DNA of 64,000 nt. Origin: Desulfobacteraceae bacterium Eth-SRB1 (GTDB lineage: Bacteria; Desulfobacterota; Desulfobacteria; Desulfobacterales; ETH-SRB1). A model generated the notes under the pieces. It had not been told where the DNA came from and made no database searches. It saw only the letters and a list, made by a program, of their open reading frames with translations. The position numbers and the translations under genes were made by a program. Below are positions 1-64,000 of the stretch, in pieces (positions within the stretch are counted from its first letter, which is position 1; each line of letters opens with the position of its first letter). The stretch is taken from positions 811,127-875,126 of the forward strand of contig RPGP01000040.1 of assembly GCA_004193555.1 (NCBI GenBank). Reading direction: 5' to 3'.

Positions 1-1
1 A

Positions 2-64
2 TTGCTGACCAGTGAGATTCGGGTAACAGATCTGGATATTGATATGGCAGATGTCAAGCATTGA
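2..64 (+). CDS. C-terminal end of an unidentified gene (partial)
   Basis: An open frame runs in from the window edge and stops at TGA 62-64. The last residues read LLTSEIRVTDLDIDMADVKH. Only about 20 residues are visible, too few to assign a family. The short gap to the Fic remnant downstream (start 94) suggests the two were once co-transcribed. Confidence 0.4.
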   Translation: MLTSEIRVTDLDIDMADVKH

Positions 65-93
65 TGAATTGTTTGCGGGGGAAGGATAACGGT

Positions 94-467
94 ATGTCAC
101 AATATTATACTGTAAAAAAAACAGGTGTGCTTGAATCGCTGACTCAGGAGATTAATAATCTGCAAGTCAGGATTGATGAAAAGAACTCTTTGCGGCCGGA
201 ACGCTGGGAAACGGTTATGGAAAAGTTGAAAATGGAATGGACTTATGACTCCAATGCAATTGAGGGCAGCACGCTGACATGGGGAGCCCGGCTGCTTATG
301 AATCTGATTTTCATAAAAAAAGGTTGCCGCCTGCGGTTATCAGAAACGAAAGGCGCAGGCTTTATCTAAATACACTTGCCAAAGCGGATAAAGGAAATCT
401 GGAACCTTTTGTGCGCTTTGTGGGAGAATCGCTTGTGAGTACGCAGAAAGTAATTGTTGAGGCGTGA
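94..467 (+). pseudogene. Fic-family protein remnant with internal deletion
   Basis: The first part (ATG at 94, with a GGAAGGA Shine-Dalgarno upstream) reads as a Fic N-terminus, including WTYDSNAIEGSTLT, the segment near the inhibitory/ATP-binding region. The frame then runs out at 369. An overlapping frame from about 285 carries LPPAVIRNERRRLY and ADKGNLEPFVRFVGESL, which resemble the C-terminal end of full-length Fic proteins of about 330-380 residues. The central Fic core with HPFxxGNGR is absent, so AMP transfer is impossible. It is best read as a gene that lost about 200 central codons and went out of frame. The family call rests on motif memory only. Confidence 0.65.
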
Positions 468-646
468 TAAAATTACGTAACAGTTCAGCCACGAATTGGC
501 ACAAATGGACTCAAATAAAGAAAAAATGTAACTGTTCAGCCACAGATTTACGCAGATAGGTTTAAAAGAAATCACGGAGAAGGAACTTGAAAAGAAGTCA
601 ACAACAATTGCAGAAAACTGGTCATCTGAAACAGGATTCTTTACTT

Positions 647-1381
647 ATGAAGAAACATGATGCAATTGTAAATCCCGCAAAAGGGAAAGGCTCTTTGAGT
701 TTAGGTCCAAATGCCGTTATGGTGAGCAGCGAGAGCGATCTGCAAATTCTTTGCAATATGATGAATCTGAAAAAGGATGGATTCAAAAAACTTCTGATGA
801 GCGAGTTATATACCGGCGATAAAAATAATACCGATGTTACGTTGACAGGGCCATTTATCGGAGCTCCATATACTGTCATGCTTCTTGAGACTCTAATTGC
901 ATGGGGTGCAAAAAAAATTTTGTTTTTAGGATGGTGCGGAGCGGTTTCCCCTTATGTCAAGATAGGAGATATTATAATCCCGGATGGCGCAGTTATTGAT
1001 GAAGGCACATCAAAGCATTACGGAAAGGTTAATGGCAGTCTGGCGCAACCATCCGGCAACATATCTGAAAGTATAAAAGAGGCATTAAAAAAGAAAGGGC
1101 TTTCTTTTCATGAAGGGGTTATATGGTCTACTGACGGCATTTACAGGGAGACCCGTGAAAAGGTCGAGCATTTTCAAAAAAAGGATGCATTAGCTGTTGA
1201 AATGGAACTTTCAGCCCTTTTTAGTGTGGGAAGATTTCGGGAAGTTGAAGTAGGCGGAATCCTGATTGTTTCTGATGAAATATCTACATTCAGGCACCTG
1301 GCCGGCTTTCACAAAAAAGTCTTCAGAAAAAGCCGCGAGGCTGTGTGCGAAGTGATTACGGATCTGTTTGCAAAACCGTAA
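647..1381 (+). CDS. nucleoside phosphorylase (PNP/UDP family)
   Basis: The protein of about 244 residues resembles the PNP_UDP_1 family, which splits purine or uridine nucleosides (or MTA) with phosphate in salvage. Visible family features are LGPNAVMV near the N-terminus, the glycine-rich ILFLGWCGAVSPYVKIGDIIIP, and VEMELSALFSVGRF near the C-terminus (the usual E-M-E substrate-binding segment). Substrate specificity cannot be read. I chose ATG 647 because homologous-looking sequence starts there; the frame is open back to a TTG at 587 preceded by GGAGAAGG, so a 20-residue longer form is possible. The DNA ligase gene follows after 18 bases, suggesting one operon. Confidence 0.75.
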   Translation: MKKHDAIVNPAKGKGSLSLGPNAVMVSSESDLQILCNMMNLKKDGFKKLLMSELYTGDKNNTDVTLTGPFIGAPYTVMLLETLIAWGAKKILFLGWCGAVSPYVKIGDIIIPDGAVIDEGTSKHYGKVNGSLAQPSGNISESIKEALKKKGLSFHEGVIWSTDGIYRETREKVEHFQKKDALAVEMELSALFSVGRFREVEVGGILIVSDEISTFRHLAGFHKKVFRKSREAVCEVITDLFAKP

Positions 1382-1399
1382 ATTTTTTAAGCAGGCAAA

Positions 1400-3250
1400 A
1401 TGATGGAAGAAATAGAGCGTTTAGTCGAAACTCTAAAAAGATATAACGAGGCATATAGAAACGGGAAGCCGCTGGTAAGCGATCATGAATACGACAGCCT
1501 TGTACAAAAGCTCCGGGAACTTGACCCGGCTCATCCCTTCCTTCATATTGTGGAACCTGAAAAGTTTGAAGCCAGGAAAGAAGTAAGACATCCTGTTCCA
1601 ATGCTTTCAACTGAAAAAGCCTACACAAAGGAGGCCCTTGCAAGATTTGTAATCAGGGTGAAGAAAGATGCCGCTGAGATCGGAATAACAGATATTTTGT
1701 TTAAGGTTACTCCAAAGCTTGACGGGCTTGCCGCACGAGATGATGGGAATATCTTTGCAACGAGAGGAAATGGTGAAGTCGGATACGAGATAAGCAGTGC
1801 TTTTAAGAAAGGAGTAATTCCGGTTGGCGGCAGAGGCTTGGGCCTTGGAGAGGTTGTGATTGTCAAATCCTATTTTGATGAGCATTTGTCAGGTGAATTT
1901 GAGCACCCGAGAAACATGGTTGTCGGAATCGTTACCTCCGATACTCTAAATGTTTTTGCTGAAAAGGCTCTTCAGGATGAGGTCGTATATTTTGTTCCAT
2001 ATGCTGCTTTGCCTGTTTGGAACGGAAGTGCTGATGAGCTTGTGCAAAACATAGATAATATTTTATCAGATCTTACAGTAAAGACAGATTATCCAACAGA
2101 TGGTGTGGTTGCAGAAGTAACCGATAAAGAAGTTAAAAAATATATGGGATCGACAGCTCACCATTACAGATGGCAGATAGCTTATAAAAAAAAGGGAGAG
2201 ACAGCCATAACAGTTGTCGAAGGAATCAGGTGGCAGGTAGGAAGGACGGGCAATGTTACACCAGTCCTGGGAGTCAGTCCTGTATCACTTTCAGGAGCTA
2301 CCATCAGGAGGGTTACAGCTCATAATGCAGGCCTGATACTTAAAAAGAAAATCGGCATTAATGCTGAAGTAGAGGTCATAAGAAGCGGTGAAGTAATTCC
2401 AAAGCTTGAGAAAGTAATTAAAGAATCGAATCAGATCGTTATCCCGGACAAATGCCCTTCATGCGGCAACGCTCTGGAATGGAATAATGATTTCCTTAAG
2501 TGCAATAATGATTCATGCAAAGCCAGGATAGAGCAGAGTTTAAGCCACTGGTTTAAAGTTCTTGGCAATGCCGACTGGTTTGGGATAAAGACGATTCAAA
2601 GGCTTGTGGACAATGGATTTGACAGCCTTGAGAAAATTTATGCTATGTCTGAGAGCAGTTTTCTTGATATCGGTTTTGGTCCGGTTCAATCAAAAAATCT
2701 TGCAGAGGCCATCAATACCAGCAAAAACAAGCGGGTGGAAGACTGGCGTTTTTTATCAGCATTCGGGATTTCCGATCTTGGAAACGGAGATAGCAGAAAA
2801 TTGCTTTCACACATAAAACTTGAAGAACTTGTAGAAGTAAAAGCAGAGCAGATTGAAAAAATACACGGTTTTGGCGCAATAACAAGTCAGTCTATTGAGA
2901 ATGGTATTGCAAGGATTAAAGATACAATGAATCATATGCTGTCTATTGGTTTTAACCTTGATAAAACGCTTCTTGCAAAAGAGCGTGACAGTCTTGATAC
3001 TCCGATTGCAGGAAAGGGCATTGTCTTTACCGGAAAGATGCTTCATGGAAACAGGGAAGAAATGCAGGCAGAAGCGAGAAGGCTTGGAGCAAGGGTTCAA
3101 AGTTCTGTCACAGGGAAAACAGATTACCTTGTATGCGGGGAAAAAGTAGGGGCAAAAAAAATAGAAAAAGCAAAAACATCAGGCAGCCGGATTATATCTG
3201 AAACCGATTATTTGAATATGATAAAAAGATTCCGATCTGACCCGCTATAG
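1400..3250 (+). CDS. ligA: NAD-dependent DNA ligase (LigA-like)
   Basis: This 616-residue protein seals nicks using NAD+. The domain order fits LigA: an N-terminal Ia-like segment (VSDHEYDSL), an adenylation domain with the KLDG motif (lysine near residue 105) and ATRGNG, an OB fold, a four-cysteine zinc finger (CPSCG...CNNDSC, about residues 352-373), helix-hairpin-helix repeats, and a C-terminal BRCT domain (about 540-610, GKGIVFTGKML...TDYLVCGEKVGAKK). It is some 50 residues shorter than typical LigA of about 670, with a sparse Ia domain and short adenylation loops, so it may be a divergent or second ligase. Start ATG 1400 (a second ATG follows at 1403). It shares its strand with the phosphorylase and acylphosphatase genes. 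Confidence 0.88.
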   Translation: MMEEIERLVETLKRYNEAYRNGKPLVSDHEYDSLVQKLRELDPAHPFLHIVEPEKFEARKEVRHPVPMLSTEKAYTKEALARFVIRVKKDAAEIGITDILFKVTPKLDGLAARDDGNIFATRGNGEVGYEISSAFKKGVIPVGGRGLGLGEVVIVKSYFDEHLSGEFEHPRNMVVGIVTSDTLNVFAEKALQDEVVYFVPYAALPVWNGSADELVQNIDNILSDLTVKTDYPTDGVVAEVTDKEVKKYMGSTAHHYRWQIAYKKKGETAITVVEGIRWQVGRTGNVTPVLGVSPVSLSGATIRRVTAHNAGLILKKKIGINAEVEVIRSGEVIPKLEKVIKESNQIVIPDKCPSCGNALEWNNDFLKCNNDSCKARIEQSLSHWFKVLGNADWFGIKTIQRLVDNGFDSLEKIYAMSESSFLDIGFGPVQSKNLAEAINTSKNKRVEDWRFLSAFGISDLGNGDSRKLLSHIKLEELVEVKAEQIEKIHGFGAITSQSIENGIARIKDTMNHMLSIGFNLDKTLLAKERDSLDTPIAGKGIVFTGKMLHGNREEMQAEARRLGARVQSSVTGKTDYLVCGEKVGAKKIEKAKTSGSRIISETDYLNMIKRFRSDPL

Positions 3251-3272
3251 ATGACAGGGAGGGTTAACAAGC

Positions 3273-3554
3273 ATGGGGAAAAAAGTTAGAGCTCATGTAT
3301 TAATTGTTGGCAGGGTCCAGGGCGTTTTCTTTAGAATGGAGACAAAACGCACGGCAGATGGAGCAGGGGTCTATGGATGGGTTAAAAATAAAAGAGATGG
3401 AACTGTTGAAGCGGTTTTTGAGGGGGATGAAGAAAGTGTTGGCGCAGTTGTTAAGTGGTGCAAAAAAGGCCCGCCAATTTCAATAGTTAATGGTGTGGAT
3501 ATAAAATGGGAAGATTACACAGGTGAGTATGGGGATTTTGAAATTACCTTTTGA
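3273..3554 (+). CDS. acyP: acylphosphatase
   Basis: This 93-residue protein is of usual acylphosphatase size and hydrolyses carboxyl-phosphate bonds such as acetyl phosphate. The signature GRVQGVFFRMETKRTA holds the phosphate-binding arginine, and GWVKNKRDGTVEAVFEG supplies the second signature with the catalytic asparagine. The start ATG 3273 has GGGAGGG 9-10 bases upstream. It lies 22 bases behind the ligase gene and ends just before a pair of palindromes that probably terminate the operon. Confidence 0.9.
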   Translation: MGKKVRAHVLIVGRVQGVFFRMETKRTADGAGVYGWVKNKRDGTVEAVFEGDEESVGAVVKWCKKGPPISIVNGVDIKWEDYTGEYGDFEITF

Positions 3555-3564
3555 GCACAAATAT

Positions 3565-3584
3565 TGTTCCCTTTAAAGGGAACA
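3565..3584. terminator. perfect 20-bp palindrome after acyP
   Basis: TGTTCCCTTT/AAAGGGAACA is a perfect palindrome directly behind the acyP stop and is followed by a short T tract (ATTTTG). It may act as a weak terminator or mRNA 3' stabiliser ahead of the stronger hairpin at 3607. Confidence 0.45.
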
Positions 3585-3606
3585 TTTTGCACAGGTTTCA
3601 TAAATC

Positions 3607-3641
3607 AAGGCGGTTTATTAATGATAAAAATAAACCGCCTT
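3607..3641. terminator. bidirectional terminator hairpin between acyP and HU gene
   Basis: A 13-bp perfect inverted repeat (AAGGCGGTTTATT / AATAAACCGCCTT) with a 9-base loop lies between two convergent genes. The stem's AT-rich inner part and A/T flanks suit termination from both sides. Confidence 0.7.
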
Positions 3642-3653
3642 AATCATCTACGA

Positions 3654-3926
3654 TTAGACAGCGCCTTTTAATTTTTTGCCCGGTCGAAATTTTACAACAT
3701 TACAAGCTTTGATTTTGATTGGGTCGCCGGTTTGAGGATTGCGTCCTTTGCGAGCTTTCCGGCGGATTTTTGAAAAAGTTCCAAACCCGACCAGTGTAAC
3801 CTTACCGTCCTTTTTTTTCAGAGCCTTTGTTACGTTGTCCATAAAAGAATTTAGCGCAGTTGAAGCTGCGACTTTGGAAATCCCTGCATCTTTTGCAATA
3901 CCGTCTACTAATTCGGCCTTTGTCAT
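3654..3926 (-). CDS. HU-family DNA-binding protein
   Basis: This 90-residue histone-like protein binds and bends DNA in the nucleoid. It has the HU start MTKAELVDGIAK, the beta-arm region FGTFSKIRRKARKGRNPQTG (where the usual family signature lies) and a lysine-rich tail FRPGKKLKGAV. The start at 3926 has a strong AGGGAGGA site. HU and IHF subunits are hard to separate by eye, so no symbol is given. The 3' end faces acyP. Confidence 0.92.
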   Translation of the reverse strand: MTKAELVDGIAKDAGISKVAASTALNSFMDNVTKALKKKDGKVTLVGFGTFSKIRRKARKGRNPQTGDPIKIKACNVVKFRPGKKLKGAV

Positions 3927-4222
3927 AGTGCTTTTCCTCCCTTTTTATTTGATTAATAACCACCAACCGCCTGTTTGATAGAGACTCATATAGCAGGCTT
4001 TTATTTATGTCAACATAAATAAGTGTTTGTCAATATTTTTTTAATATAATTATGTTAATCTGCCTTATGGTTACATATGCGGCATGTGATTATAGAATAA
4101 CCAGTGTTTTCGGACAACGGGAGTCTATGAGCCTGCCCGAAAATTATGTCCGTAACGAAAAAGTGTGAAAGCGAGACCAAATTTTTGGACATGCTTCTAT
4201 CAACCCGGAAAAAATATCCGGG

Positions 4223-5188
4223 TTAGAAAAAAGCGTTTACAAATTGTACAGGATCAAAATCCTGGAGATCGTCTATTTTTTCTCCAATCCCAATATATTT
4301 CAATTGGATTTCAAGGCTGTTGCATATGCTTACAACAATTCCTCCCTTTGCGGTTCCATCGAGCTTTGTTAAAACGATTCCGGTAACCCCTATCGCATCG
4401 TTAAACAGTGCGGCCTGAGAAAGAGCGTTCTGGCCTGTTGTTGCATCAAGAACGAGCAATATTTCATGAGGTGCATCAGGTATTTTTTTCGAAATTGTGC
4501 GCTTTATTTTTTTAAGTTCTTCCATCAGATTTACCTTTGTATGAAGCCTTCCCGCTGTATCAACAAGAACGACATCAATATCTCTCGCTAATGCGGCTTC
4601 AATGCTGTCATATGCAACTGCTGCAGGGTCTGCATTATCCTGATGTTTTACGATTTCTGCACCTGCTCTATCAGCCCAGATTACAAGCTGTTCTATTGCC
4701 GCGGCCCGAAAGGTGTCGGAAGCGGCAATAAGAACCTTTTTCCCGGCAGCCGTATATTTTGCCGCCAGTTTTCCAATGGTTGTCGTTTTCCCTGTGCCGT
4801 TTACTCCGATTACCATTATGACATGTGGTTTGGATTTAATATTTTTATGGGCAGGTGTTTGAGTGTCAAAAAATGAGAGTATTTCTTCTTTAAGAAATTT
4901 TTTCAGTTGATCGGCGCCGGATATGTTAGAAGACTTTTTTGAAAGGCGTTGTATAAGTTCCGTGCTGGTTTGGACGCCTATGTCCGATGTTATCAGAAGC
5001 TCTTCAAGTTCCTCTAACAGCTCCTCATCAATCTTCCTGTCGCCGGCAAAAAGCTGGTCTATATCTGTTGTGAGGATTTCACGGGTTTTGGACAGACCCT
5101 TTTTCAGGCGTTCAAATATACCGGTTGATTTTGATGAATTCTCAGCCTCTGGATTATCTTTTTTCTGTTTAAACAGACCAAATACCAT
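4223..5188 (-). CDS. ftsY: signal recognition particle receptor FtsY
   Basis: This SRP receptor GTPase docks ribosome-SRP complexes at the inner membrane for co-translational insertion. It has a short charged N-terminal A domain (about 50 residues), the helical N domain, then the NG GTPase with GVNGTGKTTTIGKLA (P-loop), DTFRAAAIEQL, VDTAGRLHTK (G3), and TKLDGTAKGG (G4). At about 321 residues it is compact for the family because the acidic A domain is short. I prefer ATG 5188 (GAGG 6 bases upstream) over a TTG 12 bases further out. It lies downstream of smc on the same strand, 134 bases away. Confidence 0.94.
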   Translation of the reverse strand: MVFGLFKQKKDNPEAENSSKSTGIFERLKKGLSKTREILTTDIDQLFAGDRKIDEELLEELEELLITSDIGVQTSTELIQRLSKKSSNISGADQLKKFLKEEILSFFDTQTPAHKNIKSKPHVIMVIGVNGTGKTTTIGKLAAKYTAAGKKVLIAASDTFRAAAIEQLVIWADRAGAEIVKHQDNADPAAVAYDSIEAALARDIDVVLVDTAGRLHTKVNLMEELKKIKRTISKKIPDAPHEILLVLDATTGQNALSQAALFNDAIGVTGIVLTKLDGTAKGGIVVSICNSLEIQLKYIGIGEKIDDLQDFDPVQFVNAFF

Positions 5189-5322
5189 AACAAACCTCAA
5201 GCGCCATAAGTGCTAAGTTGTTTTTAAAAATGAATGTCCAACATCGAATAATAATGTCGCCCCGCTCTTCAAATTATTTTAAAATCGAATGAAAAAACAA
5301 ACACCCAATACCGAAACAGACC

Positions 5323-8300
5323 TCAATCTCTCTGCTGTTCAAAATCTACAGACACGATTTTTGAAACACCATGGTTTTCCATGGTAACCCCGAAAAGCAT
5401 GTCGGCAAATTCCATACTGTTTTTATTATGGGTTATCATGACAATTTGTGATTTCTCACCTATGATTTTAAGCAGATCGTTAAAACGTAAGATATTCGCC
5501 TCGTCAAGAGGAGCATCGATTTCGTCCATGAGGCAGAAAGAGGCAGGCCTGATCAAATAAATAGAAAAGATAAGGGCGATTGCGGATAAGGCTTTTTCTC
5601 CTCCGGAAAGAAGGCTTATTCTTGTTAATTTTTTCCCAGGAGGATGTATCATGAGTTCGACACCTGTTTCAAGAGGCTTGTCAGGCTCAGTAAGAATGAG
5701 TTTTGCCGAGCCTCCTTCAAAGAGACGGGGAAACACCTCATCAAGTTTTTCATTAATCAGATTAAATGTATCGACGAACCGTTTTTGGGTAATCCTGTTA
5801 ATTTTTTTTATTAAGTTTTGAAGGTTCTTCAATCCTGTTATAAGATCGTCATACTGCTTATTTAGAAAATCAAAACGTGTTTTAAGCTGTTCATATTCTT
5901 TTATTGCGCCAAGATTGATATCGCCGATATTGTCGATCTTTTTCCTGTATGCCAGCAGCTCATCTTCCATCTCATTTACAGACATTTCGTGATTTTCAAA
6001 GGACTGCTCAAATTCAGGCCTTAATTCTGATAGAGATTTATGGTAATGTTCTTCAATGCGGGTTTCAATGTTATCCCTTTTTAAGCGCCGCTGGGATTGT
6101 TCTAATTCAAGCAATTGAATTTTCTGTAGTACATCATCACGTTTGCTCTGCATCTCTGATACAATATTGTCGTTATTTTTCAAGAGGGTATCAATGGCAT
6201 GATAATCGACTTCATTGCTTTCAACAGCTCGCTCAAGAAGCTTCATATCATCGTATATACCTGAAAGTGTTTGTTCCTGTTCTGTAATTTTCTGTTTTGA
6301 AAGCGACTCCATCTGTTTTTTTTGTGAAATTTCCAGGGAAAGCTGCTTGAGACGTTCTATTACGTCGTCCCTGAATTCTTCAAGCCGCCTGAACGTATTA
6401 TTAGTGGTTTCCAGTTTAGCATTTAAAGCTGTCATCTCGAGCTTTAAATCAACGATCTTTTTATTAAAATCCTCCATTTCAGAGGATGTCAGATCGATTT
6501 TTCCTGATGTTTCAGTAATCTTATCCTGCGCTGTTTTAATAATGTTGCTGGTTTCAGCCAACTCATCTTTGTATTTGGACAGTTTGTCATCAGCATCGCT
6601 CTTTTCTCCTGAAATCTGGTCCTGCTCCAGAAGTATAATTTCAAGATGGCGTCCGGCATGTTTAAGATCTTCGGTTGTTTTGTAAAGGGTTTTGTCCGCT
6701 TCGATCTTGTCTTGTTTGGCATTATTGTTATGTTCAATCAGCTTTTGCAGATCCATCTCAATTGTCCGGGCATCGGATTCCAGTTCTTTTTGATATTGAT
6801 GGCCGGATTCCAGTTGGTTGTTTAGTCCTATGATCCGGCGATCCAGCTCTTTTACTTCCTGTTTTTTTTCAAGAATGCCCGATACATTTTCTTTGCCGCC
6901 CCCGATCATGAAACCCTGGTTAGATATAATATCGCCATTTTTTGTAACAATAGTTTGAAATGAGCCATTATTGTTGAATATTTTTATTGCCTCTTCAATA
7001 TCTGCGGCAACAACTACATGCCCTAATATAGTTTCGATTGTTTTTCCAAACTCCTCCTTAACGGAGATATGATCTATAAGCTTTTCATGTGTACAGGTTT
7101 TTTCTCCGCAGATGTGTTCGATTTTCTTTACAGATGAAACCGGTATAAAACCGCTGCGTCCTGCGCCGGTTGTTTGAAGATAGTTTATCGAGTCAAAACC
7201 GGATTTTTGATCTTTTACAAGAATATATTGCAACGATTCTCCGAGAGCAACTTCCACTGCTGTTGCATAGGAGGGCTCCGGCTCGACGACATCCGCTATA
7301 AGGCCAATGACATTGGCTGAAAACATAGAGCCGTCTGCCGGTTGTTCCTGGCTTTGAGCTTTCATTATGGCTTTAACGCCGTCTTTGTACCATTCGAAGT
7401 TCTCTTCCATCTTCTTCAAAGTGGTATGTTTTGATCTGAGCCTGTTTCGTTCAAATTCAATGGTCTGAACATGTTTAACCTGTTTGGCTAACTTTATATT
7501 TTTTTCGGCAAGCTTTTTCTGAACAAGGTCTATTTGTCTGCTGAACTCGTCTATTTCTTTTGATAAAGAATCAAGTTTTGTTCTGGCTTCTGTTTCCTGT
7601 CTCTCGAGTCCTGCAACTTGATTGTTTGCTGTCATCTCCTCTTCATCTATTCTTTTAAGGCGGGCTTTAAGACTTTGTTTAATGTTCGTGGTGTTTTGGC
7701 AGAAGTTTTTATATTGTGCTTCTCTCGTCATAAGGTCGATAAGGTCTGTTTTATATTTATCTATCTTATGATTTAATTCTGACAATTCATCACTAATATG
7801 TTGTGAAGATGTGCGCTCATGGTCAAGAGATGCTCTGACATTTTTTATCTTCTCTTCCATGATGATATTCTGATTTTCAACCTGAACTGTTTGGGATATG
7901 ATATCCTGTTTTTTTTCTTTAAGTTTTTCGTGTGCGCCTTCAAGTTCTTCAGTTTCCTTGAAAAACCGCTCAACGTCTTTGCGGAGATGGGACAGATCGT
8001 TTTCAATTCTGTCGATATTGCGCTGCGTTTCAAATATGCTCGATTTTTGCTCCGCAATTTCCTGGTTTTTTTGCGAGCGATTGAATTTAAGCTCTTCTAT
8101 AACAGAATCAAGCTTTTTAAGTTTGGAAGTATGCTCAATGTTTGAATCGTTGAGGTCTTGCACCAGAGAATCTGCTTCTTCGATTCGGCGTGTGTAATCA
8201 TCATAATAGTTAAGCGCAATGAAAACCTCTAATTCCATTATATGGCGCTGATGTTTTTTATAAATTTCCGCTTTTTTTGCCTGGCGCTTGAGACCGGCCA

Positions 8301-8913
8301 TCTGCCCTTTTATTTCAGCAATTATATCTGCAACACGCAGAATATTCTGATTTGTATTCTGTATTTTACGCAGAGCCTCATTTTTCCGGTTTTTATACCG
8401 CGTGACTCCTGCGGCCTCCTCAACAAGAAACCTTCTTTCTTCAGGCCCTGCTTCAGTTATTGCTCCAATGTTGCCCTGCTGAATTAAGGCATATGACTTT
8501 GCTCCCATGCCGCTCCCCAAAAAGATGTTATGAATATCTTTAAGCCGGCATGGCTGTTTATTAATTGAATAGATACTTTCACCTGATCGGTAGAGGCGTC
8601 GTGTTAACATGATTTCAGTAAAATCTTTAAGTTCTTCAGGAGCGGTGCCGTTGTCATTTGCAAGGATCAAGGAAACTTCTGCCATGTTCAACGGAGGTTT
8701 TCCCTTTGTACCTGCAAATATTACATCTTCCATGGACTTGCCACGGAGCTGCTTTACGCTTTGTTCTCCCATAACCCATCTTAGCGCATCAATTATATTG
8801 CTTTTGCCGCAACCATTGGGCCCTACAACCGCGGAAATACCTATAGGAAATTCAATGCTGGTCTTTTCGGGGAATGATTTAAATCCGGCAAGTTCCAGCT
8901 TTTTAAGCTTCAT
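5323..8913 (-). CDS. smc: chromosome partition protein SMC
   Basis: This protein of about 1196 residues is of full SMC length and forms the ring that compacts and segregates the chromosome together with ScpA/B. The N-terminal ATPase half has GPNGCGKSNIIDALRWVMGE (Walker A). Two long coiled coils flank a hinge around residues 515-680, and the C-terminal half holds LLSGGEKALSAIAL (signature) and FCLMDEIDAPLDEAN (Walker B/D-loop). Start ATG 8913 has GGAGAT upstream; a TTG 15 bases earlier lacks a better site. No scpA or scpB is nearby; ftsY follows downstream. Confidence 0.96.
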   Translation of the reverse strand: MKLKKLELAGFKSFPEKTSIEFPIGISAVVGPNGCGKSNIIDALRWVMGEQSVKQLRGKSMEDVIFAGTKGKPPLNMAEVSLILANDNGTAPEELKDFTEIMLTRRLYRSGESIYSINKQPCRLKDIHNIFLGSGMGAKSYALIQQGNIGAITEAGPEERRFLVEEAAGVTRYKNRKNEALRKIQNTNQNILRVADIIAEIKGQMAGLKRQAKKAEIYKKHQRHIMELEVFIALNYYDDYTRRIEEADSLVQDLNDSNIEHTSKLKKLDSVIEELKFNRSQKNQEIAEQKSSIFETQRNIDRIENDLSHLRKDVERFFKETEELEGAHEKLKEKKQDIISQTVQVENQNIIMEEKIKNVRASLDHERTSSQHISDELSELNHKIDKYKTDLIDLMTREAQYKNFCQNTTNIKQSLKARLKRIDEEEMTANNQVAGLERQETEARTKLDSLSKEIDEFSRQIDLVQKKLAEKNIKLAKQVKHVQTIEFERNRLRSKHTTLKKMEENFEWYKDGVKAIMKAQSQEQPADGSMFSANVIGLIADVVEPEPSYATAVEVALGESLQYILVKDQKSGFDSINYLQTTGAGRSGFIPVSSVKKIEHICGEKTCTHEKLIDHISVKEEFGKTIETILGHVVVAADIEEAIKIFNNNGSFQTIVTKNGDIISNQGFMIGGGKENVSGILEKKQEVKELDRRIIGLNNQLESGHQYQKELESDARTIEMDLQKLIEHNNNAKQDKIEADKTLYKTTEDLKHAGRHLEIILLEQDQISGEKSDADDKLSKYKDELAETSNIIKTAQDKITETSGKIDLTSSEMEDFNKKIVDLKLEMTALNAKLETTNNTFRRLEEFRDDVIERLKQLSLEISQKKQMESLSKQKITEQEQTLSGIYDDMKLLERAVESNEVDYHAIDTLLKNNDNIVSEMQSKRDDVLQKIQLLELEQSQRRLKRDNIETRIEEHYHKSLSELRPEFEQSFENHEMSVNEMEDELLAYRKKIDNIGDINLGAIKEYEQLKTRFDFLNKQYDDLITGLKNLQNLIKKINRITQKRFVDTFNLINEKLDEVFPRLFEGGSAKLILTEPDKPLETGVELMIHPPGKKLTRISLLSGGEKALSAIALIFSIYLIRPASFCLMDEIDAPLDEANILRFNDLLKIIGEKSQIVMITHNKNSMEFADMLFGVTMENHGVSKIVSVDFEQQRD

Positions 8914-8949
8914 GCAAGAAATCTCCAATATTAAAATTATAAATTAAAT

Positions 8950-9250
8950 ATTATGTAAGCGTTCACGAAACGCTGAAATTAGAAAATAGAATTTGGAAAT
9001 TTGGCCTTCATGCTTTTGTACTGTTGATGAACGTATTCGATTTGGGGCCGAGTTTTTCAACTATTGCTTTGTACCCTGTCGCGTTTGACTCAGATAAACC
9101 TTTTCCTCTAACGCTTTTGCCTGTTTGTAATCATACAGATCGTAAATTTGTTTCATCCCTGCCTGTCTGCATGCACGCATGCAGGTCTCCCAAGTTTCTA
9201 CTTTCCGATTTCAAGTTTCAAGCCGTGAACGGCTATAATATATATTTATA
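8950..9250. repeat. dispersed intergenic repeat, copy A
   Basis: The region from GTAAGCGTTCACGAAACG (8954) to the end near CAAGCCGTGAACGGCTATA (about 9238) shares blocks with 35828-36025, 40737-40862 and 31180-31215. Shared blocks include ...GGCCTTCAYGCTTTTGTA.YGTTGATGAAC and TTTCAAGTTTCAAGCCGTGAAYGGCTA. Its two ends are imperfect inverted copies (GCGTTCACG / CGTGAACGG), and a palindromic CCTGCCTGTCTGCATGCACGCATGCAGG-like core lies inside. No ORF in it looks genuine. Confidence 0.6.
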
Positions 9251-9481
9251 GCAGTCAATGGTCTGCTTGTAAAGAAAAAACACAATTTGCTGTATAATTT
9301 AGTTGCCTGGGCACAATATATGGTATAAAATAAAGATTAGAGATCAGGAATCGGTAAAAAATGTTAAATACTTGAGTTTTTAGCTTTTTACGAAGTCAGC
9401 GCTGGCTTTAGGCCTCTGATCCCCGTCCTCTGTAATATTAATCTTGCGTATCATGCTAAACTTTGATAATTATTAATTATT
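9251..9481. other. AT-rich intergenic gap, no gene seen
   Basis: AT-rich DNA upstream of the 9482 gene. It ends in TTGATAATTATTAATTATT immediately before the start codon, with no recognisable Shine-Dalgarno. No hairpin with a T-run and no convincing promoter could be picked out. Confidence 0.4.
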
Positions 9482-9814
9482 ATGAAACAATATGTAATTG
9501 ATGAATTAAGACCTGCGGATTACAAAAAGATCAAAGCTTACTTAGATGAAAATTTTGATTCTTCCAGTATGGATGGACTTTACTGGATACTGCTTGATCA
9601 GGAGATGCTTACCGATATTCAGGTGGAGCATACTGAATGCCAGCCATTCTATTTTGCAATTGATATTGAACCGAAGCTTGTGTCCTGTGAACTTCTCGTG
9701 CGGAGTAAAAATATCATAAGGTGCAGTTGTATAGGCTATGCAACCGAATTGCAGCGCAACTGGATCATCCAGGTAATTGACTCAATATTTGAAAAACTTG
9801 AAATCAAAACCTGA
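9482..9814 (+). CDS. conserved-looking hypothetical protein
   Basis: A 110-residue soluble protein, acidic, with no signal peptide or membrane segment. It contains four cysteines or more (ECQPF, SCELLV, RCSCIGYAT) but no clear metal-binding spacing. I do not recognise the family. It stands just upstream of plsC and rnj on the same strand, with a gap of about 96 bases, so it may belong to the same transcription unit. Coding-like composition and a clean start support it being real. Confidence 0.6.
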   Translation: MKQYVIDELRPADYKKIKAYLDENFDSSSMDGLYWILLDQEMLTDIQVEHTECQPFYFAIDIEPKLVSCELLVRSKNIIRCSCIGYATELQRNWIIQVIDSIFEKLEIKT

Positions 9815-9910
9815 TGGTTTTTATCAAGTTGTTTATCTGCGGCCGATTTGTCTTTTTGTTTTATCTTATGGTGTGGAAGGTCTCCTGAAATTATCAACGG
9901 ACTTCATTAA

Positions 9911-10636
9911 ATGATACGAGCCCCTTTTATTATCATATGGGTTGTGCTTGTAACGATCTATTTTTGTATTGCAGTAATAATCGTCTCTTTTATAAAAGAA
10001 GGTTATGTCCTGCCCAATAAGATCGCTAAGCTCTGGGCAAAGTGCATACTTTTCGGCAGCCGAATAAGAGTCACAGTTACAGGGCTTTCCAGTATTGACC
10101 TTTCCCTGCCACATATTTACATGTCCAACCACCAGAGCGTTTTTGATATTCCTCTTCTTCAGGCATGTCTCCCCGTACGGTTCAGGTGGCTCGCAAAAGC
10201 AGAGCTTTTTAAGATACCAATTTTTGGTTATGCTCTTGGAAGAGCCGGTCATATAAGCATTGATCGTTCCAATCACAAGTCTGCATTTAAAAGCCTTAAA
10301 AATGCGGCTAAAAATATTCGAAATGGTGTTTCAGTTATAATTTTTCCAGAAGGCACACGCAGCCGGGATGGCAATATCAGGCAATTTAAAAAAGGGGGGT
10401 TTATCCTGGCTGTTGATGCAGGTGTTCCCATTGTTCCTGTAATAATTCATGGAACCTGGCCACTCATGTTGAAAAACAGGGTTCTTATTAAACCCGGCAA
10501 TATTATTATTGAGATTAAGGATCCGATTAAAACCACAGATTATACCAGAAAAACCAAGGACGATCTCTTGAAGAAAGTCAGAAAAGTTATATGTGAATCT
10601 TTTGAAGAGGGGAGAAGGGGCGGGACGTTATGTTAA
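9911..10636 (+). CDS. plsC: 1-acyl-sn-glycerol-3-phosphate acyltransferase
   Basis: This 241-residue protein transfers an acyl chain to lysophosphatidic acid at the inner membrane, giving phosphatidic acid. It has an N-terminal hydrophobic helix (about residues 4-27), the catalytic NHxxxxD motif as MSNHQSVFDIP near residue 73, and the glycerol-phosphate-binding FPEGTRSRDG near 147, followed by VPIVPVIIHGT. Its end overlaps the start of rnj by 7 bases, a sign of translational coupling. Confidence 0.9.
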   Translation: MIRAPFIIIWVVLVTIYFCIAVIIVSFIKEGYVLPNKIAKLWAKCILFGSRIRVTVTGLSSIDLSLPHIYMSNHQSVFDIPLLQACLPVRFRWLAKAELFKIPIFGYALGRAGHISIDRSNHKSAFKSLKNAAKNIRNGVSVIIFPEGTRSRDGNIRQFKKGGFILAVDAGVPIVPVIIHGTWPLMLKNRVLIKPGNIIIEIKDPIKTTDYTRKTKDDLLKKVRKVICESFEEGRRGGTLC

Positions 10637-12279
10637 GAATAATACCATTGGGCGGTCTTGGAGAAATAGGCCTGAATATGATGCTTTTTGAGTACGAAGA
10701 TACGCTTTTTATTATTGATGCAGGCATTATGTTCCCCGAAGACTATATGCTCGGTATCGACATAGTAATTCCCGACTTCGATTATTTAAGACAAAACAAT
10801 CGCAAGGTTGCAGGGATTGTGTTAACCCATGCCCATGAAGATCATATCGGCGCTTTGCCCTATCTGCTCAAGGAGATAAAAGCTCCGATTTTTGGAACCC
10901 CTTTTACCCTTGGGGTTGTTCGCAACAAGCTTGAAGATCACAACCTTCTTAAATCTGTTTCAATGTATGAAATTCTTCCTGGTGAAACAATAAATCTTGG
11001 AGTCTTTGAGCTTGAGTTTATACATGTATGCCACAGCATTGTGGGTGGGGTCGGCATAGCCATAAAAACGCCTTTTGGGCTTGTTATTCACACCGGCGAT
11101 TTTAAAATTTGCCATACTCCTTTTTACGGCGTAACGACCGACATAAACAGATTTGCATGGTATGGTGAAAAAGGGGTGCTGGCTCTGTTATCGGATTCAA
11201 CGAACGTTGAGAGAGAGGGATATACCATTTCCGACCAGGAGGTGGGTGAAACACTGGCAAAAATTGCAAAGGAAAGCAAAGGACGCATAATAGTTGCCCT
11301 TTTTGCATCCAATATCACCCGGATACAGCAGATTATTGATATCGCTGCGGAAAGGGAGAGAAGGGTCGTTTTCGACGGAAGAAGCATAACAACAAACGTT
11401 AGTATTGCAAAAGATTTAGGATATATACATGTTCCGGAAGGAATGGAAATTGATGTTAAGCAGGTAAACGACTTCCCCGATGATGATATATTAATAATTA
11501 CGACCGGAAGCCAGGGGGAACCCATGTCGGCTCTGGCCCGCATGTCCACAGGCAGACATAAGTATTTAAAAATCAAGAAAAATGATACGGTTGTACTTTC
11601 TTCAAAATTTATTCCCGGCAACGAAAAGGCCATTGCAAAGATTATTAACAGCTTTTACAGGCAGGGAGCCGAAGTAATTTATGAAAAAATATCCGATATT
11701 CATGTGTCCGGTCACGCCTTTCAGGAAGAATTAAAGCTGATGATGAACCTGACAAAGCCTGAATATTTTATCCCAATTCACGGGGAATTCCGGCATTTAA
11801 CTCTTCATTCACGTCTCGCAGAGCAGGTCGGTATTTCAAAAGAAAAGATTCTTATTGCTGAAGATGGTCAGATAATTGAATTTGATGAAAACGGAGGAAG
11901 GGTTAAAGATAAAGTTCAAACAGGCCGTGTATTTGTCGACGGCAAAGGCATAGGAGATATAGGCTGGCGCGTGCTTAAGGAGAGACGTATTCTTTCTGAG
12001 GATGGAGTCGTCGCGGTTAATATGGCTTTTGACGAAGAAACAGGCATTGTAGTTTACGGTCCTGAGGTTGTCTCTCGAGGTTTTGTGTTCGAGACAGAGA
12101 CAGGCCATCTCCTGGAAGATGCAAAGTGCGTTATTTTAGAAATTGTCGAAGATGTGAGTCCTGAGACTCCGGACAGGGTCGATAAGATTCGCTCGATGAT
12201 TCAGAGAGCCTTAAGAGAGTATTTTTATTTTACCATTAAACGGCATCCTGTTATACTTCCTTTTATTCTTGAAATATAA
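10630..12279 (+). CDS. rnj: ribonuclease J
   Basis: This 549-residue metallo-beta-lactamase/beta-CASP RNase with endo- and 5'-exonuclease activity functions in mRNA decay and rRNA maturation. The zinc motif is THAHEDHIGALP (about residue 66), and the beta-CASP part includes STNVEREGYT, TGSQGEPMSALARM and the C-terminal histidine segment IPIHGEFRHL, followed by the RNase J C-terminal domain. It begins inside the end of plsC. Length matches the family. Confidence 0.95.
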   Translation: MLRIIPLGGLGEIGLNMMLFEYEDTLFIIDAGIMFPEDYMLGIDIVIPDFDYLRQNNRKVAGIVLTHAHEDHIGALPYLLKEIKAPIFGTPFTLGVVRNKLEDHNLLKSVSMYEILPGETINLGVFELEFIHVCHSIVGGVGIAIKTPFGLVIHTGDFKICHTPFYGVTTDINRFAWYGEKGVLALLSDSTNVEREGYTISDQEVGETLAKIAKESKGRIIVALFASNITRIQQIIDIAAERERRVVFDGRSITTNVSIAKDLGYIHVPEGMEIDVKQVNDFPDDDILIITTGSQGEPMSALARMSTGRHKYLKIKKNDTVVLSSKFIPGNEKAIAKIINSFYRQGAEVIYEKISDIHVSGHAFQEELKLMMNLTKPEYFIPIHGEFRHLTLHSRLAEQVGISKEKILIAEDGQIIEFDENGGRVKDKVQTGRVFVDGKGIGDIGWRVLKERRILSEDGVVAVNMAFDEETGIVVYGPEVVSRGFVFETETGHLLEDAKCVILEIVEDVSPETPDRVDKIRSMIQRALREYFYFTIKRHPVILPFILEI

Positions 12280-12346
12280 CCTGATTGTTTTAACACAGCT
12301 TAAGCGGTTCAACGTTCCTGAACCCTGAACCGATCACTTTAGGTGT

Positions 12347-12546
12347 GTAACCGTTCACAGTTAACGGTTGATCAAAACATAAAAGCAATCAATCGTTGCA
12401 TAGTTCATTGAACTGCGACAGCGAGTGCATTCCCTGCAGCTTGTCGAAGCGGAAGCGAATATTCCGCTTATACTGGGCTGCAGGATTCTTCAAAAAAGTG
12501 TGAACTGTAAACCGACAACAGTAAACTGATAACCGTGAACGGTTAC
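12347..12546. repeat. 200-bp element with 12-bp perfect terminal inverted repeats
   Basis: GTAACCGTTCAC (12347-12358) is repeated inverted as GTGAACGGTTAC (12535-12546) in the rnj-ftsK gap. An inner inverted pair CCTGCAGC / GCTGCAGG lies at about 12435 and 12474. The block GTGAACTG.AAACCG.CAAC.GTAAACTG near 12500 recurs at about 16194 in the TRAP operon, linking it to a wider repeat family. Confidence 0.6.
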
Positions 12547-12562
12547 CTTTAGGTTTAAACAT

Positions 12563-14707
12563 ATGCGCAAGGAAATTATCGGTATTTTACTTTTTTTTCT
12601 CGTTATTTTCATACTCGGGAGTCTTCTGTCGTACAGCCCTGCGGATCCTTCAATCAATAATGCAAAAGCCGCAAGTAATATTCACAACCTGTTCGGTATG
12701 TTTGGAGCACATACTGCCGGTATTCTAATCGGGCTGTTTGGGCTTGGCTCTTTCTGGATTCCGATTTTATTGCTTTTTTCGAGTATACATTTTTTTGGCA
12801 GCCACCCCGGAAAGGTAATTGTTTTGACAATAGCGGGTGGTTTTCTGCTAATTGTAACTACAGGAAGCCTCCTTGCCTTTCAGCAAAATCATTATATAAT
12901 TTTTGGGAGCAAATTTTCATCAGGAGGAATGCTTGGTATTCCTTTAAAATCATTCCTTATAAGGTACGCCAATGTGTCGGGCGGCGTCATTATACTATCC
13001 CTTGTGTGGACTATCGGTTTTATTATGTCTACCGGCTTTTCTCTTATAGCTTTTATAAAAAGCTTTTACAGAACAACGGTTGTTGTTACAGATCGCATAA
13101 AGACATTGATCATTAGATGGAAGGAGAAAAGAGGAAAGGCAAAAAAACGCTTAAAGATTATAAAAGAGAGCGCCGGTAAAAAGGATCGGGAAATAAAAAT
13201 TAAAGCGCCAACATCCAAACCGGTTAAGGCGGTTCCGGTTCCCAGGCAGGACGTATTTGAGTTCATGAACGATGGAAAAGGATTTCAACTTCCTTCGGTA
13301 AATTTGCTGGAAAATTCTCAGCATAGGTCATCTTCTGCCGATGATGAAAATTTGCGAATGCAATCAAAGCTTCTTGAGAAGAAACTGGAAGATTTTGGTG
13401 TAAGGGGACATGTTGTCGCCATATCGCCGGGCCCTGTTGTTACAACCTTTGAATATAAGCCCTCGGCCGGAGTGAAAATCAACAAAATAGTCAGCCTTAC
13501 AGACGATCTTGCTCTTGCTCTTCGAGCAACAAGCATCAGGATTGTTGCGCCTATTCCCGGAAAGGCTGTAATCGGAATTGAGATCCCGAATGCCGCGAGG
13601 GAGATTGTAAAATTCAAAGAGCTTGTTATTTCCGACGCTTTTGAAAAATCAAAGTCTAAACTAACCATCTGTCTCGGCAAGGATATTGTCGGGAATCCTG
13701 TTGTAGCGGATCTTGGCGTAATGCCCCATCTGTTAATTGCGGGCGCCACAGGAACAGGCAAGAGCGTGGGTTTAAATGCCATGATTTGCAGTTTTTTATA
13801 TAAAGCGGATCCTGATGAAATAAAGCTCATAATGATTGATCCCAAAAGGATAGAGCTTTCAAACTATGATGGAATTCCGCACCTTATTACTCCGGTAGTG
13901 ATGGATATAAAAAAGGCTACCAATGCTCTTTTCTGGGCTGTGAATGAAATGGAAAAACGGTATGAAATACTTGCCGAAAAAAATGCAAAGAATATCACCC
14001 AGTATAACAGGAAAATAGAAAAAGAAAACAGGAGCGGGGAAAAGGAACCTCAGAAAAAAATGCCTTATATTGTTATCATAATTGATGAGCTTGCGGATCT
14101 TATGATTGCGGCTTCAAGAGATGTAGAAGTTGCATTGACACGGCTGGCTCAGATGGCAAGGGCGGCAGGCATCCATTTGATACTTGCCACCCAGAGACCG
14201 TCAGTTGACGTGCTGACCGGTATAATAAAGGCTAACTTCCCAACACGTCTAACTTTTCAGGTTTCTTCCAAAACAGATTCAAGGACTATAATCGATACAA
14301 ACGGGGCGGAAAATTTGTTAGGAAACGGAGATATGCTTTTTATGCCGCCTGGTACGTCAAAACTCCAGCGCATACACGGGACATATATATCAGAGGCGGA
14401 AATTGTTAAAATCACAGAATTTTTGAAGAAGCAGAAAGCGCCGGATTACAACGGTTCTGTTGTTGAAGCCGCAGCAAAAGAAAAAACCGCGTCCGATGAG
14501 CAGGAATACGACGAGAGGTATGATGATGCCGTCGCACTTATAACTGAGACGGGTCAGGCATCGATATCAATGATCCAGCGTCATTTGCGTATAGGATATA
14601 ACAGGGCTGCCCGCATTATTGAGACAATGGAAAAAGAGGGAGTTGTAGGCCCTTCAGATGGCGCAAAGCCAAGAGAGGTTCTTGTCCGCGGATATAATAA
14701 TCCTTGA
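12563..14707 (+). CDS. ftsK: DNA translocase FtsK/SpoIIIE
   Basis: This 714-residue septal DNA pump clears chromosome termini from the closing septum. About four N-terminal membrane helices (residues 5-170) are followed by a short basic linker, then the motor with GATGTGKSVGLNAMICS (Walker A) and PYIVIIIDELADLM (Walker B), and the C-terminal gamma winged helix (YDDAVALITETGQASISMIQRHL...) that reads KOPS-type sequences. The linker is short compared with E. coli FtsK (about 1330 residues), as in SpoIIIE-like forms. Confidence 0.95.
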   Translation: MRKEIIGILLFFLVIFILGSLLSYSPADPSINNAKAASNIHNLFGMFGAHTAGILIGLFGLGSFWIPILLLFSSIHFFGSHPGKVIVLTIAGGFLLIVTTGSLLAFQQNHYIIFGSKFSSGGMLGIPLKSFLIRYANVSGGVIILSLVWTIGFIMSTGFSLIAFIKSFYRTTVVVTDRIKTLIIRWKEKRGKAKKRLKIIKESAGKKDREIKIKAPTSKPVKAVPVPRQDVFEFMNDGKGFQLPSVNLLENSQHRSSSADDENLRMQSKLLEKKLEDFGVRGHVVAISPGPVVTTFEYKPSAGVKINKIVSLTDDLALALRATSIRIVAPIPGKAVIGIEIPNAAREIVKFKELVISDAFEKSKSKLTICLGKDIVGNPVVADLGVMPHLLIAGATGTGKSVGLNAMICSFLYKADPDEIKLIMIDPKRIELSNYDGIPHLITPVVMDIKKATNALFWAVNEMEKRYEILAEKNAKNITQYNRKIEKENRSGEKEPQKKMPYIVIIIDELADLMIAASRDVEVALTRLAQMARAAGIHLILATQRPSVDVLTGIIKANFPTRLTFQVSSKTDSRTIIDTNGAENLLGNGDMLFMPPGTSKLQRIHGTYISEAEIVKITEFLKKQKAPDYNGSVVEAAAKEKTASDEQEYDERYDDAVALITETGQASISMIQRHLRIGYNRAARIIETMEKEGVVGPSDGAKPREVLVRGYNNP

Positions 14708-14966
14708 CATCGATGCCGAGATAAATTAAAAAAGAAAAGATAAGAGTTAAGTCACAAAGCTAACAACACCAAAACATATAATATAATTCTTAATGCTCAG
14801 CATAACGGTGTGTCTATAACTTGTTTCTTTTCTTTTTGATAACAGCTTAAAATTAAAATCCTTTTGTGACTTAGTGGCTGAATTTTTACAGGTTGAAAAA
14901 TTTAAATTATGTATAAAAATCAAACATTCCATCTTAGCCATCCCTCCTGTTTCATTTACATGTATT
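14708..14966. other. intergenic gap after ftsK
   Basis: Frames here are short and lack coding character. The stretch is AT-rich and I see no gene, promoter or terminator that I can support. Confidence 0.4.
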
Positions 14967-15009
14967 AAAGCCTGCTGCCATCCTTTTAGGGTGATGGACA
15001 GCAGGCTTT
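14967..15009. terminator. long hairpin upstream of the TRAP operon
   Basis: AAAGCCTGCTG (14967-14977) pairs with CAGCAGGCTTT (14999-15009), and an inner CCATC/GATGG adds to the stem with one bulged A. Neither side carries a proper U-run, so it may be an attenuator, a factor-dependent terminator or an mRNA-stabilising structure rather than a classic intrinsic terminator. Confidence 0.45.
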
Positions 15010-15130
15010 CCGGCTCAACCTATCTATCTTTTTTCAATAGTATTTATCCATTGTACCAGTATAGTTATGGTTCGTTGTGACTTCGATGTCATGGGGGGAT
15101 TGGAAAACAATATTATTTTTGGAGGAAAAA

Positions 15131-16168
15131 ATGAAAAAAAAATTATTTGTGGCCATGTTAATAGTATCCTTTTTAACCGCATCCTTTATTTATGCTGATG
15201 TTGTTTATGCGCAGTCAAAAACTGTAAAACTTAACTACAGCATCTTCTTTCCTCCTACTCACGGCCAGTGTAAAGCAGGTGTGTCATGGGCAAAAGAGGT
15301 GGAAAAGCGCACTAACGGGATGGTTAAAATTACGGTTTTTCCAGCAGGAACCCTGACAAAAGCAAACCAGTGTTATGACGGAGTTGTAAAGGGGATATCG
15401 GATCTGGGGATGTCATGTTTTGCCTATACCAGAGGTCGTTTTCCGCTTATGGAGGCTGTTGATTTGCCTCATGGTTACCCAAATGGTCGTGTGGCAACAC
15501 ATGTGGCAACTGAATTTTATAAACTGATGAATCCTGAAGAACTTAAGGATGTTAAGGTTCTTTATATTCATGCCCACGGCCCAGGCCTTCTTCACACAAA
15601 AAAGCCTGTCAGGAAACTGGAAGATCTTAAAGGATTGAAGATCAGGTCCACAGGTTTGAGCGCAAAAGTAAGCGCTGCTCTCGGCGCTGTGCCTGTTGCC
15701 ATGCCTCAATCATCAACATATGAAGCGCTTCAGAAAGGGGTTGTTGAAGGCACATTTACTCCTATAGAGACACTTAAAGGATGGAAACAAGCAGAAGTAA
15801 TTAAATATACTACCGACTGTTCAGGGGTTGGTTATACTACAGCCATGTTTGTTGTGATGAACCTTAAAAAATGGAATTCCCTTCCCGGAGACATTCAAAA
15901 AACAATTGAAGAGATAAGCGAAGAATGGGTTGATGTGCATGGAAAAATTTGGGATAAGGGGGATGCTGAAGGGCGTGATTTTACGCTGAGCCTTGGCAAT
16001 GAGATTATTCCGCTTTCCGAGAAAGAAAGCAGCAGATGGGTCAATGCCGTTAAACCGCTTGTCGATAACTACATAAAAGCGGCAGGGGAAAAGAACCTTC
16101 CCGGAGATAAGGCTGTGGCGGAAGTAAAAAAACTGATTACAAAATACAGCAAAATTTATGCAAAATAA
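15131..16168 (+). CDS. TRAP transporter solute-binding protein (DctP type)
   Basis: The periplasmic receptor of a sodium-driven TRAP importer. It starts at ATG 15131 with GGAGG at 15121, giving a 345-residue protein with a Sec signal peptide [20 protein letters not shown] and cleavage around AQS. Later segments fit the DctP family: the early [22 protein letters not shown] with the substrate-carboxylate-binding arginine, and [15 protein letters not shown]. The ligand cannot be named; DctP members bind C4-dicarboxylates, keto acids, aromatic acids and others. The frame is open further upstream, but that lacks the signal peptide. dctQ follows after 65 bases holding a repeat fragment. Confidence 0.9.
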
Positions 16169-16233
16169 GGGTTCACGGTTTACGGTTTAACTAACTGTGA
16201 ACTGCAAACCGGCAACTGTAAACTGTATATCTT

Positions 16234-16719
16234 ATGTTTTATTTTGATAGATTTATAAATATAGTATCCCGCGGATTTAACTGGATTGCAGCCGGAGCTA
16301 TTGTATCCATGATGCTGCTTACAACTGCGGATGTTATTCTTCGTGTTTTTCGCTGTCCTATTCCAGGCACTTATGAAATTGTCGGGCTGTTAGGAGCGGT
16401 TGTTATCTCCTTTTCGCTGGCTTATACTTCGGTTGAAAGGGGACACATCGCCGTGGAGTTTCTTGTGCAAAAACTTCCTAAAAAAGTCCGTATTTTCATC
16501 AGCGCCATCAACGAATTCCTCTGCCTTTTCTTTTTCGGGCTTTTAACCTGGCAAACCATATTATTAGCCTCTGACCTTAAAGAAAGCGGAGAAGTATCTC
16601 TGACTTTGCAGATGCCCATATATCCATATGTTTTTGGGATAGCCATGGGTTGCGGGCTCCTCTTCCTGGTATTATTAAAGGATTTTATTAAATCTGTAAG
16701 CAGGGCGGCGGCAAAGTGA
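16234..16719 (+). CDS. TRAP transporter small membrane subunit (DctQ type)
   Basis: A 161-residue inner-membrane protein with four helices (about 14-36, 48-70, 90-112, 128-150) and the family pattern VILRVFRCPIPGTYEIVGL. It partners the large DctM subunit. The stop codon TGA overlaps the GTG start of the next gene (GTGA), indicating coupled translation. Confidence 0.88.
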   Translation: MFYFDRFINIVSRGFNWIAAGAIVSMMLLTTADVILRVFRCPIPGTYEIVGLLGAVVISFSLAYTSVERGHIAVEFLVQKLPKKVRIFISAINEFLCLFFFGLLTWQTILLASDLKESGEVSLTLQMPIYPYVFGIAMGCGLLFLVLLKDFIKSVSRAAAK

Positions 16720-18017
16720 GCCCGACTGCTACAGGTCTCATCGGCATTGCCGCCCTTTTTCTGCTGATATTTTCAAGAATGCCTGTGGGCTTTCTCATGG
16801 CAATGATAGGTTTTTTGGGCTTTGGTTATCTGATCTCCTTTAATGCATCACTGAACTTGATTGCCAGAGATATTTTTTCCGTTTTTGGGTCTTATAATTT
16901 GACCGTCATCCCTTTGTTTGTACTAATGGGGCAAATTTCCTTTCATGCAGGAATAAGCGCCAGACTTTTTGATACTGCGAATAAGTTTATAGGCCACCTG
17001 CCCGGAGGGCTGGCTATCGCCACAATAGGGGCATGCGCCGGTTTTGCAGCGATTTGTGGTTCTACAAATGCAACAGCCGCTACAATGGCCGCCGCAACCC
17101 TCCCGGAAATGAAGAGATATAATTATAAACCGGAGCTGGCTACCGGAGTAGTTGCAGCTGGTGGCAGCCTGGGAATACTTATCCCGCCAAGCGTTATCTT
17201 TATCATTTACGGGATTATGACCGAACAGTCCATAGGAAAGCTTTTTGTTGCCGGTTTGCTGCCGGGATTGCTTCTAAGCCTGTTGTTTATCATAGCCGTT
17301 GTTTTGTGGACGATCATAAAACCGGATCTTGCACCGAGAAGCGCTAAAAGCGGATTCAAGGAAAAAATAGCCTCACTTTTAGGTCTTATTGAAACCCTTC
17401 TTCTGTTTTGCCTCGTCATGGGAGGGCTTTTTGTGGGATTTTTTACGCCGACAGAAGCAGGGGCTATCGGCGCTTCCGGTACTTTACTCCTTGCTGTTGT
17501 CAGGCGCAACATAACCTGGAAAAATTTTGTTGCTTCACTCTTTGAAACAACGAGGATTTCCTGCATGATTTTTGTTATTGTTGCCGGCGCAACAATTTTC
17601 GGACATTTTCTGGCTGTATCGCAAATCCCTTTTGATATTGCAAACTGGATATCCGGCTTTCAGTTGCCGCCTTATGCCATTATGTTTTTTATTATAATGG
17701 TATATCTAATGGGGGGATGTTTTATTGATGCGTTAGCGCTTATTATGCTGACTGTTCCGATTTTCTATCCGGTAGTAAACTGTCTCGGTTACGATCCGTT
17801 ATGGTTTGGAGTGATTATCGTTCTTGTAACCCAGATCGGTGTAATAACGCCGCCGGTGGGAGTAAATGTTTATGTTGTCAGCGGCGTGGCGAGGGATGTG
17901 CCGCTTCATGTTATATTCAAGGGCGTGATACCATTCCTTATCGCATTGATTGTCGGAACCCTTCTTTTGATCCCTTTTCCGCAGATAGCGACCTTTCTTC
18001 CAGGTTTGATGAAGTGA
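16716..18017 (+). CDS. TRAP transporter large permease (DctM type)
   Basis: A 433-residue polytopic transport subunit with about 11-12 membrane helices. Family features include the early PVGFLMAMIGF, ICGSTNATAATMAAATLPEM and LGILIPPSVIFIIYGIMTEQSIGKLF (the conserved IPPS segment), FFTPTEAGAIGA, and VTPPVGVNVYV near the end. It starts at GTG 16716 inside the stop of dctQ. DctP, Q and M together make a complete importer. Confidence 0.93.
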   Translation: MSPTATGLIGIAALFLLIFSRMPVGFLMAMIGFLGFGYLISFNASLNLIARDIFSVFGSYNLTVIPLFVLMGQISFHAGISARLFDTANKFIGHLPGGLAIATIGACAGFAAICGSTNATAATMAAATLPEMKRYNYKPELATGVVAAGGSLGILIPPSVIFIIYGIMTEQSIGKLFVAGLLPGLLLSLLFIIAVVLWTIIKPDLAPRSAKSGFKEKIASLLGLIETLLLFCLVMGGLFVGFFTPTEAGAIGASGTLLLAVVRRNITWKNFVASLFETTRISCMIFVIVAGATIFGHFLAVSQIPFDIANWISGFQLPPYAIMFFIIMVYLMGGCFIDALALIMLTVPIFYPVVNCLGYDPLWFGVIIVLVTQIGVITPPVGVNVYVVSGVARDVPLHVIFKGVIPFLIALIVGTLLLIPFPQIATFLPGLMK

Positions 18018-18087
18018 CAAGTCAGGTTGATAGGCTGAAGACTGAAGACTGTTAGGAAAAAACAAAAATACGGCGTATTTTTTCTGG

Positions 18088-18140
18088 TTCCCACGCTCCA
18101 GCGTGGGAATGCATACCATATGGGTTTTCACGCTGGAGTA
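18088..18140. repeat. GTTCCCACGCTCCAGCGTGGGAA palindrome repeat
   Basis: TTCCCACGCT-CC-AGCGTGGGAA (18088-18109) is a near-perfect palindrome followed by GCATACC, and a degraded second half (CACGCTGGAGTATGGGAA) follows at 18129. The same unit occurs at 31129-31150. Such palindromes are REP-like and often spread by RAYT transposases. Confidence 0.6.
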
Positions 18141-18301
18141 TGGGAATCAGGCAAAAGTCCTAAAATTGCTATTTGCGGAATATATCAAGCGACAGCTATT
18201 AGCGTTAACTGTTTGATCTGACAATCTAATATTTTTCATCTTAACACCTGACACTTAACACCTAACACTTGATGAATTCGATTTTTTACGAATTTATCAT
18301 A
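18141..18301. repeat. gap with TGATGAATTCGAYTTTTTACGAA repeat
   Basis: At 18223-18290 a run of ACACCTAACACTT motifs ends in TTGATGAATTCGATTTTTTACGAA. The same arrangement occurs at about 46310-46350, and an inverted or diverged version near 41000 (TTGATGAACCCGTAAAAAGTCGAA). No gene is seen. Confidence 0.5.
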
Positions 18302-18757
18302 TTAATATCTCATATAATGAAACGGCTCAACAGCCGACATTTCCTCTTCGTTTAAAATTTCAAATCCGGCCTTTTCAAGTATCTCCTTAGCCCTTTCAAG
18401 TTCCTGGACATCAAGTACAATTATAGCTTTTTTCCAGCTTTCCAGCACAAAACCGTAAGAATTTTCAATGTTGATATTTTTGCCTGCAAGCAATTGAACC
18501 AGCTTGTCAAAACTTCCGGGTTTATCCTCGATGGCTACGGCTATAATATCTTTTAAACTGACGGAAAGACCCTCCCTGTTCAAAGCTTTTTGTGCCTGCC
18601 TGGGATGATCAACTATAGCATTAATAATCCCGAATTCACCATGAGAGGAAATCGTGATTGATCGAATATTGATCTTTTCCTTTGCAAGAATTTTTGTAAC
18701 CACGGCCAGACTGCCTGGTTTGTTTTCAGCTAATATCGAAAGTTGATAAGCTTTCAT
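18302..18757 (-). CDS. tandem ACT-domain protein
   Basis: A 151-residue protein made of two ACT domains: residues 1-65 (MKAYQLSILAENKPGSLAVV...) and 69-140 (DIIAVAIEDKPGSFDKLVQLL...). Both carry the xNKPGSL/DKPGS ligand-binding turn. Such stand-alone proteins are thought to bind amino acids and regulate; no catalytic domain is present. Start 18757 has AGGAG 8 bases upstream; a frame extension of 7 codons exists. It follows argC by 24 bases on the same strand, so a role in sensing an amino acid is possible but not shown. Confidence 0.85.
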   Translation of the reverse strand: MKAYQLSILAENKPGSLAVVTKILAKEKINIRSITISSHGEFGIINAIVDHPRQAQKALNREGLSVSLKDIIAVAIEDKPGSFDKLVQLLAGKNINIENSYGFVLESWKKAIIVLDVQELERAKEILEKAGFEILNEEEMSAVEPFHYMRY

Positions 18758-18780
18758 ATTATCCGCTCCTTTTTGCATTA

Positions 18781-19818
18781 TTAAACAGCAAATGGAATAT
18801 TGTTCAGACCCCTTGTTTCGTCTATACCGAGCATGATATTCATATTTTGAACAGCCTGACCCGCAGCTCCCTTCACAAGGTTATCTATTGCCGAGATTAT
18901 GATCAGGCGGTTGTTTCGCTCATCTATTTTAAAACCGATATCGCAGTAATTTGTTCCCCTCACATGCATGGTGTCAGGAACCTGATTTTCAGGGCATATG
19001 CGGACAAATGGATGCCTTGCATAAAAAGAGGAAATGCAGTTGCGGATCTCTTTGCTGTCGGTTTTTTTCAATAGATTTACATATGTTGTTGTGAGCATGC
19101 CGCGTGTCATGGGAACAAGGTGCGGAACAAATGTTATTGTGACCGGCTTTTTTGCTTTTGCGCTCAGGATTTCTTCCATTTCAGGACAATGCCTGTGACC
19201 GGCGACCTTGTATGCCTTGAATGATTCATTTGCCTCGCAAAAGTGGGCTGTCAGCGAAAGTGATCGCCCTGCGCCGCTAACCCCTGATTTCGAATCCGCG
19301 ATAATTGTATTGATATCTATAAAATTTTCTTTAAGTAAAGGCACAAGCGGCAAAAGAACACTGGTGGGATAACATCCAGGATTGCCGATCAGCGAGGCAT
19401 TTTTAATTTCATCAAAATAGATTTCGCAAAGGCCGTAAACCGCTTCTTTGAGCAGTTCTTTTGCAGTATGCGGCTGATAATATTTTTCATACCTCAAAAC
19501 ATCCTTGAACCTGAAGTCAGCGGAAAGATCTATGACCTTTTTTCCGCGCTTGATTAAGCCGGGAACAATTTCCATGGGAATCTTATGAGGCAGGGCGATA
19601 AATATTATATCAACTTTATCGCAAAAGCTGTCCATATTAAACTCTTCGCAGGCCAGGGTTACAACACCTGCCATTGAGGAATAAATACTGTCATATTTCA
19701 TCCCGGCATACTGACGGGACGTGATGGCTGTCAGTTTAACATCCGGATGGCCGGAAAGTATCCGGACGAGCTCAGCGCCCGCATATCCTGTTGCCCCGAT
19801 TATGCCTGTTTTAGTCAT
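18781..19818 (-). CDS. argC: N-acetyl-gamma-glutamyl-phosphate reductase
   Basis: The third step of arginine synthesis: NADPH reduction of N-acetylglutamyl phosphate to the semialdehyde. The 345-residue protein has the nucleotide-binding start TKTGIIGATGYAGAELVRIL, the catalytic cysteine in IGNPGCYPTSVLLPL (about residue 147), and GVSGAGRSLSLTAHFCE. Length matches type 1 ArgC. Start 19818 has a GGGAG site; a frame extension of 6 codons is less likely. No other arginine gene is nearby. Confidence 0.94.
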   Translation of the reverse strand: MTKTGIIGATGYAGAELVRILSGHPDVKLTAITSRQYAGMKYDSIYSSMAGVVTLACEEFNMDSFCDKVDIIFIALPHKIPMEIVPGLIKRGKKVIDLSADFRFKDVLRYEKYYQPHTAKELLKEAVYGLCEIYFDEIKNASLIGNPGCYPTSVLLPLVPLLKENFIDINTIIADSKSGVSGAGRSLSLTAHFCEANESFKAYKVAGHRHCPEMEEILSAKAKKPVTITFVPHLVPMTRGMLTTTYVNLLKKTDSKEIRNCISSFYARHPFVRICPENQVPDTMHVRGTNYCDIGFKIDERNNRLIIISAIDNLVKGAAGQAVQNMNIMLGIDETRGLNNIPFAV

Positions 19819-19955
19819 ATTACACTCCCTTTTCAAAAATCTATAAATAAATTTATATCATTTACTCTTGATTAATGCAATATATTATACTTGGAATTAA
19901 AAACAGGTCATGCTAATAAAGCCGGATTATTTATTAATTACGGAAAAAATTTAAA

Positions 19956-21605
19956 ATGAATAAATATACAAAAACAGAGCTTGTTGCCAACCGGCAGAGT
20001 CTGATGAGAACATTCATAAAGCCTGAGGACGATGCTTCCAGGCTTGTTTTGATTAAATATATGGAGCAGATATCTTTCGGCCTCCATGAATTTCTCAGAA
20101 AGCATGTCGGCATTACCGAACAGGTCAGCCTGAAGGATTTGTCAGGCAGGTTTAAAAACACACTGATAAGTAAAAATCCTGAAAAAAAGCTGACCGATGT
20201 CATAACTGAAATTGTGGAAGATATAGCGCCACATGCCGTTAATGTTGCCTCCCCGTATTTTATCGGGCATATGACTTCCGCTATCCCGTTTTTTATGGTG
20301 CATCTGAAGACCGTTGTCGCAGCCCTTAATCAGAATGTAGTAAAAATTGAAACCTCAAAGGTTGTTTCGATTTTGGAAAAGCAGGTTCTGGCAAAGATAC
20401 ACAGGCTTGTTTACAGGAGAAGTTCGGATTTTTACGACAGGTATGTCCAGAATATCCGCACAACGTTAGGCTGCTTCGTAGAAGACGGCACGCTCGCTAA
20501 CATCACAGCCCTGTGGGTTGCAAGGAACAGTCTGTTAGCTCCGAAAAACGGTTTTACAGGAGTAGAACAGGAGGGAATTCAGGCTGCATACAGCGCTTAT
20601 AATATTAACAGGTGTGTCGTTATTGTCTCAAGGCTCGGACACTATTCAATAAAAAAAGCAGGTGGTCTTTTAGGGATCGGTAATCAAAATATTATTGCCG
20701 TGGATGTTGACGCAGATAACCGGATGGATCTGGATTGCCTGAAAAAAACAATCAGGAAAATAAAACATGACGGGACAGGAATTATGGCGGTTGTAGGAAT
20801 TGCCGGCACTACGGAAACCGGCGCCATCGACCCTCTGCCTCAGATAGGAGCCATATGCGCTGAAAACAGGATTTACTTTCATGTGGATGCTGCATGGGGC
20901 GGTCCGGTATTGATGTCAGAAAAATACAGCCATCTTCTCGAAGGTATAGATAGCGCCGATTCTGTAACAATAGACGGACACAAGCAGTTTTATATGCCGA
21001 TGAGCTGCGGCATGGTCTTTTTTAAAGATCCGTCAATTATGGATGCGGTAAAATATCATGCAAATTATGTAAACCGTTTCGGTTCTGTTGATCTTGGCAT
21101 AAAATCGCTTGCAGGATCGAGGGAGGCAAGCTCTCTTATACTTGACAGCGCTCTCAAGATAATGGGTAGCCAGGGGTATGCCCTTCTCATTGAGCATGGA
21201 ATAGAAACAAACCGCCGGTTTGCCGAGGAAATCGAAAGAAGAGATAACTTCGAGCTAATAACACGTCCTGAGCTTAACATTCTTACTTATAGAATATGCC
21301 CCTCTGATATTAAGCGGCGGTTAGCTGAAGCTGATTCTGAGCAGATATGCATCATAAATAAAGAATTAAACAAAACAAACAGGGCAGTGCAAAGGCGGCA
21401 AAGGGCGGCAGGAAAGAGTTTTGTTTCGAGGACAAAATTAAGGACAGGGAATAACCCTGGGAAAGAGATCGTTGTTTTCCGGTGTGTTATAATGAATCCG
21501 ATGACCGACATAAAGATTTTAAATGAAATCCTTGATGAACAGGAGGAGATATATTTTAGCCTGAGCCCTCTCCTCAACATCCAACATCTCACACAAAATG
21601 GTTGA
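19956..21605 (+). CDS. panP: PLP-dependent aspartate 1-decarboxylase (PanP type)
   Basis: A 549-residue group II PLP decarboxylase, the size of PanP, which makes beta-alanine from aspartate for pantothenate and CoA in bacteria lacking PanD. Seen: ASPYFIGHMTSAIPF, FHVDAAWGGPVL (PLP-binding aspartate), and IDGHKQFYMPMSCG with the Schiff-base lysine near residue 342. From about codon 535 the C-terminus differs from the second copy at 28580-29341: here EEIY is followed by FSLSPLLNIQHLTQNG, there by SNLT, so an insertion seems to have replaced the last codons. Glutamate- or other amino-acid decarboxylases of the same fold cannot be fully excluded. panC at 35.6 kb would use the product. Confidence 0.85.
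   Translation: MNKYTKTELVANRQSLMRTFIKPEDDASRLVLIKYMEQISFGLHEFLRKHVGITEQVSLKDLSGRFKNTLISKNPEKKLTDVITEIVEDIAPHAVNVASPYFIGHMTSAIPFFMVHLKTVVAALNQNVVKIETSKVVSILEKQVLAKIHRLVYRRSSDFYDRYVQNIRTTLGCFVEDGTLANITALWVARNSLLAPKNGFTGVEQEGIQAAYSAYNINRCVVIVSRLGHYSIKKAGGLLGIGNQNIIAVDVDADNRMDLDCLKKTIRKIKHDGTGIMAVVGIAGTTETGAIDPLPQIGAICAENRIYFHVDAAWGGPVLMSEKYSHLLEGIDSADSVTIDGHKQFYMPMSCGMVFFKDPSIMDAVKYHANYVNRFGSVDLGIKSLAGSREASSLILDSALKIMGSQGYALLIEHGIETNRRFAEEIERRDNFELITRPELNILTYRICPSDIKRRLAEADSEQICIINKELNKTNRAVQRRQRAAGKSFVSRTKLRTGNNPGKEIVVFRCVIMNPMTDIKILNEILDEQEEIYFSLSPLLNIQHLTQNG
20809..21555 (+). repeat. long direct repeat within panP (left copy)
   Basis: The 3' part of panP is present again at 28580-29330 in the same orientation. 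By eye there are roughly 30 base differences over about 750 bases plus one single-base insertion in the right copy. Homology starts at CTACGGAAACCGG and ends after GAGATATATT. Confidence 0.88.
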
Positions 21606-21637
21606 CATGTTGGTATCAGAATGATACTATTTTTTTC
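21602..21637 (+). promoter_or_regulatory. hicAB promoter with overlapping operator; leaderless start
   Basis: TTGACA (21602-21607) and TACTAT (21625-21630) are separated by exactly 17 bases. Transcription would begin at about 21637, at the hicA ATG (21638), so the mRNA would be leaderless or nearly so; no Shine-Dalgarno is visible. GTATCA-GAA-TGATAC, a 6-bp inverted repeat at about 21613-21627, lies between the boxes and touches the -10, which is where a HicB repressor would be expected to sit. Confidence 0.65.
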
Positions 21638-21835
21638 ATGCCACCGAAGATAAAACAACTCATCAAAGAACTTGAAAGGGCAGGCTTTGTTAATCGGGGC
21701 GGCAAAGGCAGTCACCGCAACTTTGTTCATCCGAAGGTTACAAAACCTGTAACAATTTCGGGCAAAGTTGGAGATGACGCCTTGTACTACCAAGAGATGG
21801 ATGTCAAAAAAGCGATTGAGGAGTCGAAAAAATGA
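21638..21835 (+). CDS. hicA: HicA-type mRNA interferase toxin
   Basis: A 65-residue toxin of the dsRBD-like HicA family, expected to cleave mRNA. Visible pattern: IKELERAGFVNRGGKGSHRNFVHP with the G.GSH catalytic histidine, then VTISGKVGDDAL. Usual HicA length is 60-80. The start ATG 21638 is chosen because the matching sequence begins there and the promoter ends there; the frame is open 12 codons upstream through the promoter itself. Overlaps hicB by 4 bases (ATGA). Confidence 0.88.
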   Translation: MPPKIKQLIKELERAGFVNRGGKGSHRNFVHPKVTKPVTISGKVGDDALYYQEMDVKKAIEESKK

Positions 21836-22206
21836 AAAATTCAGATCGTTATATAAAAATTGTTGAATGGTCTGAAGAGGATCAATGTTATGTGGGCACT
21901 TGTCCGGGTCTTTTCTACGGAGGTTGCCACGGAGATAATGAAGCTGGGGTTTACAAAGAACTGTGTGAAATTGTAGAAGAAAATGTTGCTCTATATAAAG
22001 AAAACGGCAAACCTCTTCCCCCTGAAACCGCTGGAAAAGAATATTCTGGCAAATTTCTACTTCGACCCGGAAAGGAATTGCACAAATCCCTTGCTATACG
22101 TGCTCTACAGGCAGATGAAAGCTTGAACAATTTCTGCCTGAACGCATTGAAAAAAGCACTTTTTCAGTCTAATCGTTCAAATGGGCTAACAAAGGGGTCA
22201 ACCTGA
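21832..22206 (+). CDS. hicB: HicB-type antitoxin
   Basis: A 124-residue antitoxin. The N-terminal HicB fold (YIKIVEWSEEDQCYVGTCPGLFYGGCHGD) blocks the toxin. The C-terminal part (GKFLLRPGKELHKSLAIRAL...SLNNFCLNAL) is the ribbon-helix-helix type DNA-binding segment, so it should repress the upstream promoter. Overlap with hicA shows coupling. A gap of about 130 bases separates it from the ATPase gene. Confidence 0.88.
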   Translation: MKNSDRYIKIVEWSEEDQCYVGTCPGLFYGGCHGDNEAGVYKELCEIVEENVALYKENGKPLPPETAGKEYSGKFLLRPGKELHKSLAIRALQADESLNNFCLNALKKALFQSNRSNGLTKGST

Positions 22207-22337
22207 CCGCAAAAAGCTCGGCGATTTTTCAAATGTCATATTTTGCTTAATGGACAGTGTGCGTGTGTAATGGTTTATGCAATGTATAAAAGAACAAGAA
22301 AAACATAGATCGACTCAATCATGAGGGTTAATATAAA

Positions 22338-23585
22338 ATGAGCAAAATTAAAATAAAGAATTTCGGCCCCATAAAAAAAGGTTATCAAGATAATGATGGC
22401 TGGATTGATGTAAAAAAAGTTACCGTATTTGTTGGTAATCAGGGTTCAGGTAAAAGCACCGTAGCCAAGTTGATTTCTACGTTCACTTGGATTGAAAAAG
22501 CATTGGTAAGGGGAGACTACAATAAGAAATGGTTTGAGCGAAAAAATAAACTTAAAAATCAATACCTGAATTATCATCGATTAGAAAATTACTTCGAAAC
22601 AAACGGAGTTAACAACACCGTTATTGATTATCAAGGCGATGCATACTCAATCATATATAAAAATGGTTCGTTGATTATACAAGAAATATCAGGTGTTGCT
22701 TATCCACTTCCGCAAATTATGTATGTGCCTGCAGAAAGGAACTTTATTACCTATGTAAAAACGCCAAAGGAATTAAAACTATCATCAGAATCTCTTAAAG
22801 AATTCCTTACGGAGTATGATAATGCAAAAAACGAAATGAAAGGGTTGGTGAAACTGCCAATCAATAATGTAAATATTGAATACGATAAATTAAACGATAC
22901 ACTTAATCTGAAAGGTCAAGATTACAAAGTTAAACTTACTGAAGCATCCAGCGGCTTTCAGTCACTTGTCCCTTTATACTTGGTTTCGGGATATTTGGCA
23001 AACTCTGTAAAGAAGCAGAGTGAAGTAAACAAAGAACCTATGAGCAGTGATGAGTTGAAAAGATTTGAAAAAGGTGTGAAAGAAATTTGGAGCAACGACA
23101 GCCTAACAGACGAACAAAAAAGAGTTGCACTTTCTGTTCTTTCATCCAAATTCAACAAAACAGTTTTTGTAAACATTGTAGAAGAGCCTGAGCAAAATTT
23201 GTTTCCTTCTTCGCAATGGCAAATGCTTCAAAGTTTGTTAGAATTCAACAATATCAATTCAGGTAACAAGTTGATAATGTCTACACACAGTCCTTTTATC
23301 ATCAACTTTCTGAGTATAGCCATTCAAGGGGAATATTTAAAAAGCCAGATTGATACATCTTTGAGGTCAAATCAGTTAATTCCTAAGTTGAATAAAATTA
23401 TTTCTGAAAAGGCTCTTGTTCCTTCGAGTGTAGTTGTTGTATATCAATTAGACGAAGCAGATGGAAGCATTGAGAAATTGTCTATGCCTGAAGGTATTCC
23501 TTCCGATAACAATTATCTAAACTACAATTTGAGAGAGTGCAATCAGTTATTTGATTCATTACTAGAAATAGAAGAAGAAATATAG
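22338..23585 (+). CDS. SMC/ABC-type AAA ATPase (AAA_21-like), putative defence component
   Basis: A 415-residue ATPase with the Rad50/OLD-like layout: it opens MSKIKIKNFGPIKKG, then VGNQGSGKSTVAKL (Walker A, about residue 33), a central insertion instead of a long coiled coil, an SSGFQSLVPLYL signature near 212, VNIVEEPEQNLFP (Walker B plus D-loop, about 279) and MSTHSPFIINFL (switch histidine, about 316). It is markedly richer in A and T (AAA, AAT, ATT codons) than core genes around it, suggesting transfer. The small nuclease-like gene follows after 3 bases. Paired ATPase/nuclease genes of this kind are common in anti-phage systems such as Septu, Gabija or PARIS, but I cannot match this pair to a named type. 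Confidence 0.8.
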   Translation: MSKIKIKNFGPIKKGYQDNDGWIDVKKVTVFVGNQGSGKSTVAKLISTFTWIEKALVRGDYNKKWFERKNKLKNQYLNYHRLENYFETNGVNNTVIDYQGDAYSIIYKNGSLIIQEISGVAYPLPQIMYVPAERNFITYVKTPKELKLSSESLKEFLTEYDNAKNEMKGLVKLPINNVNIEYDKLNDTLNLKGQDYKVKLTEASSGFQSLVPLYLVSGYLANSVKKQSEVNKEPMSSDELKRFEKGVKEIWSNDSLTDEQKRVALSVLSSKFNKTVFVNIVEEPEQNLFPSSQWQMLQSLLEFNNINSGNKLIMSTHSPFIINFLSIAIQGEYLKSQIDTSLRSNQLIPKLNKIISEKALVPSSVVVVYQLDEADGSIEKLSMPEGIPSDNNYLNYNLRECNQLFDSLLEIEEEI

Positions 23586-23588
23586 GTT

Positions 23589-24080
23589 ATGAATTTTTTT
23601 GAACCTGCTTGCCAAGAACCAACGAGTGATGAATCCAAATTTGGATTATGTGATGATCAAGATGGGTCAAAGGCTTATACAAATATAGATGATTCTACAA
23701 AATGGATTGCTACGGTTAAGAATGATAGGAAAAAGATTTTGACTTTTACTGCAATTGATAAATGTGTTTTAAATGACGACGAAGAACCTGGTAGAGGGCG
23801 TTGTGACGGAATGCTGACTTCTGATAGTAATGAACACATATATTTTGTGGAGCTTAAAGATGAAGCAAAAGGATGGAGAACAGAAGCAATAAAACAACTT
23901 GAATCAACAGTTCAATTTTTCATTGAACATCATGACATTAATGTTTTTAAGCATAAAAAAGCATTTGCTTGTAACAAAAAACACAAACATTTTCTGCAAA
24001 TTGATCATGAACTTAATCTTCGCTTTTTCAGAGCTTATGGTGTCCGAATTGACGTACAGGCAAGAATGATCATTATTTAA
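23589..24080 (+). CDS. small PD-(D/E)xK nuclease-like partner of the ATPase
   Basis: A 163-residue protein with the spacing of a PD-(D/E)xK nuclease core: RCDGML (D near residue 73), then a beta strand with FVELKDE (E-x-K near residues 87-89), then a helix with Q (AIKQLESTVQFF), as in Vsr/Holliday-resolvase-like folds. No membrane segment. Start ATG 23589 lies 3 bases after the ATPase stop, so both are almost surely one operon and probably one complex. The nuclease call is an inference from motif spacing. Confidence 0.65.
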   Translation: MNFFEPACQEPTSDESKFGLCDDQDGSKAYTNIDDSTKWIATVKNDRKKILTFTAIDKCVLNDDEEPGRGRCDGMLTSDSNEHIYFVELKDEAKGWRTEAIKQLESTVQFFIEHHDINVFKHKKAFACNKKHKHFLQIDHELNLRFFRAYGVRIDVQARMIII

Positions 24081-24225
24081 ATAAAACGCATTAAAACTGT
24101 AGAAACATATAAGCCATTTCGTGGAATATTTTGTGAGTGGTTTCATATTTGTACCGATACCGCTTCTAACAAGGTTAGCCGCCTGAAAAACGATATGAAA
24201 TTCTAGCAATAGGGAAATTATTAAT

Positions 24226-24504
24226 ATGGCAGATGTGATAAGGCAGAGACGGGATAAAATCGTGCAGTTGGCAGACAAATACGGAGCAAAAAATATACGG
24301 ATTTTCGGCTCATTCGCGCGAGGAGATAATAACTCCGAAAGCGATGCGGATTTTCTGGTAAACATGGAGGGAAGTCTGCTGAGACGTATTGCGTTTATGC
24401 AGGATTTGGAAGATTTGCTTGGCAGGAAAGTGGATGTTGTGACAGAAAAAAGTGTTCACTGGTATGTTCGTAAAAGGATTATGAAAGAATCTGTTCCCTT
24501 ATGA
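24226..24504 (+). CDS. mntA: MntA-type minimal nucleotidyltransferase antitoxin
   Basis: A 92-residue nucleotidyltransferase with the complete motif GSFARGDNNSESDADF (GSx10DxD), which binds the two metals. In known HepT/MntA pairs this protein adds AMP groups to the toxin's tyrosine and so disarms it. The gene overlaps hepT by 4 bases (ATGA), as usual for the pair. Confidence 0.88.
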   Translation: MADVIRQRRDKIVQLADKYGAKNIRIFGSFARGDNNSESDADFLVNMEGSLLRRIAFMQDLEDLLGRKVDVVTEKSVHWYVRKRIMKESVPL

Positions 24505-24842
24505 AAGATCAACGACTTTATCTCATTCATATAAAAGAATGTATTGAGAAAATAGAACAATACACGAAAGACGGAGAATTATCGTTTTCAAATGATCCGA
24601 AAACACAGGATGCGGTGATTCGTAATTTTGAAATTATCGGCGAAGCCGTCAAATGTCTTTCCAAAGACACACGGCAGACTGTTTCGGAAATACCTTGGAG
24701 GCAGTTTGCAGGATTGCGAGATGTTCTGATTCATCAATATCACGGTATAGATCTTTCAGAAGTATGGCTGACGGTTGAAAATGACCTGCCGATTTTGAAG
24801 GAAGCAGTCAGGACGCTTCTGGAATCTGATAATATCAGGTAA
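24501..24842 (+). CDS. hepT: HepT-type HEPN RNase toxin (DUF86)
   Basis: A 113-residue helical HEPN protein. The active motif is RDVLIHQYH (Rx4HxY) near residue 74; the tyrosine is the residue AMPylated by MntA in characterised pairs. The upstream helix NFEIIGEAVKCL is also typical of DUF86. All key residues of toxin and antitoxin are intact, so the pair could be active. The 3' end of a group II intron lies about 35 bases beyond. Confidence 0.88.
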   Translation: MKDQRLYLIHIKECIEKIEQYTKDGELSFSNDPKTQDAVIRNFEIIGEAVKCLSKDTRQTVSEIPWRQFAGLRDVLIHQYHGIDLSEVWLTVENDLPILKEAVRTLLESDNIR

Positions 24843-24876
24843 CTGGCTGTTCTACCTCGATAGCAGCACATCGTCA

Positions 24877-26938
24877 ATCGGGTAGCCGGGGGTTTTTCTC
24901 CCCCAGCCCCCACAACACCCCGCATGCGGGTCCGCACGGGGCGTTTCACAAAGCTTATCGGGCCATAGCCGGATAGTGAATATTAACCCAAAGTTCCTTA
25001 ATGGAGATTAACCACTGATTCGTCATGCCGGCTTGTGTTGCCAATGTACGAGCCAGATGCCACGGGCCCTTCCGGCTCATTCCAACTGAAATGGCGGCTT
25101 TAAGTGAAACACCGATACTCAAAAGGTTTCTCACCTTTGTCCGGCAAAATCGCCATTGTTTCCAATAGCACATACGCACTCGTCTGCGCAGCCAGTGATC
25201 CAATTCCGGAATTGGTCGGTAATATTCCGATATTCCAAAATAGTTCATCCAGCCACGGATATACTGCGTAAGTTTCTTAAAACGATAATCCATCGAGACA
25301 AACCAACTACGGCCTGTCAGACGTTTTATCTGCCTTATGAACTCCCGGAAAGCTTTATCAGACCACCGAATTTTGGTTCCATTAAAGGTAAAACCAAGAA
25401 AAGTGGTCTGATCAGTCGGCAACACACTGCTTTTACCTGCGTTTACCTTGAGTTTGAGCCTGTGTTTAAGAAATCTTTGAACACTGCGCATTACACGTTC
25501 TCCGGCACGCTGACTTTTCACCAAAACGATGAAGTCATCGGCATACCGGACGAACTTGTGACCACACTTTTCCAGCTCTTTATCAAAATCATCTAATAGG
25601 ATATTAGCAAGCAGGGGGGAAAGCGGCCCGCCCTGTGGGACACCCTTACGGGTGCTTTGAAGACGGCCATTTACTTTAACCCCGGCACGCAAATATTTTC
25701 CAATAAGGCGCAATAACCGTTTGTCATGAACTTTTCGTGCCACTCGGTGCATAAGCACGTCATGGTTTACGGTATCGAAAAATTTCGACAAGTCCATATC
25801 CACGGCAATACGATAACCCTGCCGGATATATTCACGTACTTTAAACACTGCATCATGGGCAGATCGACCAGGCCTGAAACCATAACTAAAATCCGAAAAT
25901 TCAGGATCAAAAATTGGTGTCAAAACTCTGGTCATCGCTTGCTGAATCAGTCTGTCTAAAACGACTGGAATACCCAAAGGCCGGGTTCCCCCGGTCGGCT
26001 TGGGTATCTCTACTCGCAAAACAGGTGAAGGCTCATAGGTGCCTTCCATTAAAGATTCACGGATGCCTTCCCATTTATCACGGATAATGTCAGGAAACTC
26101 CTTGATGAAAATATCATCAACTCCGGGAGCTCCCTTATTCGACTTGACCCGCTTTCATGCCAAATGCATGTTATCACGTGAAAGCACCAGTTCCAAAAGG
26201 TTACTATTTGGGTCGGGCGGTTCAATGACGTGCCCCATGCTCACTCCTCCATTCGGATTCTTCGTGTCATGTGAACTCATTAAGGCTCCTTCCCTGCTCT
26301 GTGTTCGGCCCTTCACCCTGTCCCGGGCATTACCCCGGGCGTTTGGCTACTATGGCCTCTGCTGACTTCTGCCCGATCACCTTATGAGTTGCCCCATAAA
26401 GCGCTGCTTTCTGATGCGTCATGTTTACCAATCCTGTATGCGCTCCTCTTTGTTTCGTTTCTCGATACCAGGCGGGATGCTCTCATGATATCGCCGGGAC
26501 TTGGTGAGCTGGTCGCCCCTACCGGCAGTTTCACCGAATGGTAACATAAACATCAAAGAACCGCATGACGGACAGACCTCCCCGGATAAGGGCGTGAACT
26601 TTCGCTACACAGGTAAGCGACCAGCGGGAGACTCCGAGCGCCTCATTTACCATATCTCCTGAACCCTGGGCTTCGTTATGTTGTGCTAACTCACCCGGAA
26701 ACTTGGCCTTGTATGCTGTTTCTGTCCGTCGGCTCATAGCTTTGCACTCCAGGTTGCCGCTCCTTTCAGTCGCTCTCGCCTGAGGCTCGCCTTCCGCTTT
26801 GCTCCAGCCCTTCAGACCCTTCCTCACGGAAACGCCCTTGCTTTCGGCTAATACTTTTGCTAATATATCAAAATATTAACAGGATTCACGTATAGGGGAC
26901 TTGCACCCCATAAGTTCACGCCCATACCGGGCGTACAC
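24877..26938 (-). mobile_element. group II intron with encoded reverse transcriptase
   Basis: Read on the minus strand, the element starts GTGTACGCCCGGTATGGGCG (26938), a group II 5' end of the GUGYG type. Domain V/VI-like sequence with GAAACGCCCCGTGCGG...CCGCATGCGGGGTG lies at about 24900-24945, and the likely 3' end is ...CTACCCGAT near 24877. The total is about 2.06 kb. The RT gene lies inside, in the same orientation. The exact ends are inferred from motif recall. It sits between hepT and the secreted-protein pseudogene, antisense to its neighbours. Confidence 0.75.
24955..26280 (-). pseudogene. ltrA: group II intron reverse transcriptase/maturase with in-frame TGA
   Basis: From ATG 26280 the frame reads 41 codons, meets TGA at 26155-26157 and continues in the same frame to 24955 (about 441 codons in all). 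The local text is DNMHLA-stop-KRVKSNKGAPGVD, where intron RTs have tryptophan, so a single TGG-to-TGA change is likely. Later domains are intact: RT with FSYGFRPGRSAHDA, QGGPLSPLLANILLDDFDKEL and the catalytic FVRYADDFIVLV, then the maturase domain (LTQYIRGWMNYFG). No HNH endonuclease domain follows. A shorter protein might start at an internal ATG (26049) and would lack RT domain 0. Confidence 0.8.
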
Positions 26939-27069
26939 AATCGCATGCACCTTGACACCCAAAGCCGGGGCATTTTTCGCTTTTGCTATTTCAGTGTAAA
27001 ACTTCGCTCTTGTCAAGCCCTCATTGGCTTTGGGCGCAGGTGATGGGTTAGGGGTACGAAGGGGTTTTT
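26939..27069. other. 5' exon side of the intron
   Basis: On the minus strand this stretch is an open frame (reading ...NEGLTRAKFYTEIAKAKN...LGVKVHAI) right up to the intron. If the intron ends one base past the assumed splice point the frame continues as DDVLLSR and stops. The gene behind it is not recognised. It also carries the probable ribosome-binding region (GAAGGGG) for 27070. Confidence 0.3.
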
Positions 27070-27622
27070 ATGAAACAAGTATTAACTGTAGCTTTATGTC
27101 TTGCCTTGATCCTGGTTGCGAGCCAAGGAGGTTGGTTTGGACCAAATGACTACGATGAATGTATTTTGGAATCAATGAAAGGCGTAACAAGCGACGTCGC
27201 AGCAAGACTAATCAGAAGATCGTGCAGAGATAAATTCCCACCCCAAGCAAAGAAAAAGCCGAGAACAAAATCATTAACCTACAAGGAGCTAGGTCAACTT
27301 ACGGGGAAGAGCTGGTTTGAGTTTCGATAATTATTACAGCGGCCACATATACAACGGGAACAAAGATCTTACTGTTGCTGAAATTTCATTTAGTGTAACA
27401 ACAACAATTGGTGGGGAGGAAACATCTAGAATGTATACGGACGATGTTAATATTCCACCTCAAACAACCGCTGATTTTGGATTCAATATTGTTAAAGGCG
27501 ATAAAGACGCCGATTATTCTTGGGTATTGTCGGTGCCAAAGGCTATTAACCCCAACAAGGCAAATGCACTCGGATATCAAAAAGCGCCGCTCGTTTCTCG
27601 CTCTGCTTTTTGCCGCCGGTGA
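27070..27622 (+). pseudogene. small secreted protein gene, broken by one frameshift
   Basis: The first frame (27070-27330) has a signal peptide (MKQVLTVALCLALILVASQGG) and NDYDECILESMKGVTSDVAARLIRRSC, a motif I have seen in a small secreted family of unknown function. The second (from about 27312, shifted by one base) continues as AGLSFDNYYSGHIYNGNKD...TTTIGGEETSR...VNIPPQTTADFGF, which reads as the same protein's second half. Removing one A around 27309 joins them into about 180 residues. A programmed shift cannot be excluded but no slippery run is visible at the join. Confidence 0.6.
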
Positions 27623-27655
27623 TTTGCGACGTTGTGAGTAGAACAAGGTTAAATC

Positions 27656-28402
27656 ATGTATGAAGAGCACTCGGCATTTCAAACTCCTCCGCATTCACGC
27701 ATTATATGGAGGTACATGTCATTTGAGAAATTTGTTTGGCTAATCGCACAAGAAAAACTGTATTTTGCTAGATTGGACCAACATGATGATTGGTGGGAAG
27801 GCTTAATCCCCAAAAGCTGGAATTCCCAAAATAAGAGATACATACGGTTCAATGCTTACATAAATTGCTGGCACATGAACAACAGCGAATCAGATTCTAT
27901 GTGGAAAATATACGGGAACCAAAATGGGGAGACAGTCGCAATAAAAAGCTCAGTGGGGCACCTGATTGAGTCTTTGGCAAAATTATCTAACCCGGTTTAT
28001 ATAGGAAAAATCGATTATGCTGAACTAAATATGCCGCAGAGTAATTTGTATTTGCCGGTGACATGCAAAAGAAATGAATTTCGGCATGAGAAAGAATTGC
28101 GCTTATGCATATCAAGCGATTGCAGCTTTAATCCTCCAAATCTCTCGAATCTTAAGCAAGAGTACTTGTCACTTGGGGTCGATAAGTCTGATATGGAGCT
28201 TTTGAAAGATATTTATAGCAAATGGAACCCTAAAGGTATTTCAATTAAGGTAAACCTATCCATGCTATTGCGCGAAGTCATCATGTGCCCAGATTGTAGG
28301 AGTTCCTTGAAAAAATCTGTAGATTACATCCTAAAACGCAAAGTTCCTGGTGCAAAAATTAAGTACTCAAAATATGATCCGTGCCACCAGAAAAAAAGAT
28401 AA
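27656..28402 (+). CDS. DUF2971-like protein
   Basis: A 248-residue protein whose N-terminal half fits DUF2971: WRYMSFEKFVWLIAQEKLYFARLDQHDD, then INCWHMNNSESDSMWKIYGNQNGETVAIKS, and RHEKELRLCISS. The biochemical role of this family is unknown to me; members are often found in genomic islands near defence genes. It contains a CPDC pair near the C-terminus. It is the last gene of the island before the inverted-repeat element at 28421. Confidence 0.7.
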   Translation: MYEEHSAFQTPPHSRIIWRYMSFEKFVWLIAQEKLYFARLDQHDDWWEGLIPKSWNSQNKRYIRFNAYINCWHMNNSESDSMWKIYGNQNGETVAIKSSVGHLIESLAKLSNPVYIGKIDYAELNMPQSNLYLPVTCKRNEFRHEKELRLCISSDCSFNPPNLSNLKQEYLSLGVDKSDMELLKDIYSKWNPKGISIKVNLSMLLREVIMCPDCRSSLKKSVDYILKRKVPGAKIKYSKYDPCHQKKR

Positions 28403-28420
28403 GGGGTAAATGATTTAGGA

Positions 28421-28575
28421 AGACATGGACGCCCATGAAATTGTGCGTTTCGTGTATCGTATAGAGATAATCGATGCTCTGAAACCAATTGTTCACCTCT
28501 TTGAACCGGCATAAATAATCACATACCACACTTTAATATGTTATGAAACGCATATTTTCATGGGCGTCCATGTCT
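28421..28575. mobile_element. 155-bp MITE-like element with about 36-bp terminal inverted repeats
   Basis: The outermost 20 bases (AGACATGGACGCCCATGAAA, 28421-28440) are repeated perfectly inverted at 28556-28575. Pairing continues imperfectly inward (TGCGTTTC on both arms) to about 36 bases. The interior has no gene. It ends 5 bases before the second panP copy begins, so it marks the right border of the island. Confidence 0.65.
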
Positions 28576-28579
28576 CACC

Positions 28580-29341
28580 CTACGGAAACCGGCACCATCG
28601 ACCCTCTGCCTCAAATAGGAGCCATATGCGCTGAAAACAGGATTTACTTTCATGTGGATGCCGCATGGGGTGGTCCGGTATTGATGTCAGAAAAATACAG
28701 CCATCTTCTCGAAGGTATAGATAGCGCCGATTCTGTGACAATAGACGGACACAAGCAGTTTTATATGCCGATGAGCTGCGGCATGGTCTTTTTTAAAGAC
28801 CCGTCAATTATGGATGCGGTAAAATATCATGCGAATTATGTAAACCGTTTCGGTTCTGTTGATCTTGGCATAAAATCGCTTGCAGGATCGAGGGAGGCGA
28901 GCTCCCTTATACTTGACAGCGCTCTCAAGATAATGGGCAGCCAAGGGGTATGCCCTTCTCGTTGAGCATGGAATAGAAACAAACCGCATGTTTGCCGAGG
29001 AAATTGAAAGAAGAGATAACTTCCAGCTAATAACACGTCCGGAGCTTAATATTCTTACTTATAGAATATGCCCCTCTGATATTAAGCGGCAGTTAGCTGA
29101 AGCTGATCCTGAGCAGATATGCATCATAAATAAAAAATTAAACAAAACAAACAGAGCTGTGCAAAGGCTGCAAAGGGCGGCGGGAAAGAGTTTTGTTTCG
29201 AGGACAAAATTAAGGACAGGGAATAACCCTGGAAAAGAGATTGTTGTTTTCCGGTGTATTATAATGAATCCGATGACCGACATAAAGATTTTAGAGGAAA
29301 TCCTTGACGAGCAGGAGGAGATATATTCTAATCTGACTTAG
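28580..29341 (+). pseudogene. panP: partial second copy of panP, frameshifted
   Basis: Matches panP from codon about 285 to the stop. An extra base in AGCCAAGGGGTATG (about 28948) breaks the frame: the first part ends at 28965, and the second is open from about 28970 to TAG 29341. It lacks the N-terminal half and cannot be active. Its end (EEIYSNLT, stop 2 bases before the 29344 gene's end) looks like the original panP terminus, so the right flank is probably the ancestral locus. Confidence 0.88.
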
Positions 29342-29343
29342 AT

Positions 29344-29556
29344 TCATTTTTTTTGTTTCAAATCATTAACAAGCTCTTTAATTATGGAAAAAACGTTGCT
29401 CCCTCGTTCACGCGCTATACGATGCGCCTCATCAACTATTTGACATGCCTGGCGTTCCAGATTTTCAAGAATGGGGAGATGAATATTCTTTTTTTGATAC
29501 TGCCACGTTAAGTAACGGATTGCCAGAAGCTCTTCCTGTCGTCTAAAAAATCCCAT
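29344..29556 (-). CDS. short hypothetical protein behind holA
   Basis: A 70-residue, mostly helical, charged protein (GFFRRQEELLAIRYLTWQYQ...QACQIVDEAHRIARERG). I do not recognise it. ATG 29556 has CAGGAG about 11 bases upstream; an earlier ATG at 29580 would overlap holA by 16 bases and lacks a site. Its position directly after holA suggests the same operon. Confidence 0.55.
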   Translation of the reverse strand: MGFFRRQEELLAIRYLTWQYQKKNIHLPILENLERQACQIVDEAHRIARERGSNVFSIIKELVNDLKQKK

Positions 29557-29564
29557 ATTTCTTT

Positions 29565-31031
29565 TCACTCCTGAGAGCATATATGAAAAATAACATCCTC
29601 AAGTATTAATCTTGGATTATGCCCTGAAGATTTTAGCAGCATGTCTGCCCTGCTAAGAAGCTCAAAGACATCAAGCAGTTCATCTCTTGTATAGTTCTCA
29701 GATTTTAAAAGCATTTGAAAAACAGGATATGCCTGACCAGCACTTTTTGCGATCAAAAGATCTGTAGCCGGTTTTATTTTCTTTGCCTTGTCTTTTATCT
29801 TTTTAGGGCTTTCATTATCTGTGTCTTTTGCAAGCATGTTTTCCCAGTCCTTAAGCCTGTCTAACAAAGCCCCGTCATATTTTTGGATAGCCGGCATAAC
29901 TGCTTTTTGAAATTGATAGTATTGAATGCCTGCATTCCATGACCCGCCATGCTCGCTTTCCACAAAACCCTTAATCAGCAAAAGTTTTCTCATCAGATTT
30001 ATGACAGACGTAAGGACCTGAAGAGGATGTATTGATTGAGAAAGAAGGGAACCTAAGAAAAAAAGGGCCTTTTCAGCATTGCGATCCCCTATGGCATTTG
30101 TCAGCTCATATATGGGATCTGTTTTTGTGCGTTTTAGAACAGAATTAACGTCATTGATTGTTATGTCGCTGCGATCTCCTATGTAGCTGATCAGCTTTTC
30201 CAAATTATTTGAAAATGTGTGAAGATCAAAACCGGTAATCTCACTCATGACGGCAAATGTTCTTTTATCCATTTTCTTTTTGCTTTGAGCGAGTTTTGCT
30301 TCCGTCCTTTCATAAAGAACAGCTTCCTGGGCCTTTTTATCCGCCAACCTATTCCCTTTTGGGACAGAACAGTCGACGATCATCCCGTTATTATTAATGG
30401 CTTTAAAAAGGTTTCTTCTTTTATCAACATAACCGGTCGTAACGATCAGATGGTTGCCGGCCGGAAATCCCTTTTCAACTGCATCCTGTAAAATCTTGAT
30501 GTTGTCTTTAGCAACAGGAATAGAAAGTTTGTTATGAAGGCAGTAGTCGATAATTTCATCAAGCCACCCGTCATCGCCGGATATGGCAGAATCAAGCTTT
30601 AGTGTTTTACTCCTGTTTTCTTTGTCAATATCATCAAAGGAAAGATTCAATAGCCCTAAAAGGCCTAAGAGATATTTTGAGGCCTTTTTAATGTCCTTTA
30701 TATCATATTCATCCTTTGCTTTTTTAAGAAGAGCGGCTTTATCCTGTTTTGAATAGAATATCTGCGAGTTGATAACAGCCACCACCTTGCTGCTCTGCAA
30801 TAGAGAAAAGGTGTTTACCCGCTCAATCGCATCATAAATATATTCATTTGCTCCATCCACAGGCTCATAGTTCAGGCTGTTTGACCGATCAGGAATCAAT
30901 TGATCAAGCAACTCCTCAAAAACGGTTTTATATATCAGTTCCTCTCCGTAAATCAGATACACAGGGGCAAACCCGTCCTTATCACGCTTTTGCAGATAAT
31001 TCTTAAATTCCTTATAATTAATTTCCGTCAT
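29565..31031 (-). CDS. holA: DNA polymerase III subunit delta
   Basis: A clamp-loader subunit that opens the beta clamp. The N-terminal FAPVYLIYGEELIYKTVFEELLDQL matches the family's opening, and later NHLIVTTGYVDKRRNLFKAI, ITGFDLHTFSNNLEKLISYIG, and DPIYELTNAIGDRNAEKALFFL follow in order. At 488 residues it is about 140 longer than E. coli delta. The extra part lies around residues 80-180 (KASKYLLGLLGLLNLSF...DDGWLDEIIDYCLHNKL) inside the AAA+ region. The stop overlaps the start region of the next small ORF. Confidence 0.85.
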   Translation of the reverse strand: MTEINYKEFKNYLQKRDKDGFAPVYLIYGEELIYKTVFEELLDQLIPDRSNSLNYEPVDGANEYIYDAIERVNTFSLLQSSKVVAVINSQIFYSKQDKAALLKKAKDEYDIKDIKKASKYLLGLLGLLNLSFDDIDKENRSKTLKLDSAISGDDGWLDEIIDYCLHNKLSIPVAKDNIKILQDAVEKGFPAGNHLIVTTGYVDKRRNLFKAINNNGMIVDCSVPKGNRLADKKAQEAVLYERTEAKLAQSKKKMDKRTFAVMSEITGFDLHTFSNNLEKLISYIGDRSDITINDVNSVLKRTKTDPIYELTNAIGDRNAEKALFFLGSLLSQSIHPLQVLTSVINLMRKLLLIKGFVESEHGGSWNAGIQYYQFQKAVMPAIQKYDGALLDRLKDWENMLAKDTDNESPKKIKDKAKKIKPATDLLIAKSAGQAYPVFQMLLKSENYTRDELLDVFELLSRADMLLKSSGHNPRLILEDVIFHICSQE

Positions 31032-31258
31032 TGAAATGCTTTTTTTCGTGACACTTTAGTTGGTTAAAAAATATCCTCAATTGTCCTCAAGCATCAGCGG
31101 TTTAAGGCAACCTCTGAACTTTTTATCGTTCCCATGCTCCAGCGTGGGAATGCATACCCGCTTTCCCCCAAATTTCTAATTTCCAATTTCAAGTTTCAAG
31201 CCGTGAACGGCTACCAATTATCGTATGTTGGGTTGAGGTACGAAACCCAACATAATCC
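31032..31258. repeat. repeat-rich gap between arfB and holA
   Basis: Contains TTCCCATGCT-CC-AGCGTGGGAA at 31129-31150 (same palindrome as 18088) and TTTCTAATTTCCAATTTCAAGTTTCAAGCCGTGAACGGCTA-type sequence ending about 31215 (end block of the 8950 repeat). A further short palindrome (GTTGGGTT..AACCCAAC) is near 31228-31250. No gene. Confidence 0.6.
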
Positions 31259-31684
31259 CTAATCATCGGAAATCGAGACTATCCGTCTCATCCGTTTTAT
31301 ATTAGTTCGACGCTTTTTAGCTGCCAGCAGGCGTTCCTTTGATGCCCGGCCGGGTTTAGTCTTAATGCGGGCTTTAGGTTTTTCAGAGGCTTTTTGGATT
31401 AATTTAATTAGACGGTCAATGGCATCCTGCCGGTTGCGTTCCTGTTTTCGAAACCGCCTTGCCTCGATAATGAGAATTCCGTGTTCTGTGATTTTTCTCC
31501 CTGCAAGACGGGTCAAACGAGATCGAACCTGATCGGAAAGAGAAGGGGAATTTTTTACATCAAAGCGAAGCTGAACAGCCGTGGAAACTTTATTGACATT
31601 CTGGCCTCCAGGACCTGATGCCCTGATAAACCGGAGCTTAATTTCGTCTTCATTTATTATAATAGCAGGTGTGATGTAAATCAT
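31259..31684 (-). CDS. arfB: peptidyl-tRNA hydrolase ArfB (YaeJ)
   Basis: A 141-residue ribosome-rescue factor that frees stalled ribosomes by hydrolysing peptidyl-tRNA. The GGQ motif is in RASGPGGQNVNKVSTAVQLRF (about residues 21-40), and the basic C-terminal tail (KAKARIKTKPGR...KKRRTNIKRMRRIV-like) enters the empty mRNA channel. Length fits ArfB, not RF2. A decayed C-terminal fragment of a relative lies at 55019-55099. Confidence 0.9.
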   Translation of the reverse strand: MIYITPAIIINEDEIKLRFIRASGPGGQNVNKVSTAVQLRFDVKNSPSLSDQVRSRLTRLAGRKITEHGILIIEARRFRKQERNRQDAIDRLIKLIQKASEKPKARIKTKPGRASKERLLAAKKRRTNIKRMRRIVSISDD

Positions 31685-31813
31685 GCAAACAACTTACTCC
31701 ATCCCGGATATTTTCTCAAGAACAACAAGCCGGATCATTAATCCTCTTGAATTTAGGAACTGAAGATATCATATTGATTTTAATTCCTCAATTCCCTAAT
31801 CCCTCAATTCCTC

Positions 31814-33268
31814 CTAATATCTATAATTGTCCGCTTTATAGGGACCGTCAACCGGCACACCTATGTAATCGGCCTGATACTGTGTAAGCCTGGTGAGTTT
31901 TACGCCTAATTTGTCTATATGAAGCCGCGCTACTTCCTCGTCAAGTTGTTTGGGAAGTGTATATACCTTTTTTTCGTATTGCTTTGATGCGAGTTCAATT
32001 TGTGCCAGGCATTGATTTGTAAAGCTGCTGCTCATAACAAAACTCGGATGCCCTGTTGCGCAGCCAAGGTTTACCAGCCTTCCTTCCGCAAGCACAATAA
32101 TAGATCGCCCTGATTTAAGCGTCCACTTGTCCACTTGTGGCTTAATGTTTTCCTTAATAAAATCAGGATTGTTGTCAAGATACGACATCTGGATCTCATT
32201 GTCGAAGTGACCGATATTACATATTATTGCTTCATCTTTCATCTGCTCCATATGCTCTCCGGTAATCACATGGTAACATCCTGTAGCTGTAACAAAGATA
32301 TCTCCGACCGGAGCCGCATCCTCCATGGTTACAACTTCATATCCTTCCATAGAAGCCTGCAGGGCGCATATGGGGTCGACCTCGGAAATAAGCACGCGCG
32401 CGCCGTATCCACGCATCGATTTTGCGCATCCCTTGCCGACATCTCCATAGCCGCATATTGCCACGATTTTGCCTGCAAGCATGATATCTGTGGCCCGTTT
32501 GATTCCATCAGCCAGAGATTCCTGACATCCGTAAAGGTTGTCAAATTTTGATTTTGTAACCGAATCGTTTACATTAAAAGCCGGAAAAAGCAGTTCACCG
32601 CTTCTTGCAAGATGGTAAAGCCTGTGAACACCGGTAGTAGTCTCTTCGGAAACGCCTCTGATTTTTGAGGCTATTTTTGTCCAGCGCTTTGGATCCCGCT
32701 CATAACTTACCTTGAGGCGCGCGATAAGACATTGCATATCCCTGCTGTCATAAACCTTATCTAAAAGTGTCGGGGCATTTTCTATTCTTACGCCCTCATG
32801 AACATATAGGGTGGCGTCTCCGCCATCGTCAACAATAAGATCAGGGCCGCTGTTGTCAGGCCATGTAAGGGCTTGTTCCGTACACCACCAGAAATCTTCA
32901 AGTGTTTCTCCTTTCCATGCATATACTGCTGCTGAACCGGCCTTGGCAACTGCTGCAGCAGCATGATCCTGTGTTGAAAAGATATTGCAAGTAGCCCAGC
33001 GAATGTCGGCTCCAAGTTCCTTGAGCGTTTCAATAAGCATGGCGGTCTGAATAGTCATATGGAGACTTCCCATGATCTTCATGCCTTTTAGCGGTTTATC
33101 AGAGCCGTATTTTTTCCGAACCGCCATAAGACCGGGCATTTCATTTTCTGCAAGTTTCATTTCTTTGAATCCGAAATCTGCGAGCGAAATATCGGCGACT
33201 TTATATGGAAGTGAGGGATCTATCTCTAAAACCCCCTTTGTATCTTTCATTGCTTTTAAAACAGACAT
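31814..33268 (-). CDS. ahcY: adenosylhomocysteinase
   Basis: Splits S-adenosylhomocysteine to adenosine and homocysteine, keeping methylation going. The 484-residue length fits the long bacterial form. Seen: [42 protein letters not shown], the NAD-binding [19 protein letters not shown], and the C-terminal KADNYRY. It follows metK downstream on the same strand (gap 76 bases), so SAM synthesis and SAH removal are encoded together. No SAH riboswitch-like structure was seen in that gap. Confidence 0.96.
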
Positions 33269-33344
33269 TTTATTATTCTCCTTAATTCAGGGTTGCTCGT
33301 TGCTGGTTCTCTGACCTCTGATCTCCGACCTCTGACTTTACGGG

Positions 33345-34514
33345 TTACAATCCTGCTTTTTTTTTCATAATATCCGCCATATTTGTTTTTTCCCATGTAA
33401 ACTCCGGTTCATTGCGGCCAAAGTGTCCATAAGCCGATGTTTTTCTATAGATAGGTCGCAGGAGATCAAGATATTCGATAATTGCGGCAGGTCTCAAATC
33501 AAAAACCTCGGTAATAATTTCTTTAACCCTTTTTTTTGGTATAATTCCTGTGCCTTTAAGATCTAACATAATAGAGATCGGTTGTGCCACACCGATTGCA
33601 TATGCAACCTGCAGTTCACACTTTTTTGCAAGGCCTGCGGCAACGATATTTTTTGCAATATGCCTTCCCATATACGATGCGCTACGGTCAACCTTGGATG
33701 GGTCTTTTCCCGAAAAGCATCCGCCTCCATGACTTCCCTGGCCGCCGTAAGTATCAACTATAATCTTTCGACCCGTAAGACCGCAGTCTCCCATCGGCCC
33801 GCCAAGGATAAACTTGCCTGTGGCATTAACAAAATATCGGGTATCACCATCGGTCATCTCCTTTGGGATTACCTTCTTTATGACCTCTTGAATAATAGCT
33901 TCTTTTAGCTCATCGTGGGAAATGTCCGGTTTGTGTTGAGCGGCGATTACAACCGTATCAACCCGTTTTGGAGCGCCGTTTTCATATTCGATGGTTACCT
34001 GGGATTTGCCGTCGGGTCTTAAGAAATCAAGAGCCCCGTTTTTCCGGACAGTGGCAAGACGTTTGGTAAGCTTGTGAGCAAACATAATCGGCATGGGCAT
34101 CAATTCCGGAGTTTCATCACAGGCAAATCCAAACATAAGACCCTGATCTCCCGCTCCCTGATCCTTGAACAGCCCCTGGCCCACATTAACCCCCTGGGCG
34201 ATATCGGGAGATTGATGATCAATGCTGGTTATGACCGAACAGGTTTGCCAGTCAAAGCCCATCCGGGATGAATGATATCCGATATCACGTATTGTCTCCC
34301 TGACAATCTCAGGCATGTCAACATAACATTCTGTTGTGATTTCGCCGGCAATAAAGGCCAGTCCGGTTGTAACAAGAGTTTCACAGGCAACCCTGCAGTT
34401 TTTATCTTTTTCAATAATGGCGTCCAGTATGGAATCCGATATAGCGTCGGCAACTTTGTCCGGATGCCCTTCTGTGACCGATTCAGACGTAAAAAAGAAT
34501 TGTTCATTACTCAT
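33345..34514 (-). CDS. metK: S-adenosylmethionine synthetase
   Basis: Makes SAM from methionine and ATP. The 389-residue protein has [20 protein letters not shown] at the N-terminus, [16 protein letters not shown] (ATP-binding signature) and [15 protein letters not shown] (second signature). Start 34514 has GGAGACAC upstream. No SAM riboswitch was recognised in the 226-base upstream gap, which instead holds an AT-rich repeat (TTTTAATTCCTCAATTCC, also near 31780). Confidence 0.97.
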
Positions 34515-34740
34515 AATAATTGTGTCTCCTTTGTTTGTAACTGAATTGTAATAACTCAGCCATTAAGACACCAAGGCACCAACCTGCAGGCAGGGATTAT
34601 AATATAATCATCTCAGAATTAATAAATTAGGAATTGCGAATTCAGGAATTTAGAGATTGAAGGTATTCTACTGGTTTTAATTCCTCAATTCCTCAATATA
34701 TCCCTTCTTTTGTGTCTTTGTGCTTTTGTGACTGAACTTG

Positions 34741-35589
34741 TTACTCCGGATTCAGTATCATATTGTCGATCAGACGGGTTTCGCCCATTTTAACAGCAAG
34801 CGCCATCAGCGCCGGCCTGTTGATTGTTTCCATATCCGCAAGGGTTTCGGGATCACAGATTGAAATATAATCTATATTAGTCCCCTCATTGGATTTTATC
34901 AACCCTGAAGCTGCATTAATGATACTTGCCGCATCATTGACGCCGCCTTCAAGAAGTTCCTGAGCTTTTTTTAATGATTTGTATATGCAAAGAGCATTAA
35001 TCCTCTGCTCTGGCGTAAGGTAACTGTTTCTTGAGCTCATGGCAAGCCCGTCAGGCTCCCGCAGTGTCGGAACGCCAACAATATTTATTTCGAAATTCAG
35101 ATCGCGCACCATCCGGCGTATGACAATAAGCTGCTGATAATCCTTTTCACCAAATACAGCGATATGAGGTTTTACAAGGTTAAACAGTTTTGTAACAACT
35201 GTTGCAACCCCTTTTAAAAATGTGGGTCTGGAAATCCCGCAAAGGTGGTTTGGCAGTTTTTCCAGTTCAATATATGTTTGGAAATTCCTGGGATATAACT
35301 CCTTCCCGTCCGGGATAAAAATTACATCTGCCCCCTCTTTTTGCGCTAATTCAAAATCCCTGTCAAGGTTTCTGGGGTATGATTCAAAATCTTCTCCAGG
35401 GCTAAACTGGGCAGGATTGACAAAAATGCTTACAATTAGATTGTCTCCAAGCTCACGTCCTTTTCTGATAAGCGACAGATGCCCTTCATGCAAAAAACCC
35501 ATGGTTGGAACAAAGGCAATTGTTCTGCCAAGGCCACGCATCAGGTCGGAGTGTTCCTGCATTTCTGTTAATTTGGCAATTACTTTAAT
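34741..35589 (-). CDS. panC: pantoate-beta-alanine ligase, probable ATT start
   Basis: Joins pantoate and beta-alanine with ATP to give pantothenate. Motifs: FVPTMGFLHEGHLSLI (HIGH-like), FVNPAQFSPGEDFESYPR, VFGEKDYQQL, MSSRNSYLTPEQR. The first ATG (35562) has no Shine-Dalgarno and lies 9 codons inside the expected N-terminus. In the same frame ATT at 35587-35589 has GAGG 8 bases upstream and would give MKVIAKLTEMQEHSDLMRGL, putting 26 residues before VPTMG, as in E. coli PanC, and about 282 residues in all. No ATG, GTG or TTG is available nearer. The upstream tiny ORF ends about 20 bases before it. Confidence 0.93.
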   Translation of the reverse strand: MKVIAKLTEMQEHSDLMRGLGRTIAFVPTMGFLHEGHLSLIRKGRELGDNLIVSIFVNPAQFSPGEDFESYPRNLDRDFELAQKEGADVIFIPDGKELYPRNFQTYIELEKLPNHLCGISRPTFLKGVATVVTKLFNLVKPHIAVFGEKDYQQLIVIRRMVRDLNFEINIVGVPTLREPDGLAMSSRNSYLTPEQRINALCIYKSLKKAQELLEGGVNDAASIINAASGLIKSNEGTNIDYISICDPETLADMETINRPALMALAVKMGETRLIDNMILNPE

Positions 35590-35608
35590 AGTCTGTGCCT
35601 CAAATAAA

Positions 35609-35755
35609 TTATTCTGTCTTATCTTTTGCTTTCTTTTTTTCTGTCAACTGACAGGCGTTCCGCATTCAGGTGGAAATACCAAGCTTCGGCAGAATATAAA
35701 ACTGCGTGAGAAAATAGAAACCGATAATCAGCAGTATAATTATTGTTGATTTCAT
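35609..35755 (-). CDS. candidate 48-residue membrane selenoprotein (in-frame TGA)
   Basis: ATG 35755 has a strong GGAGG site. The frame encodes MKSTIIILLIIGFYFLTQFY (one membrane helix) then ILPKLGIST, meets TGA at 35666-35668, and reads on as MRNACQLTEKKKAKDKTE to TAA 35609-35611. On the minus strand CTGTCA-GT-TGACAG follows the TGA with the apical GT 17 bases downstream, within the spacing and loop rule (GU in apical loop) described for bacterial SECIS elements. The hairpin is followed by A's, not T's, so it is not an intrinsic terminator. A U....C pair would result. The alternative is a plain 29-residue peptide ending at TGA. Reading through would place the stop about 20 bases before the panC ATT. 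Confidence 0.5.
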
Positions 35756-35827
35756 TTATCCTCCAATTTAAAAAATTTTCTGGATATTTTCTGAGTCATT
35801 AAGCTCTTTTCTCTTTCGTAAGACTTC

Positions 35828-36025
35828 ACGGAACGTTTAAATTAGAAATTAGGCCTTCACGCTTTTGTAGCGTTGATGAACACATCAAAGCCGCGCCAGA
35901 CCATATCTGATAACGTTTCTGCCGGCTTGTAAACATCAGCTCGCAAACTCGTTTCATCTCTCACAATTTCAAGTTTCCAATTTCAAGTTTCAAGCCGTCA
36001 AGTTTCAAGCCGTGAATGGCTACGA
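35828..36025. repeat. dispersed intergenic repeat, copy B
   Basis: Shares with 8950-9250 the left block (TTCACGRAACG...ATTAGAAATTAGGCCTTCACGCTTTTGTA.CGTTGATGAAC) and the right block (TTTCCAATTTCAAGTTTCAAGCCGTSAA..GGCTA). The right end block is partly duplicated (TTTCAAGCCGTCAAGTTTCAAGCCGTGAATGGCTA). Confidence 0.6.
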
Positions 36026-36113
36026 TAAGTTATCATTGATTTTGACTGCAAAGCCAGTATTATTAATAATAAACAGTAAATATCACTTTTCAAGGTACAA
36101 AGGGGTCCGCAGC

Positions 36114-36881
36114 GTGATTTTAAGGCAGAAAAAAGGGGTTTCATTTTTTCAGTTCCCGCATATCGGCAAATTTGCAAATGTCCGGCATGGGATCTTTACG
36201 AGAAGTGGCGGTTGGAGCAGAAACGCTTTCCAAAGCCTGAATGTTAGTTTTGATGTTGGAGACAATCACAAAAATGTTGAGAAAAACAGGCGGATTATAT
36301 CAGAATGTATCGGTGGAAAAGATCTTGTTTTTTTAAAACAGATGCATGCGGCAACTGTCCTGATATTTTCAAGCTACGACAAACCAAATGGGGCTTCCGG
36401 TTCTCCACTTATCGGAGATGCCATGGTTACCGATATTCCAAATAAATATCTTGTTATACAGGTGGCAGACTGTCAACCTGTTTTAATGTATGATCCGGTT
36501 AGACACGTGGTGGCAAATATTCATTCAGGCTGGCGCGGAAGCATAAACAATGTTATAGGTTGTACAGTCAATGTAATGAATAAGCGCTTTGGCTGCAATT
36601 CAAATAATATTATTGCGGGCATAGGCCCCTCTCTTGGCCCATGTTGTGCGCAATTTATTAATTATAAAAAGGAAATCCCTGATATATTCTGGCAATACAG
36701 AGACAGTTCCGATCGTTTTGATTTTTGGTCAATAAGCCTGGACCAGCTTTGCGATGCGGGTGTGTTAATTGAAAACATCCATATAAGCAGAATATGCTCC
36801 AAGTGTAACTCAAATCTCTTTTTTTCTTTTCGTGGAGAGGGAACGACAGGCAGGTTTGCATCTGTTATCGGATTAAAATGA
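36114..36881 (+). CDS. pgeF: laccase-domain protein, PgeF/YfiH type
   Basis: A 255-residue protein of the COG1496 family, which in E. coli (PgeF) edits peptidoglycan precursors and in others cleaves adenosine/inosine phosphorolytically. Metal and active-site segments: LKQMHAATV, DAMVTDIPN, QVADCQPVLMYDP (the cysteine), IHSGWRGSINNV (the histidine), IGPSLGPCC. GTG 36114 is chosen, preceded by AAGGGGTCC; the frame is open a further 34 codons upstream through repeat DNA. pyrK follows after 25 bases. Confidence 0.85.
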   Translation: MILRQKKGVSFFQFPHIGKFANVRHGIFTRSGGWSRNAFQSLNVSFDVGDNHKNVEKNRRIISECIGGKDLVFLKQMHAATVLIFSSYDKPNGASGSPLIGDAMVTDIPNKYLVIQVADCQPVLMYDPVRHVVANIHSGWRGSINNVIGCTVNVMNKRFGCNSNNIIAGIGPSLGPCCAQFINYKKEIPDIFWQYRDSSDRFDFWSISLDQLCDAGVLIENIHISRICSKCNSNLFFSFRGEGTTGRFASVIGLK

Positions 36882-36906
36882 CTTCATATTCAAGGACGGA
36901 TTTTAT

Positions 36907-37707
36907 ATGGTTCAGGAAAAAGTTCGGGTTTTGTGGAACAAAAAGGTTAGTTCTTCATGTTATAAAATCGGCTTAGGGTGCGGTAGTAAATACCTGATCT
37001 CAGAACCAGGGCAATTTATAATGTTGCGCCTGCCGGATCAGCCCGTTCCATTTCTTCGCCGCCCTTTTTCCATACACAGATTGATTAAAAAAAATGACCG
37101 GCTAAAGGGTATCGAACTCCTTTACAAGATTGTGGGGGCAGGCACTGAAAAGCTTTCCGGATACAAAGTGGGCGATTATGCAGATATTGTCGGCCCTTTA
37201 GGCACAGGCTTTTCTGTTTCGGATAGTTGTCGCAACGTATTTATTGTGGGAGGCGGAATCGGTATTGCCCCTCTGCTTTTTCTGGCTTTGACCCTCGATG
37301 AAAAAGGTGTCGATCTTTCTGGCAGCACACTCTTCCTTGGCGGAAAAACAGGGGATGACATTCTGTGCAAAAATGATTTTGCCGGTCTTAAATTAAGAGT
37401 TCAAATTATTACTGACGATGGAAGTTCCGGGGAAAAAGGGCTTGTGACCGATCTTCTTGAAAGAGGCATAAAAGAAAAAAAACCGGATATTATTTGTGCA
37501 TGCGGTCCTTTTGCGATGCTGGAATCTGTTGCGCGGATTGCAGCAATGTATTCAGTGCCATGCCAAATTTCCATTGAAACTATAATGGCTTGCGGTATTG
37601 GAGCATGCCTGGGATGCGCTGTTGAAAAAAAGAACGGTTCAGAGAAATATTTACATGCCTGTATGGACGGACCGGTTTTTGATGCAAATATGCTTAAAAT
37701 ATCTTGA
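36907..37707 (+). CDS. pyrK: dihydroorotate dehydrogenase electron-transfer subunit (PyrK-like)
   Basis: A 266-residue ferredoxin-reductase-type flavoprotein that passes electrons from dihydroorotate dehydrogenase (PyrD type 1B) to NAD+. It has a FAD-binding barrel (PFLRRPFSIHR), an NAD domain (VFIVGGGIGIAPLLFLA) and the C-terminal [2Fe-2S] cysteines CGIGACLGC...C (about residues 228-252). No pyrD lies next to it, so an alternative partner cannot be excluded. A terminator follows. Confidence 0.85.
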   Translation: MVQEKVRVLWNKKVSSSCYKIGLGCGSKYLISEPGQFIMLRLPDQPVPFLRRPFSIHRLIKKNDRLKGIELLYKIVGAGTEKLSGYKVGDYADIVGPLGTGFSVSDSCRNVFIVGGGIGIAPLLFLALTLDEKGVDLSGSTLFLGGKTGDDILCKNDFAGLKLRVQIITDDGSSGEKGLVTDLLERGIKEKKPDIICACGPFAMLESVARIAAMYSVPCQISIETIMACGIGACLGCAVEKKNGSEKYLHACMDGPVFDANMLKIS

Positions 37708-37753
37708 CAATCTATTAATATAAAATATATATTACTCGTTTTCAAATTTTATC

Positions 37754-37784
37754 AAAAATCCCCATCTGGATGAGGGATTTTTTT
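37754..37784 (+). terminator. intrinsic terminator after pyrK
   Basis: AAAAATCCC...GGGATTTTTTT, with CATC/GATG-like inner pairing and a T-run directly behind, gives a classic Rho-independent terminator in the gap before the EF-G gene. Confidence 0.8.
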
Positions 37785-37803
37785 ATCACAGGAAAAAAGG
37801 ATT

Positions 37804-39891
37804 ATGGTTTACGACACAGAGAAGGTTAGAAACATTGGAATCAGCGCGCACATAGATTCGGGCAAAACCACCCTTACTGAAAGAATTCTATTTTACACCA
37901 AACGGATATATGCCATTCACGACGTTAAAGGAAAGGATGGTATCGGCGCAACCATGGATTCCATGGAGCTTGAAAAGGAGCGCGGCATCACAATAGCTTC
38001 TGCCGCGACATACTGCGAATGGAAGGGCCATGAAATAAATATTATCGATACACCCGGCCATGTTGATTTTACAATCGAGGTTGAAAGGTCTCTCAGAGTA
38101 CTTGATGGCGCTATACTGGTTTTATGCGCCGTGGGCGGTGTTCAATCCCAGTCCATTACCGTTGACCAGCAGATGAAAAGGTATAAGGTGCCGTGTGTTG
38201 CTTTTATAAACAAATGTGACAGAAGCGGTTCAAATCCTTTTCGTGTAATTGATCAGCTTAAGGAAAAACTGGGGCATAATGCTGTGGCAATGCAGATCCC
38301 CATCGGGCTTGAGGCGGATTTAACCGGAGTTGTCGACCTTGTCTCCATGAAAGCTCTCTATTTTGACGGCGATAACGGAGAAAATGTTCGCGTTGAAGAT
38401 ATTCCGGAAAATCTCCTTGCCGAATCAATGAACAGGCGGGAAGAGCTCATTGATACAGTTTCGATGTATTCAGATGAGCTTACAGATGCAGTTCTCGAAG
38501 AAAAAAAAATAACAGAGGAACTGATTATCGATGCAGTGCGAAAAGGAACTCTTACCCGTGAAATGACACCGGTTTTTATGGGATCGGCATATAAAAACAA
38601 GGGGATTCAGCCTCTTCTCAACGCTGTCACAAAATTTTTGCCCTGCCCTGCGGATGTGGAAAACGAGGCCCTTGATATGGACAACAATGAGACGCCGGTC
38701 ATGCTGGAAAGTGATCCGCAAAAACCGGTTGTCGCCCTTGCCTTTAAACTGGAAGAGGGGCAGTATGGTCAGCTTACATATATACGCGTATATCAAGGGA
38801 CAATTGCCAAGGGATCGACCATATATAATGTGCGTAACGGGAGAAAAATCAAGGTGGGCAGGCTTGTCCGCATGCATGCGGACAAAATGGAAGATATCGA
38901 AAAAATACCAGCAGGATATATCGGAGCGCTGTTTGGCATCGACTGTGCTTCAGGAGACACCTTTGCAACTCCAGGACTCAACCTGAGCATGACATCCATG
39001 TTTGTTCCTGCTCCGGTGATTTCCCTTTCCATTGTACCAAAGGATAACAAAGCCCGCATTAACATGTCCAAGGCTTTGGGCCGGTTTACAAAAGAGGACC
39101 CTACTTTCAAAACATATGTGGACGATGAAACCAACGATACGATTATCCAGGGTATGGGAGAATTACACCTTGAAGTATATGTTGAACGCATGCGCAGGGA
39201 GTACGACGCAGAAGTTATAACTAGCAGGCCCCGTGTGGCTTACAGGGAAACTATCACAAGGATGGCCGAATTTAACTATATACATAAAAAACAAACAGGC
39301 GGCGCCGGACAGTATGGCAGGGTGGCAGGTTACATGGAACCTGTAACAGAGGAAGATTTTATATTTGAGAACAAGATAGTTGGAGGAAAAATTCCAACCC
39401 AGTTTATCTCCTCATGTGAAAAAGGCTTCAGGCTATGCCTTGCAAAAGGTCCAAAAATGGAGTTTCCTGTTACCGGTGTAAAGGTCGTTATTAATGATGG
39501 AGCATCACATGCTGTTGACTCTTCTGAAATGGCATTCCAGGCGGCTGCGCGTGGAGCCTTTTTAGAAGGATACGCCAAAGCCAAAGCGGTTATTCACGAA
39601 CCGATAATGAAAGTCGTTGTCGAAACTCCCACCGAGTTTCAGGGAGCCGCCATGTCGCTTTTAAATCAACGAAGAGGGATGATTGTAGGCTCACAAGACG
39701 AAGGTCAACAATCCGTTATTGAGGCAAATGTGCCATTAGCCGAAATGTTCGGCTTTTCAACTGTCTTAAGATCATCAACTCAGGGTAAAGCGCAATTTAC
39801 CATGGAGTTAGCAAGTTACAGACAGGTGCCGCAATCAATCGCAGAAGAACTGCTTAAAAAAGCAGAAAGTGAAAAAAAGAGTGCCGCATAA
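37804..39891 (+). CDS. fusA: translation elongation factor G (spd/mitochondrial EFG1-like)
   Basis: A 695-residue translational GTPase. G motifs: [18 protein letters not shown] (P-loop), RGITIAS (G2), DTPGHVDF (G3), NKCDRSG (G4). Domains II-V follow, with the domain IV region [16 protein letters not shown]. The serine in HIDSGKTT, where ordinary bacterial EF-G has alanine (HIDAGKTT), and other text resemble mitochondrial EFG1 and the 'spd' EF-Gs, which translocate while an EFG2 partner recycles ribosomes. No ribosomal protein genes accompany it, unlike the str operon. The subfamily call is an inference. Confidence 0.93.
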
Positions 39892-40017
39892 CTTGATAGG
39901 AGTTTCCATTTTATGCCTAATGAATTCGGTACCATAGGATAGATGAGTAAAAAGTGCCTAAAGTGCGCTAACTTGAGTTTAGTTACCATTGTGTAAAACA
40001 TAAAGAGGAGTCTAACT

Positions 40018-40734
40018 ATGTTAAATATCGATCTTATCCTTCACAATCCATTTAAAATCATGGGATATGACAGCGAAGATATAATTCCTGAAAACGGTTT
40101 CGGAGCTGTGCTTGCACGCGCTGGTGTAGGCAAAACAGCCTTTCTCGTGCAACTCGCCTTAAGAGCCCTTCTGAAAAACAAAAACGTTCTCCATATCAGC
40201 CTGAATGATCCGGTAAACAAAGTTAGCCTCTGGTACAAAGAGGTTTTCAACAATCTTGCAAAACAATACAGCATAAAGCCGTCAAGCCAAATCTGGGAAG
40301 CCATGCTGCCACATAGATTCATAATGACTTTTAAGGCAGAAGGCTTCAGTGTGCCCAAGCTTGAAGAAAGAATGACCGATCTGTCTGAACAGAATATATT
40401 CTCCCCGCAGGTAGTCATCATTGATGGGTTCCCTTTTGATGAATCGGTGCGAGAGTCACTTTCCGACCTGAAAGCCATTGCCAGGAAATTGTCGCTGCAT
40501 GTCTGGTTTGCCGTACGCACACACCGGCACGAAGAACCGGCTTCTGACGGTATGCCGGTCTCTTTTTCGAATGTTTCCGATCTGTTTGACGTCGCTATAC
40601 AATTACAGCCCGAGGGCAAAGAAATTCATGTGCTATCTTTAAAGGGAGGACGCTCTACTACGGGTTTTCCGGAACTACGCCTTGATCCTTCCACTATGCT
40701 TATAAAGAACACATCCTCTTCTCCCCTTCAATAA
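40018..40734 (+). CDS. RecA/KaiC-like P-loop ATPase, function unknown
   Basis: A 238-residue cytoplasmic protein with GFGAVLARAGVGKTAFLVQLAL (Walker A, about residues 27-48), VLHISLNDP, a Walker B-like strand PQVVIIDGFPFDES (about 137-150) and HVWFAVRTHRHE. The layout resembles single-domain RecA/KaiC ATPases. I do not know its role. Start ATG 40018 has AGAGGAG upstream. It follows EF-G by 126 bases; both may share transcripts. Confidence 0.65.
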   Translation: MLNIDLILHNPFKIMGYDSEDIIPENGFGAVLARAGVGKTAFLVQLALRALLKNKNVLHISLNDPVNKVSLWYKEVFNNLAKQYSIKPSSQIWEAMLPHRFIMTFKAEGFSVPKLEERMTDLSEQNIFSPQVVIIDGFPFDESVRESLSDLKAIARKLSLHVWFAVRTHRHEEPASDGMPVSFSNVSDLFDVAIQLQPEGKEIHVLSLKGGRSTTGFPELRLDPSTMLIKNTSSSPLQ

Positions 40735-40736
40735 AA

Positions 40737-40862
40737 TAGCCATTCACGGCTTGAAACTTGAAATTAGAAATTGGAAATTGGGGAGCCTGTCTGTGCGTCG
40801 CACGCAGACAGGAGATGAAAGGCCAAATTTCCAATTTCAACTGTCCGTGAACGCTTACAAAC
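40737..40862. repeat. dispersed intergenic repeat, copy C (inverted)
   Basis: TAGCCATTCACGGCTTGAAACTTGAAATTAG is the reverse complement of the end block at 9205-9238, and CGTGAACGCTTAC (about 40851) is the reverse complement of the start block at 8953. A palindrome GCCTGTCTGTGCG-TCGCACGCAGACAGG-like lies in the middle. The element is therefore whole but shorter than copy A and inverted. Confidence 0.65.
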
Positions 40863-41187
40863 ATGATTTGTATTCCATACCTGCAGTTTTGGTCGCAATC
40901 CCGCAAATATACTATCCATGATTGAAAATAATCCTGTCATTGTCCGGTAATAGTTGATATAATAATTAATTTAATATAATTAGTGCCTGAACAAAAATTG
41001 ATGAACCCGTAAAAAGTCGAATTTCTACCCTTTTTGTCATTCCCGCAAAAGCGGGAATCCAGTAATTACCAATAGTTATCTCTGTACGATCTGTGGTAAA
41101 TTGTACTTTTTACGACGCCATCAAAATTCATCAAATCGATTTGTGTAGGAAAAAAGGGAGGATATTGCCTGCATAAGGGGGAATAAA
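40863..41187. other. gap before the HNH gene
   Basis: Contains CATTCCCGCAAAAGCGGGAATCC (about 41038), a short palindrome common in intergenic DNA, and TTGATGAACCCGTAAAAAGTCGAA, a diverged form of the repeat at 18268 and 46330. No gene. Confidence 0.45.
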
Positions 41188-41694
41188 ATGACTCAATGTG
41201 TTTTGCTAAACGCTGACTATTCGTTTCTTAACATTGTTGACTGGAAAAGAGCAATGTGTCTAATAGTAAAAAGCAAGGTTCAGGTATTAAAATATTCTGA
41301 AAGAATAATCAGAACCGCTGAAGGAGCTATAATAAAAGTCCCTGCTGTAATGAAGTTAATAAAGCTGATCAGGGCACTGTATCGAAACAGGGTGCCTTTC
41401 AGCAAAAAGAATATTCTGATAAGGGATGGATTCAAATGCGCCTATTGCGGGACCGATAAATTAAAACTAACCATTGACCATATTATTCCCAAGGCAAGAG
41501 GTGGAAAAACAACATTTGAAAACTGCGTTTCTTCATGTAAAGCGTGCAATAATTCTAAAGGCAGCAAAACACCAAAAGAGGCTAACATGTATCTCAAAGT
41601 TAAGGCTTATCAACCAACGATTTCTGAATTTTTAAGGCTGAAAGTAAGAAAACTCGGCATCAATGATATACTAAAAGATTTTGGGATATATTAA
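41188..41694 (+). CDS. HNH endonuclease family protein
   Basis: A 168-residue HNH protein: two CxxC zinc pairs (CAYCGTD and CKACNNSKG) around the catalytic LTIDHIIPKARGGKTTFENCVSSC. The N-terminal half (VLLNADYSFLNIVDWKRAMCLIVKSKVQVL) is typical of chromosomally encoded single HNH genes found in many phyla, whose role is not known. The end overlaps the start of rlmN by 14 bases. No methylase is adjacent. Confidence 0.85.
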   Translation: MTQCVLLNADYSFLNIVDWKRAMCLIVKSKVQVLKYSERIIRTAEGAIIKVPAVMKLIKLIRALYRNRVPFSKKNILIRDGFKCAYCGTDKLKLTIDHIIPKARGGKTTFENCVSSCKACNNSKGSKTPKEANMYLKVKAYQPTISEFLRLKVRKLGINDILKDFGIY

Positions 41695-42721
41695 TATTAT
41701 AGATCTTGATATCGAGCAGTTAGTTTCATGGCTCGAAGATCACAATATCAAGCCGTATCGCGCGTCACAAATCCTCAAATGGATCTATAGGTGGCAGGCA
41801 GACTCGTTTGATGTAATGACCGACATCAAAAAAGAGATCAGAGAACAGCTTTCCCTTAATTTTACCATAAAGCGCCTCGAAACAATCCGCACCGAAATTT
41901 CAAAGGACGGCACAAAAAAATATCTCTTTAAACTAAAAGATGGGCAATATATAGAGAGTGTCCTTATTCCGGAAAAAAATCGTTATACCCTCTGCATATC
42001 CAGCCAGGTAGGTTGCGCTCAGGGGTGCAGGTTTTGCCTCACCGCCAAACAGGGTTTTACGCGAAATCTCACAAAAGGTGAAATTGTCGCCCAGGTGCGA
42101 GACATACTAAATGATCAGATCGATCCCGTTCATCTTACAAATATCGTATTTATGGGAATGGGTGAGCCTCTTGCAAATTACCGGAACGTAATCAGCGCCA
42201 TAAACACTATTACGGATAACCAGTGGGGGCTTGCTTTTGCGAGCCGTAAGGTTACTATCTCCACTGCCGGCATTGTATCGAAGCTACCCAGCCTGGGCCG
42301 TGATACAAAGATTAATCTGGCGATATCGCTAAACGCAACAGACAACAAAACCCGCAGTATGCTGATGCCGATAAACCGGAAGTATCCCATTGAAAAACTG
42401 CTTGATGCATGCCGCAGATATCAGTTGCAGCCCCGCCGCAAAATTACATTTGAATATATTCTTATAAAAAAAATTAACGACTCCCCTGAAAATGCAAACC
42501 GCCTTGCAAAATTGTTAGGATCGATAAAGGCAAAAATAAACCTGATACCCTTTAATGAACATGAAGGCTGCTCTTTCAAGCGGCCGGCAGAATCTGTAAT
42601 TAATGATTTCAGAGAAATCCTGCTGGACAACAATTACACGGTTGTCATCCGCCACAGCAAAGGCCGGGATATCTCTGCTGCCTGCGGCCAGCTTAGAGCA
42701 GCTATATCAAATAATGCCTGA
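41681..42721 (+). CDS. rlmN: 23S rRNA/tRNA m2A methyltransferase RlmN
   Basis: A radical-SAM enzyme that methylates A2503 of 23S rRNA and A37 of some tRNAs. The 346-residue protein has CAQGCRFCLTAKQG (4Fe-4S, CxxxCxxC), GMGEPLANY, and the acceptor cysteine region near the C-terminus (DISAACGQL). The start is TTG 41681, inside the end of the HNH gene; no ATG exists before residue 30 and no clear Shine-Dalgarno is seen, so translation probably depends on the upstream gene. Confidence 0.94.
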   Translation: MGYINIIDLDIEQLVSWLEDHNIKPYRASQILKWIYRWQADSFDVMTDIKKEIREQLSLNFTIKRLETIRTEISKDGTKKYLFKLKDGQYIESVLIPEKNRYTLCISSQVGCAQGCRFCLTAKQGFTRNLTKGEIVAQVRDILNDQIDPVHLTNIVFMGMGEPLANYRNVISAINTITDNQWGLAFASRKVTISTAGIVSKLPSLGRDTKINLAISLNATDNKTRSMLMPINRKYPIEKLLDACRRYQLQPRRKITFEYILIKKINDSPENANRLAKLLGSIKAKINLIPFNEHEGCSFKRPAESVINDFREILLDNNYTVVIRHSKGRDISAACGQLRAAISNNA

Positions 42722-43697
42722 TTTCTTCCGGGGAAATTCCAGATACTTTGAGGGTATAAGATTTCTGCTGCGCTACAACCCCTACATCAACCTGAACATT
42801 GTTTGGAGCTTTGCTGTATCCTGCGCAAATTGTTGCTGCCATGGCAACAACATCTTTTGAACCTCCATGCGGCATCAAAACAGTAGGTCCCGGAAAATTT
42901 TTTACTTTAATTAGAATATCCATGGCAGAGTTGTAATATCCTTTTATTTTTTCATTATCCTTTTTTGTCCGGCCCACAATGATTTTTGTGCTTTTATCCA
43001 AGCGCAGATGGCGGCCATATTTTAGCAGATAAAGCTCTTCCTCGCTGCAAACATCCTGATGATCAAAAAGGTCCCTGAGACGATCTGAATAGCCCTTGTC
43101 TGTGAGAAGACAACCGCCACCGGGGGAAGGATAATCTTCAAGGCCAAATTCTCCGGCCAGCTTTATTTGCGGTTTGCGCGACCTTCCGGTTATGTCTAAC
43201 AACTGATCTCTGTTTACCAGCCCCTCTTTTTCAGGTATTGTTTCGGGGAGCCGCGCTGCGCTTAAAGGACGCAGTATATAGCCGTCACAGCCTGATTGTT
43301 TCTCTACATAACGAAGAGACGCTTTTGTCTGGGACATGGGACGCTGCCCTGACACCTCGCCGCTGAAAAGAAAATCAAACCCGTTTTCTTTCATTATTGC
43401 GCCCGCAATCCTGAACATCAAGGCATGGCAATCCATGCACGGATTCATATGCTTTCCGTATCCGCACGGAGGATCCTTAAGCATCACAAGATATTCTTTT
43501 GTAATGTTTTTGACGGTAATTGGTATCCCTGTAATATCAGCGGCCCTAAGCGCCCTTGCAGAGGAAAAAAACGGCGTTTCAAAGGTTATCCATTCAACCT
43601 CTATACCCTGCCCGCGCAAAATCAACGCAGACAAAACACTGTCAAGGCCACCGGAACACAGACCCAGAGCCCGCACTTTCTTTAGATTTGACTTCAT
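42702..43697 (-). CDS. PP-loop ATPase (ThiI/MnmA-like) fused to an NFACT-R-like domain
   Basis: A 331-residue protein. The N-terminal half has the pyrophosphate loop LGLCSGGLDSVLSALILRG of tRNA-thiolating enzymes, then PCMDCHALMFR and SGEVSGQRPMSQ. The C-terminal part (TKIIVGRTKKDNEKIKGYY...NFPGPTVLMPHGG) resembles the NFACT RNA-binding (DUF814-type) domain. A role in tRNA 2- or 4-thiouridine-like modification is likely but unproven. It is convergent with rlmN and overlaps it by 20 bases. Confidence 0.75.
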   Translation of the reverse strand: MKSNLKKVRALGLCSGGLDSVLSALILRGQGIEVEWITFETPFFSSARALRAADITGIPITVKNITKEYLVMLKDPPCGYGKHMNPCMDCHALMFRIAGAIMKENGFDFLFSGEVSGQRPMSQTKASLRYVEKQSGCDGYILRPLSAARLPETIPEKEGLVNRDQLLDITGRSRKPQIKLAGEFGLEDYPSPGGGCLLTDKGYSDRLRDLFDHQDVCSEEELYLLKYGRHLRLDKSTKIIVGRTKKDNEKIKGYYNSAMDILIKVKNFPGPTVLMPHGGSKDVVAMAATICAGYSKAPNNVQVDVGVVAQQKSYTLKVSGISPEEIRHYLI

Positions 43698-43759
43698 AAT
43701 TTAAATATAACATTATAGTACGCTAATGCATAATTATTTATCAGTACAAGGAGATTATT

Positions 43760-44254
43760 ATGGTCAAACTTTTTCTAAAAAACAGTGCATTTATCCTTTT
43801 TCTTTCTCTTTTATCTGTTGTTGGTTGCGTTAAAGGAAAAGATGATAATATCCCGCAAAAATTAGGGGGATTGGAGCTGCTTAAGGTTGTCAGAGGGGAT
43901 GAAGCCGATGATTTTGTCAATAAAATGCATGGCAAAAAACTCGGCGTTAAAAAAAATCTGATAGCTTATTACGGCAGCAAAAATTCAAGGAATATTCTTT
44001 ATATCAGCGTCTATGAAAAAGCCGAAGAGGCGAAAGCCGATTTACAGAGCATGGCAATAAAAATGGCACAAGGAACAGCAGTGTTTACACCGTTAAAGTT
44101 TGACAAAATGGAGAATGGTGTCCGCTTCCGTACTGAGGGAATGGGGCTGATACATTATTTCTACCGCGTTGATAATATATTAATCTGGTGGCAGGTTGAA
44201 CCTGACAAAGCTGATTCCACAATTAGTGACCTGTTTAACTTCAACCTAAATTGA
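43760..44254 (+). CDS. putative lipoprotein of unknown function
   Basis: A 164-residue protein with a lipoprotein signal: a basic start, hydrophobic SAFILFLSLLSVV, then a lipobox VVGC (cysteine near residue 23). The mature part has no motif I recognise. Start ATG 43760 has AAGGAG upstream. It stands alone between the divergent ThiI-like gene and the convergent thrS. Confidence 0.7.
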   Translation: MVKLFLKNSAFILFLSLLSVVGCVKGKDDNIPQKLGGLELLKVVRGDEADDFVNKMHGKKLGVKKNLIAYYGSKNSRNILYISVYEKAEEAKADLQSMAIKMAQGTAVFTPLKFDKMENGVRFRTEGMGLIHYFYRVDNILIWWQVEPDKADSTISDLFNFNLN

Positions 44255-44314
44255 GCGATTTTTTACTCGATCTGCATGGATAGTGGTTTTGCGCCTTTGC
44301 GTGAGATGCTTTTT

Positions 44315-46225
44315 TTAAAATATTTCCATATCAAGCTTTCTTCCATTTATATGCTCAAGGACTCTTTTTAGAAACTCTTCCCTGTTAATACCATATCTGA
44401 CATGGCCATCCAGGGTTCTGACGGAGAGGGTCCCTGATTCTTTCTCCTTTTTCCCGATAGTCAGTATAAGGGGGATATGGTTCAGCTGGGCCTCACGCAC
44501 CTTTTTATTCAGGCTTTCCGTTCTGCTGTCTACCTCTGTGCGAAGCCCCGCCTTTACAAGAACTGCTTGAATTTTGTTTGCGTATGAAACAAGATCATCA
44601 TTTATCGGCAGGATAGCTGCCTGTACAGGCGTCATCCATAAAGGAAATTTGCCTGCAAAGTGTTCGATCAAGATGCCGAAAAACCTCTCAATGGAGCCGT
44701 AAATTACCCTGTGGATCATCAGGGGGCGGTGTTTTTCATTGTCCTTTGCAATATACGACAGATCGAATCTTTCAGGCAGCGCCATATCTAATTGTATGGT
44801 TCCGCACTGCCATGTCCGTCCAAGCGCATCCTTAATGTGAACATCTATCTTTGGCCCGTAAAAAGCGCCGTCACCTTCATTTATTTTATAATCCATTCCA
44901 TAGCTCTTGAGAGCCGACTTTAAGCCTTCCGTAGCAACCTCCCATTGTTTATCCGTGCCGATAGATTTTTCAGGACGCGTTGAAAGCTCCAGATTAAAAC
45001 CAAGCCCGAAAGCACTGTAGATGCGTTCTACCAGTCTAAACACACCCAGAATTTCATCTTCGATCTGGTCAGGCGTCATAAAAATGTGAGCATCGTCCTG
45101 ATGAAAAGCCCTGACCCTGAACAGGCCTGATAAAACGCCGCTCAATTCGTGCCGGTGCACAAGTCCGATTTCAGCGGCGCGCATCGGCAAATCTTTGTAT
45201 GAGTGTGGTTTTACGCCGTAAAAAAGCATCCCGCCGGGACAATTCATAGGCTTTATTGCATATTCTGTTTCATCGACCATGGATGTATACATGTTTTCCC
45301 GGTAATTTTCCCAGTGGCCGCTTTTTTCCCAGAGGCTGCGGGAAAGCATAACAGGTGTCTTTATCTCAACATAACCTGCGGTTTTGTGTTCAAGGCGCCA
45401 GTAATCTATCAGGGATTCCCATATAACAAGCCCCTTAGGGTGAAAGAAAGGCATTCCAGGAGCCTCTTCATGAAAGCTGAAAAGATCCATTGCCATGCCG
45501 ATTTTTCTATGGTTCCTCTTTTTTGCCTCTTCAAGAAAATGAAGATATGCATTCAGCTCTTTTTTATTAAAAAAGGCTGTGCCGTAAATCCTCTGGAGCT
45601 GCTGTTTTGTTTGATCAGCGCGCCAGTAAGCCCCTGAAACCTTCATAAGCTTTATGGCTTTGACAAATCCTGTGTGGGGGATATGGGGGCCGCGGCACAA
45701 ATCTGTAAAATCCCCCTGCTCATAGAGGGATATTGTCCCATCTTTCAGCTCTGAAATCATTTCCAGTTTATAAGGCTCATTTATATAAAAATCCATTGCT
45801 TCAGATTTTGACACCTCTTTCCTTTTAAATGGAATCTTTGCCTTTATGATTTTTTTCATCTCGGCTTCGATTTTAGGAAAGTCCTCTTCAGAAACCGGCT
45901 CCATATCAATATCGTAATAGAAACCGTTTTCCACAACAGGCCCTATTGTAAGCTTTGCTTCCGGAAAAACATGTAAAATTGCCTGAGCCATAACATGCGC
46001 GGCGCTGTGACGAAGAATATCCAGCGCTTCCGGTTCCCTGTTTGTAATAAATCTTACAGATGAATCCCTAATAATCTTTGTGTTTAGGTCAACAATCGAT
46101 GAATCAATCTCCATGGCAACGCAATTTCTCGCAAAATCATCTGAAATGTTCATCGCCACGTCCAGTCCGGAAGGAATATTTTCAAAACTCTTTATATTAC
46201 CGTCAGGAAATGTTATATTTATCAT
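44315..46225 (-). CDS. thrS: threonyl-tRNA synthetase
   Basis: A 636-residue class II synthetase in the usual order: TGS domain (1-60), editing domain with HSAAHVMAQAIL (HxxxH), class II core with MNCPGGMLFYG, RVRAFHQDDAHIF and GSIERFFGILIEHF, and the anticodon-binding domain (from about 535). Length is standard. The start region is followed on the far side by a TTAAGTGTTAGGTGTTA-type tandem repeat. No T-box leader was seen. Confidence 0.97.
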   Translation of the reverse strand: MINITFPDGNIKSFENIPSGLDVAMNISDDFARNCVAMEIDSSIVDLNTKIIRDSSVRFITNREPEALDILRHSAAHVMAQAILHVFPEAKLTIGPVVENGFYYDIDMEPVSEEDFPKIEAEMKKIIKAKIPFKRKEVSKSEAMDFYINEPYKLEMISELKDGTISLYEQGDFTDLCRGPHIPHTGFVKAIKLMKVSGAYWRADQTKQQLQRIYGTAFFNKKELNAYLHFLEEAKKRNHRKIGMAMDLFSFHEEAPGMPFFHPKGLVIWESLIDYWRLEHKTAGYVEIKTPVMLSRSLWEKSGHWENYRENMYTSMVDETEYAIKPMNCPGGMLFYGVKPHSYKDLPMRAAEIGLVHRHELSGVLSGLFRVRAFHQDDAHIFMTPDQIEDEILGVFRLVERIYSAFGLGFNLELSTRPEKSIGTDKQWEVATEGLKSALKSYGMDYKINEGDGAFYGPKIDVHIKDALGRTWQCGTIQLDMALPERFDLSYIAKDNEKHRPLMIHRVIYGSIERFFGILIEHFAGKFPLWMTPVQAAILPINDDLVSYANKIQAVLVKAGLRTEVDSRTESLNKKVREAQLNHIPLILTIGKKEKESGTLSVRTLDGHVRYGINREEFLKRVLEHINGRKLDMEIF

Positions 46226-46428
46226 TATATGTTCTCATGGTATTAAGTGTTAAGTGTTAAGTGTTAGGTGTTAGGTGTTAGGCACTTGATATGACAGTTA
46301 AATATTTTAGCTTAACACCTAACACCTGATGAATTCGACTTTTTACGAATGCATCAAGTTTCGTGTTTTCGTGCTTTCGTGACAAACAACTGTTTATGAG
46401 AATCAGCCACGCAGGTCAAGGATAAAAA
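46226..46428. repeat. tandem TTAAGTGT/TTAGGTGT repeats plus GATGAATTCGACTTTTTACGAA block
   Basis: At about 46241-46282 an 8-base unit TTAAGTGT/TTAGGTGT is repeated 5 times, and from 46312 the reverse-type ACACCTAACACCTGATGAATTCGACTTTTTACGAATGCATCA follows, matching 18243-18300. No gene. Confidence 0.6.
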
Positions 46429-47577
46429 ATGGAAGTGAACGGCAAGTTGGATTATAAGATAATTGATACAATATCAGGGCTGGAAGATATAGCCCGATCT
46501 CTGGAAAAGGGGAAAAACGTTGCTGTTGACCTTGAAGCGGACTCCATGTTTCATTTTAAGGAAAAAGTATGTCTTGTTCAAATAGCGACAAAAAGGATAA
46601 ATGTGATCATAGATACTTTGCAGATCAAAGACCTTTCTTCGCTCAGACCATTTTTTGCAAATCGTGATATAAAAAAAATATTTCACGGAGCAGATTACGA
46701 TGTTCGCTCTCTATACAGGGATTTTCGCATAAAAATAAACAATCTGTTCGACACCCAGCTCGCGTCTATGTTCCTTGGCATTAATGGAACCGGTCTTGAC
46801 GCGGTTGTTCAGCAAAGGTTCAATATAAAGCTTGATAAAAGATTTCAGAAAAAAGACTGGTCAAAAAGGCCGTTGCCGGATGAAATGATAGAATATGCTG
46901 CCGGCGATGCGATTTATCTTTTTCCCCTAACAAAAATCCTCGAAAAAGAGCTTACTGAAAAAGGACGTCTTTCCTGGGTATATGAAGAATGCGCAATTTT
47001 AAGTAAAGTGAGACCGCCTGCATTAAACAGCAATCCATTATACCTGAAGTTTAAAGGAGCAGGGCGGTTAAACCGGAGATGTCTTGCTGTTCTCGAATTT
47101 CTTCTTCAGACCCGCCGAAAAATTGCAAAAAAGAAGGATAGACCCCTGTTTAAAATATTCAGCAACGCATCAATGATGAAAATTGCAGTTAAACAGCCTG
47201 TTAATTTAAAGGAATTAGAAAGAATAAAAGCATTAAGCGGAAGACAGATTGACATGTATGGCAAAGCCCTGATGAAAACAATAAACATGGCTCTGGAAAT
47301 GCCTGAAAAAGATTTTCCCGTATATCCTCGCGGAAAGGCTTCTGTGGTGAAACCTGAAGTTATTGAAAGAACAACCGCCCTTAAAGCCTGGAGAGATAAA
47401 AAGGCTGAGGCGCTTGAAATAGATCCTGCATTATTATTAAACAAAGCTCTGATTAACACTATTGCCGTGCAAAACCCCAGTGATACAAACGATCTTAAAG
47501 AAATTAACGGAATGAAAAACTGGCAAAAAAATGAATTTGGAAAGGATATCACAGCGGTTTTAAGAAAGGTGAAATAA
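46429..47577 (+). CDS. rnd: ribonuclease D
   Basis: A 382-residue 3'-5' exoribonuclease in tRNA 3' processing. DEDD residues are visible: VAVDLEADSMFHFKEKVCLVQIA (Exo I), HGADYDVRSLYRDF (Exo II), YAAGDAIYLFPLT (Exo III), and HRDC-like segments follow (LEFLLQTRRKIAKKKDRPLF). Length fits E. coli RNase D (375). Confidence 0.92.
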   Translation: MEVNGKLDYKIIDTISGLEDIARSLEKGKNVAVDLEADSMFHFKEKVCLVQIATKRINVIIDTLQIKDLSSLRPFFANRDIKKIFHGADYDVRSLYRDFRIKINNLFDTQLASMFLGINGTGLDAVVQQRFNIKLDKRFQKKDWSKRPLPDEMIEYAAGDAIYLFPLTKILEKELTEKGRLSWVYEECAILSKVRPPALNSNPLYLKFKGAGRLNRRCLAVLEFLLQTRRKIAKKKDRPLFKIFSNASMMKIAVKQPVNLKELERIKALSGRQIDMYGKALMKTINMALEMPEKDFPVYPRGKASVVKPEVIERTTALKAWRDKKAEALEIDPALLLNKALINTIAVQNPSDTNDLKEINGMKNWQKNEFGKDITAVLRKVK

Positions 47578-47748
47578 GATTTTATTCGCTCTTTGATGAT
47601 ATGAACTTATAAAATGCCTGCTGTCAATGTTGTAAAAACTTCTGGAGTTGTTGTTAAATATTGTGTATGAAGAAATTAAGTATGATACCTTAATTGAAAT
47701 AATACTTACACATAATGTCACACCAAGTAAGAGTTTTTATAGATTAAA

Positions 47749-49074
47749 ATGGAAGAAATATTCGAACCGATCCCGACCGGAATTATAACAAAAGATGAAT
47801 TGTTCAATTTTCTTGAGGATTTTCCTGCCCTTTTGTGGCGTATCGATATCATTAAAAACAAGATAGAGTATTTAAACAGTTATAAAATCAAGGGGCTTGG
47901 AACAAAATCCGGACTCATTCTTCAAAATATTGATTTTCGCAACAGGATCATCCTTAAAGAGGATTTACACCTTCTTGAACGATTTATGGAGTCAGTAAGG
48001 AATGGAAAAACTGCCGCAACTATCTTTAGGATTAAAAACAAGGATGACCATATTACATGGATAAAAGTCACAGGAACAATCGATAGAAAAAATCCACGCT
48101 TTTATCTGGGGTATATGCTGGATGTTTCTGACACCGTCGGTATCGTACAGGATACATTGGAAAAAGATGCCGATATTGAAGCCATGATAGAATTGGTAAA
48201 CAACCCGGTCATTCTTGTTGACCCCTATGATAAAAGAATATTAGCGCACAACATGGCCGCAAGGGATCTCTTTTGTTATAAAGCTGCCGAGTTTTCAAAA
48301 CTCAAATTTTCCGATCTTTACCATCAAAGCATTGAAATCCACATTAACAGAATTTATGAAGAAACCGTTTTTGAAAGAAAATGGGAAGGCAAATTAACCT
48401 TTCAGCGCAAGAACAACTCCCCTTTTATTGGCGATGTGGTTATACGGAGTCTGTTTTTTAGGGGTGTTCGCGTGTTTCGTGTGTCCATAGATAATGTAAG
48501 TGTTGATGATGAGGTGGTTAGAAGGTTTGTTTTAACGCCTGGGAATGAGGCATCCTCCTCAGATCCGGCTGATAAAGATTATATTAATAAGCTTATGAAA
48601 ATGCTGAGAAATAAAAGTGATATGTCTGCTATTCTACAAATAATGCTGGATAACCAGCACGGACATATGAATTTTGATTCTATCATCTATTCAGATATTT
48701 ATATCAGGAAAAACAAGGTCGTTGTTTATTCCGCCGGCAAGGCTTTATCTCCCATGAAGCAAGGGGAAGTGTTTTCCTATGAAGGGACCATTGCAGAGAA
48801 TCTTAATCGCTATAAGCTGGACTATTTAATTATGGAAGATACCTTTTCAAGCATCAAGGCGATTGACTGGGCTCTATTCATCCCTCATGGTTTGCGATCT
48901 TATTTTGCGAAACCTTTTTTTGAACGAAGGGTAATGCGGACTGTCCTTATACTTTGCTCAACACAGCGTAATATGTTTTCAGACAAGTATATTTCCGACT
49001 ATGCATTGCTGTACAAGCCGTTTTTAAAGGGATTGACCATCTGGCGAAAAACAAAAAAGAAGAAAACCCCATGA
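47749..49074 (+). CDS. tandem PAS-domain protein without output domain
   Basis: A 441-residue cytoplasmic protein. Residues 20-140 look like one PAS fold (LLWRIDIIKNKIEYLNS...ITWIKVTGTIDRKNPRFYLGYMLDVSD), residues 143-250 a second (AMIELVNNPVILVDPYDKRILAHNMAARDLF), and 280-430 a region possibly GAF-like (LQIMLDNQHGHMNFDSIIYSDIYI). No kinase, GGDEF or DNA-binding domain is visible. It stands just upstream of the GntR regulator, so it may sense a signal for the following cluster. Confidence 0.65.
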   Translation: MEEIFEPIPTGIITKDELFNFLEDFPALLWRIDIIKNKIEYLNSYKIKGLGTKSGLILQNIDFRNRIILKEDLHLLERFMESVRNGKTAATIFRIKNKDDHITWIKVTGTIDRKNPRFYLGYMLDVSDTVGIVQDTLEKDADIEAMIELVNNPVILVDPYDKRILAHNMAARDLFCYKAAEFSKLKFSDLYHQSIEIHINRIYEETVFERKWEGKLTFQRKNNSPFIGDVVIRSLFFRGVRVFRVSIDNVSVDDEVVRRFVLTPGNEASSSDPADKDYINKLMKMLRNKSDMSAILQIMLDNQHGHMNFDSIIYSDIYIRKNKVVVYSAGKALSPMKQGEVFSYEGTIAENLNRYKLDYLIMEDTFSSIKAIDWALFIPHGLRSYFAKPFFERRVMRTVLILCSTQRNMFSDKYISDYALLYKPFLKGLTIWRKTKKKKTP

Positions 49075-49170
49075 TTTTCCCATAGACTGCCTTCAATATC
49101 TTTGTCCTCAACTCAGATAAACCGCCAATTAATTCCGTTAATATTAGTAAACGGCGAACATCTTTCCTGA

Positions 49171-49189
49171 AAATTGGTGCTACCAATTT
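49171..49189. promoter_or_regulatory. GntR/PdhR-type operator, distal
   Basis: AAATTGGT-GCT-ACCAATTT is a perfect 8-3-8 palindrome and fits the ATTGGTnnnACCAAT pattern of PdhR/FadR-subfamily regulators. It lies 120 bases upstream of the GntR start. Confidence 0.7.
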
Positions 49190-49225
49190 GTGTAAATAAT
49201 AATAGTAAATACTGAAATTTTTTTC

Positions 49226-49268
49226 TTGACATGATTATCTCTTTTATTCTACTAATTGGTAGAACCAA
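49226..49268 (+). promoter_or_regulatory. promoter of the GntR gene with proximal operator
   Basis: TTGACA (49226-49231) and TACTAA (49250-49255) are 18 bases apart. TTGGT-AGA-ACCAA (49256-49268) starts directly at the end of the -10 box, so a bound repressor would block transcription. The same half-site as in the distal operator points to autoregulation by the GntR protein encoded next. Confidence 0.7.
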
Positions 49269-49308
49269 ACATCATTAATATGATAACCAAAGCTTGGTAA
49301 TCTAATTT

Positions 49309-50046
49309 ATGGGTAAGGAACAAGAAACCATTAAGAAAATCATCGCTATTATTGATAATGATGATTTTCAAATTAGTTCCCGCCTTCCCTCTGAGCGGAA
49401 ACTGTCCAGCCGGCTTAATGTCAGTCGCAACACAGTGAGAAATGCGCTACGCAAACTCGAAGCACAGGGTATCGTTGATATCCGTACAGGAAGCGGTTGC
49501 TACCTGCTCTGTAACTATGACTATTTTCAGGACTGGCTGGAAAATAGAAATGCTGATTCACCCTTGGAAATACAAAATCTGATTGAAGCCCGTTTTTTAT
49601 TTGAGCCTTCCGCTGGCTTTTTGTCCGCAAAAAAAATTGGCTCTGCAAATATCAAAAAACTTGAAAAATGTCTTGTCCGCATAAGCAAGGCTACTATCGG
49701 AATGGAAAAAAAGGTTATTGCCGGAGAAGACGCGGAATTTCGCAGAATTATTTATCATAGCAGCAAAAACAGGTTCCTGATCTCAACCATGAATCAACTT
49801 AATGCCAACAACCATCTGTTTTTTCAGATTTTTGATCAGCTAAGTAAGTTTGAGAAGGATTCAATCTTTGCTGACTATGTTGAAGTTTTAAACGGGTTAA
49901 AAAAGCGGGATGCCTTCCTTGTCAAAGAGACTATTAAAAGAAATATACTCCGGGTATGTGAACTTCTTATAAAGCATGCTGATCTTAAAATGCCGGACAT
50001 TATTAGCGATGCCATCAAAATGAATAAAAAACAGCAAAAAAAGTAA
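49309..50046 (+). CDS. GntR-family (FadR subfamily) transcriptional regulator
   Basis: A 245-residue repressor. The N-terminal winged helix is clear (FQISSRLPSERKLSSRLNVSRNTVRNALRKLEAQGIVDIRTGSGCYL), and the C-terminal part is the helical FCD effector domain (IEARFLFEPSAGFLSA...AEFRRIIYHSSKNRFL...). The ligand is unknown. Two palindromes in its promoter match FadR-subfamily operators. It probably controls itself and the following small ORF, membrane protein and hydrolase genes. Confidence 0.9.
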   Translation: MGKEQETIKKIIAIIDNDDFQISSRLPSERKLSSRLNVSRNTVRNALRKLEAQGIVDIRTGSGCYLLCNYDYFQDWLENRNADSPLEIQNLIEARFLFEPSAGFLSAKKIGSANIKKLEKCLVRISKATIGMEKKVIAGEDAEFRRIIYHSSKNRFLISTMNQLNANNHLFFQIFDQLSKFEKDSIFADYVEVLNGLKKRDAFLVKETIKRNILRVCELLIKHADLKMPDIISDAIKMNKKQQKK

Positions 50047-50088
50047 AGATTTTAAGTTCGGCATAAGCAGTTTCTTAAATTATACTAA

Positions 50089-50379
50089 ATGCTAAACCTA
50101 TATACGAGAAAACAGTTTTTTAAGCAAACCATTGGTCAAGGTTTGAAAGCCCTGGATCAGCTACTTGATCTGAGCCTTTTTTCTTCCAACAAATCCAACG
50201 ACAATATTACCTGTAAATTCAACCAGATTGCAGCAGATTTTTCTCCTTCGTTCCTAAAAACAGAAACTCGAAATCTTGGCCTTGATGTGGATTCACTTAA
50301 TCATGAAGATATTTTAAAAGCTGTTCATGAATCTATGGAAAAACAGCGTCAATTAACCGAAGATTATAAAAATGAATAA
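50089..50379 (+). CDS. small hypothetical protein
   Basis: A 96-residue protein beginning MLNLYTRKQFFKQTIGQGLKALDQ; the rest is acidic and probably helical. It has no membrane segment or metal motif and I do not recognise it. The position between the GntR regulator (gap 42 bases) and the membrane-protein gene (gap 72) makes co-transcription likely. Confidence 0.5.
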   Translation: MLNLYTRKQFFKQTIGQGLKALDQLLDLSLFSSNKSNDNITCKFNQIAADFSPSFLKTETRNLGLDVDSLNHEDILKAVHESMEKQRQLTEDYKNE

Positions 50380-50451
50380 AAAACAGGTGCGAAACTTGAG
50401 TAACGTGTTTAACTGTTTATAGAAAAATTTATTAAAAAAAGGGAGGTTGCT

Positions 50452-51864
50452 ATGGAAAAGTTCGGTACAAATTATCTGGAAGAGCGTAATCTCGTAAAAC
50501 GGTGGCCCCAACCAATCCCCGCCATTGTTTCTCTGGTTTTTACGCTGATTATTTTTTACGGAACCTGGTGGATATTCCAGGACCCGCGCGGACTAATGCG
50601 CATGTACACGCCATTTGTAGGTTATATGTATACACGGTGGTGGCTCATTGTTCTGATCTGGATGGTGTATCTTTTTAATTACTGGCCATTTAAAAGATCG
50701 TGGCTGGAAAAAACAAATCCAATAACAAAAGGTGTTGTTCTCACCGCTATTTCTTTTGTGCTGTTATATATTTTAATCAAAGGATTTTTCGAGGGCATTG
50801 TAGGAAATCTGGGTATTGCATACTTTAATCCTGGACAGTTGACAAAGCTGCCGGGCATTACGGAGTTCTTTGCCATCGAATACTCTGCACTGGCATGCCT
50901 GATGTTCGCAGCGCTTGCTTCATGGCTGAGTCCGGCATGGATTGTAGCGTTTGAAGAAGCCCCGTGGCAGGACATGCAACAACCTGCAAAGGGTTTCAGC
51001 ATCCTGATTGTGACATTTTTCTTAAGCACCGTTATCTACTTCCTAACCATGCATTCTCACATGGGAATATTATACTATCCATGGCAGTATTTTACATCTA
51101 TTGCCCCGCCTTACTGGGAAAAATTCGCTGATACAGTATCAGGGAACTTCCATGTTTCATGGATCATGTGCTGTACGGTTACGGTCTGGATAGTTGAAAC
51201 CATCTGGGCGAGGTATCCTTTTAATCTTATAAAGAAAAACTGGCTACGCCGAGTTGTTGCATTTTTCGGTATTATAGCAATTGCCTTTGCAATGCACTTT
51301 TTCCTTTATTTTGCTCAGGAACTGACCTGGGGAGCTGCAATCCGCGGCACTCGCAGGGCATTTGCTCCAGACTGGAGATGGCTGCATGTCGGTGAAATGG
51401 CGGTATTCTTTCTTGTACCGGCTATGTTTATAACATTTTACTGCGGCAACTGGCCCAAAAAATTCAGTATTCCGGTAAATGCACTCATTAGAACAGTGCT
51501 TACCATTCTTGGTGGAATATTGCTCTATATTTTTTATTACAAAACATCACATCTTTTCCTTGGCACACAAAAGGGTTTTTCTCATCCCCAGCAGTTTCCT
51601 ATGATACCAACTATCTGGCTGATCAACATCTGGCTTGTTCACCACTGGTTTATGGATAATTGGCCAGGGTGGAAGATGGTGCCAAAAACCGCTGATGAAA
51701 TAGCAAGGGATCACGAAGCTGAGCATGCGCTTATCGAGGATGTGAAGTGGAGCCCGGCTTTAGGGTGGGGTTTAGGTGCAGGCACAGTTGCCGGCATCGC
51801 TATATATTTTATTACTATCGAATTGCTGCCTGTGTTTTATAATGCCATAGATATTATCAAATAA
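50452..51864 (+). CDS. polytopic inner-membrane protein of unknown function
   Basis: A 470-residue protein with about 10-12 predicted membrane helices (first at about residues 20-41, last at about 440-462) and unusually many tryptophans (for example GTWWIF, WWLIVLIW, WLSPAWIVAFEEAPWQ). The cytoplasmic C-terminal part has HEAEHALIEDVKW, a possible metal site. Shape suggests a transporter or membrane enzyme; no known family was recognised. A strong GGGAGG site precedes the start. The Tat-exported hydrolase gene follows after 36 bases. Confidence 0.7.
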   Translation: MEKFGTNYLEERNLVKRWPQPIPAIVSLVFTLIIFYGTWWIFQDPRGLMRMYTPFVGYMYTRWWLIVLIWMVYLFNYWPFKRSWLEKTNPITKGVVLTAISFVLLYILIKGFFEGIVGNLGIAYFNPGQLTKLPGITEFFAIEYSALACLMFAALASWLSPAWIVAFEEAPWQDMQQPAKGFSILIVTFFLSTVIYFLTMHSHMGILYYPWQYFTSIAPPYWEKFADTVSGNFHVSWIMCCTVTVWIVETIWARYPFNLIKKNWLRRVVAFFGIIAIAFAMHFFLYFAQELTWGAAIRGTRRAFAPDWRWLHVGEMAVFFLVPAMFITFYCGNWPKKFSIPVNALIRTVLTILGGILLYIFYYKTSHLFLGTQKGFSHPQQFPMIPTIWLINIWLVHHWFMDNWPGWKMVPKTADEIARDHEAEHALIEDVKWSPALGWGLGAGTVAGIAIYFITIELLPVFYNAIDIIK

Positions 51865-51900
51865 TACTAAATTTTAGATTACTTTGACAAGGAGGATAAC

Positions 51901-53067
51901 ATGTCTGAAAATAATAAAATAAAACGCCGTGATTTCCTGAAAGGAGCAGCCATGGGAGTAATGGGCGGCACTCTGGCCACAATGGGGGTTTATTCATATT
52001 CCCCCTGGCGTAAAGCCCGTTTCCCAAAAGTAGTAAGGAAAATGGTAGATATTGGCGCCTGTAAAAATATTAAAGTCACCAATATTTCCGAGACAAGCTG
52101 GTTTGACAATGCTAATCTGATGGGAGATATCAAAGGCGCCGGAGGCTTGCTGGTGAATCAGTATGATTACAACTGGCCACCTTTTGGGGACGGATCCGGC
52201 CTGGGGAAAGGTTCTTATGAAAAAGGAATCGCCAAGATCAAACATCTGCTTCCCGATAAACTCGAAGAAGCATGGGAAATAACCGAAAAACTTTCGGTAC
52301 ATCCGGAAAATGCAGGAGGCTATGCCTGTCTGATAGAGCTGGAAGAACTAAATGGACAGAAACATAAATATCTCCTTGATTCCGGCTGGTCATATAAGTG
52401 GACGGATGAGTGTTTCAAACGCGAAGGCATTGATAAGATGCTGGAAAATCGCGAGATTGAGGCGTTATTTATTTCTCATGAACACTTTGACCACTTCTGG
52501 GGTTTGCCGGTCACCATGAAATATGATCCCACAATTACTCTATATGTTCCTGACAGCTTCTATCCCGAAGGACTTCAGTATATCAAGGATTCAGGGCACA
52601 AAGGCAAGCTGGTTAAGGTTAAGCCCGGCTTAAACCCGGTTGTTCCGGGATTTGCATCTTTTGTGTTTGCCATCCCGATTATCTGCCGTGTTTACGGGGA
52701 GCAATCCATGTACTTTAATATTAAGGACAAAGGTCTGGTGAGTGTCACCGGTTGCTGCCACCAGAGTATCATTCAGTTTGCTGAAACAGCCTATCGGGAA
52801 ATTAAATATGAAAACGATAATCTGCATGGCGTGTATGGTGGTCTGCATATTTCTCCATTTGAGGATTGGGATCCTAAATTCGATGATCTGGTGCTTTCAT
52901 TAGGAAAGTATGGATTTGAGAAAATCGGATGTAATCACTGTACGGGCATTCTGTGCGCAAAGAAATTTATTGCAGCCGGTTATCCGGTCGTAAGGGGCAG
53001 TGCGCGTTTTCGTTCAAAGGATACAGCATATCTCGGTAATGGTGATATCATAACATTTGGTGTATAA
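51901..53067 (+). CDS. Tat-exported metallo-beta-lactamase-fold hydrolase (COG1237-like)
   Basis: A 388-residue protein with a twin-arginine signal (KRRDFLKGAAMGVMGGTLA). The zinc motif is SHEHFDHFWG (H193, H195, D197, H198), followed by VTGCCHQSI and GCNHCTGILCAKKF, the latter typical of the 7,8-dihydropterin-6-methyl-RFA-phosphate-synthase-like branch. The mature protein would act in the periplasm or on the outer membrane-facing side. GGAGGATAAC precedes the start. Membrane protein and hydrolase almost certainly form one operon; two hairpins follow the stop. Confidence 0.85.
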   Translation: MSENNKIKRRDFLKGAAMGVMGGTLATMGVYSYSPWRKARFPKVVRKMVDIGACKNIKVTNISETSWFDNANLMGDIKGAGGLLVNQYDYNWPPFGDGSGLGKGSYEKGIAKIKHLLPDKLEEAWEITEKLSVHPENAGGYACLIELEELNGQKHKYLLDSGWSYKWTDECFKREGIDKMLENREIEALFISHEHFDHFWGLPVTMKYDPTITLYVPDSFYPEGLQYIKDSGHKGKLVKVKPGLNPVVPGFASFVFAIPIICRVYGEQSMYFNIKDKGLVSVTGCCHQSIIQFAETAYREIKYENDNLHGVYGGLHISPFEDWDPKFDDLVLSLGKYGFEKIGCNHCTGILCAKKFIAAGYPVVRGSARFRSKDTAYLGNGDIITFGV

Positions 53068-53089
53068 AAGTATAGCCCTTCCTATACTT
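53068..53089. terminator. hairpin 1 after the hydrolase gene
   Basis: AAGTATAG-CCCTTC-CTATACTT, an 8-bp perfect stem with a 6-base loop, overlaps the region directly behind the stop codon. No U-run follows. Confidence 0.5.
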
Positions 53090-53093
53090 ACGG

Positions 53094-53141
53094 CCATAAG
53101 CACACGGAGATGAAAAAGATCGCATTTCCGTGTGCTTATGG
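53094..53141. terminator. hairpin 2, 15-bp perfect stem
   Basis: CCATAAGCACACGGA pairs perfectly with TCCGTGTGCTTATGG across an 18-base middle that can add GATG/CATT pairs. It ends 18 bases before the cobW-type start and lacks a U-run, so it could terminate, stabilise the upstream mRNA, or control translation of the next gene. Confidence 0.55.
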
Positions 53142-53159
53142 ATTCATATATGGATTCAC

Positions 53160-55022
53160 ATGAAACTGCATGAGTTAAATCCGGAGAATATTTCATCCTC
53201 CCCTGAATCAGGCATTCAGGAATTGATGCGACATTTTCTAATGCGTACCAATTTTGTTCCTGGAGTAAGACATGTGATCGGCTGGCGGGGATTGAAGGAT
53301 TCCTCTTCGGACATAGGTGGCTGGACAGCCAGGATCAAGAATTATTCTGGAGTATTCGGAATAAGTTACAATAAATTTGAACGGGTTGACACATGGATCA
53401 ATGGCCGGTTTGCCGTAAATTACTTTCCTGATCCTGACGAAGAACTCGTTGATTTATTTTCTTTGCAAGCAGGCTTTTATGCGCAAAAAGATGATTATTT
53501 GTCACATATACGTAACTTTCTATTATATCCGAAACTATGCCAACTTTTTAATATCGGCATAATCGACCTCGGTGTTAATCAATCCGAAAATGCATTAATT
53601 TTAGGGCTTGAAAGTATCTCAAGACAACGGGTCATTGCCAGGGATGGTATATCTTTTTCTCAAAACGACCGCCTGGTTCAAATGGTTGAACCAGGCGGTT
53701 ATGATCAGGATTTTCCCTCATATTCTACTGCCTTTTCTTTATTTCAGGTACTTGCTGCTTCTGTCACTTTCAACCTTGAAGAACCTCCTGCTTTTCTGAA
53801 AAATATACGTTGTCCTGGAAAAGAAATCATTTATGATGCCGCCGGTCATCACCATGAAACGCCGTCAAAAGAAGCTCAGAAAGAATATTTATTTTTGGGA
53901 TATGGCAAAGGCGGATTTAAAAATATTGCTGATCGATCAGTCGGCAAAAATAAGTCCTTTAACAAAGATTTTGTCTGGAAAAAAGGCGATCCTTTACCAC
54001 GGAAATTTGAAGATGAGCTATGGTGGAAAGCCCACGAGATAAGCAATTATAAAACACTTGACAAAAATATACTTGGAATTGATGACAGGCCGCAGTTGAT
54101 TGTGCTTACCGGATTTTTAGGCGCCGGCAAAACAAGTTTTTTGCAGCATTTTATTGAATATCAGGTCCAGCTCAATCGCTTTGTGGCCATTATCCAAAAT
54201 GAAATCGGTGAAGTGGGCCTGGATGGAAAACTGCTGGATCACGATTATGCGGTTACGGAGATTGATGAAGGGTGTGTTTGCTGCACCCTGGTCGGAAGTT
54301 TAAAACGCGCCATTCACCAAATTTTATCAAGCTTTCATCCTGATTACATTGTTTTGGAAACCACGGGACTGGCTAACCCCTTTAATCTTCTGGACGAAAT
54401 ATCAGAAGTGGAAGAATTGGTAAAATTCGATTCCGTGACAACCATAGTTGACGGTTTAAATATCGAAACATCAATCGAGGATTATGGAGTCGCAAAGCTT
54501 CAGATAAAGGCGGCAGATATTTTACTGTTGAATAAAAAAAAGCTGTTAAATGAAATACAAATTCGGAAAATCAATAACAGATTAAGAGAACTCAACCCAA
54601 ATGCGCCAATCATTGCTACAGACTACGGCGATATTAATCCTGCTTTGCTTTACAGCGTTGATCTATATGATGACGAGCAGATAATGGATAAAAAAGAAGA
54701 TGGAAGAAAAAGGCGCCATTCACGTCATTCACATGAAGAGGATGGGCTGTCAAGCTGCAAATTATCCTTTACAAAGCCTTTGAATAGAGCAGTATTCATG
54801 AAGACTATTGAATCATTGCCCCCGACTGTTTTTCGCATGAAAGGTGTGGTTGATTTTGATGATACACAAAAAGCTACATTGATCCAGTACGTTGCAGGCA
54901 GGTATGAATTATCTGAATTCAAAAACCCTAATTTGCCGGATCGATTTCTTATTTTAATCGGGAAAGATCTCCATGACAATTCAATTTCTTCAGATTTAAG
55001 GAAAAGTATTTCAGGCTGCTAA
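53160..55022 (+). CDS. CobW/YeiR-type G3E GTPase with large N-terminal extension
   Basis: A 620-residue protein. The C-terminal half (from about 310) is a G3E P-loop metallochaperone-like GTPase: LTGFLGAGKTSFL (P-loop, about 316-328), EIDEGCVCCTL (the CxCC metal-binding motif, about 370), VLETTGLANP, LLNKKKL (in place of NKxD), and a histidine-rich loop RRHSRHSHEED before the CobW C-terminal domain. The first half of about 310 residues (FVPGVRHVIGWRGLKDSSSDIGGW...) matches nothing I know. I chose ATG 53160; a GTG at 53130 overlaps hairpin 2. Such GTPases deliver zinc, cobalt or iron to client enzymes; the metallo-hydrolase upstream is a natural candidate. Confidence 0.85.
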   Translation: MKLHELNPENISSSPESGIQELMRHFLMRTNFVPGVRHVIGWRGLKDSSSDIGGWTARIKNYSGVFGISYNKFERVDTWINGRFAVNYFPDPDEELVDLFSLQAGFYAQKDDYLSHIRNFLLYPKLCQLFNIGIIDLGVNQSENALILGLESISRQRVIARDGISFSQNDRLVQMVEPGGYDQDFPSYSTAFSLFQVLAASVTFNLEEPPAFLKNIRCPGKEIIYDAAGHHHETPSKEAQKEYLFLGYGKGGFKNIADRSVGKNKSFNKDFVWKKGDPLPRKFEDELWWKAHEISNYKTLDKNILGIDDRPQLIVLTGFLGAGKTSFLQHFIEYQVQLNRFVAIIQNEIGEVGLDGKLLDHDYAVTEIDEGCVCCTLVGSLKRAIHQILSSFHPDYIVLETTGLANPFNLLDEISEVEELVKFDSVTTIVDGLNIETSIEDYGVAKLQIKAADILLLNKKKLLNEIQIRKINNRLRELNPNAPIIATDYGDINPALLYSVDLYDDEQIMDKKEDGRKRRHSRHSHEEDGLSSCKLSFTKPLNRAVFMKTIESLPPTVFRMKGVVDFDDTQKATLIQYVAGRYELSEFKNPNLPDRFLILIGKDLHDNSISSDLRKSISGC

Positions 55023-55099
55023 TCCTCAAAAGTCGAAACCAGCCGTCTCATCTGTTTTATTCTACTTCTCCGCTTTTTAGCTTCCAGCAATCGTTCCTT
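55019..55099 (-). pseudogene. 3' fragment of an arfB-like gene
   Basis: Read on the minus strand this gives KERLLEAKKRRSRIKQMRRLVSTFED-stop, nearly the C-terminal tail of the ArfB at 31259 (RLLAAKKRRTNIKRMRRIVSISDD). Upstream sequence has diverged beyond recognition. The stop overlaps that of the CobW gene. Confidence 0.7.
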
Positions 55100-55164
55100 T
55101 TATGATCATCTTGCTTTTTTATAAATAATTATAATAAGTTACCACAAAGGTCTCACAATAGCAG

Positions 55165-56397
55165 CTACAGATCCAATGGACTTTTAACCCCAAGTTTGTT
55201 CTTAATGGCTACATGCGTATAGATCATGGTGGTCTGGACATTTGAATGCCCGAGAAGTTCCTGTATCGTCCTGATGTCGTAGCCTTTTTCCAGAAGATGA
55301 GTGGCAAAGCTGTGCCGCAATGTATGAACCGTGACTCTTTTTGTTAACCCGGCAGCTACAGCCGCTTTCTTTATTTGCTTTTGCAAAGTGTTTGGGTGAA
55401 CATGATGCCGCCGGACCATTCTCGTCCTTGGATCGACAGAAAGCGATTTGGACGGAAAGACCCATTGCCAGATCCACTCTTTTCCTGCATTGGTATATTT
55501 TCTTTCCAGCGTACCAGGCAAATAGACTCCGGCAATATCATCCATACGGTCTTTTTCATACAATTCCCTGACCTCGTCCAGATGCCTGCGAAGATCATCT
55601 TTCAAACTTTCAGGAAAAACAGTCTGCCGATCTTTATCACCTTTGCCTGACCTTACGGTTAAACAGCATTGTTCAAAATCGATATCTTTCACCCTTAGCT
55701 TTATACACTCTCTAAGTCGCAGACCACAGCCATAGCAAATTTGCGCCATTAGCAGATTTGTTCCATTTAGATTATCAAAAAGCTTAAAAACTTCCTGTTT
55801 AGTCATTACCACCGGAAGTCTGCGTTTAGGCCGCGCTCTTATCACCTCGTGCAAATTCTGAATATCTTTATCAAGTATGTGCCGGTACAAGAAAAGTATA
55901 GCATTGAACGCCTGGCTTTGTGTTGCCTGGGCAACATGGCGCTCAACAGCAAGATATGTTAAAAAGTCCTTTACGTGTGAATCGTCTATCTCATAAGGCG
56001 AAGCGCCGTTTAAAAACCGATAAAAGACTCGGAGCCAGCCTATATATGTTTTTTCAGTGCTCATGGAACGGTGTTTTAAGCGAAGAATTTTAATCATTTC
56101 TTCAACAATACCTTTCCATTGAGCATCCGATTCCATTTCTGTGCAAGCAGACTCCTTTGAACCCTTTCGAAGGAAAAAGCGATAAAGGTCAACAGCCTCC
56201 TTTGCCTGTTTGATTTGCCAATCTTCGCGATGCCTAACTATATTTTTTAAAAAACGGTCCACGTCGTCGGCAGATATGCTATCACCAACATTCTTTTCGC
56301 AAAAGGCGTAAAACTGAGAAACCCATGAAATATAATATGGCGTTTTCTTTTCTGGAACGATATGTTTACCTATCAGGTACTCTTTAAATTGTTTCAT
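55165..56397 (-). CDS. intI: integron integrase (IntI-type tyrosine recombinase)
   Basis: A 410-residue tyrosine recombinase with GCGLRLRECIKLR (first arginine), HTLRHSFATHLLEKG (HxxR), LLGHSNVQTTMIYTH (H and Tyr). Between them the insert YLPGTLERKYTNAGKEWIWQ and WVFPSKSLSVDPR forms the extra 'patch' that marks integron integrases over XerC/D. It has about 70 extra N-terminal residues compared with IntI1 (337). Transcription points away from the cassette side, as is usual. No ordinary attI was identified in the AT-rich gap 56398-56640. Confidence 0.88.
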   Translation of the reverse strand: MKQFKEYLIGKHIVPEKKTPYYISWVSQFYAFCEKNVGDSISADDVDRFLKNIVRHREDWQIKQAKEAVDLYRFFLRKGSKESACTEMESDAQWKGIVEEMIKILRLKHRSMSTEKTYIGWLRVFYRFLNGASPYEIDDSHVKDFLTYLAVERHVAQATQSQAFNAILFLYRHILDKDIQNLHEVIRARPKRRLPVVMTKQEVFKLFDNLNGTNLLMAQICYGCGLRLRECIKLRVKDIDFEQCCLTVRSGKGDKDRQTVFPESLKDDLRRHLDEVRELYEKDRMDDIAGVYLPGTLERKYTNAGKEWIWQWVFPSKSLSVDPRTRMVRRHHVHPNTLQKQIKKAAVAAGLTKRVTVHTLRHSFATHLLEKGYDIRTIQELLGHSNVQTTMIYTHVAIKNKLGVKSPLDL

Positions 56398-56645
56398 ATA
56401 ACCCTTAAATAATTTATCTAATAATTATCTATTTTCTATATAATATTGCTGATTATATTTCAACATAGAATTTCATTTTTACTATTTTAATCGGATATTC
56501 CAATATAATTCACGCTAATTATTGTATTTTCATAACATTACACTTCAACTCAATATTTCCAAAGTATAAAACGCTTGACAAAAATATAATAATTGCATTA
56601 ATTATAATAAGCAAGTTGTTTTACGCTAAGTAGAATAAATTCAAT
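56398..56645. other. AT-rich gap on the cassette side of intI
   Basis: Very AT-rich, with short inverted words but no ORF. The attI site and the integrase and cassette promoters would be expected here; I cannot point to them. Confidence 0.35.
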
Positions 56646-56650
56646 CTATA

Positions 56651-56866
56651 ATGTTCCCGTGGAGCGCAGCGGGCTACGCCCTTGCGCCCTACGGGAACGC
56701 CGCAGTTGAGCGGAGTAATCCTCTCCGCCGTTTTGCCCCCGTTTCCGCTGCGCTCCACGGGAACAAGACGTCGGAGACGGAAATTGCCCCGCACAGAAAT
56801 TGCGCCAGACCATGCAATTTCTGCACAGAGCAATTCCGCTCAACTGCGGCGTTGAACAGACCTGCT
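56651..56866. repeat. nested palindromes, attC-like
   Basis: Two long inverted pairs: GTTCCCGTGGAGCGCAGC (about 56652) with GCTGCGCTCCACGGGAAC (about 56746), and AACGCCGCAGTTGAGCGGA (about 56694) with TCCGCTCAACTGCGGCGTT (about 56835). At the right end GCTCAAC-TGCGGC-GTTGAAC (7-6-7) fits the RYYYAAC/GTTRRRY simple site of an integron attC. The left partner has CGGGAAC in place of RYYYAAC, so the site is imperfect. GC-rich, unlike the gap before it. Confidence 0.5.
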
Positions 56867-56916
56867 GGAAGCAGGGGAAGCAAATTAGAAAATATTTTCC
56901 AACAGGATAAATTGCA

Positions 56917-58086
56917 GTGGAAGCGACTATCCAGATGATATTTTTGTTAGGATACGCATACTATGATCATACGCATAGATTGCCCGACCATATCCGAAAA
57001 GCCGCCCACTGCATCATGGTCTGCCGCACCGCCGTTTTGGGAGGTCATACCCAGGCCTGTCCCGATGGTCACTACAAGCGTCACTGGTACAATTCCTGTA
57101 AACACCGCATGTGTCCCTTATGCGCTTTCACCCAGATTGAAAGATGGCTTGCCAGGCAGAAAGCCCGCATTTTGAATACAGATCATTTCCACGTTATTTT
57201 CACTATATCCGATAAGCTCCATGAGTTATGGCGTCTTAATACAAAGGTAATGACTCAGATTCTGTTTAAAACAGCTACCGAGACCCTCTTTCAACTGCTT
57301 GAGGATGACAAATACCTGGGCGCACGCCCCGGGATTATTGCATCACTTCACACCTGGACCAAAACGCTGGCTCTTCACCCGCACCTTCACTGCTTAATTA
57401 CCGGCGGAGGATTGCTGGCAAAAAAATGGATCAAAGCATCACAGAGTTATTTACTGCCGTTTCGAGTTGTGCGAAATAAGTTTAAAGGCAAGTTCATTGC
57501 TTATATTCGGAAGGCATTGCGTAACGGAGAGCTGGTTCTGCCTGATGGGATGCGTCCCCAGCAATTAGAAAGCCTGCTCAACAAACTTGGCAGGAAAAAG
57601 TGGAACGTATGCTTGAAAGAGACATATTCTCACGGCAATGGAGTACTGATATACCTGGCACGCTACCTTCGAGGCGGGCCTATATCCAACAAGCGGATAT
57701 TCTCAATTAAAGATGGCAAGGTAACCTTCAACTATGGCCGCGAAAAGATTGAGCTTATGACCCTGCCAATTTTCGAGTTTATCGGCAGATATTTACAGCA
57801 TGTGCCGATCTCAGGGTCTATCCGAGTCCGTTCTTATGGATTGTACCATCACAGCCATAAAGAAGAACTTGCGCTATGCCGACAGCTTTTTGGTCAACTC
57901 CCGGTTGACGAACCCGGATTTCTCGACTGGCAGACATTATGCGGCCAGCAAGGCGAAAAACACCCTGAGCGTTGTCCTGTCTGCGGCAAACGTCTGATTG
58001 TTCTTAAAACCATTCCATGCCTGAAACGTTCAAGAGACCCGGATTTACCAGATTGGCATGATAAAACCTTGCTTCTTGCGGCATAA
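56917..58086 (+). CDS. IS91-family transposase
   Basis: A 389-residue HUH-type rolling-circle transposase: an N-terminal zinc finger (CKHRMCPLC), FHVIFTISD, HPHLHCLITGGG (the HUH metal motif), and YLARYLRGGPISNKRI with tyrosines of the Y2/Y1 site, then a C-terminal CPVCGK finger. It lies directly behind the attC-like block next to intI. The start is GTG 56917 (AGGATAA upstream) or ATG 56935. The frame is intact, so it may still be active. Confidence 0.9.
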   Translation: MEATIQMIFLLGYAYYDHTHRLPDHIRKAAHCIMVCRTAVLGGHTQACPDGHYKRHWYNSCKHRMCPLCAFTQIERWLARQKARILNTDHFHVIFTISDKLHELWRLNTKVMTQILFKTATETLFQLLEDDKYLGARPGIIASLHTWTKTLALHPHLHCLITGGGLLAKKWIKASQSYLLPFRVVRNKFKGKFIAYIRKALRNGELVLPDGMRPQQLESLLNKLGRKKWNVCLKETYSHGNGVLIYLARYLRGGPISNKRIFSIKDGKVTFNYGREKIELMTLPIFEFIGRYLQHVPISGSIRVRSYGLYHHSHKEELALCRQLFGQLPVDEPGFLDWQTLCGQQGEKHPERCPVCGKRLIVLKTIPCLKRSRDPDLPDWHDKTLLLAA

Positions 58087-58346
58087 ACATTTTATATTTG
58101 CAGTTATCAATATTTTGTTAGGCGCATGAATGTTATCAGTGAAAGGCTCTTTGAAAAAAGATCAGCTCTTTTTACAACAATTATGCATAAATTACTTCAA
58201 AAGAAAGCTTTGAGTCAATTGAACACACTTTATAAACCCAGAATAACGACTATTTTACCTGTTAAATCAATAATTCAAAGTAGAAGCGATTCTACAATAT
58301 CCATAGACAATTCTAAGCAAAATACAACTTTAATCGCCACAGACCC

Positions 58347-58373
58347 GCAGGTCTGTTCAACAAACCGTTGAAC
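58347..58373. repeat. inverted match flanking the IS91-type gene
   Basis: GCAGGTCTGTTCAAC (58347-58361) is the perfect inverse of GTTGAACAGACCTGC at 56851-56865. It continues as AAACC-GTTGAAC, so that GTTCAAC-AAACC-GTTGAAC is another RYYYAAC/GTTRRRY-like pair. The two sites bracket 1.5 kb containing the transposase gene. IS91 elements do not normally have terminal inverted repeats. Confidence 0.55.
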
Positions 58374-59269
58374 CAGACAACTGGCAGCAGAATCATTTGA
58401 GTCTTTCAGAGGATAAATCAAGTTCTGTGAAGGTTAAGAGAGTTTTCTGCTTTTGACCCGTTGCAGGTTAACTAAAACGTTCATCAAACTGGAAGACACT
58501 AAGGATATCGCGACATTCTCATCAAGGATACACCTAATGTAAAATTGTGATGGCAGGAGGGTTTTCAACTCCAAAAAATACGGAATTCCACGGAGAAGCG
58601 CTCTACAGTCACAGCATCCACAATTGCGACGACAGCTATATTGACTATGTAGGAGGGTTTTGTCATACCAGGTGAAAATCTGGCCTCAAGTCTGGGCCTG
58701 GAAAAAAATTGATATTTTACTGGAATATGCCGGTGAGGTTATTGATTGCTAAGCAGAATGCCACCGATTACCCTGAGTTCCAGATATACGCGCATCGGTC
58801 GAAACGATTCATAGCCAATATCCTTGTTACCGCCACGGATGATCTTTCACTGCATTATCTCCTTTGGATTTCACCCTCTCTGACAACGCGCATTTCCAGC
58901 GAATCGGCAACTCTCTGCGTATTATGTCGGGGCTTGCATTTACCCTTGATTTTGAATTTTGACGGGCCGCTGGATACATATTTCGGCAGATGGCGTAATA
59001 ACGACAGGCTTGTTACATCCATCAAATGGAGCATGTAGGTCAACCATCAAGAATGCTGGAAACACTATTGTGGCGCTTTGGCGTAAAACAGCAGCTTTTA
59101 CACCAAACATAGCTTCAAAGTGTGCAGTATTACCGTTTTTCCTAACACAGTCTTCAGCCTTCAAGGCCCATCTTACCCGAGTAGTTACGAGTAGCTTTAT
59201 AAAGGCCAAAGTAGGTAGAGGTAGAGAGCTGGCTATCGCTACCGTAGGCTTGACTTATCCGTTTCCGTC
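58374..59269. other. degenerate DNA without an intact gene
   Basis: Only short broken frames are visible. 58549-58673 reads MAGGFSTPKNTEFHGEALYS..., and 58870-58980 reads FTLSDNAHFQRIGNSLRIMSGL in one frame; both look like remains of coding DNA that I cannot assign. Confidence 0.35.
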
Positions 59270-59900
59270 CCTCGTTTGATTTGCCTAAATGGTCGTGCCA
59301 TAGCAATTCTACCATCCTCCTCATCAAAACCGTGCATGCGGTTTTCCGCACACGGCTTTCCGATGTTCTTCACTATAAGGCATGCGCATTCGTCCAGCCT
59401 GCTGGAGTCCCGTTTGGCCTTGCGGTAAAGCTTCCCCAGTGTCCCTGATGCTTCCGGTTAGTGGCACAGCAGCAATCCCTCATCCTCCACTCTTTGTTGC
59501 ATGAACAAAGCAGGGTTCCTTCCAGTTCAGACCAGCAAGATTTCCGTTTCATAATTACTGGTTGATGACTCTCTTATCATCACTGAATTGATTTCCAGCA
59601 CTGGACTGATTATCTTCCGCCACATGCCACCCTTCTGCTACCCTTTGGAAGGTCTTTACCGATTGCTTCCAGTCTATATGTCGATGAGTAGCAGCCTTCC
59701 CCTTACGTCCACAGGGTCGGCACCTAACAGATTAGGGGCTGGCCACATAGGTTCACTCGCTGCGGCCTGCGGCTTTGACAGTTGGGAACTTACGACCCCT
59801 CTGGATTACTCAGACGCTACCCTTTGAACTACCAAGGTGAACGGATAATTTCTGGGCGGGACTCTTTAACCTGCAAGATAATTAGTTGTTACCGCGAACG
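59270..59900 (-). mobile_element. group II intron remnant without RT gene
   Basis: On the minus strand near 59325-59365 GAAAGCCGTGTGCGGAAAAC and CCGCATGCACGGTTTTGATG form a domain V-like hairpin. Further 5' (to about 59900) the text GAGGGGTCGTAAGTTCCCAAC and AATCTGTTAGGTGCCGACC resembles group II domain I. No reverse transcriptase frame lies between. The family and the ends are uncertain. Confidence 0.5.
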
Positions 59901-60594
59901 GACGCCCATGTCACCACCATGTCCCCAGAGGAACTGTCCGATTAAAAAATGTGCTTATCAGTACCAGAAATGTAGTAAAATGCCATCCACCCTGCCGAAA
60001 GATTTTAATTGGTGATGACGAAAGGAACGGAATGTGCACTGCCAGAAACCAGGGCAGGAAAAATTTCTTGACCCCTGCTCGCCAGAAGGCCGGAAGGTTC
60101 AGAAGCAAAACCAAAGAGCTACTATCCATAAATCATGCATAAATGTCAATTGTAAGTCAAATCCATCTCAAATGGCTTTCAAAGTGGTTTTATTTTGAAA
60201 AAGATCGACACTCCTTTGAACTTTCGATTGATGGAATCGCTCTTCATCTGCTAAACGTTTGAAATTGCTTTGTATCCCGGATGGGCTATACTGCCAAGGA
60301 TATGTAGGATAACCTTTTCCATTTCCTTTTCCAGGATGAGTATCTGCTGAAAATAGTCAATAAAGGTCTTTAGTAAACATCTTTCGGGCCCTTTCCAGCC
60401 AGTCCCCAAATGTACGGACGAACGTATAAAACGATAGTTTTCTTACTTCCGCAATGTCCGATTCAGAGAGGCTGCTTCTGTAAAATAAGCGCCTTTAAAT
60501 GCCCAAGGTAAACGGTAGTGGCACTTTCCCGTCTTATGCTTTCCTGGACGCATTTGAGCAATTCTTTTCTCAATCTGGTCAGACTCTTATCCAG
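59901..60594. other. no gene seen
   Basis: Short frames without family resemblance in either strand. Probably more eroded mobile or pseudogene DNA. Confidence 0.35.
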
Positions 60595-61066
60595 TCATGG
60601 GAACGAAAAAATTATTGTTCTCATGATATCGATATATCCTATATCATTATAGCTGCTGATTCGCCAATCCAACTTTTCTTTACCTGAAACCAGATCGATC
60701 CCGTAGACCCCACTCCCATGTGGTTGCCAGCGCATCCCCGATCCATTTATTCTGTTTCCACCCCGCATAACACTTTGCTGTCTCAAAGATGATGATGGGC
60801 TTCACTGGCGCCATGGTTGCCAGTTCAGCATGAGACTCTTGAAGATATCATCAAAGATTTCCATTGGCTTTCCCAGCCATCCTTTTCTTTGGTTTGTGTC
60901 AGCCCCAATTATAACCATCTATTCCTACTCATGTCGACATTAATCGTCACCCGGGGTAAAAATTGGCTGCACAATTCCAACCGGCTGTCCTCTGTGCCAA
61001 TATAAGTGAGACACTTCCCAACCTATAATTTAGTGTATATTATAGAGGGCGGGAAGGAGAAATAAA

Positions 61067-61519
61067 ATGTTAAAGAATGCATCAATAGCAACCCATGTTA
61101 GCAAAGCAACAAAAAAAGTTCAAGGTATTAGAACTGTGCCGGATCCCGAAGTGCGAGAAAAGGCAGTTCGTCGAAAATTCACGGCAGAGCATAAACTTCG
61201 TATTCTCAAGGAAGCGGAATCTTGTAAGGAACATGGTCAAATTGGCGCCATGCTACGTCGAGAAGGACTTTATTCATCCAATCTCACTGCATGGAGACAG
61301 CAGTTTAAAAAAGGGACATTAAAAGCCCTATCTCCCAAGAAACGAGGGCCTAAATATAAAAGGCACGATCCATCAGCCCATCGCGTCATTGAACTTGAGC
61401 GAGAGAATGAAAGGTTGAAGAAAAAGCTCAAGCAGACAGAAACCATAATAGAAGTTCAAAAAAAAGTATCCGAGATCCTGCAGATACCTCTCACAGAGAA
61501 CGGAGAGAAGAACTTATGA
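61067..61519 (+). CDS. IS3-family transposase OrfA
   Basis: A 150-residue DNA-binding subunit: a helix-turn-helix (RRKFTAEHKLRILKEAESCKEHGQIGAMLRREGLYSSNLTAWR) and a C-terminal leucine-zipper-like coil (VIELERENERLKKKLKQTETII). Intact. The stop overlaps the orfB start by 4 bases (ATGA). Confidence 0.85.
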   Translation: MLKNASIATHVSKATKKVQGIRTVPDPEVREKAVRRKFTAEHKLRILKEAESCKEHGQIGAMLRREGLYSSNLTAWRQQFKKGTLKALSPKKRGPKYKRHDPSAHRVIELERENERLKKKLKQTETIIEVQKKVSEILQIPLTENGEKNL

Positions 61520-62489
61520 ATGCAGCAGGATCACTATCAAAAGATGTTGGTATCAAGAACGCATGTGATGCCCTGGTTATTCCAAGAGCCAGTTTTTACC
61601 GGTGGCATGACAGAGATAAACACTCTACAAAGAATAATTGCCGTCCGGTGCCACCGCTATCACTGACAGGAAAGGAACGGAAAGAGGTGCTTAACATACT
61701 TCATGAAGAGCGATTTGTCGATCAGGCGCCTCAAGAGGTCTATGCTGCATTGCTTGATGCCGGAACCTATCTTTGTTCTGTAAGGACTATGTACCGCATT
61801 TTGGAAGAGAATCAAGAAGTGAGAGAACGGAGAAATCAGCTTCGCCATCCAAACTATAAGAAACCGGAGCTTTTAGCAACAGCACCTAATCAGGTATGTC
61901 CTGGGATATAACGAAGCTCAAGGGGCCGGTAAAGTGGACGTATTATTATCTCTATGTCATTCTTGATATCTTCAGCCGGTATGTTGTTGGCTGGATGGTA
62001 GCACACAGGGAAAAATCGGTACTGGCCAAGAAACTGATCGAACAGAGTTGTGAGAAACAGTGAATCCAACAGGATCAGCTGATCATTCATTCGGATCGAG
62101 GCCCAAGCATGACATCGAAACCGGTGGCATTGTTATTGGCTGATTTAGGGATTACCAAAAGTCATTCAAGACCCTACGTCAGCAATGACAACCCTTATTC
62201 AGAATCGCAGTTCAAGACCATGAAATATCGGCCTGAGTTTCCAGAGCGGTTTGACGCTATTGAAGGATGCCAGATTCTTTTATTATGGCTTCTTCCTTTG
62301 GTACAATACAGGACACTACCATTCAGGTATTGGTTCTCGGTCACACCGGAAGATGTACATTATGGACGGGCTGAACAAATTATCAAAGAGCGCGAAAAGG
62401 TATTGAAAATAGCCTTTGAAAACATCCAAACCGGTTCAAGGAAAGGTTCCAAAAACCGATGGCATTACCAAAGGCAGCCTGATTATTAA
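61516..62489 (+). pseudogene. IS3-family transposase OrfB, broken
   Basis: The DDE integrase subunit. It reads to APNQV and then shifts: one base is missing in CAGGTATGTCCTGGGAT, after which SWDITKLKGPVKWTYYYLYVI continues in another frame (first Asp). A TGA replaces a tryptophan codon after EKQ (62060), and a pair of compensating shifts lies between 62270 and 62345. IIHSDRGP (second Asp) and the C-terminal end are present. It is non-functional as it stands. Confidence 0.8.
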
Positions 62490-62840
62490 AACCATCACCG
62501 AATGAAAGTGATCTGGTGATACACTAAATTACTGATGGAGGTGTCTCATTTTCATTGACACATTCCGGTCGGATCATAAGAGGTGTTCGGAACAGACTCC
62601 GCATTAGGACAAAAAACCCAGAGCACATTTTTTACATCCATATTTCTGAATATCGTAACAACATAGTGAAATATCTTTTTGTAAACAGTGGGACTTTGAG
62701 GCCCGTAGTCGGTTTTTCCCATGCCCCAGTGGTAGCGCTCAATATTCATCTCGTGGGCAAATCGAATCATCAAGGGCCTGCCCCATGATTTTGCCTGCCT
62801 TGCGAATTCAGTAATAGGAAAAATGGGGTCAAGGAAAAAT

Positions 62841-63873
62841 GGGGTCAAGTCTACTATTGACCCATGTAAGATAAAATGTTATATATTACAGCATGTCACG
62901 TCCACTTAGAATAGAATATCCCGGAGCCTGGTATCATGTAATGAACCGTGGCAGGCGGTCTGAATCCATTTTTCGGATAAACATGATTATTTAATGTTTA
63001 TTGAACTGCTGATTGAACTATCTGAAATGTGTAATGTAAATGTAGCTGCATACTGTTTAATGACAAATCATTATCACATTCTGCTGCAAACACCCGATGG
63101 AAATATTTCAAGATGCATGAGGCATCTGAACAGCGTATATACCCAGAGATATAACAGAAGACATGGATTTGATGGTCAGCTTTTCAGAGGAAGGTACAAA
63201 TCGATTCTTGTCTGTAATGACAGCCATCTTCTGCAACTGGTGAGATATATACATAAGAACCCGTAAAAGCAGGTATGGTTAAAGATATGCCGGATTATAA
63301 ATGGAGCAGCACAAAGGTTATCTGTCATATGCGAAGAAGTGGGAATGGTTACACAAAGATTATATTATTTCCATGATAACCCCAAAAAAACGGGGCAGGC
63401 TGAAACCTTTTACTGAATTTATGCAAAAAGATGATTCAGAAGAGGTTACAAGGCTGTTTTCTTTAAAGAAACTCTCATCATTTTTTGGTCCGGAAAGTTT
63501 CATAACAGGAATAAAAGAAAATATTATTTTAAGAAAAAAAGCTATGAGGTTCCTGAATCAAAAAGTCTGGGTCCGACATCTGATTCAATCATTTCATCAG
63601 TGTGTGAACATTATCGTGTATCGTTTAATGAATTGTTGATAACAAGACGCGGGATTTTTAATGAACCTCGTAATATTGCAGTTTATCTATTACGTCAAAT
63701 ACGTGGTGAAAACCTTAATAACATAGGTGAACTGTTTAATATCAAAACATACAGCACAGTAAGCAGCATATTACGAAGAGTTTCGAGGCTTAAAAAATAT
63801 GACAAAAAAATTAAAAAACGGATAGGGAAAATTCAAGATAGTATTAATAAGGGTCAAAAGTAGACTTGACCCC
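62841..63873 (+). mobile_element. RAYT (REP-associated tyrosine transposase) element with terminal inverted repeats
   Basis: GGGGTCAAGTCTACTATTGACCC (62841-62863) and the inverse at 63851-63873 match in 22 of 23 positions and flank the transposase remains. Each arm is itself palindromic in its outer part (GGGTCAA / TTGACCC). A 16-base unit AAAAATGGGGTCAAGG is duplicated in tandem on the left side. Confidence 0.7.
62893..63863 (+). pseudogene. RAYT-type Y1 transposase with several frameshifts
   Basis: Fragments in order: MSRPLRIEYPGAWYHVMNRG (from 62893), MTNHYHILLQTP with the HxH metal pair, DGQLFRGRYKSILVCND with the catalytic-tyrosine segment, then LVRYIHKNP. Single-base losses near 62978, 63264 and 63307 and a shift near 63600 break the frame; the last part (VSFNELLITRRGIFNEPRNIAVYLLRQI) is the DnaA-like C-terminal domain of long RAYTs. 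It is inactive unless helped. Confidence 0.75.
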
Positions 63874-64000
63874 TTTTCTTCTTTCGAGTCATTTTCTATC
63901 AACATTAGTTTAAAATTTTTTCTGTCAACATAAAGGCTGCCACCCATATTTGTGGCTAAAATGTGACTTAAAATATTCCATGATTTACTAATGGTATTGT
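63874..64000. other. window end, no feature seen
   Basis: AT-rich DNA with no recognisable frame on either strand. Confidence 0.4.

Follow-up and report, generated by a model that had tools for sequence, protein, structure and literature searches.

Probable AUC, AUU or AUA start codons of panC in most genomes of the Desulfobacterales

RESULTS

The panC locus of Desulfobacteraceae bacterium Eth-SRB1

The window analyzed here is a stretch of 64,000 nucleotides from contig RPGP01000040.1 of Desulfobacteraceae bacterium Eth-SRB1. Its minus strand carries panC (34741..35589), encoding pantoate--beta-alanine ligase (pantothenate synthetase), followed downstream by metK for S-adenosylmethionine synthetase (33345..34514), which has an ATG start. 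A small ORF (35609..35755) lies upstream of panC on the same strand. The panC product matches TIGR00018 with 326 bits against a cut-off of 212.75 and over practically the full length (profile positions 1-282 of 283), and PF02569 with 349 bits.

We propose that panC starts at an ATT codon (AUU; 35587..35589, minus strand), from which the product has 282 residues. The leader reads TTTGAGG-CACAGACT-ATT-AAA-GTA-ATT-GCC-AAA-TTA-ACA-GAA-ATG-CAG on the minus strand. Its Shine-Dalgarno (SD) motif GAGG (35598..35601, minus strand) stands at a spacer of 8 nt from ATT and is kept in relatives, often as GAGGTG. Upstream, an in-frame TGA (35644..35646, minus strand, by direct reading) closes the panC frame, and the window sequence holds no in-frame ATG, GTG or TTG between this TGA and the ATG at 35560..35562. 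This inner ATG, which is Met 10 of the panC product and lies nine codons 3′ of ATT, has no SD and is not a conserved start. In the read-through protein the ATT codon supplies residue 11, on which position 1 of the TIGR00018 profile falls, and the next codon supplies residue 12, the counterpart of residue 2 in an alignment with the solved PanC structure 2ejc. Hence the preliminary description, which had placed the start at ATT and not at ATG 35562, is borne out by the start of the profile, by the SD and by the codons of relatives given below. Its particulars, namely GAGG 8 bases upstream, 26 residues between the start and the VPTMG motif, and a sole in-frame ATG nine codons inside the gene without a ribosome site, were all correct on re-reading. 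As far as sequence can confirm a start codon, that of panC is confirmed.

A selenoprotein candidate upstream of panC

The small ORF is a candidate selenoprotein gene for a product of 48 residues with a single helix. It has an in-frame TGA at 35668-35666 and a SECIS-like hairpin at 35654-35641, and with TGA read as selenocysteine its product is MKSTIIILLIIGFYFLTQFYILPKLGISTUMRNACQLTEKKKAKDKTE. The window and 20 of 21 other loci examined (L100, L386-L389 and L391-L405, but not L390) have a motif P(K/R)(L/M)G(I/V)ST with an in-frame TGA behind it, and a conserved protein of about 50 residues ending in ...YILPKLGISTUMR(N/D)ACQ(V/L)T recurs across the order. In nearly all of these loci a hairpin of the CUGUC-AGNU-GACAG type follows soon after TGA, with compensating changes, while L397 has a different predicted fold. 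The position and loop of the hairpin match the bacterial SECIS as described in PMC13188914. The genome of the window also contains selB. On contig C40 the selB family is represented by two genes that pass the cut-off and by a third, apparently split one (1193695-1195587, 942309-944207 and 940029-941887).

The small ORF matches nothing in Pfam and nothing in NCBIfam above the cut-off, and none of the families in Table 1 of PMC13188914, compared by description only and within the text available, fits it. The small ORF probably represents an undescribed family of small selenoproteins. In the sister species (G016) its distance from panC, again on the upstream side, is about 0.4 kb; the remaining genomes examined carry it on another contig or well away from panC. 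The suggestion in the preliminary description that the panC start may be coupled to this ORF was therefore dropped, since the ORF is not tied to panC in relatives. Farther upstream, about 45 bases (35814-35860) match many dispersed places at about 81-96% in the genome of the window and in other genera of the family, as in a REP-like interspersed repeat.

The start codon of panC across the order and the phylum

Among bacterial genes, AUU, AUC and AUA starts count as rare exceptions, of which that of the IF3 gene is the textbook case. We denote these three codons AUH and number codons backwards from the V of VPTMG, so that the start position is codon -26, 26 places before this residue. The first panC search gave a match in 234 of 291 genomes of the order and later searches added further matches. 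The sample comprised one panC locus from each of 182 genomes (58 families, 110 genera), taken among the best-scoring matches listed, and distant panC genes are under-sampled in it.

An alignment of relatives, as proposed in the preliminary description, showed AUH at codon -26 in 136 of these 182 genomes among the best-scoring matches listed. ATC was the commonest form (87 genomes), followed by ATT (37) and ATA (12). ATG (29), GTG (6) and TTG (6) together account for 41 genomes, and the remaining five, with other codons, each have a canonical start nearby. By family, 37 of the 58 were AUH throughout, 8 were mixed and 13 had none. In the family of the window, ATT occurs in the sister species, and ATC or ATT in seven genomes of genus g2; seven genomes of g3 have ATC or ATT at -26 together with an ATG three codons upstream (-29), which they probably use. 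At one locus (L140, G051) a similar GGGGTGATAGCC leader precedes a GUC in the place of the panC start, and its start is perhaps GTG -29 or the GUC.

In 39 of the 136 AUH genomes a canonical codon stands in frame a few codons upstream (-32..-21): twelve of these are a GTG at -29 within the GAGGTG of the SD, seven are the ATG -29 of g3 and the rest are mixed. The other 97 genomes, without ATG, GTG or TTG in codons -32..-21, constitute our core set (40 families, 68 genera). Pairing energy between the SD region and the 16S tail averaged -8.36 before the AUH codon in the core genomes, compared with -4.99 before the ATG starts of 29 genes of the order, -5.31 before those of 30 outgroup genes and -4.03 (sd 0.20) in shuffled windows.

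Among 40 genomes of the phylum outside the order (37 families, for the most part a single genome per family chosen from the better matches), codon -26 was ATG in 30, GTG in 5 and AUH in 2, and in the other 3 an ATG lay 1-3 codons away. The two AUH cases, ATT in G662 (L315) and ATA in G505 (L310), are isolated, have strong SDs and are possibly independent gains. A panC search at class level added no further order.

Control genes of the order were read in the same manner. metK began with ATG in all 29 readable loci of relatives (30 examined, one without the motif) and panB in all 26 readable loci (30 examined, four without the motif). Thus, as far as three control genes tell, AUH is not used loosely in these genomes. 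The third, infC, had ATA in 29 and ATC in one of 30 loci (L326-L355), every one with an SD, in a sample that included the sister species and left out the window's own genome. The predicted start class of panC is that of infC, the gene of IF3 itself.

Codon -26 thus holds an AUH codon with an SD at a working distance and without a canonical start in its place, and the codon class is kept across the lineage. A near-cognate AUH start is best read as an order-wide trait of panC, wider than a one-gene oddity, and panC is, by its sequence, a new, order-wide addition to the small class of AUH-started bacterial genes.

Persistence of the AUH codon and neighbouring genes

A real AUH start need not have a regulatory role, as an ancestral ATG may have been lost and the loss tolerated through the strong SD. 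We regard this as a serious possibility, if not a favoured one. The strong SD is in accordance with it, and few changes of state suffice: a tree of 55 rows requires 6 changes between AUH and canonical codons, beside 7 interchanges among AUC, AUU and AUA, and these counts do not give direction. However, a single change of the third base would restore ATG, yet the interchanges stay largely among the three AUH codons. AUC is also over-represented at the start. AUC, AUU and AUA numbered 67, 25 and 5 at the core panC starts and 103, 131 and 71 among other Ile codons in -25..-1 of these genes (chi-square p 2e-9); with one genome per genus the numbers were 48, 16 and 4 compared with 81, 84 and 51 (p 5e-6), although related genomes are counted and these p-values are too small. 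The interchange within AUH, the few changes to or from canonical codons and the codon bias suggest that selection keeps the AUH codon.

Gene order also bears on this question. panC and metK are adjacent in this order in most genomes examined, and linkage was found in 62 of 65 AUH genomes and in 17 of 39 canonical ones, leaving 22 canonical genomes unlinked (Fisher p 3e-9, uncorrected for kinship). In other words, the canonical codon occurs in 22 of 25 unlinked but in 17 of 79 linked genomes, which argues against the absence of a role, though 14 of these 22 belong to one family and a contig break may make the two genes look 'unlinked' in a fragmented genome. Of the 113 genomes in which metK was sought, the linkage table covers 105; G003, G012, G022, G023, G030, G039, G070 and G272 stand outside it because of genes that were missing, incomplete or at the edge of a contig, and G041, with a panC-metK gap of 735 bp, was classed as 'near' and stands outside the Fisher test. 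Linkage to metK as the sole cause of AUH was rejected, because 17 linked genomes are canonical and linkage is hence not sufficient.

Coupling to the end of the upstream gene gave no clear rule and was likewise set aside. Of the loci with sufficient DNA on the upstream side, 45 of 95 in the core AUH set and 26 of 41 with canonical codons had an open frame on the same strand that was 55 codons or longer and ended within -12..120 bp. No riboswitch or other known RNA was detected upstream of panC at gathering thresholds in 6 loci.

Start sites other than the AUH codon

Translation could begin farther upstream in frame, at ATG -29, GTG -29 or beyond, in which case the AUH codon would be an ordinary internal Ile codon. 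The 39 AUH genomes with a canonical codon at -32..-21, the ATG -29 of g3 among them, speak for such a start, Ile is tolerated at -26, and an internal Ile codon would likewise be expected to exchange freely among AUC, AUU and AUA. The codon bias at -26, unlike that of other Ile codons, the SD and the closed upstream frames oppose this reading. The 97 core genomes have no such codon, and in 17 of them a stop codon stands at -28. From the upstream stop to codon -18, 68 of the 97 have no ATG, GTG or TTG at all, while in 29 one occurs at -18 or -19 or in the part of the open frame that lies farther upstream. In five genomes (G032, G101, G137, G235 and G062) such codons are absent all the way from the upstream stop to the active-site VPTMG, and the panC frame is open through the gene. 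An SD 4-mer lies 4-12 nt before the AUH codon in 92 of 97 core genomes, and the GTG -29 cases are inside the SD.

The pattern of substitutions points in the same direction. Across 57 within-genus pairs, codon positions 1, 2 and 3 showed 159, 176 and 178 differences in the eight triplets upstream of the AUH codon, 44, 56 and 124 in codons -25..-18, and 36, 38 and 114 in codons -16..-9. Codon-type substitution sets in directly after the AUH codon and is absent upstream of it. On this evidence we consider a farther upstream start improbable.

Still less probable is a start at the inner ATG (35562; codon -17), with the stretch upstream of it as an untranslated leader. Of the 97 core genomes 85 have this ATG, and it is the choice expected of gene finders restricted to ATG, GTG and TTG, so that a panC annotation with this restriction would come out nine residues short here. 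Yet it is missing in 12 of the 97, and an SD 4-mer at the same spacing occurs before it in none. Codons -25..-18 vary as coding sequence does, and both the TIGR00018 profile and the solved structure begin at the AUH codon. Moreover, outgroup genes with ATG at -26 mostly carry the inner Met as well, which marks it as a conserved residue and not as a start. The preliminary description had also considered relatives with an ATG start at 35562 and nothing conserved upstream; this case fails, as the DNA from one codon to the other shows conservation at the protein level.

We give very little credence to a second initiator tRNA whose different anticodon reads AUH codons. GGGCTGATAACCC and similar strings are present in some genomes, but the initiator-tRNA pattern occurred with anticodon CAT only in the genome of the window and in its sister, a pattern search of the window's genome found no variant initiator tRNA, and ARAGORN found no tRNA at five loci with non-CAT strings. 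A sequencing or assembly error turning ATG into ATT, which the preliminary description had allowed for and which at first sight would concern one genome only, is refuted by the ATT of the sister species and the same codon class throughout the survey.

DISCUSSION

Our data make it highly probable that panC in most of the Desulfobacterales is started at an AUH codon, AUC being preferred to AUU and AUU to AUA, by fMet-tRNA(CAU) and with a strong SD that enables initiation. According to this model, the ordinary fMet-tRNA(CAU) would pair with bases one and two of AUH and be mismatched at base three, and the unusually strong and well-placed SD would allow initiation at such a codon. In E. coli, pcnB also has an AUU start, which limits its expression. 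The two genes are alike in that both stand outside translation initiation and have a start of the AUU class; panC differs in the order-wide occurrence of its AUH start, in its neighbour metK and in its codon preference.

GUG and UUG starts are, like AUH, weaker than AUG, but they are common and mismatched at the first base, whereas AUH is mismatched at the third. PMC5622118 reports that non-AUG starts in general are accompanied by stronger SDs, and the strong SD before the panC AUH codon fits this compensation. The same study gives only 1 of 61,358 ancestral AUG starts as changed to AUU. No report of a non-AUG panC start was found in the open PMC literature, which is weak evidence of absence.

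The closest parallel is infC of E. coli, which encodes IF3, has an AUU start and is autoregulated by IF3 (work cited in PMC9845219). Both genes have a near-cognate AUH start that is conserved lineage-wide. However, panC encodes an enzyme of the coenzyme-A pathway and not a translation factor, it has no obvious direct feedback loop, and AUC predominates at its start; infC of the order itself has AUA or AUC in place of the AUU of E. coli. In the in-vitro work of PMC10158994, IF3 admitted no pairs but Watson-Crick ones at the first two bases and rejected weak pairing at the third, and fMet initiation at AUU with CAU dropped with rising IF3. By analogy with infC and this in-vitro work, it is plausible that AUH starts hold expression down or are monitored by IF3, as the preliminary description suggested.

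If so, selection may hold the AUH codon for its weak, IF3-sensitive initiation, and PanC output would be low, at a level governed by the stringency of initiation and below that of MetK, and would fall as IF3 activity rises. One simple use may be a low ratio of PanC to MetK, given by a weak panC start beside the ATG-started metK. We put forward only tentatively, as a possibility, that panC and infC form an IF3-gated set in this order, with the panC start selected against AUG across about 40 families.

The panC case argues for scanning for more genes of the IF3 class. An order-wide AUH start in a biosynthetic gene, where the three AUH codons interchange and AUG is largely avoided, would be a natural experiment on the use of weak initiation. 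If IF3 does gate panC, the supply of pantothenate, and hence of coenzyme A, would track the state of the translation-initiation machinery in these bacteria.

Follow-up and report, generated by a model that had tools for sequence, protein, structure and literature searches.

The window, a 64,000-nucleotide stretch of the Desulfobacteraceae bacterium Eth-SRB1 genome, carries on its minus strand what we judge, with a probability of roughly 94%, to be a genuine selenoprotein gene of an undescribed family (35609..35755), although selenocysteine (Sec) has not been chemically detected and its insertion in this organism is inferred from sequence. The gene comprises 48 codons, running from ATG 35755 through 29 codons to an in-frame TGA (35666..35668), predicted to be read as Sec at residue 30, and then through 18 codons to a TAA stop (35609–35611). 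The encoded protein is MKSTIIILLIIGFYFLTQFYILPKLGIST-U-MRNACQLTEKKKAKDKTE, where MKSTIIILLIIGFYFLTQFYILPKLGIST corresponds to the 29 codons before the TGA and MRNACQLTEKKKAKDKTE to the 18 codons after it. Both the ATG and the Shine-Dalgarno sequence GGAGG (35760..35764, minus strand), which is also present in most relatives, were verified, as expected from an earlier sequence-only reading that had proposed a well-initiated open reading frame at this site. SelB and tRNA-Sec, guided by a hairpin behind the UGA, would insert Sec at residue 30, and translation on to the TAA would yield a 48-residue protein in which a single N-terminal membrane helix is followed by a motif lying at the membrane surface and by a short tail that is mostly basic. 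Because the Sec codon resembles a stop and leaves only a 29-codon stub, the gene was overlooked by annotation. As we discuss below, the sequence-level tests of the selenoprotein assignment were positive, and none of the findings that would have refuted it (relatives that end at the TGA or lose conservation after it, or a genome without selB or selC) was obtained.

First, the TGA is conserved within a family whose members continue past it. A search of 58 genomes, those of the window's own organism and its relatives, with TGA translated as a residue (E ≤ 2e-5) gave 51 matches in 48 genomes, each of which is interrupted by a single in-frame TGA and contains no further stop. In a profile search of the window's phylum, the family was found in 157 of 395 sampled genomes, and nearly all matches again contained one TGA; a further stop in a minority of the matches corresponds to the natural end of the frame in the extracted genes. 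We extracted 152 distinct Sec-form proteins, 45–74 residues in length, which share the motif [QN]-x-x-[IVL]-L-P-[KR]-x-G-x-x-T-Sec-x-x-x-x-Cys. The proline at –7, the glycine at –4, and Sec are invariant, and the threonine at –1 is present in 148 of these proteins. A cysteine follows Sec at +5 in 136/152 and within +9 in 144/152, with the second cysteine far away in six members and absent in two. Invariant residues occur before as well as after the TGA. The frame closes 14–41 codons past the TGA, and codons vary while the protein stays conserved. Because the cysteine is kept behind Sec and the frame runs on to a stop, conservation extends past the TGA, in accord with the earlier suggestion that the text behind it is coding.

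The family is not confined to one phylum. It was present in 49 of 199 genomes of the phylum containing L110, presumably Acidobacteriota as L110 belongs to the Bryobacterales, and in 16 of 189 genomes of the phylum containing L109, possibly Myxococcota. The phylum of L112, a Chloroflexi MAG, yielded one Cys form (1/194 genomes) and no other member. A variant branch in the L109 phylum (L142–L145 and L148–L150) has the signature TU-[AM]VPxxRRxxR, as in TU-AVPxPRRSAR, together with a stable hairpin near CGCGCCGGTCGGCGCG; the second cysteine, where present, lies near the C-terminus of these proteins and not at +5.

Second, rare relatives carry cysteine in place of Sec. Exchange of cysteine and Sec at one position is a classic criterion for selenoproteins. 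When about 85,000 species genomes were scanned with the pattern [IL]LP[KR][LMF]G[IV][SPR]TC, four relatives with a Cys codon (TGY) at the TGA position emerged (L109–L112), in MAGs whose titles read Deltaproteobacteria, Bryobacterales, Cyanobacteriota, and Chloroflexi, and L131, L140, L141, and L146 are further Cys forms. These eight, compared to 152 distinct Sec forms, read straight through with TGC or TGT at the Sec site and provide the Cys homologues that the sequence-only reading had looked to for support. The expectation that Cys forms occur in genomes without SelB was borne out only weakly, as SelB was undetected in 3/8 Cys-form genomes compared to 2/21 Sec-form genomes of other phyla, the latter possibly incomplete assemblies. 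In L140 and L141, the Cys form is fused to a DUF302 domain, and a DUF302 gene also adjoins several Sec forms. The Cys-form gene L109 lies between a thioredoxin gene and a gene for a DsbD_TM/thioredoxin fusion.

Third, a bacterial SECIS-like hairpin, CUGUC-AGUU-GACAG, lies behind the TGA (35641..35654, minus strand). The sequence-only reading was right to place a SECIS-like element here, and the element proved to be real and covarying, but its drawing as CTGTCA-GT-TGACAG with GU at the tip needs a slight correction: a 2-nt GU loop is impossible, so the hairpin has a 4-nt AGUU loop on a 5-bp CUGUC/GACAG stem, and 16 nt separate the TGA from the apical loop. With a loop distance of 16 nt and G at the second loop position, the hairpin meets the bacterial SECIS consensus, in which the loop lies 16–37 nt from the UGA and has G as its first or second nucleotide (PMC13188914). 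In 38 gap-free members, 98.4% of stem cells were paired and 18 cells were compensatory; none of 500 shuffles reached the covariation score of the stem, and slid controls scored far lower. Stem columns 18 and 25 form U-A in 31 of these members, C-G in seven, and a broken pair in none. This swap is silent in the Cys codon but changes Thr38 to Ala, and since pairing is kept at the cost of the residue, the RNA pair appears to override the protein sequence. When each gene was compared to 200 synonymous-codon shuffles, the region after the TGA folded with a mean z of –1.88 over 145 distinct members, 81% of which fell below –1, whereas the control region before the TGA gave a mean z of –0.41. Because the column-shuffle counts ignore relatedness, we place greater weight on the synonymous-shuffle result and on the unbroken double changes.

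Finally, the genome has the means to decode UGA as Sec. The window itself had shown no sel genes, and the selA, selB, selC, and selD genes sought on the strength of the sequence-only reading are all present elsewhere in the genome, which encodes a tRNA-Sec with a UCA anticodon (76 bits), SelB, SelA, and SelD. At a strict threshold, tRNA-Sec was detected in 339 of the 395 genomes of the phylum. Comparison of the two lists identified 16 family-positive genomes without tRNA-Sec at that threshold, SelB was found in 16/16, and every family-positive genome of the phylum thus has tRNA-Sec or SelB. Decoding of the UGA as Cys or Trp, through stop reassignment or a tRNA variant, could be imagined in light of extra SelB-like genes and two additional genes for tRNAs with UCA anticodons in the genome. 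We regard this as very improbable, however, as a normal selA, selB, selC, and selD set is present, a SECIS-like element directly follows the TGA of the selenoprotein gene, and the family occurs in many genomes of at least three groups; moreover, relatives in the family often terminate at TGA, which is therefore still a stop. That the TGA is an ordinary stop, giving a 29-residue membrane peptide followed by a conserved regulatory hairpin, is comparably hard to sustain, for although the hairpin is truly present and short hydrophobic peptides are common, the protein is conserved past the TGA to a clean stop (14–41 codons) while codons vary, the Cys forms continue through the same place with TGC or TGT, and the family-positive genomes of the phylum all have tRNA-Sec or SelB.

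Two features of the selenium machinery deserve separate mention. The selD gene of the window genome (L234, G000:C40:928886-929812) contains one in-frame TGA, and its selenophosphate synthetase thus appears, on sequence grounds, to be a selenoprotein itself. A second Sec-machinery cluster (L231, G000:C40:934000-951000) adjoins formate-dehydrogenase-like genes. It contains a SelB-like gene of 640 residues and another SelB-like copy that is split, both in tandem with two tRNA genes; these are identical 92-nt tRNA-Sec-like (UCA) genes that differ from the main selC.

The AlphaFold2 model of the 48-residue protein consists of one helix (residues 2–24; codons 35684..35752, minus strand) followed by coil, with a mean pLDDT of 71.3 and values of 86–87 over residues 1–20, consistent with the single membrane helix proposed previously. 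The Cys35 codon (35651..35653, minus strand) lies five residues past the TGA, exactly the Sec–Cys spacing that had been noted, and Cys35 is inferred to pair with Sec in a U-x4-C arrangement. The protein does not show a thioredoxin-like fold with UxxC or CxxU, as the model has helix and coil and the spacing is U-x4-C. Net charge rises from –0.4 in residues 1–6 to +2.0 past the helix; in 84% of members, the C-terminal side is the more positive. Based upon this charge distribution and the positive-inside rule, Sec and the mostly basic tail are predicted to face the cytoplasm.

The genes around family members offer clues to function. In a first analysis of 41 loci, no phylum-wide partner was found, and a recurring pattern emerged only with 124 loci. 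Relatedness was not corrected for in these counts, and related acidobacterial genomes contribute some of the signal; neighbor domains were named by Pfam, with the exception of SufS, TSUP, ArsR, and RND, which were named from sequence appearance without a Pfam scan. FmdB zinc-ribbon genes were adjacent in 26/124 loci, 25 of them on the same strand, with 28 hits within 5.5 kb (adjacency p = 2e-16 against a 20% background adjacency, without phylogeny correction). Genes for YgaP-type transmembrane domains were adjacent in 12 loci, thioredoxin genes in 10, and DUF302 genes in 7 of 7. Rhodanese (p = 0.27) and CcdA (p = 0.59) were not significantly enriched at adjacent positions in the 124 loci; the CcdA link is suggestive in L109, L085, and L089, but a single locus has CcdA as its immediate neighbor, and we set this candidate aside. 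No neighbor is universal, as all six tested partner families are missing within 400 bp in 80/124 loci. Representative operons are SufS–YgaP-TM–selenoprotein–thioredoxin–FmdB, MFP–RND–YgaP-TM–selenoprotein–FmdB, and ArsR–persulfide dioxygenase/rhodanese–TSUP–selenoprotein–DUF302, and ArsR, persulfide-dioxygenase, and TSUP genes recur within a few kilobases of the selenoprotein gene.

From these neighbors, we infer that the protein may act as a selenol/thiol relay anchored in the membrane, with sulfane sulfur as the most probable cargo, a proposal that is tentative and that we would put at somewhat less than even odds. The Sec/Cys pair would act as the relay, with the selenol taking sulfane sulfur or an oxidizing equivalent from a lineage-dependent partner; candidates are a rhodanese/YgaP-type protein, a cysteine desulfurase, a persulfide dioxygenase, a DUF302 protein, or an FmdB zinc ribbon. 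The nearby cysteine would then resolve the selenol as a selenenylsulfide, which thioredoxin would reduce. A broader possibility, which we hold more loosely, is that this widespread and nearly always Sec-using microprotein is the core of an unknown sulfane-sulfur/thiol relay in which FmdB, YgaP-type, DUF302, and thioredoxin proteins are exchangeable partners. The suggestion of the sequence-only reading that a redox or metal site lies at the membrane remains an inference, and the neighbors favor a thiol or sulfur role.

Alternatively, the protein might serve membrane proteins as a general thiol-disulfide or peroxide reductant, with thioredoxin or a CcdA/DsbD-type protein recycling it and with no particular tie to sulfane sulfur. 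In several families, a thioredoxin gene immediately precedes the selenoprotein gene, which fits this model, as does the placement of the L109 Cys form described above. Nevertheless, we consider it somewhat less likely, because the single adjacent CcdA gene gives it little support and because it leaves the YgaP, persulfide-dioxygenase, TSUP, and SufS contexts unexplained. A role in binding or transfer of soft metals or metalloids at the membrane, with Sec and Cys passing an ion to an efflux pump, seems more doubtful: in its favor are the RND/MFP pump genes near 11 loci, the copper-type P-type ATPase beside L078, and the zinc-ribbon nature of FmdB, but the RND pumps are adjacent in two loci only, the most telling operons concern sulfur (SufS, persulfide dioxygenase, TSUP, DUF302) or thioredoxin, and one Sec plus one Cys with variable spacing makes a poor conserved metal site. 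If the sulfane-sulfur/thiol relay is correct, it would also assign a role to the FmdB and DUF302 proteins, two families without established function to which the neighbors tie the selenoprotein.

Comparisons with databases and the literature support the novelty of the family that had been suggested as possible. No match above curated cut-offs was found in NCBIfam 20.0 or Pfam-A when 24 members were scanned; suffix_2_RND (NCBIfam, best E 0.0065) and DMAC1_Dmo2 (Pfam, best E 0.051) scored below cut-off and were treated as chance matches between short hydrophobic sequences. In the 2026 inventory of 119 prokaryotic selenoprotein families and subfamilies, no entry of Table 1 has the same domain, motif, or description, although the representative sequences were outside this comparison (PMC13188914). 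Older lists hold a few unnamed hypothetical proteins, notably GOS_A, for which the text of its source gives no motif (PMC2398784). The family is therefore new relative to Pfam, NCBIfam, and the literature searched, with the provisos, which form the main gap in this claim, that GOS_A is not excluded and that RefSeq was outside the search. Like the families of the 2026 inventory, it combines a UGA-encoded Sec, a downstream bacterial SECIS, a nearby cysteine, and some Cys homologues, but none of those families is a single-pass membrane protein of ~50 residues with LP[KR]xGxxTU and U-x4-C, and most have a domain identifier, often for a thioredoxin-like fold, whereas this family has none (PMC13188914). 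TsoB, a rhodanese/DsbD fusion with UxxxxU, is a different, domain-bearing protein (PMC13188914). By its authors' account, the recent prediction method deep-Sep may miss selenoproteins without Cys homologues (PMC12013277), and Cys forms are scarce in this family.

Members of 45–74 residues are very short selenoproteins, and the family adds a selenoprotein to about 40% of the sampled genomes of one phylum as well as to others. A strong preference for Sec without an enzyme domain is unusual, and the question of why selenium is used can be tested directly on a peptide short enough to synthesize. Among eukaryotic proteins, SELENOK and SELENOS are likewise small, cross the membrane once, and carry Sec in a tail on the cytosolic side, but their Sec lies close to the C-terminus and their SECIS elements are of the eukaryotic type in the 3'UTR. 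Membrane-anchored sulfur transfer, proposed here for the family, is the business of YgaP of E. coli, a membrane sulfurtransferase that joins a rhodanese to a YgaP-type transmembrane domain (PMC4730233), and YgaP-type transmembrane genes adjoin 12 members as noted above; unlike YgaP, however, the family has no rhodanese domain and no sequence match to it, and uses a different helix anchor bearing Sec. The acidobacterial ArsR–MBL/rhodanese–TSUP operons that contain the selenoprotein gene resemble the bigR operon for sulfide detoxification, which pairs an ArsR-type repressor with the sulfur transferase/dioxygenase Blh, but the bigR operon as summarized there does not include the selenoprotein (PMC5823870).

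Other arrangements are restricted to particular lineages. In L094, L096, L098, and L099, a glutamyl-tRNA-synthetase-like gene ends no more than a few bases from the selenoprotein ATG, and this near abutment suggests translational coupling in that lineage. In L123, L125, and L130, the gene immediately before the selenoprotein gene encodes a protein of ~100 residues, and in L123 and L125 it in turn follows an RND pump gene; the L125 copy, the one scanned, had no Pfam match. At the window locus, the neighbors panC and metK are uninformative on function. The gene does lie just before panC, as originally described, but among the loci examined a panC neighbor was seen only in this genus, and a conserved operon with panC or metK was rejected because the pairing was seen nowhere but in the window and in its nearest relative. 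The panC gene itself (34741–35589, minus strand) probably starts, judging from the sequence, not at ATG 35562 but at ATT 35589, which has GAGG 8 nt before it. The stretch IKVIAKLTEMQ, the usual strand at the N-terminus, precedes that ATG, no ATG, GTG, or TTG is available there, and both the ATT and the GAGG are kept in the nearest relative.
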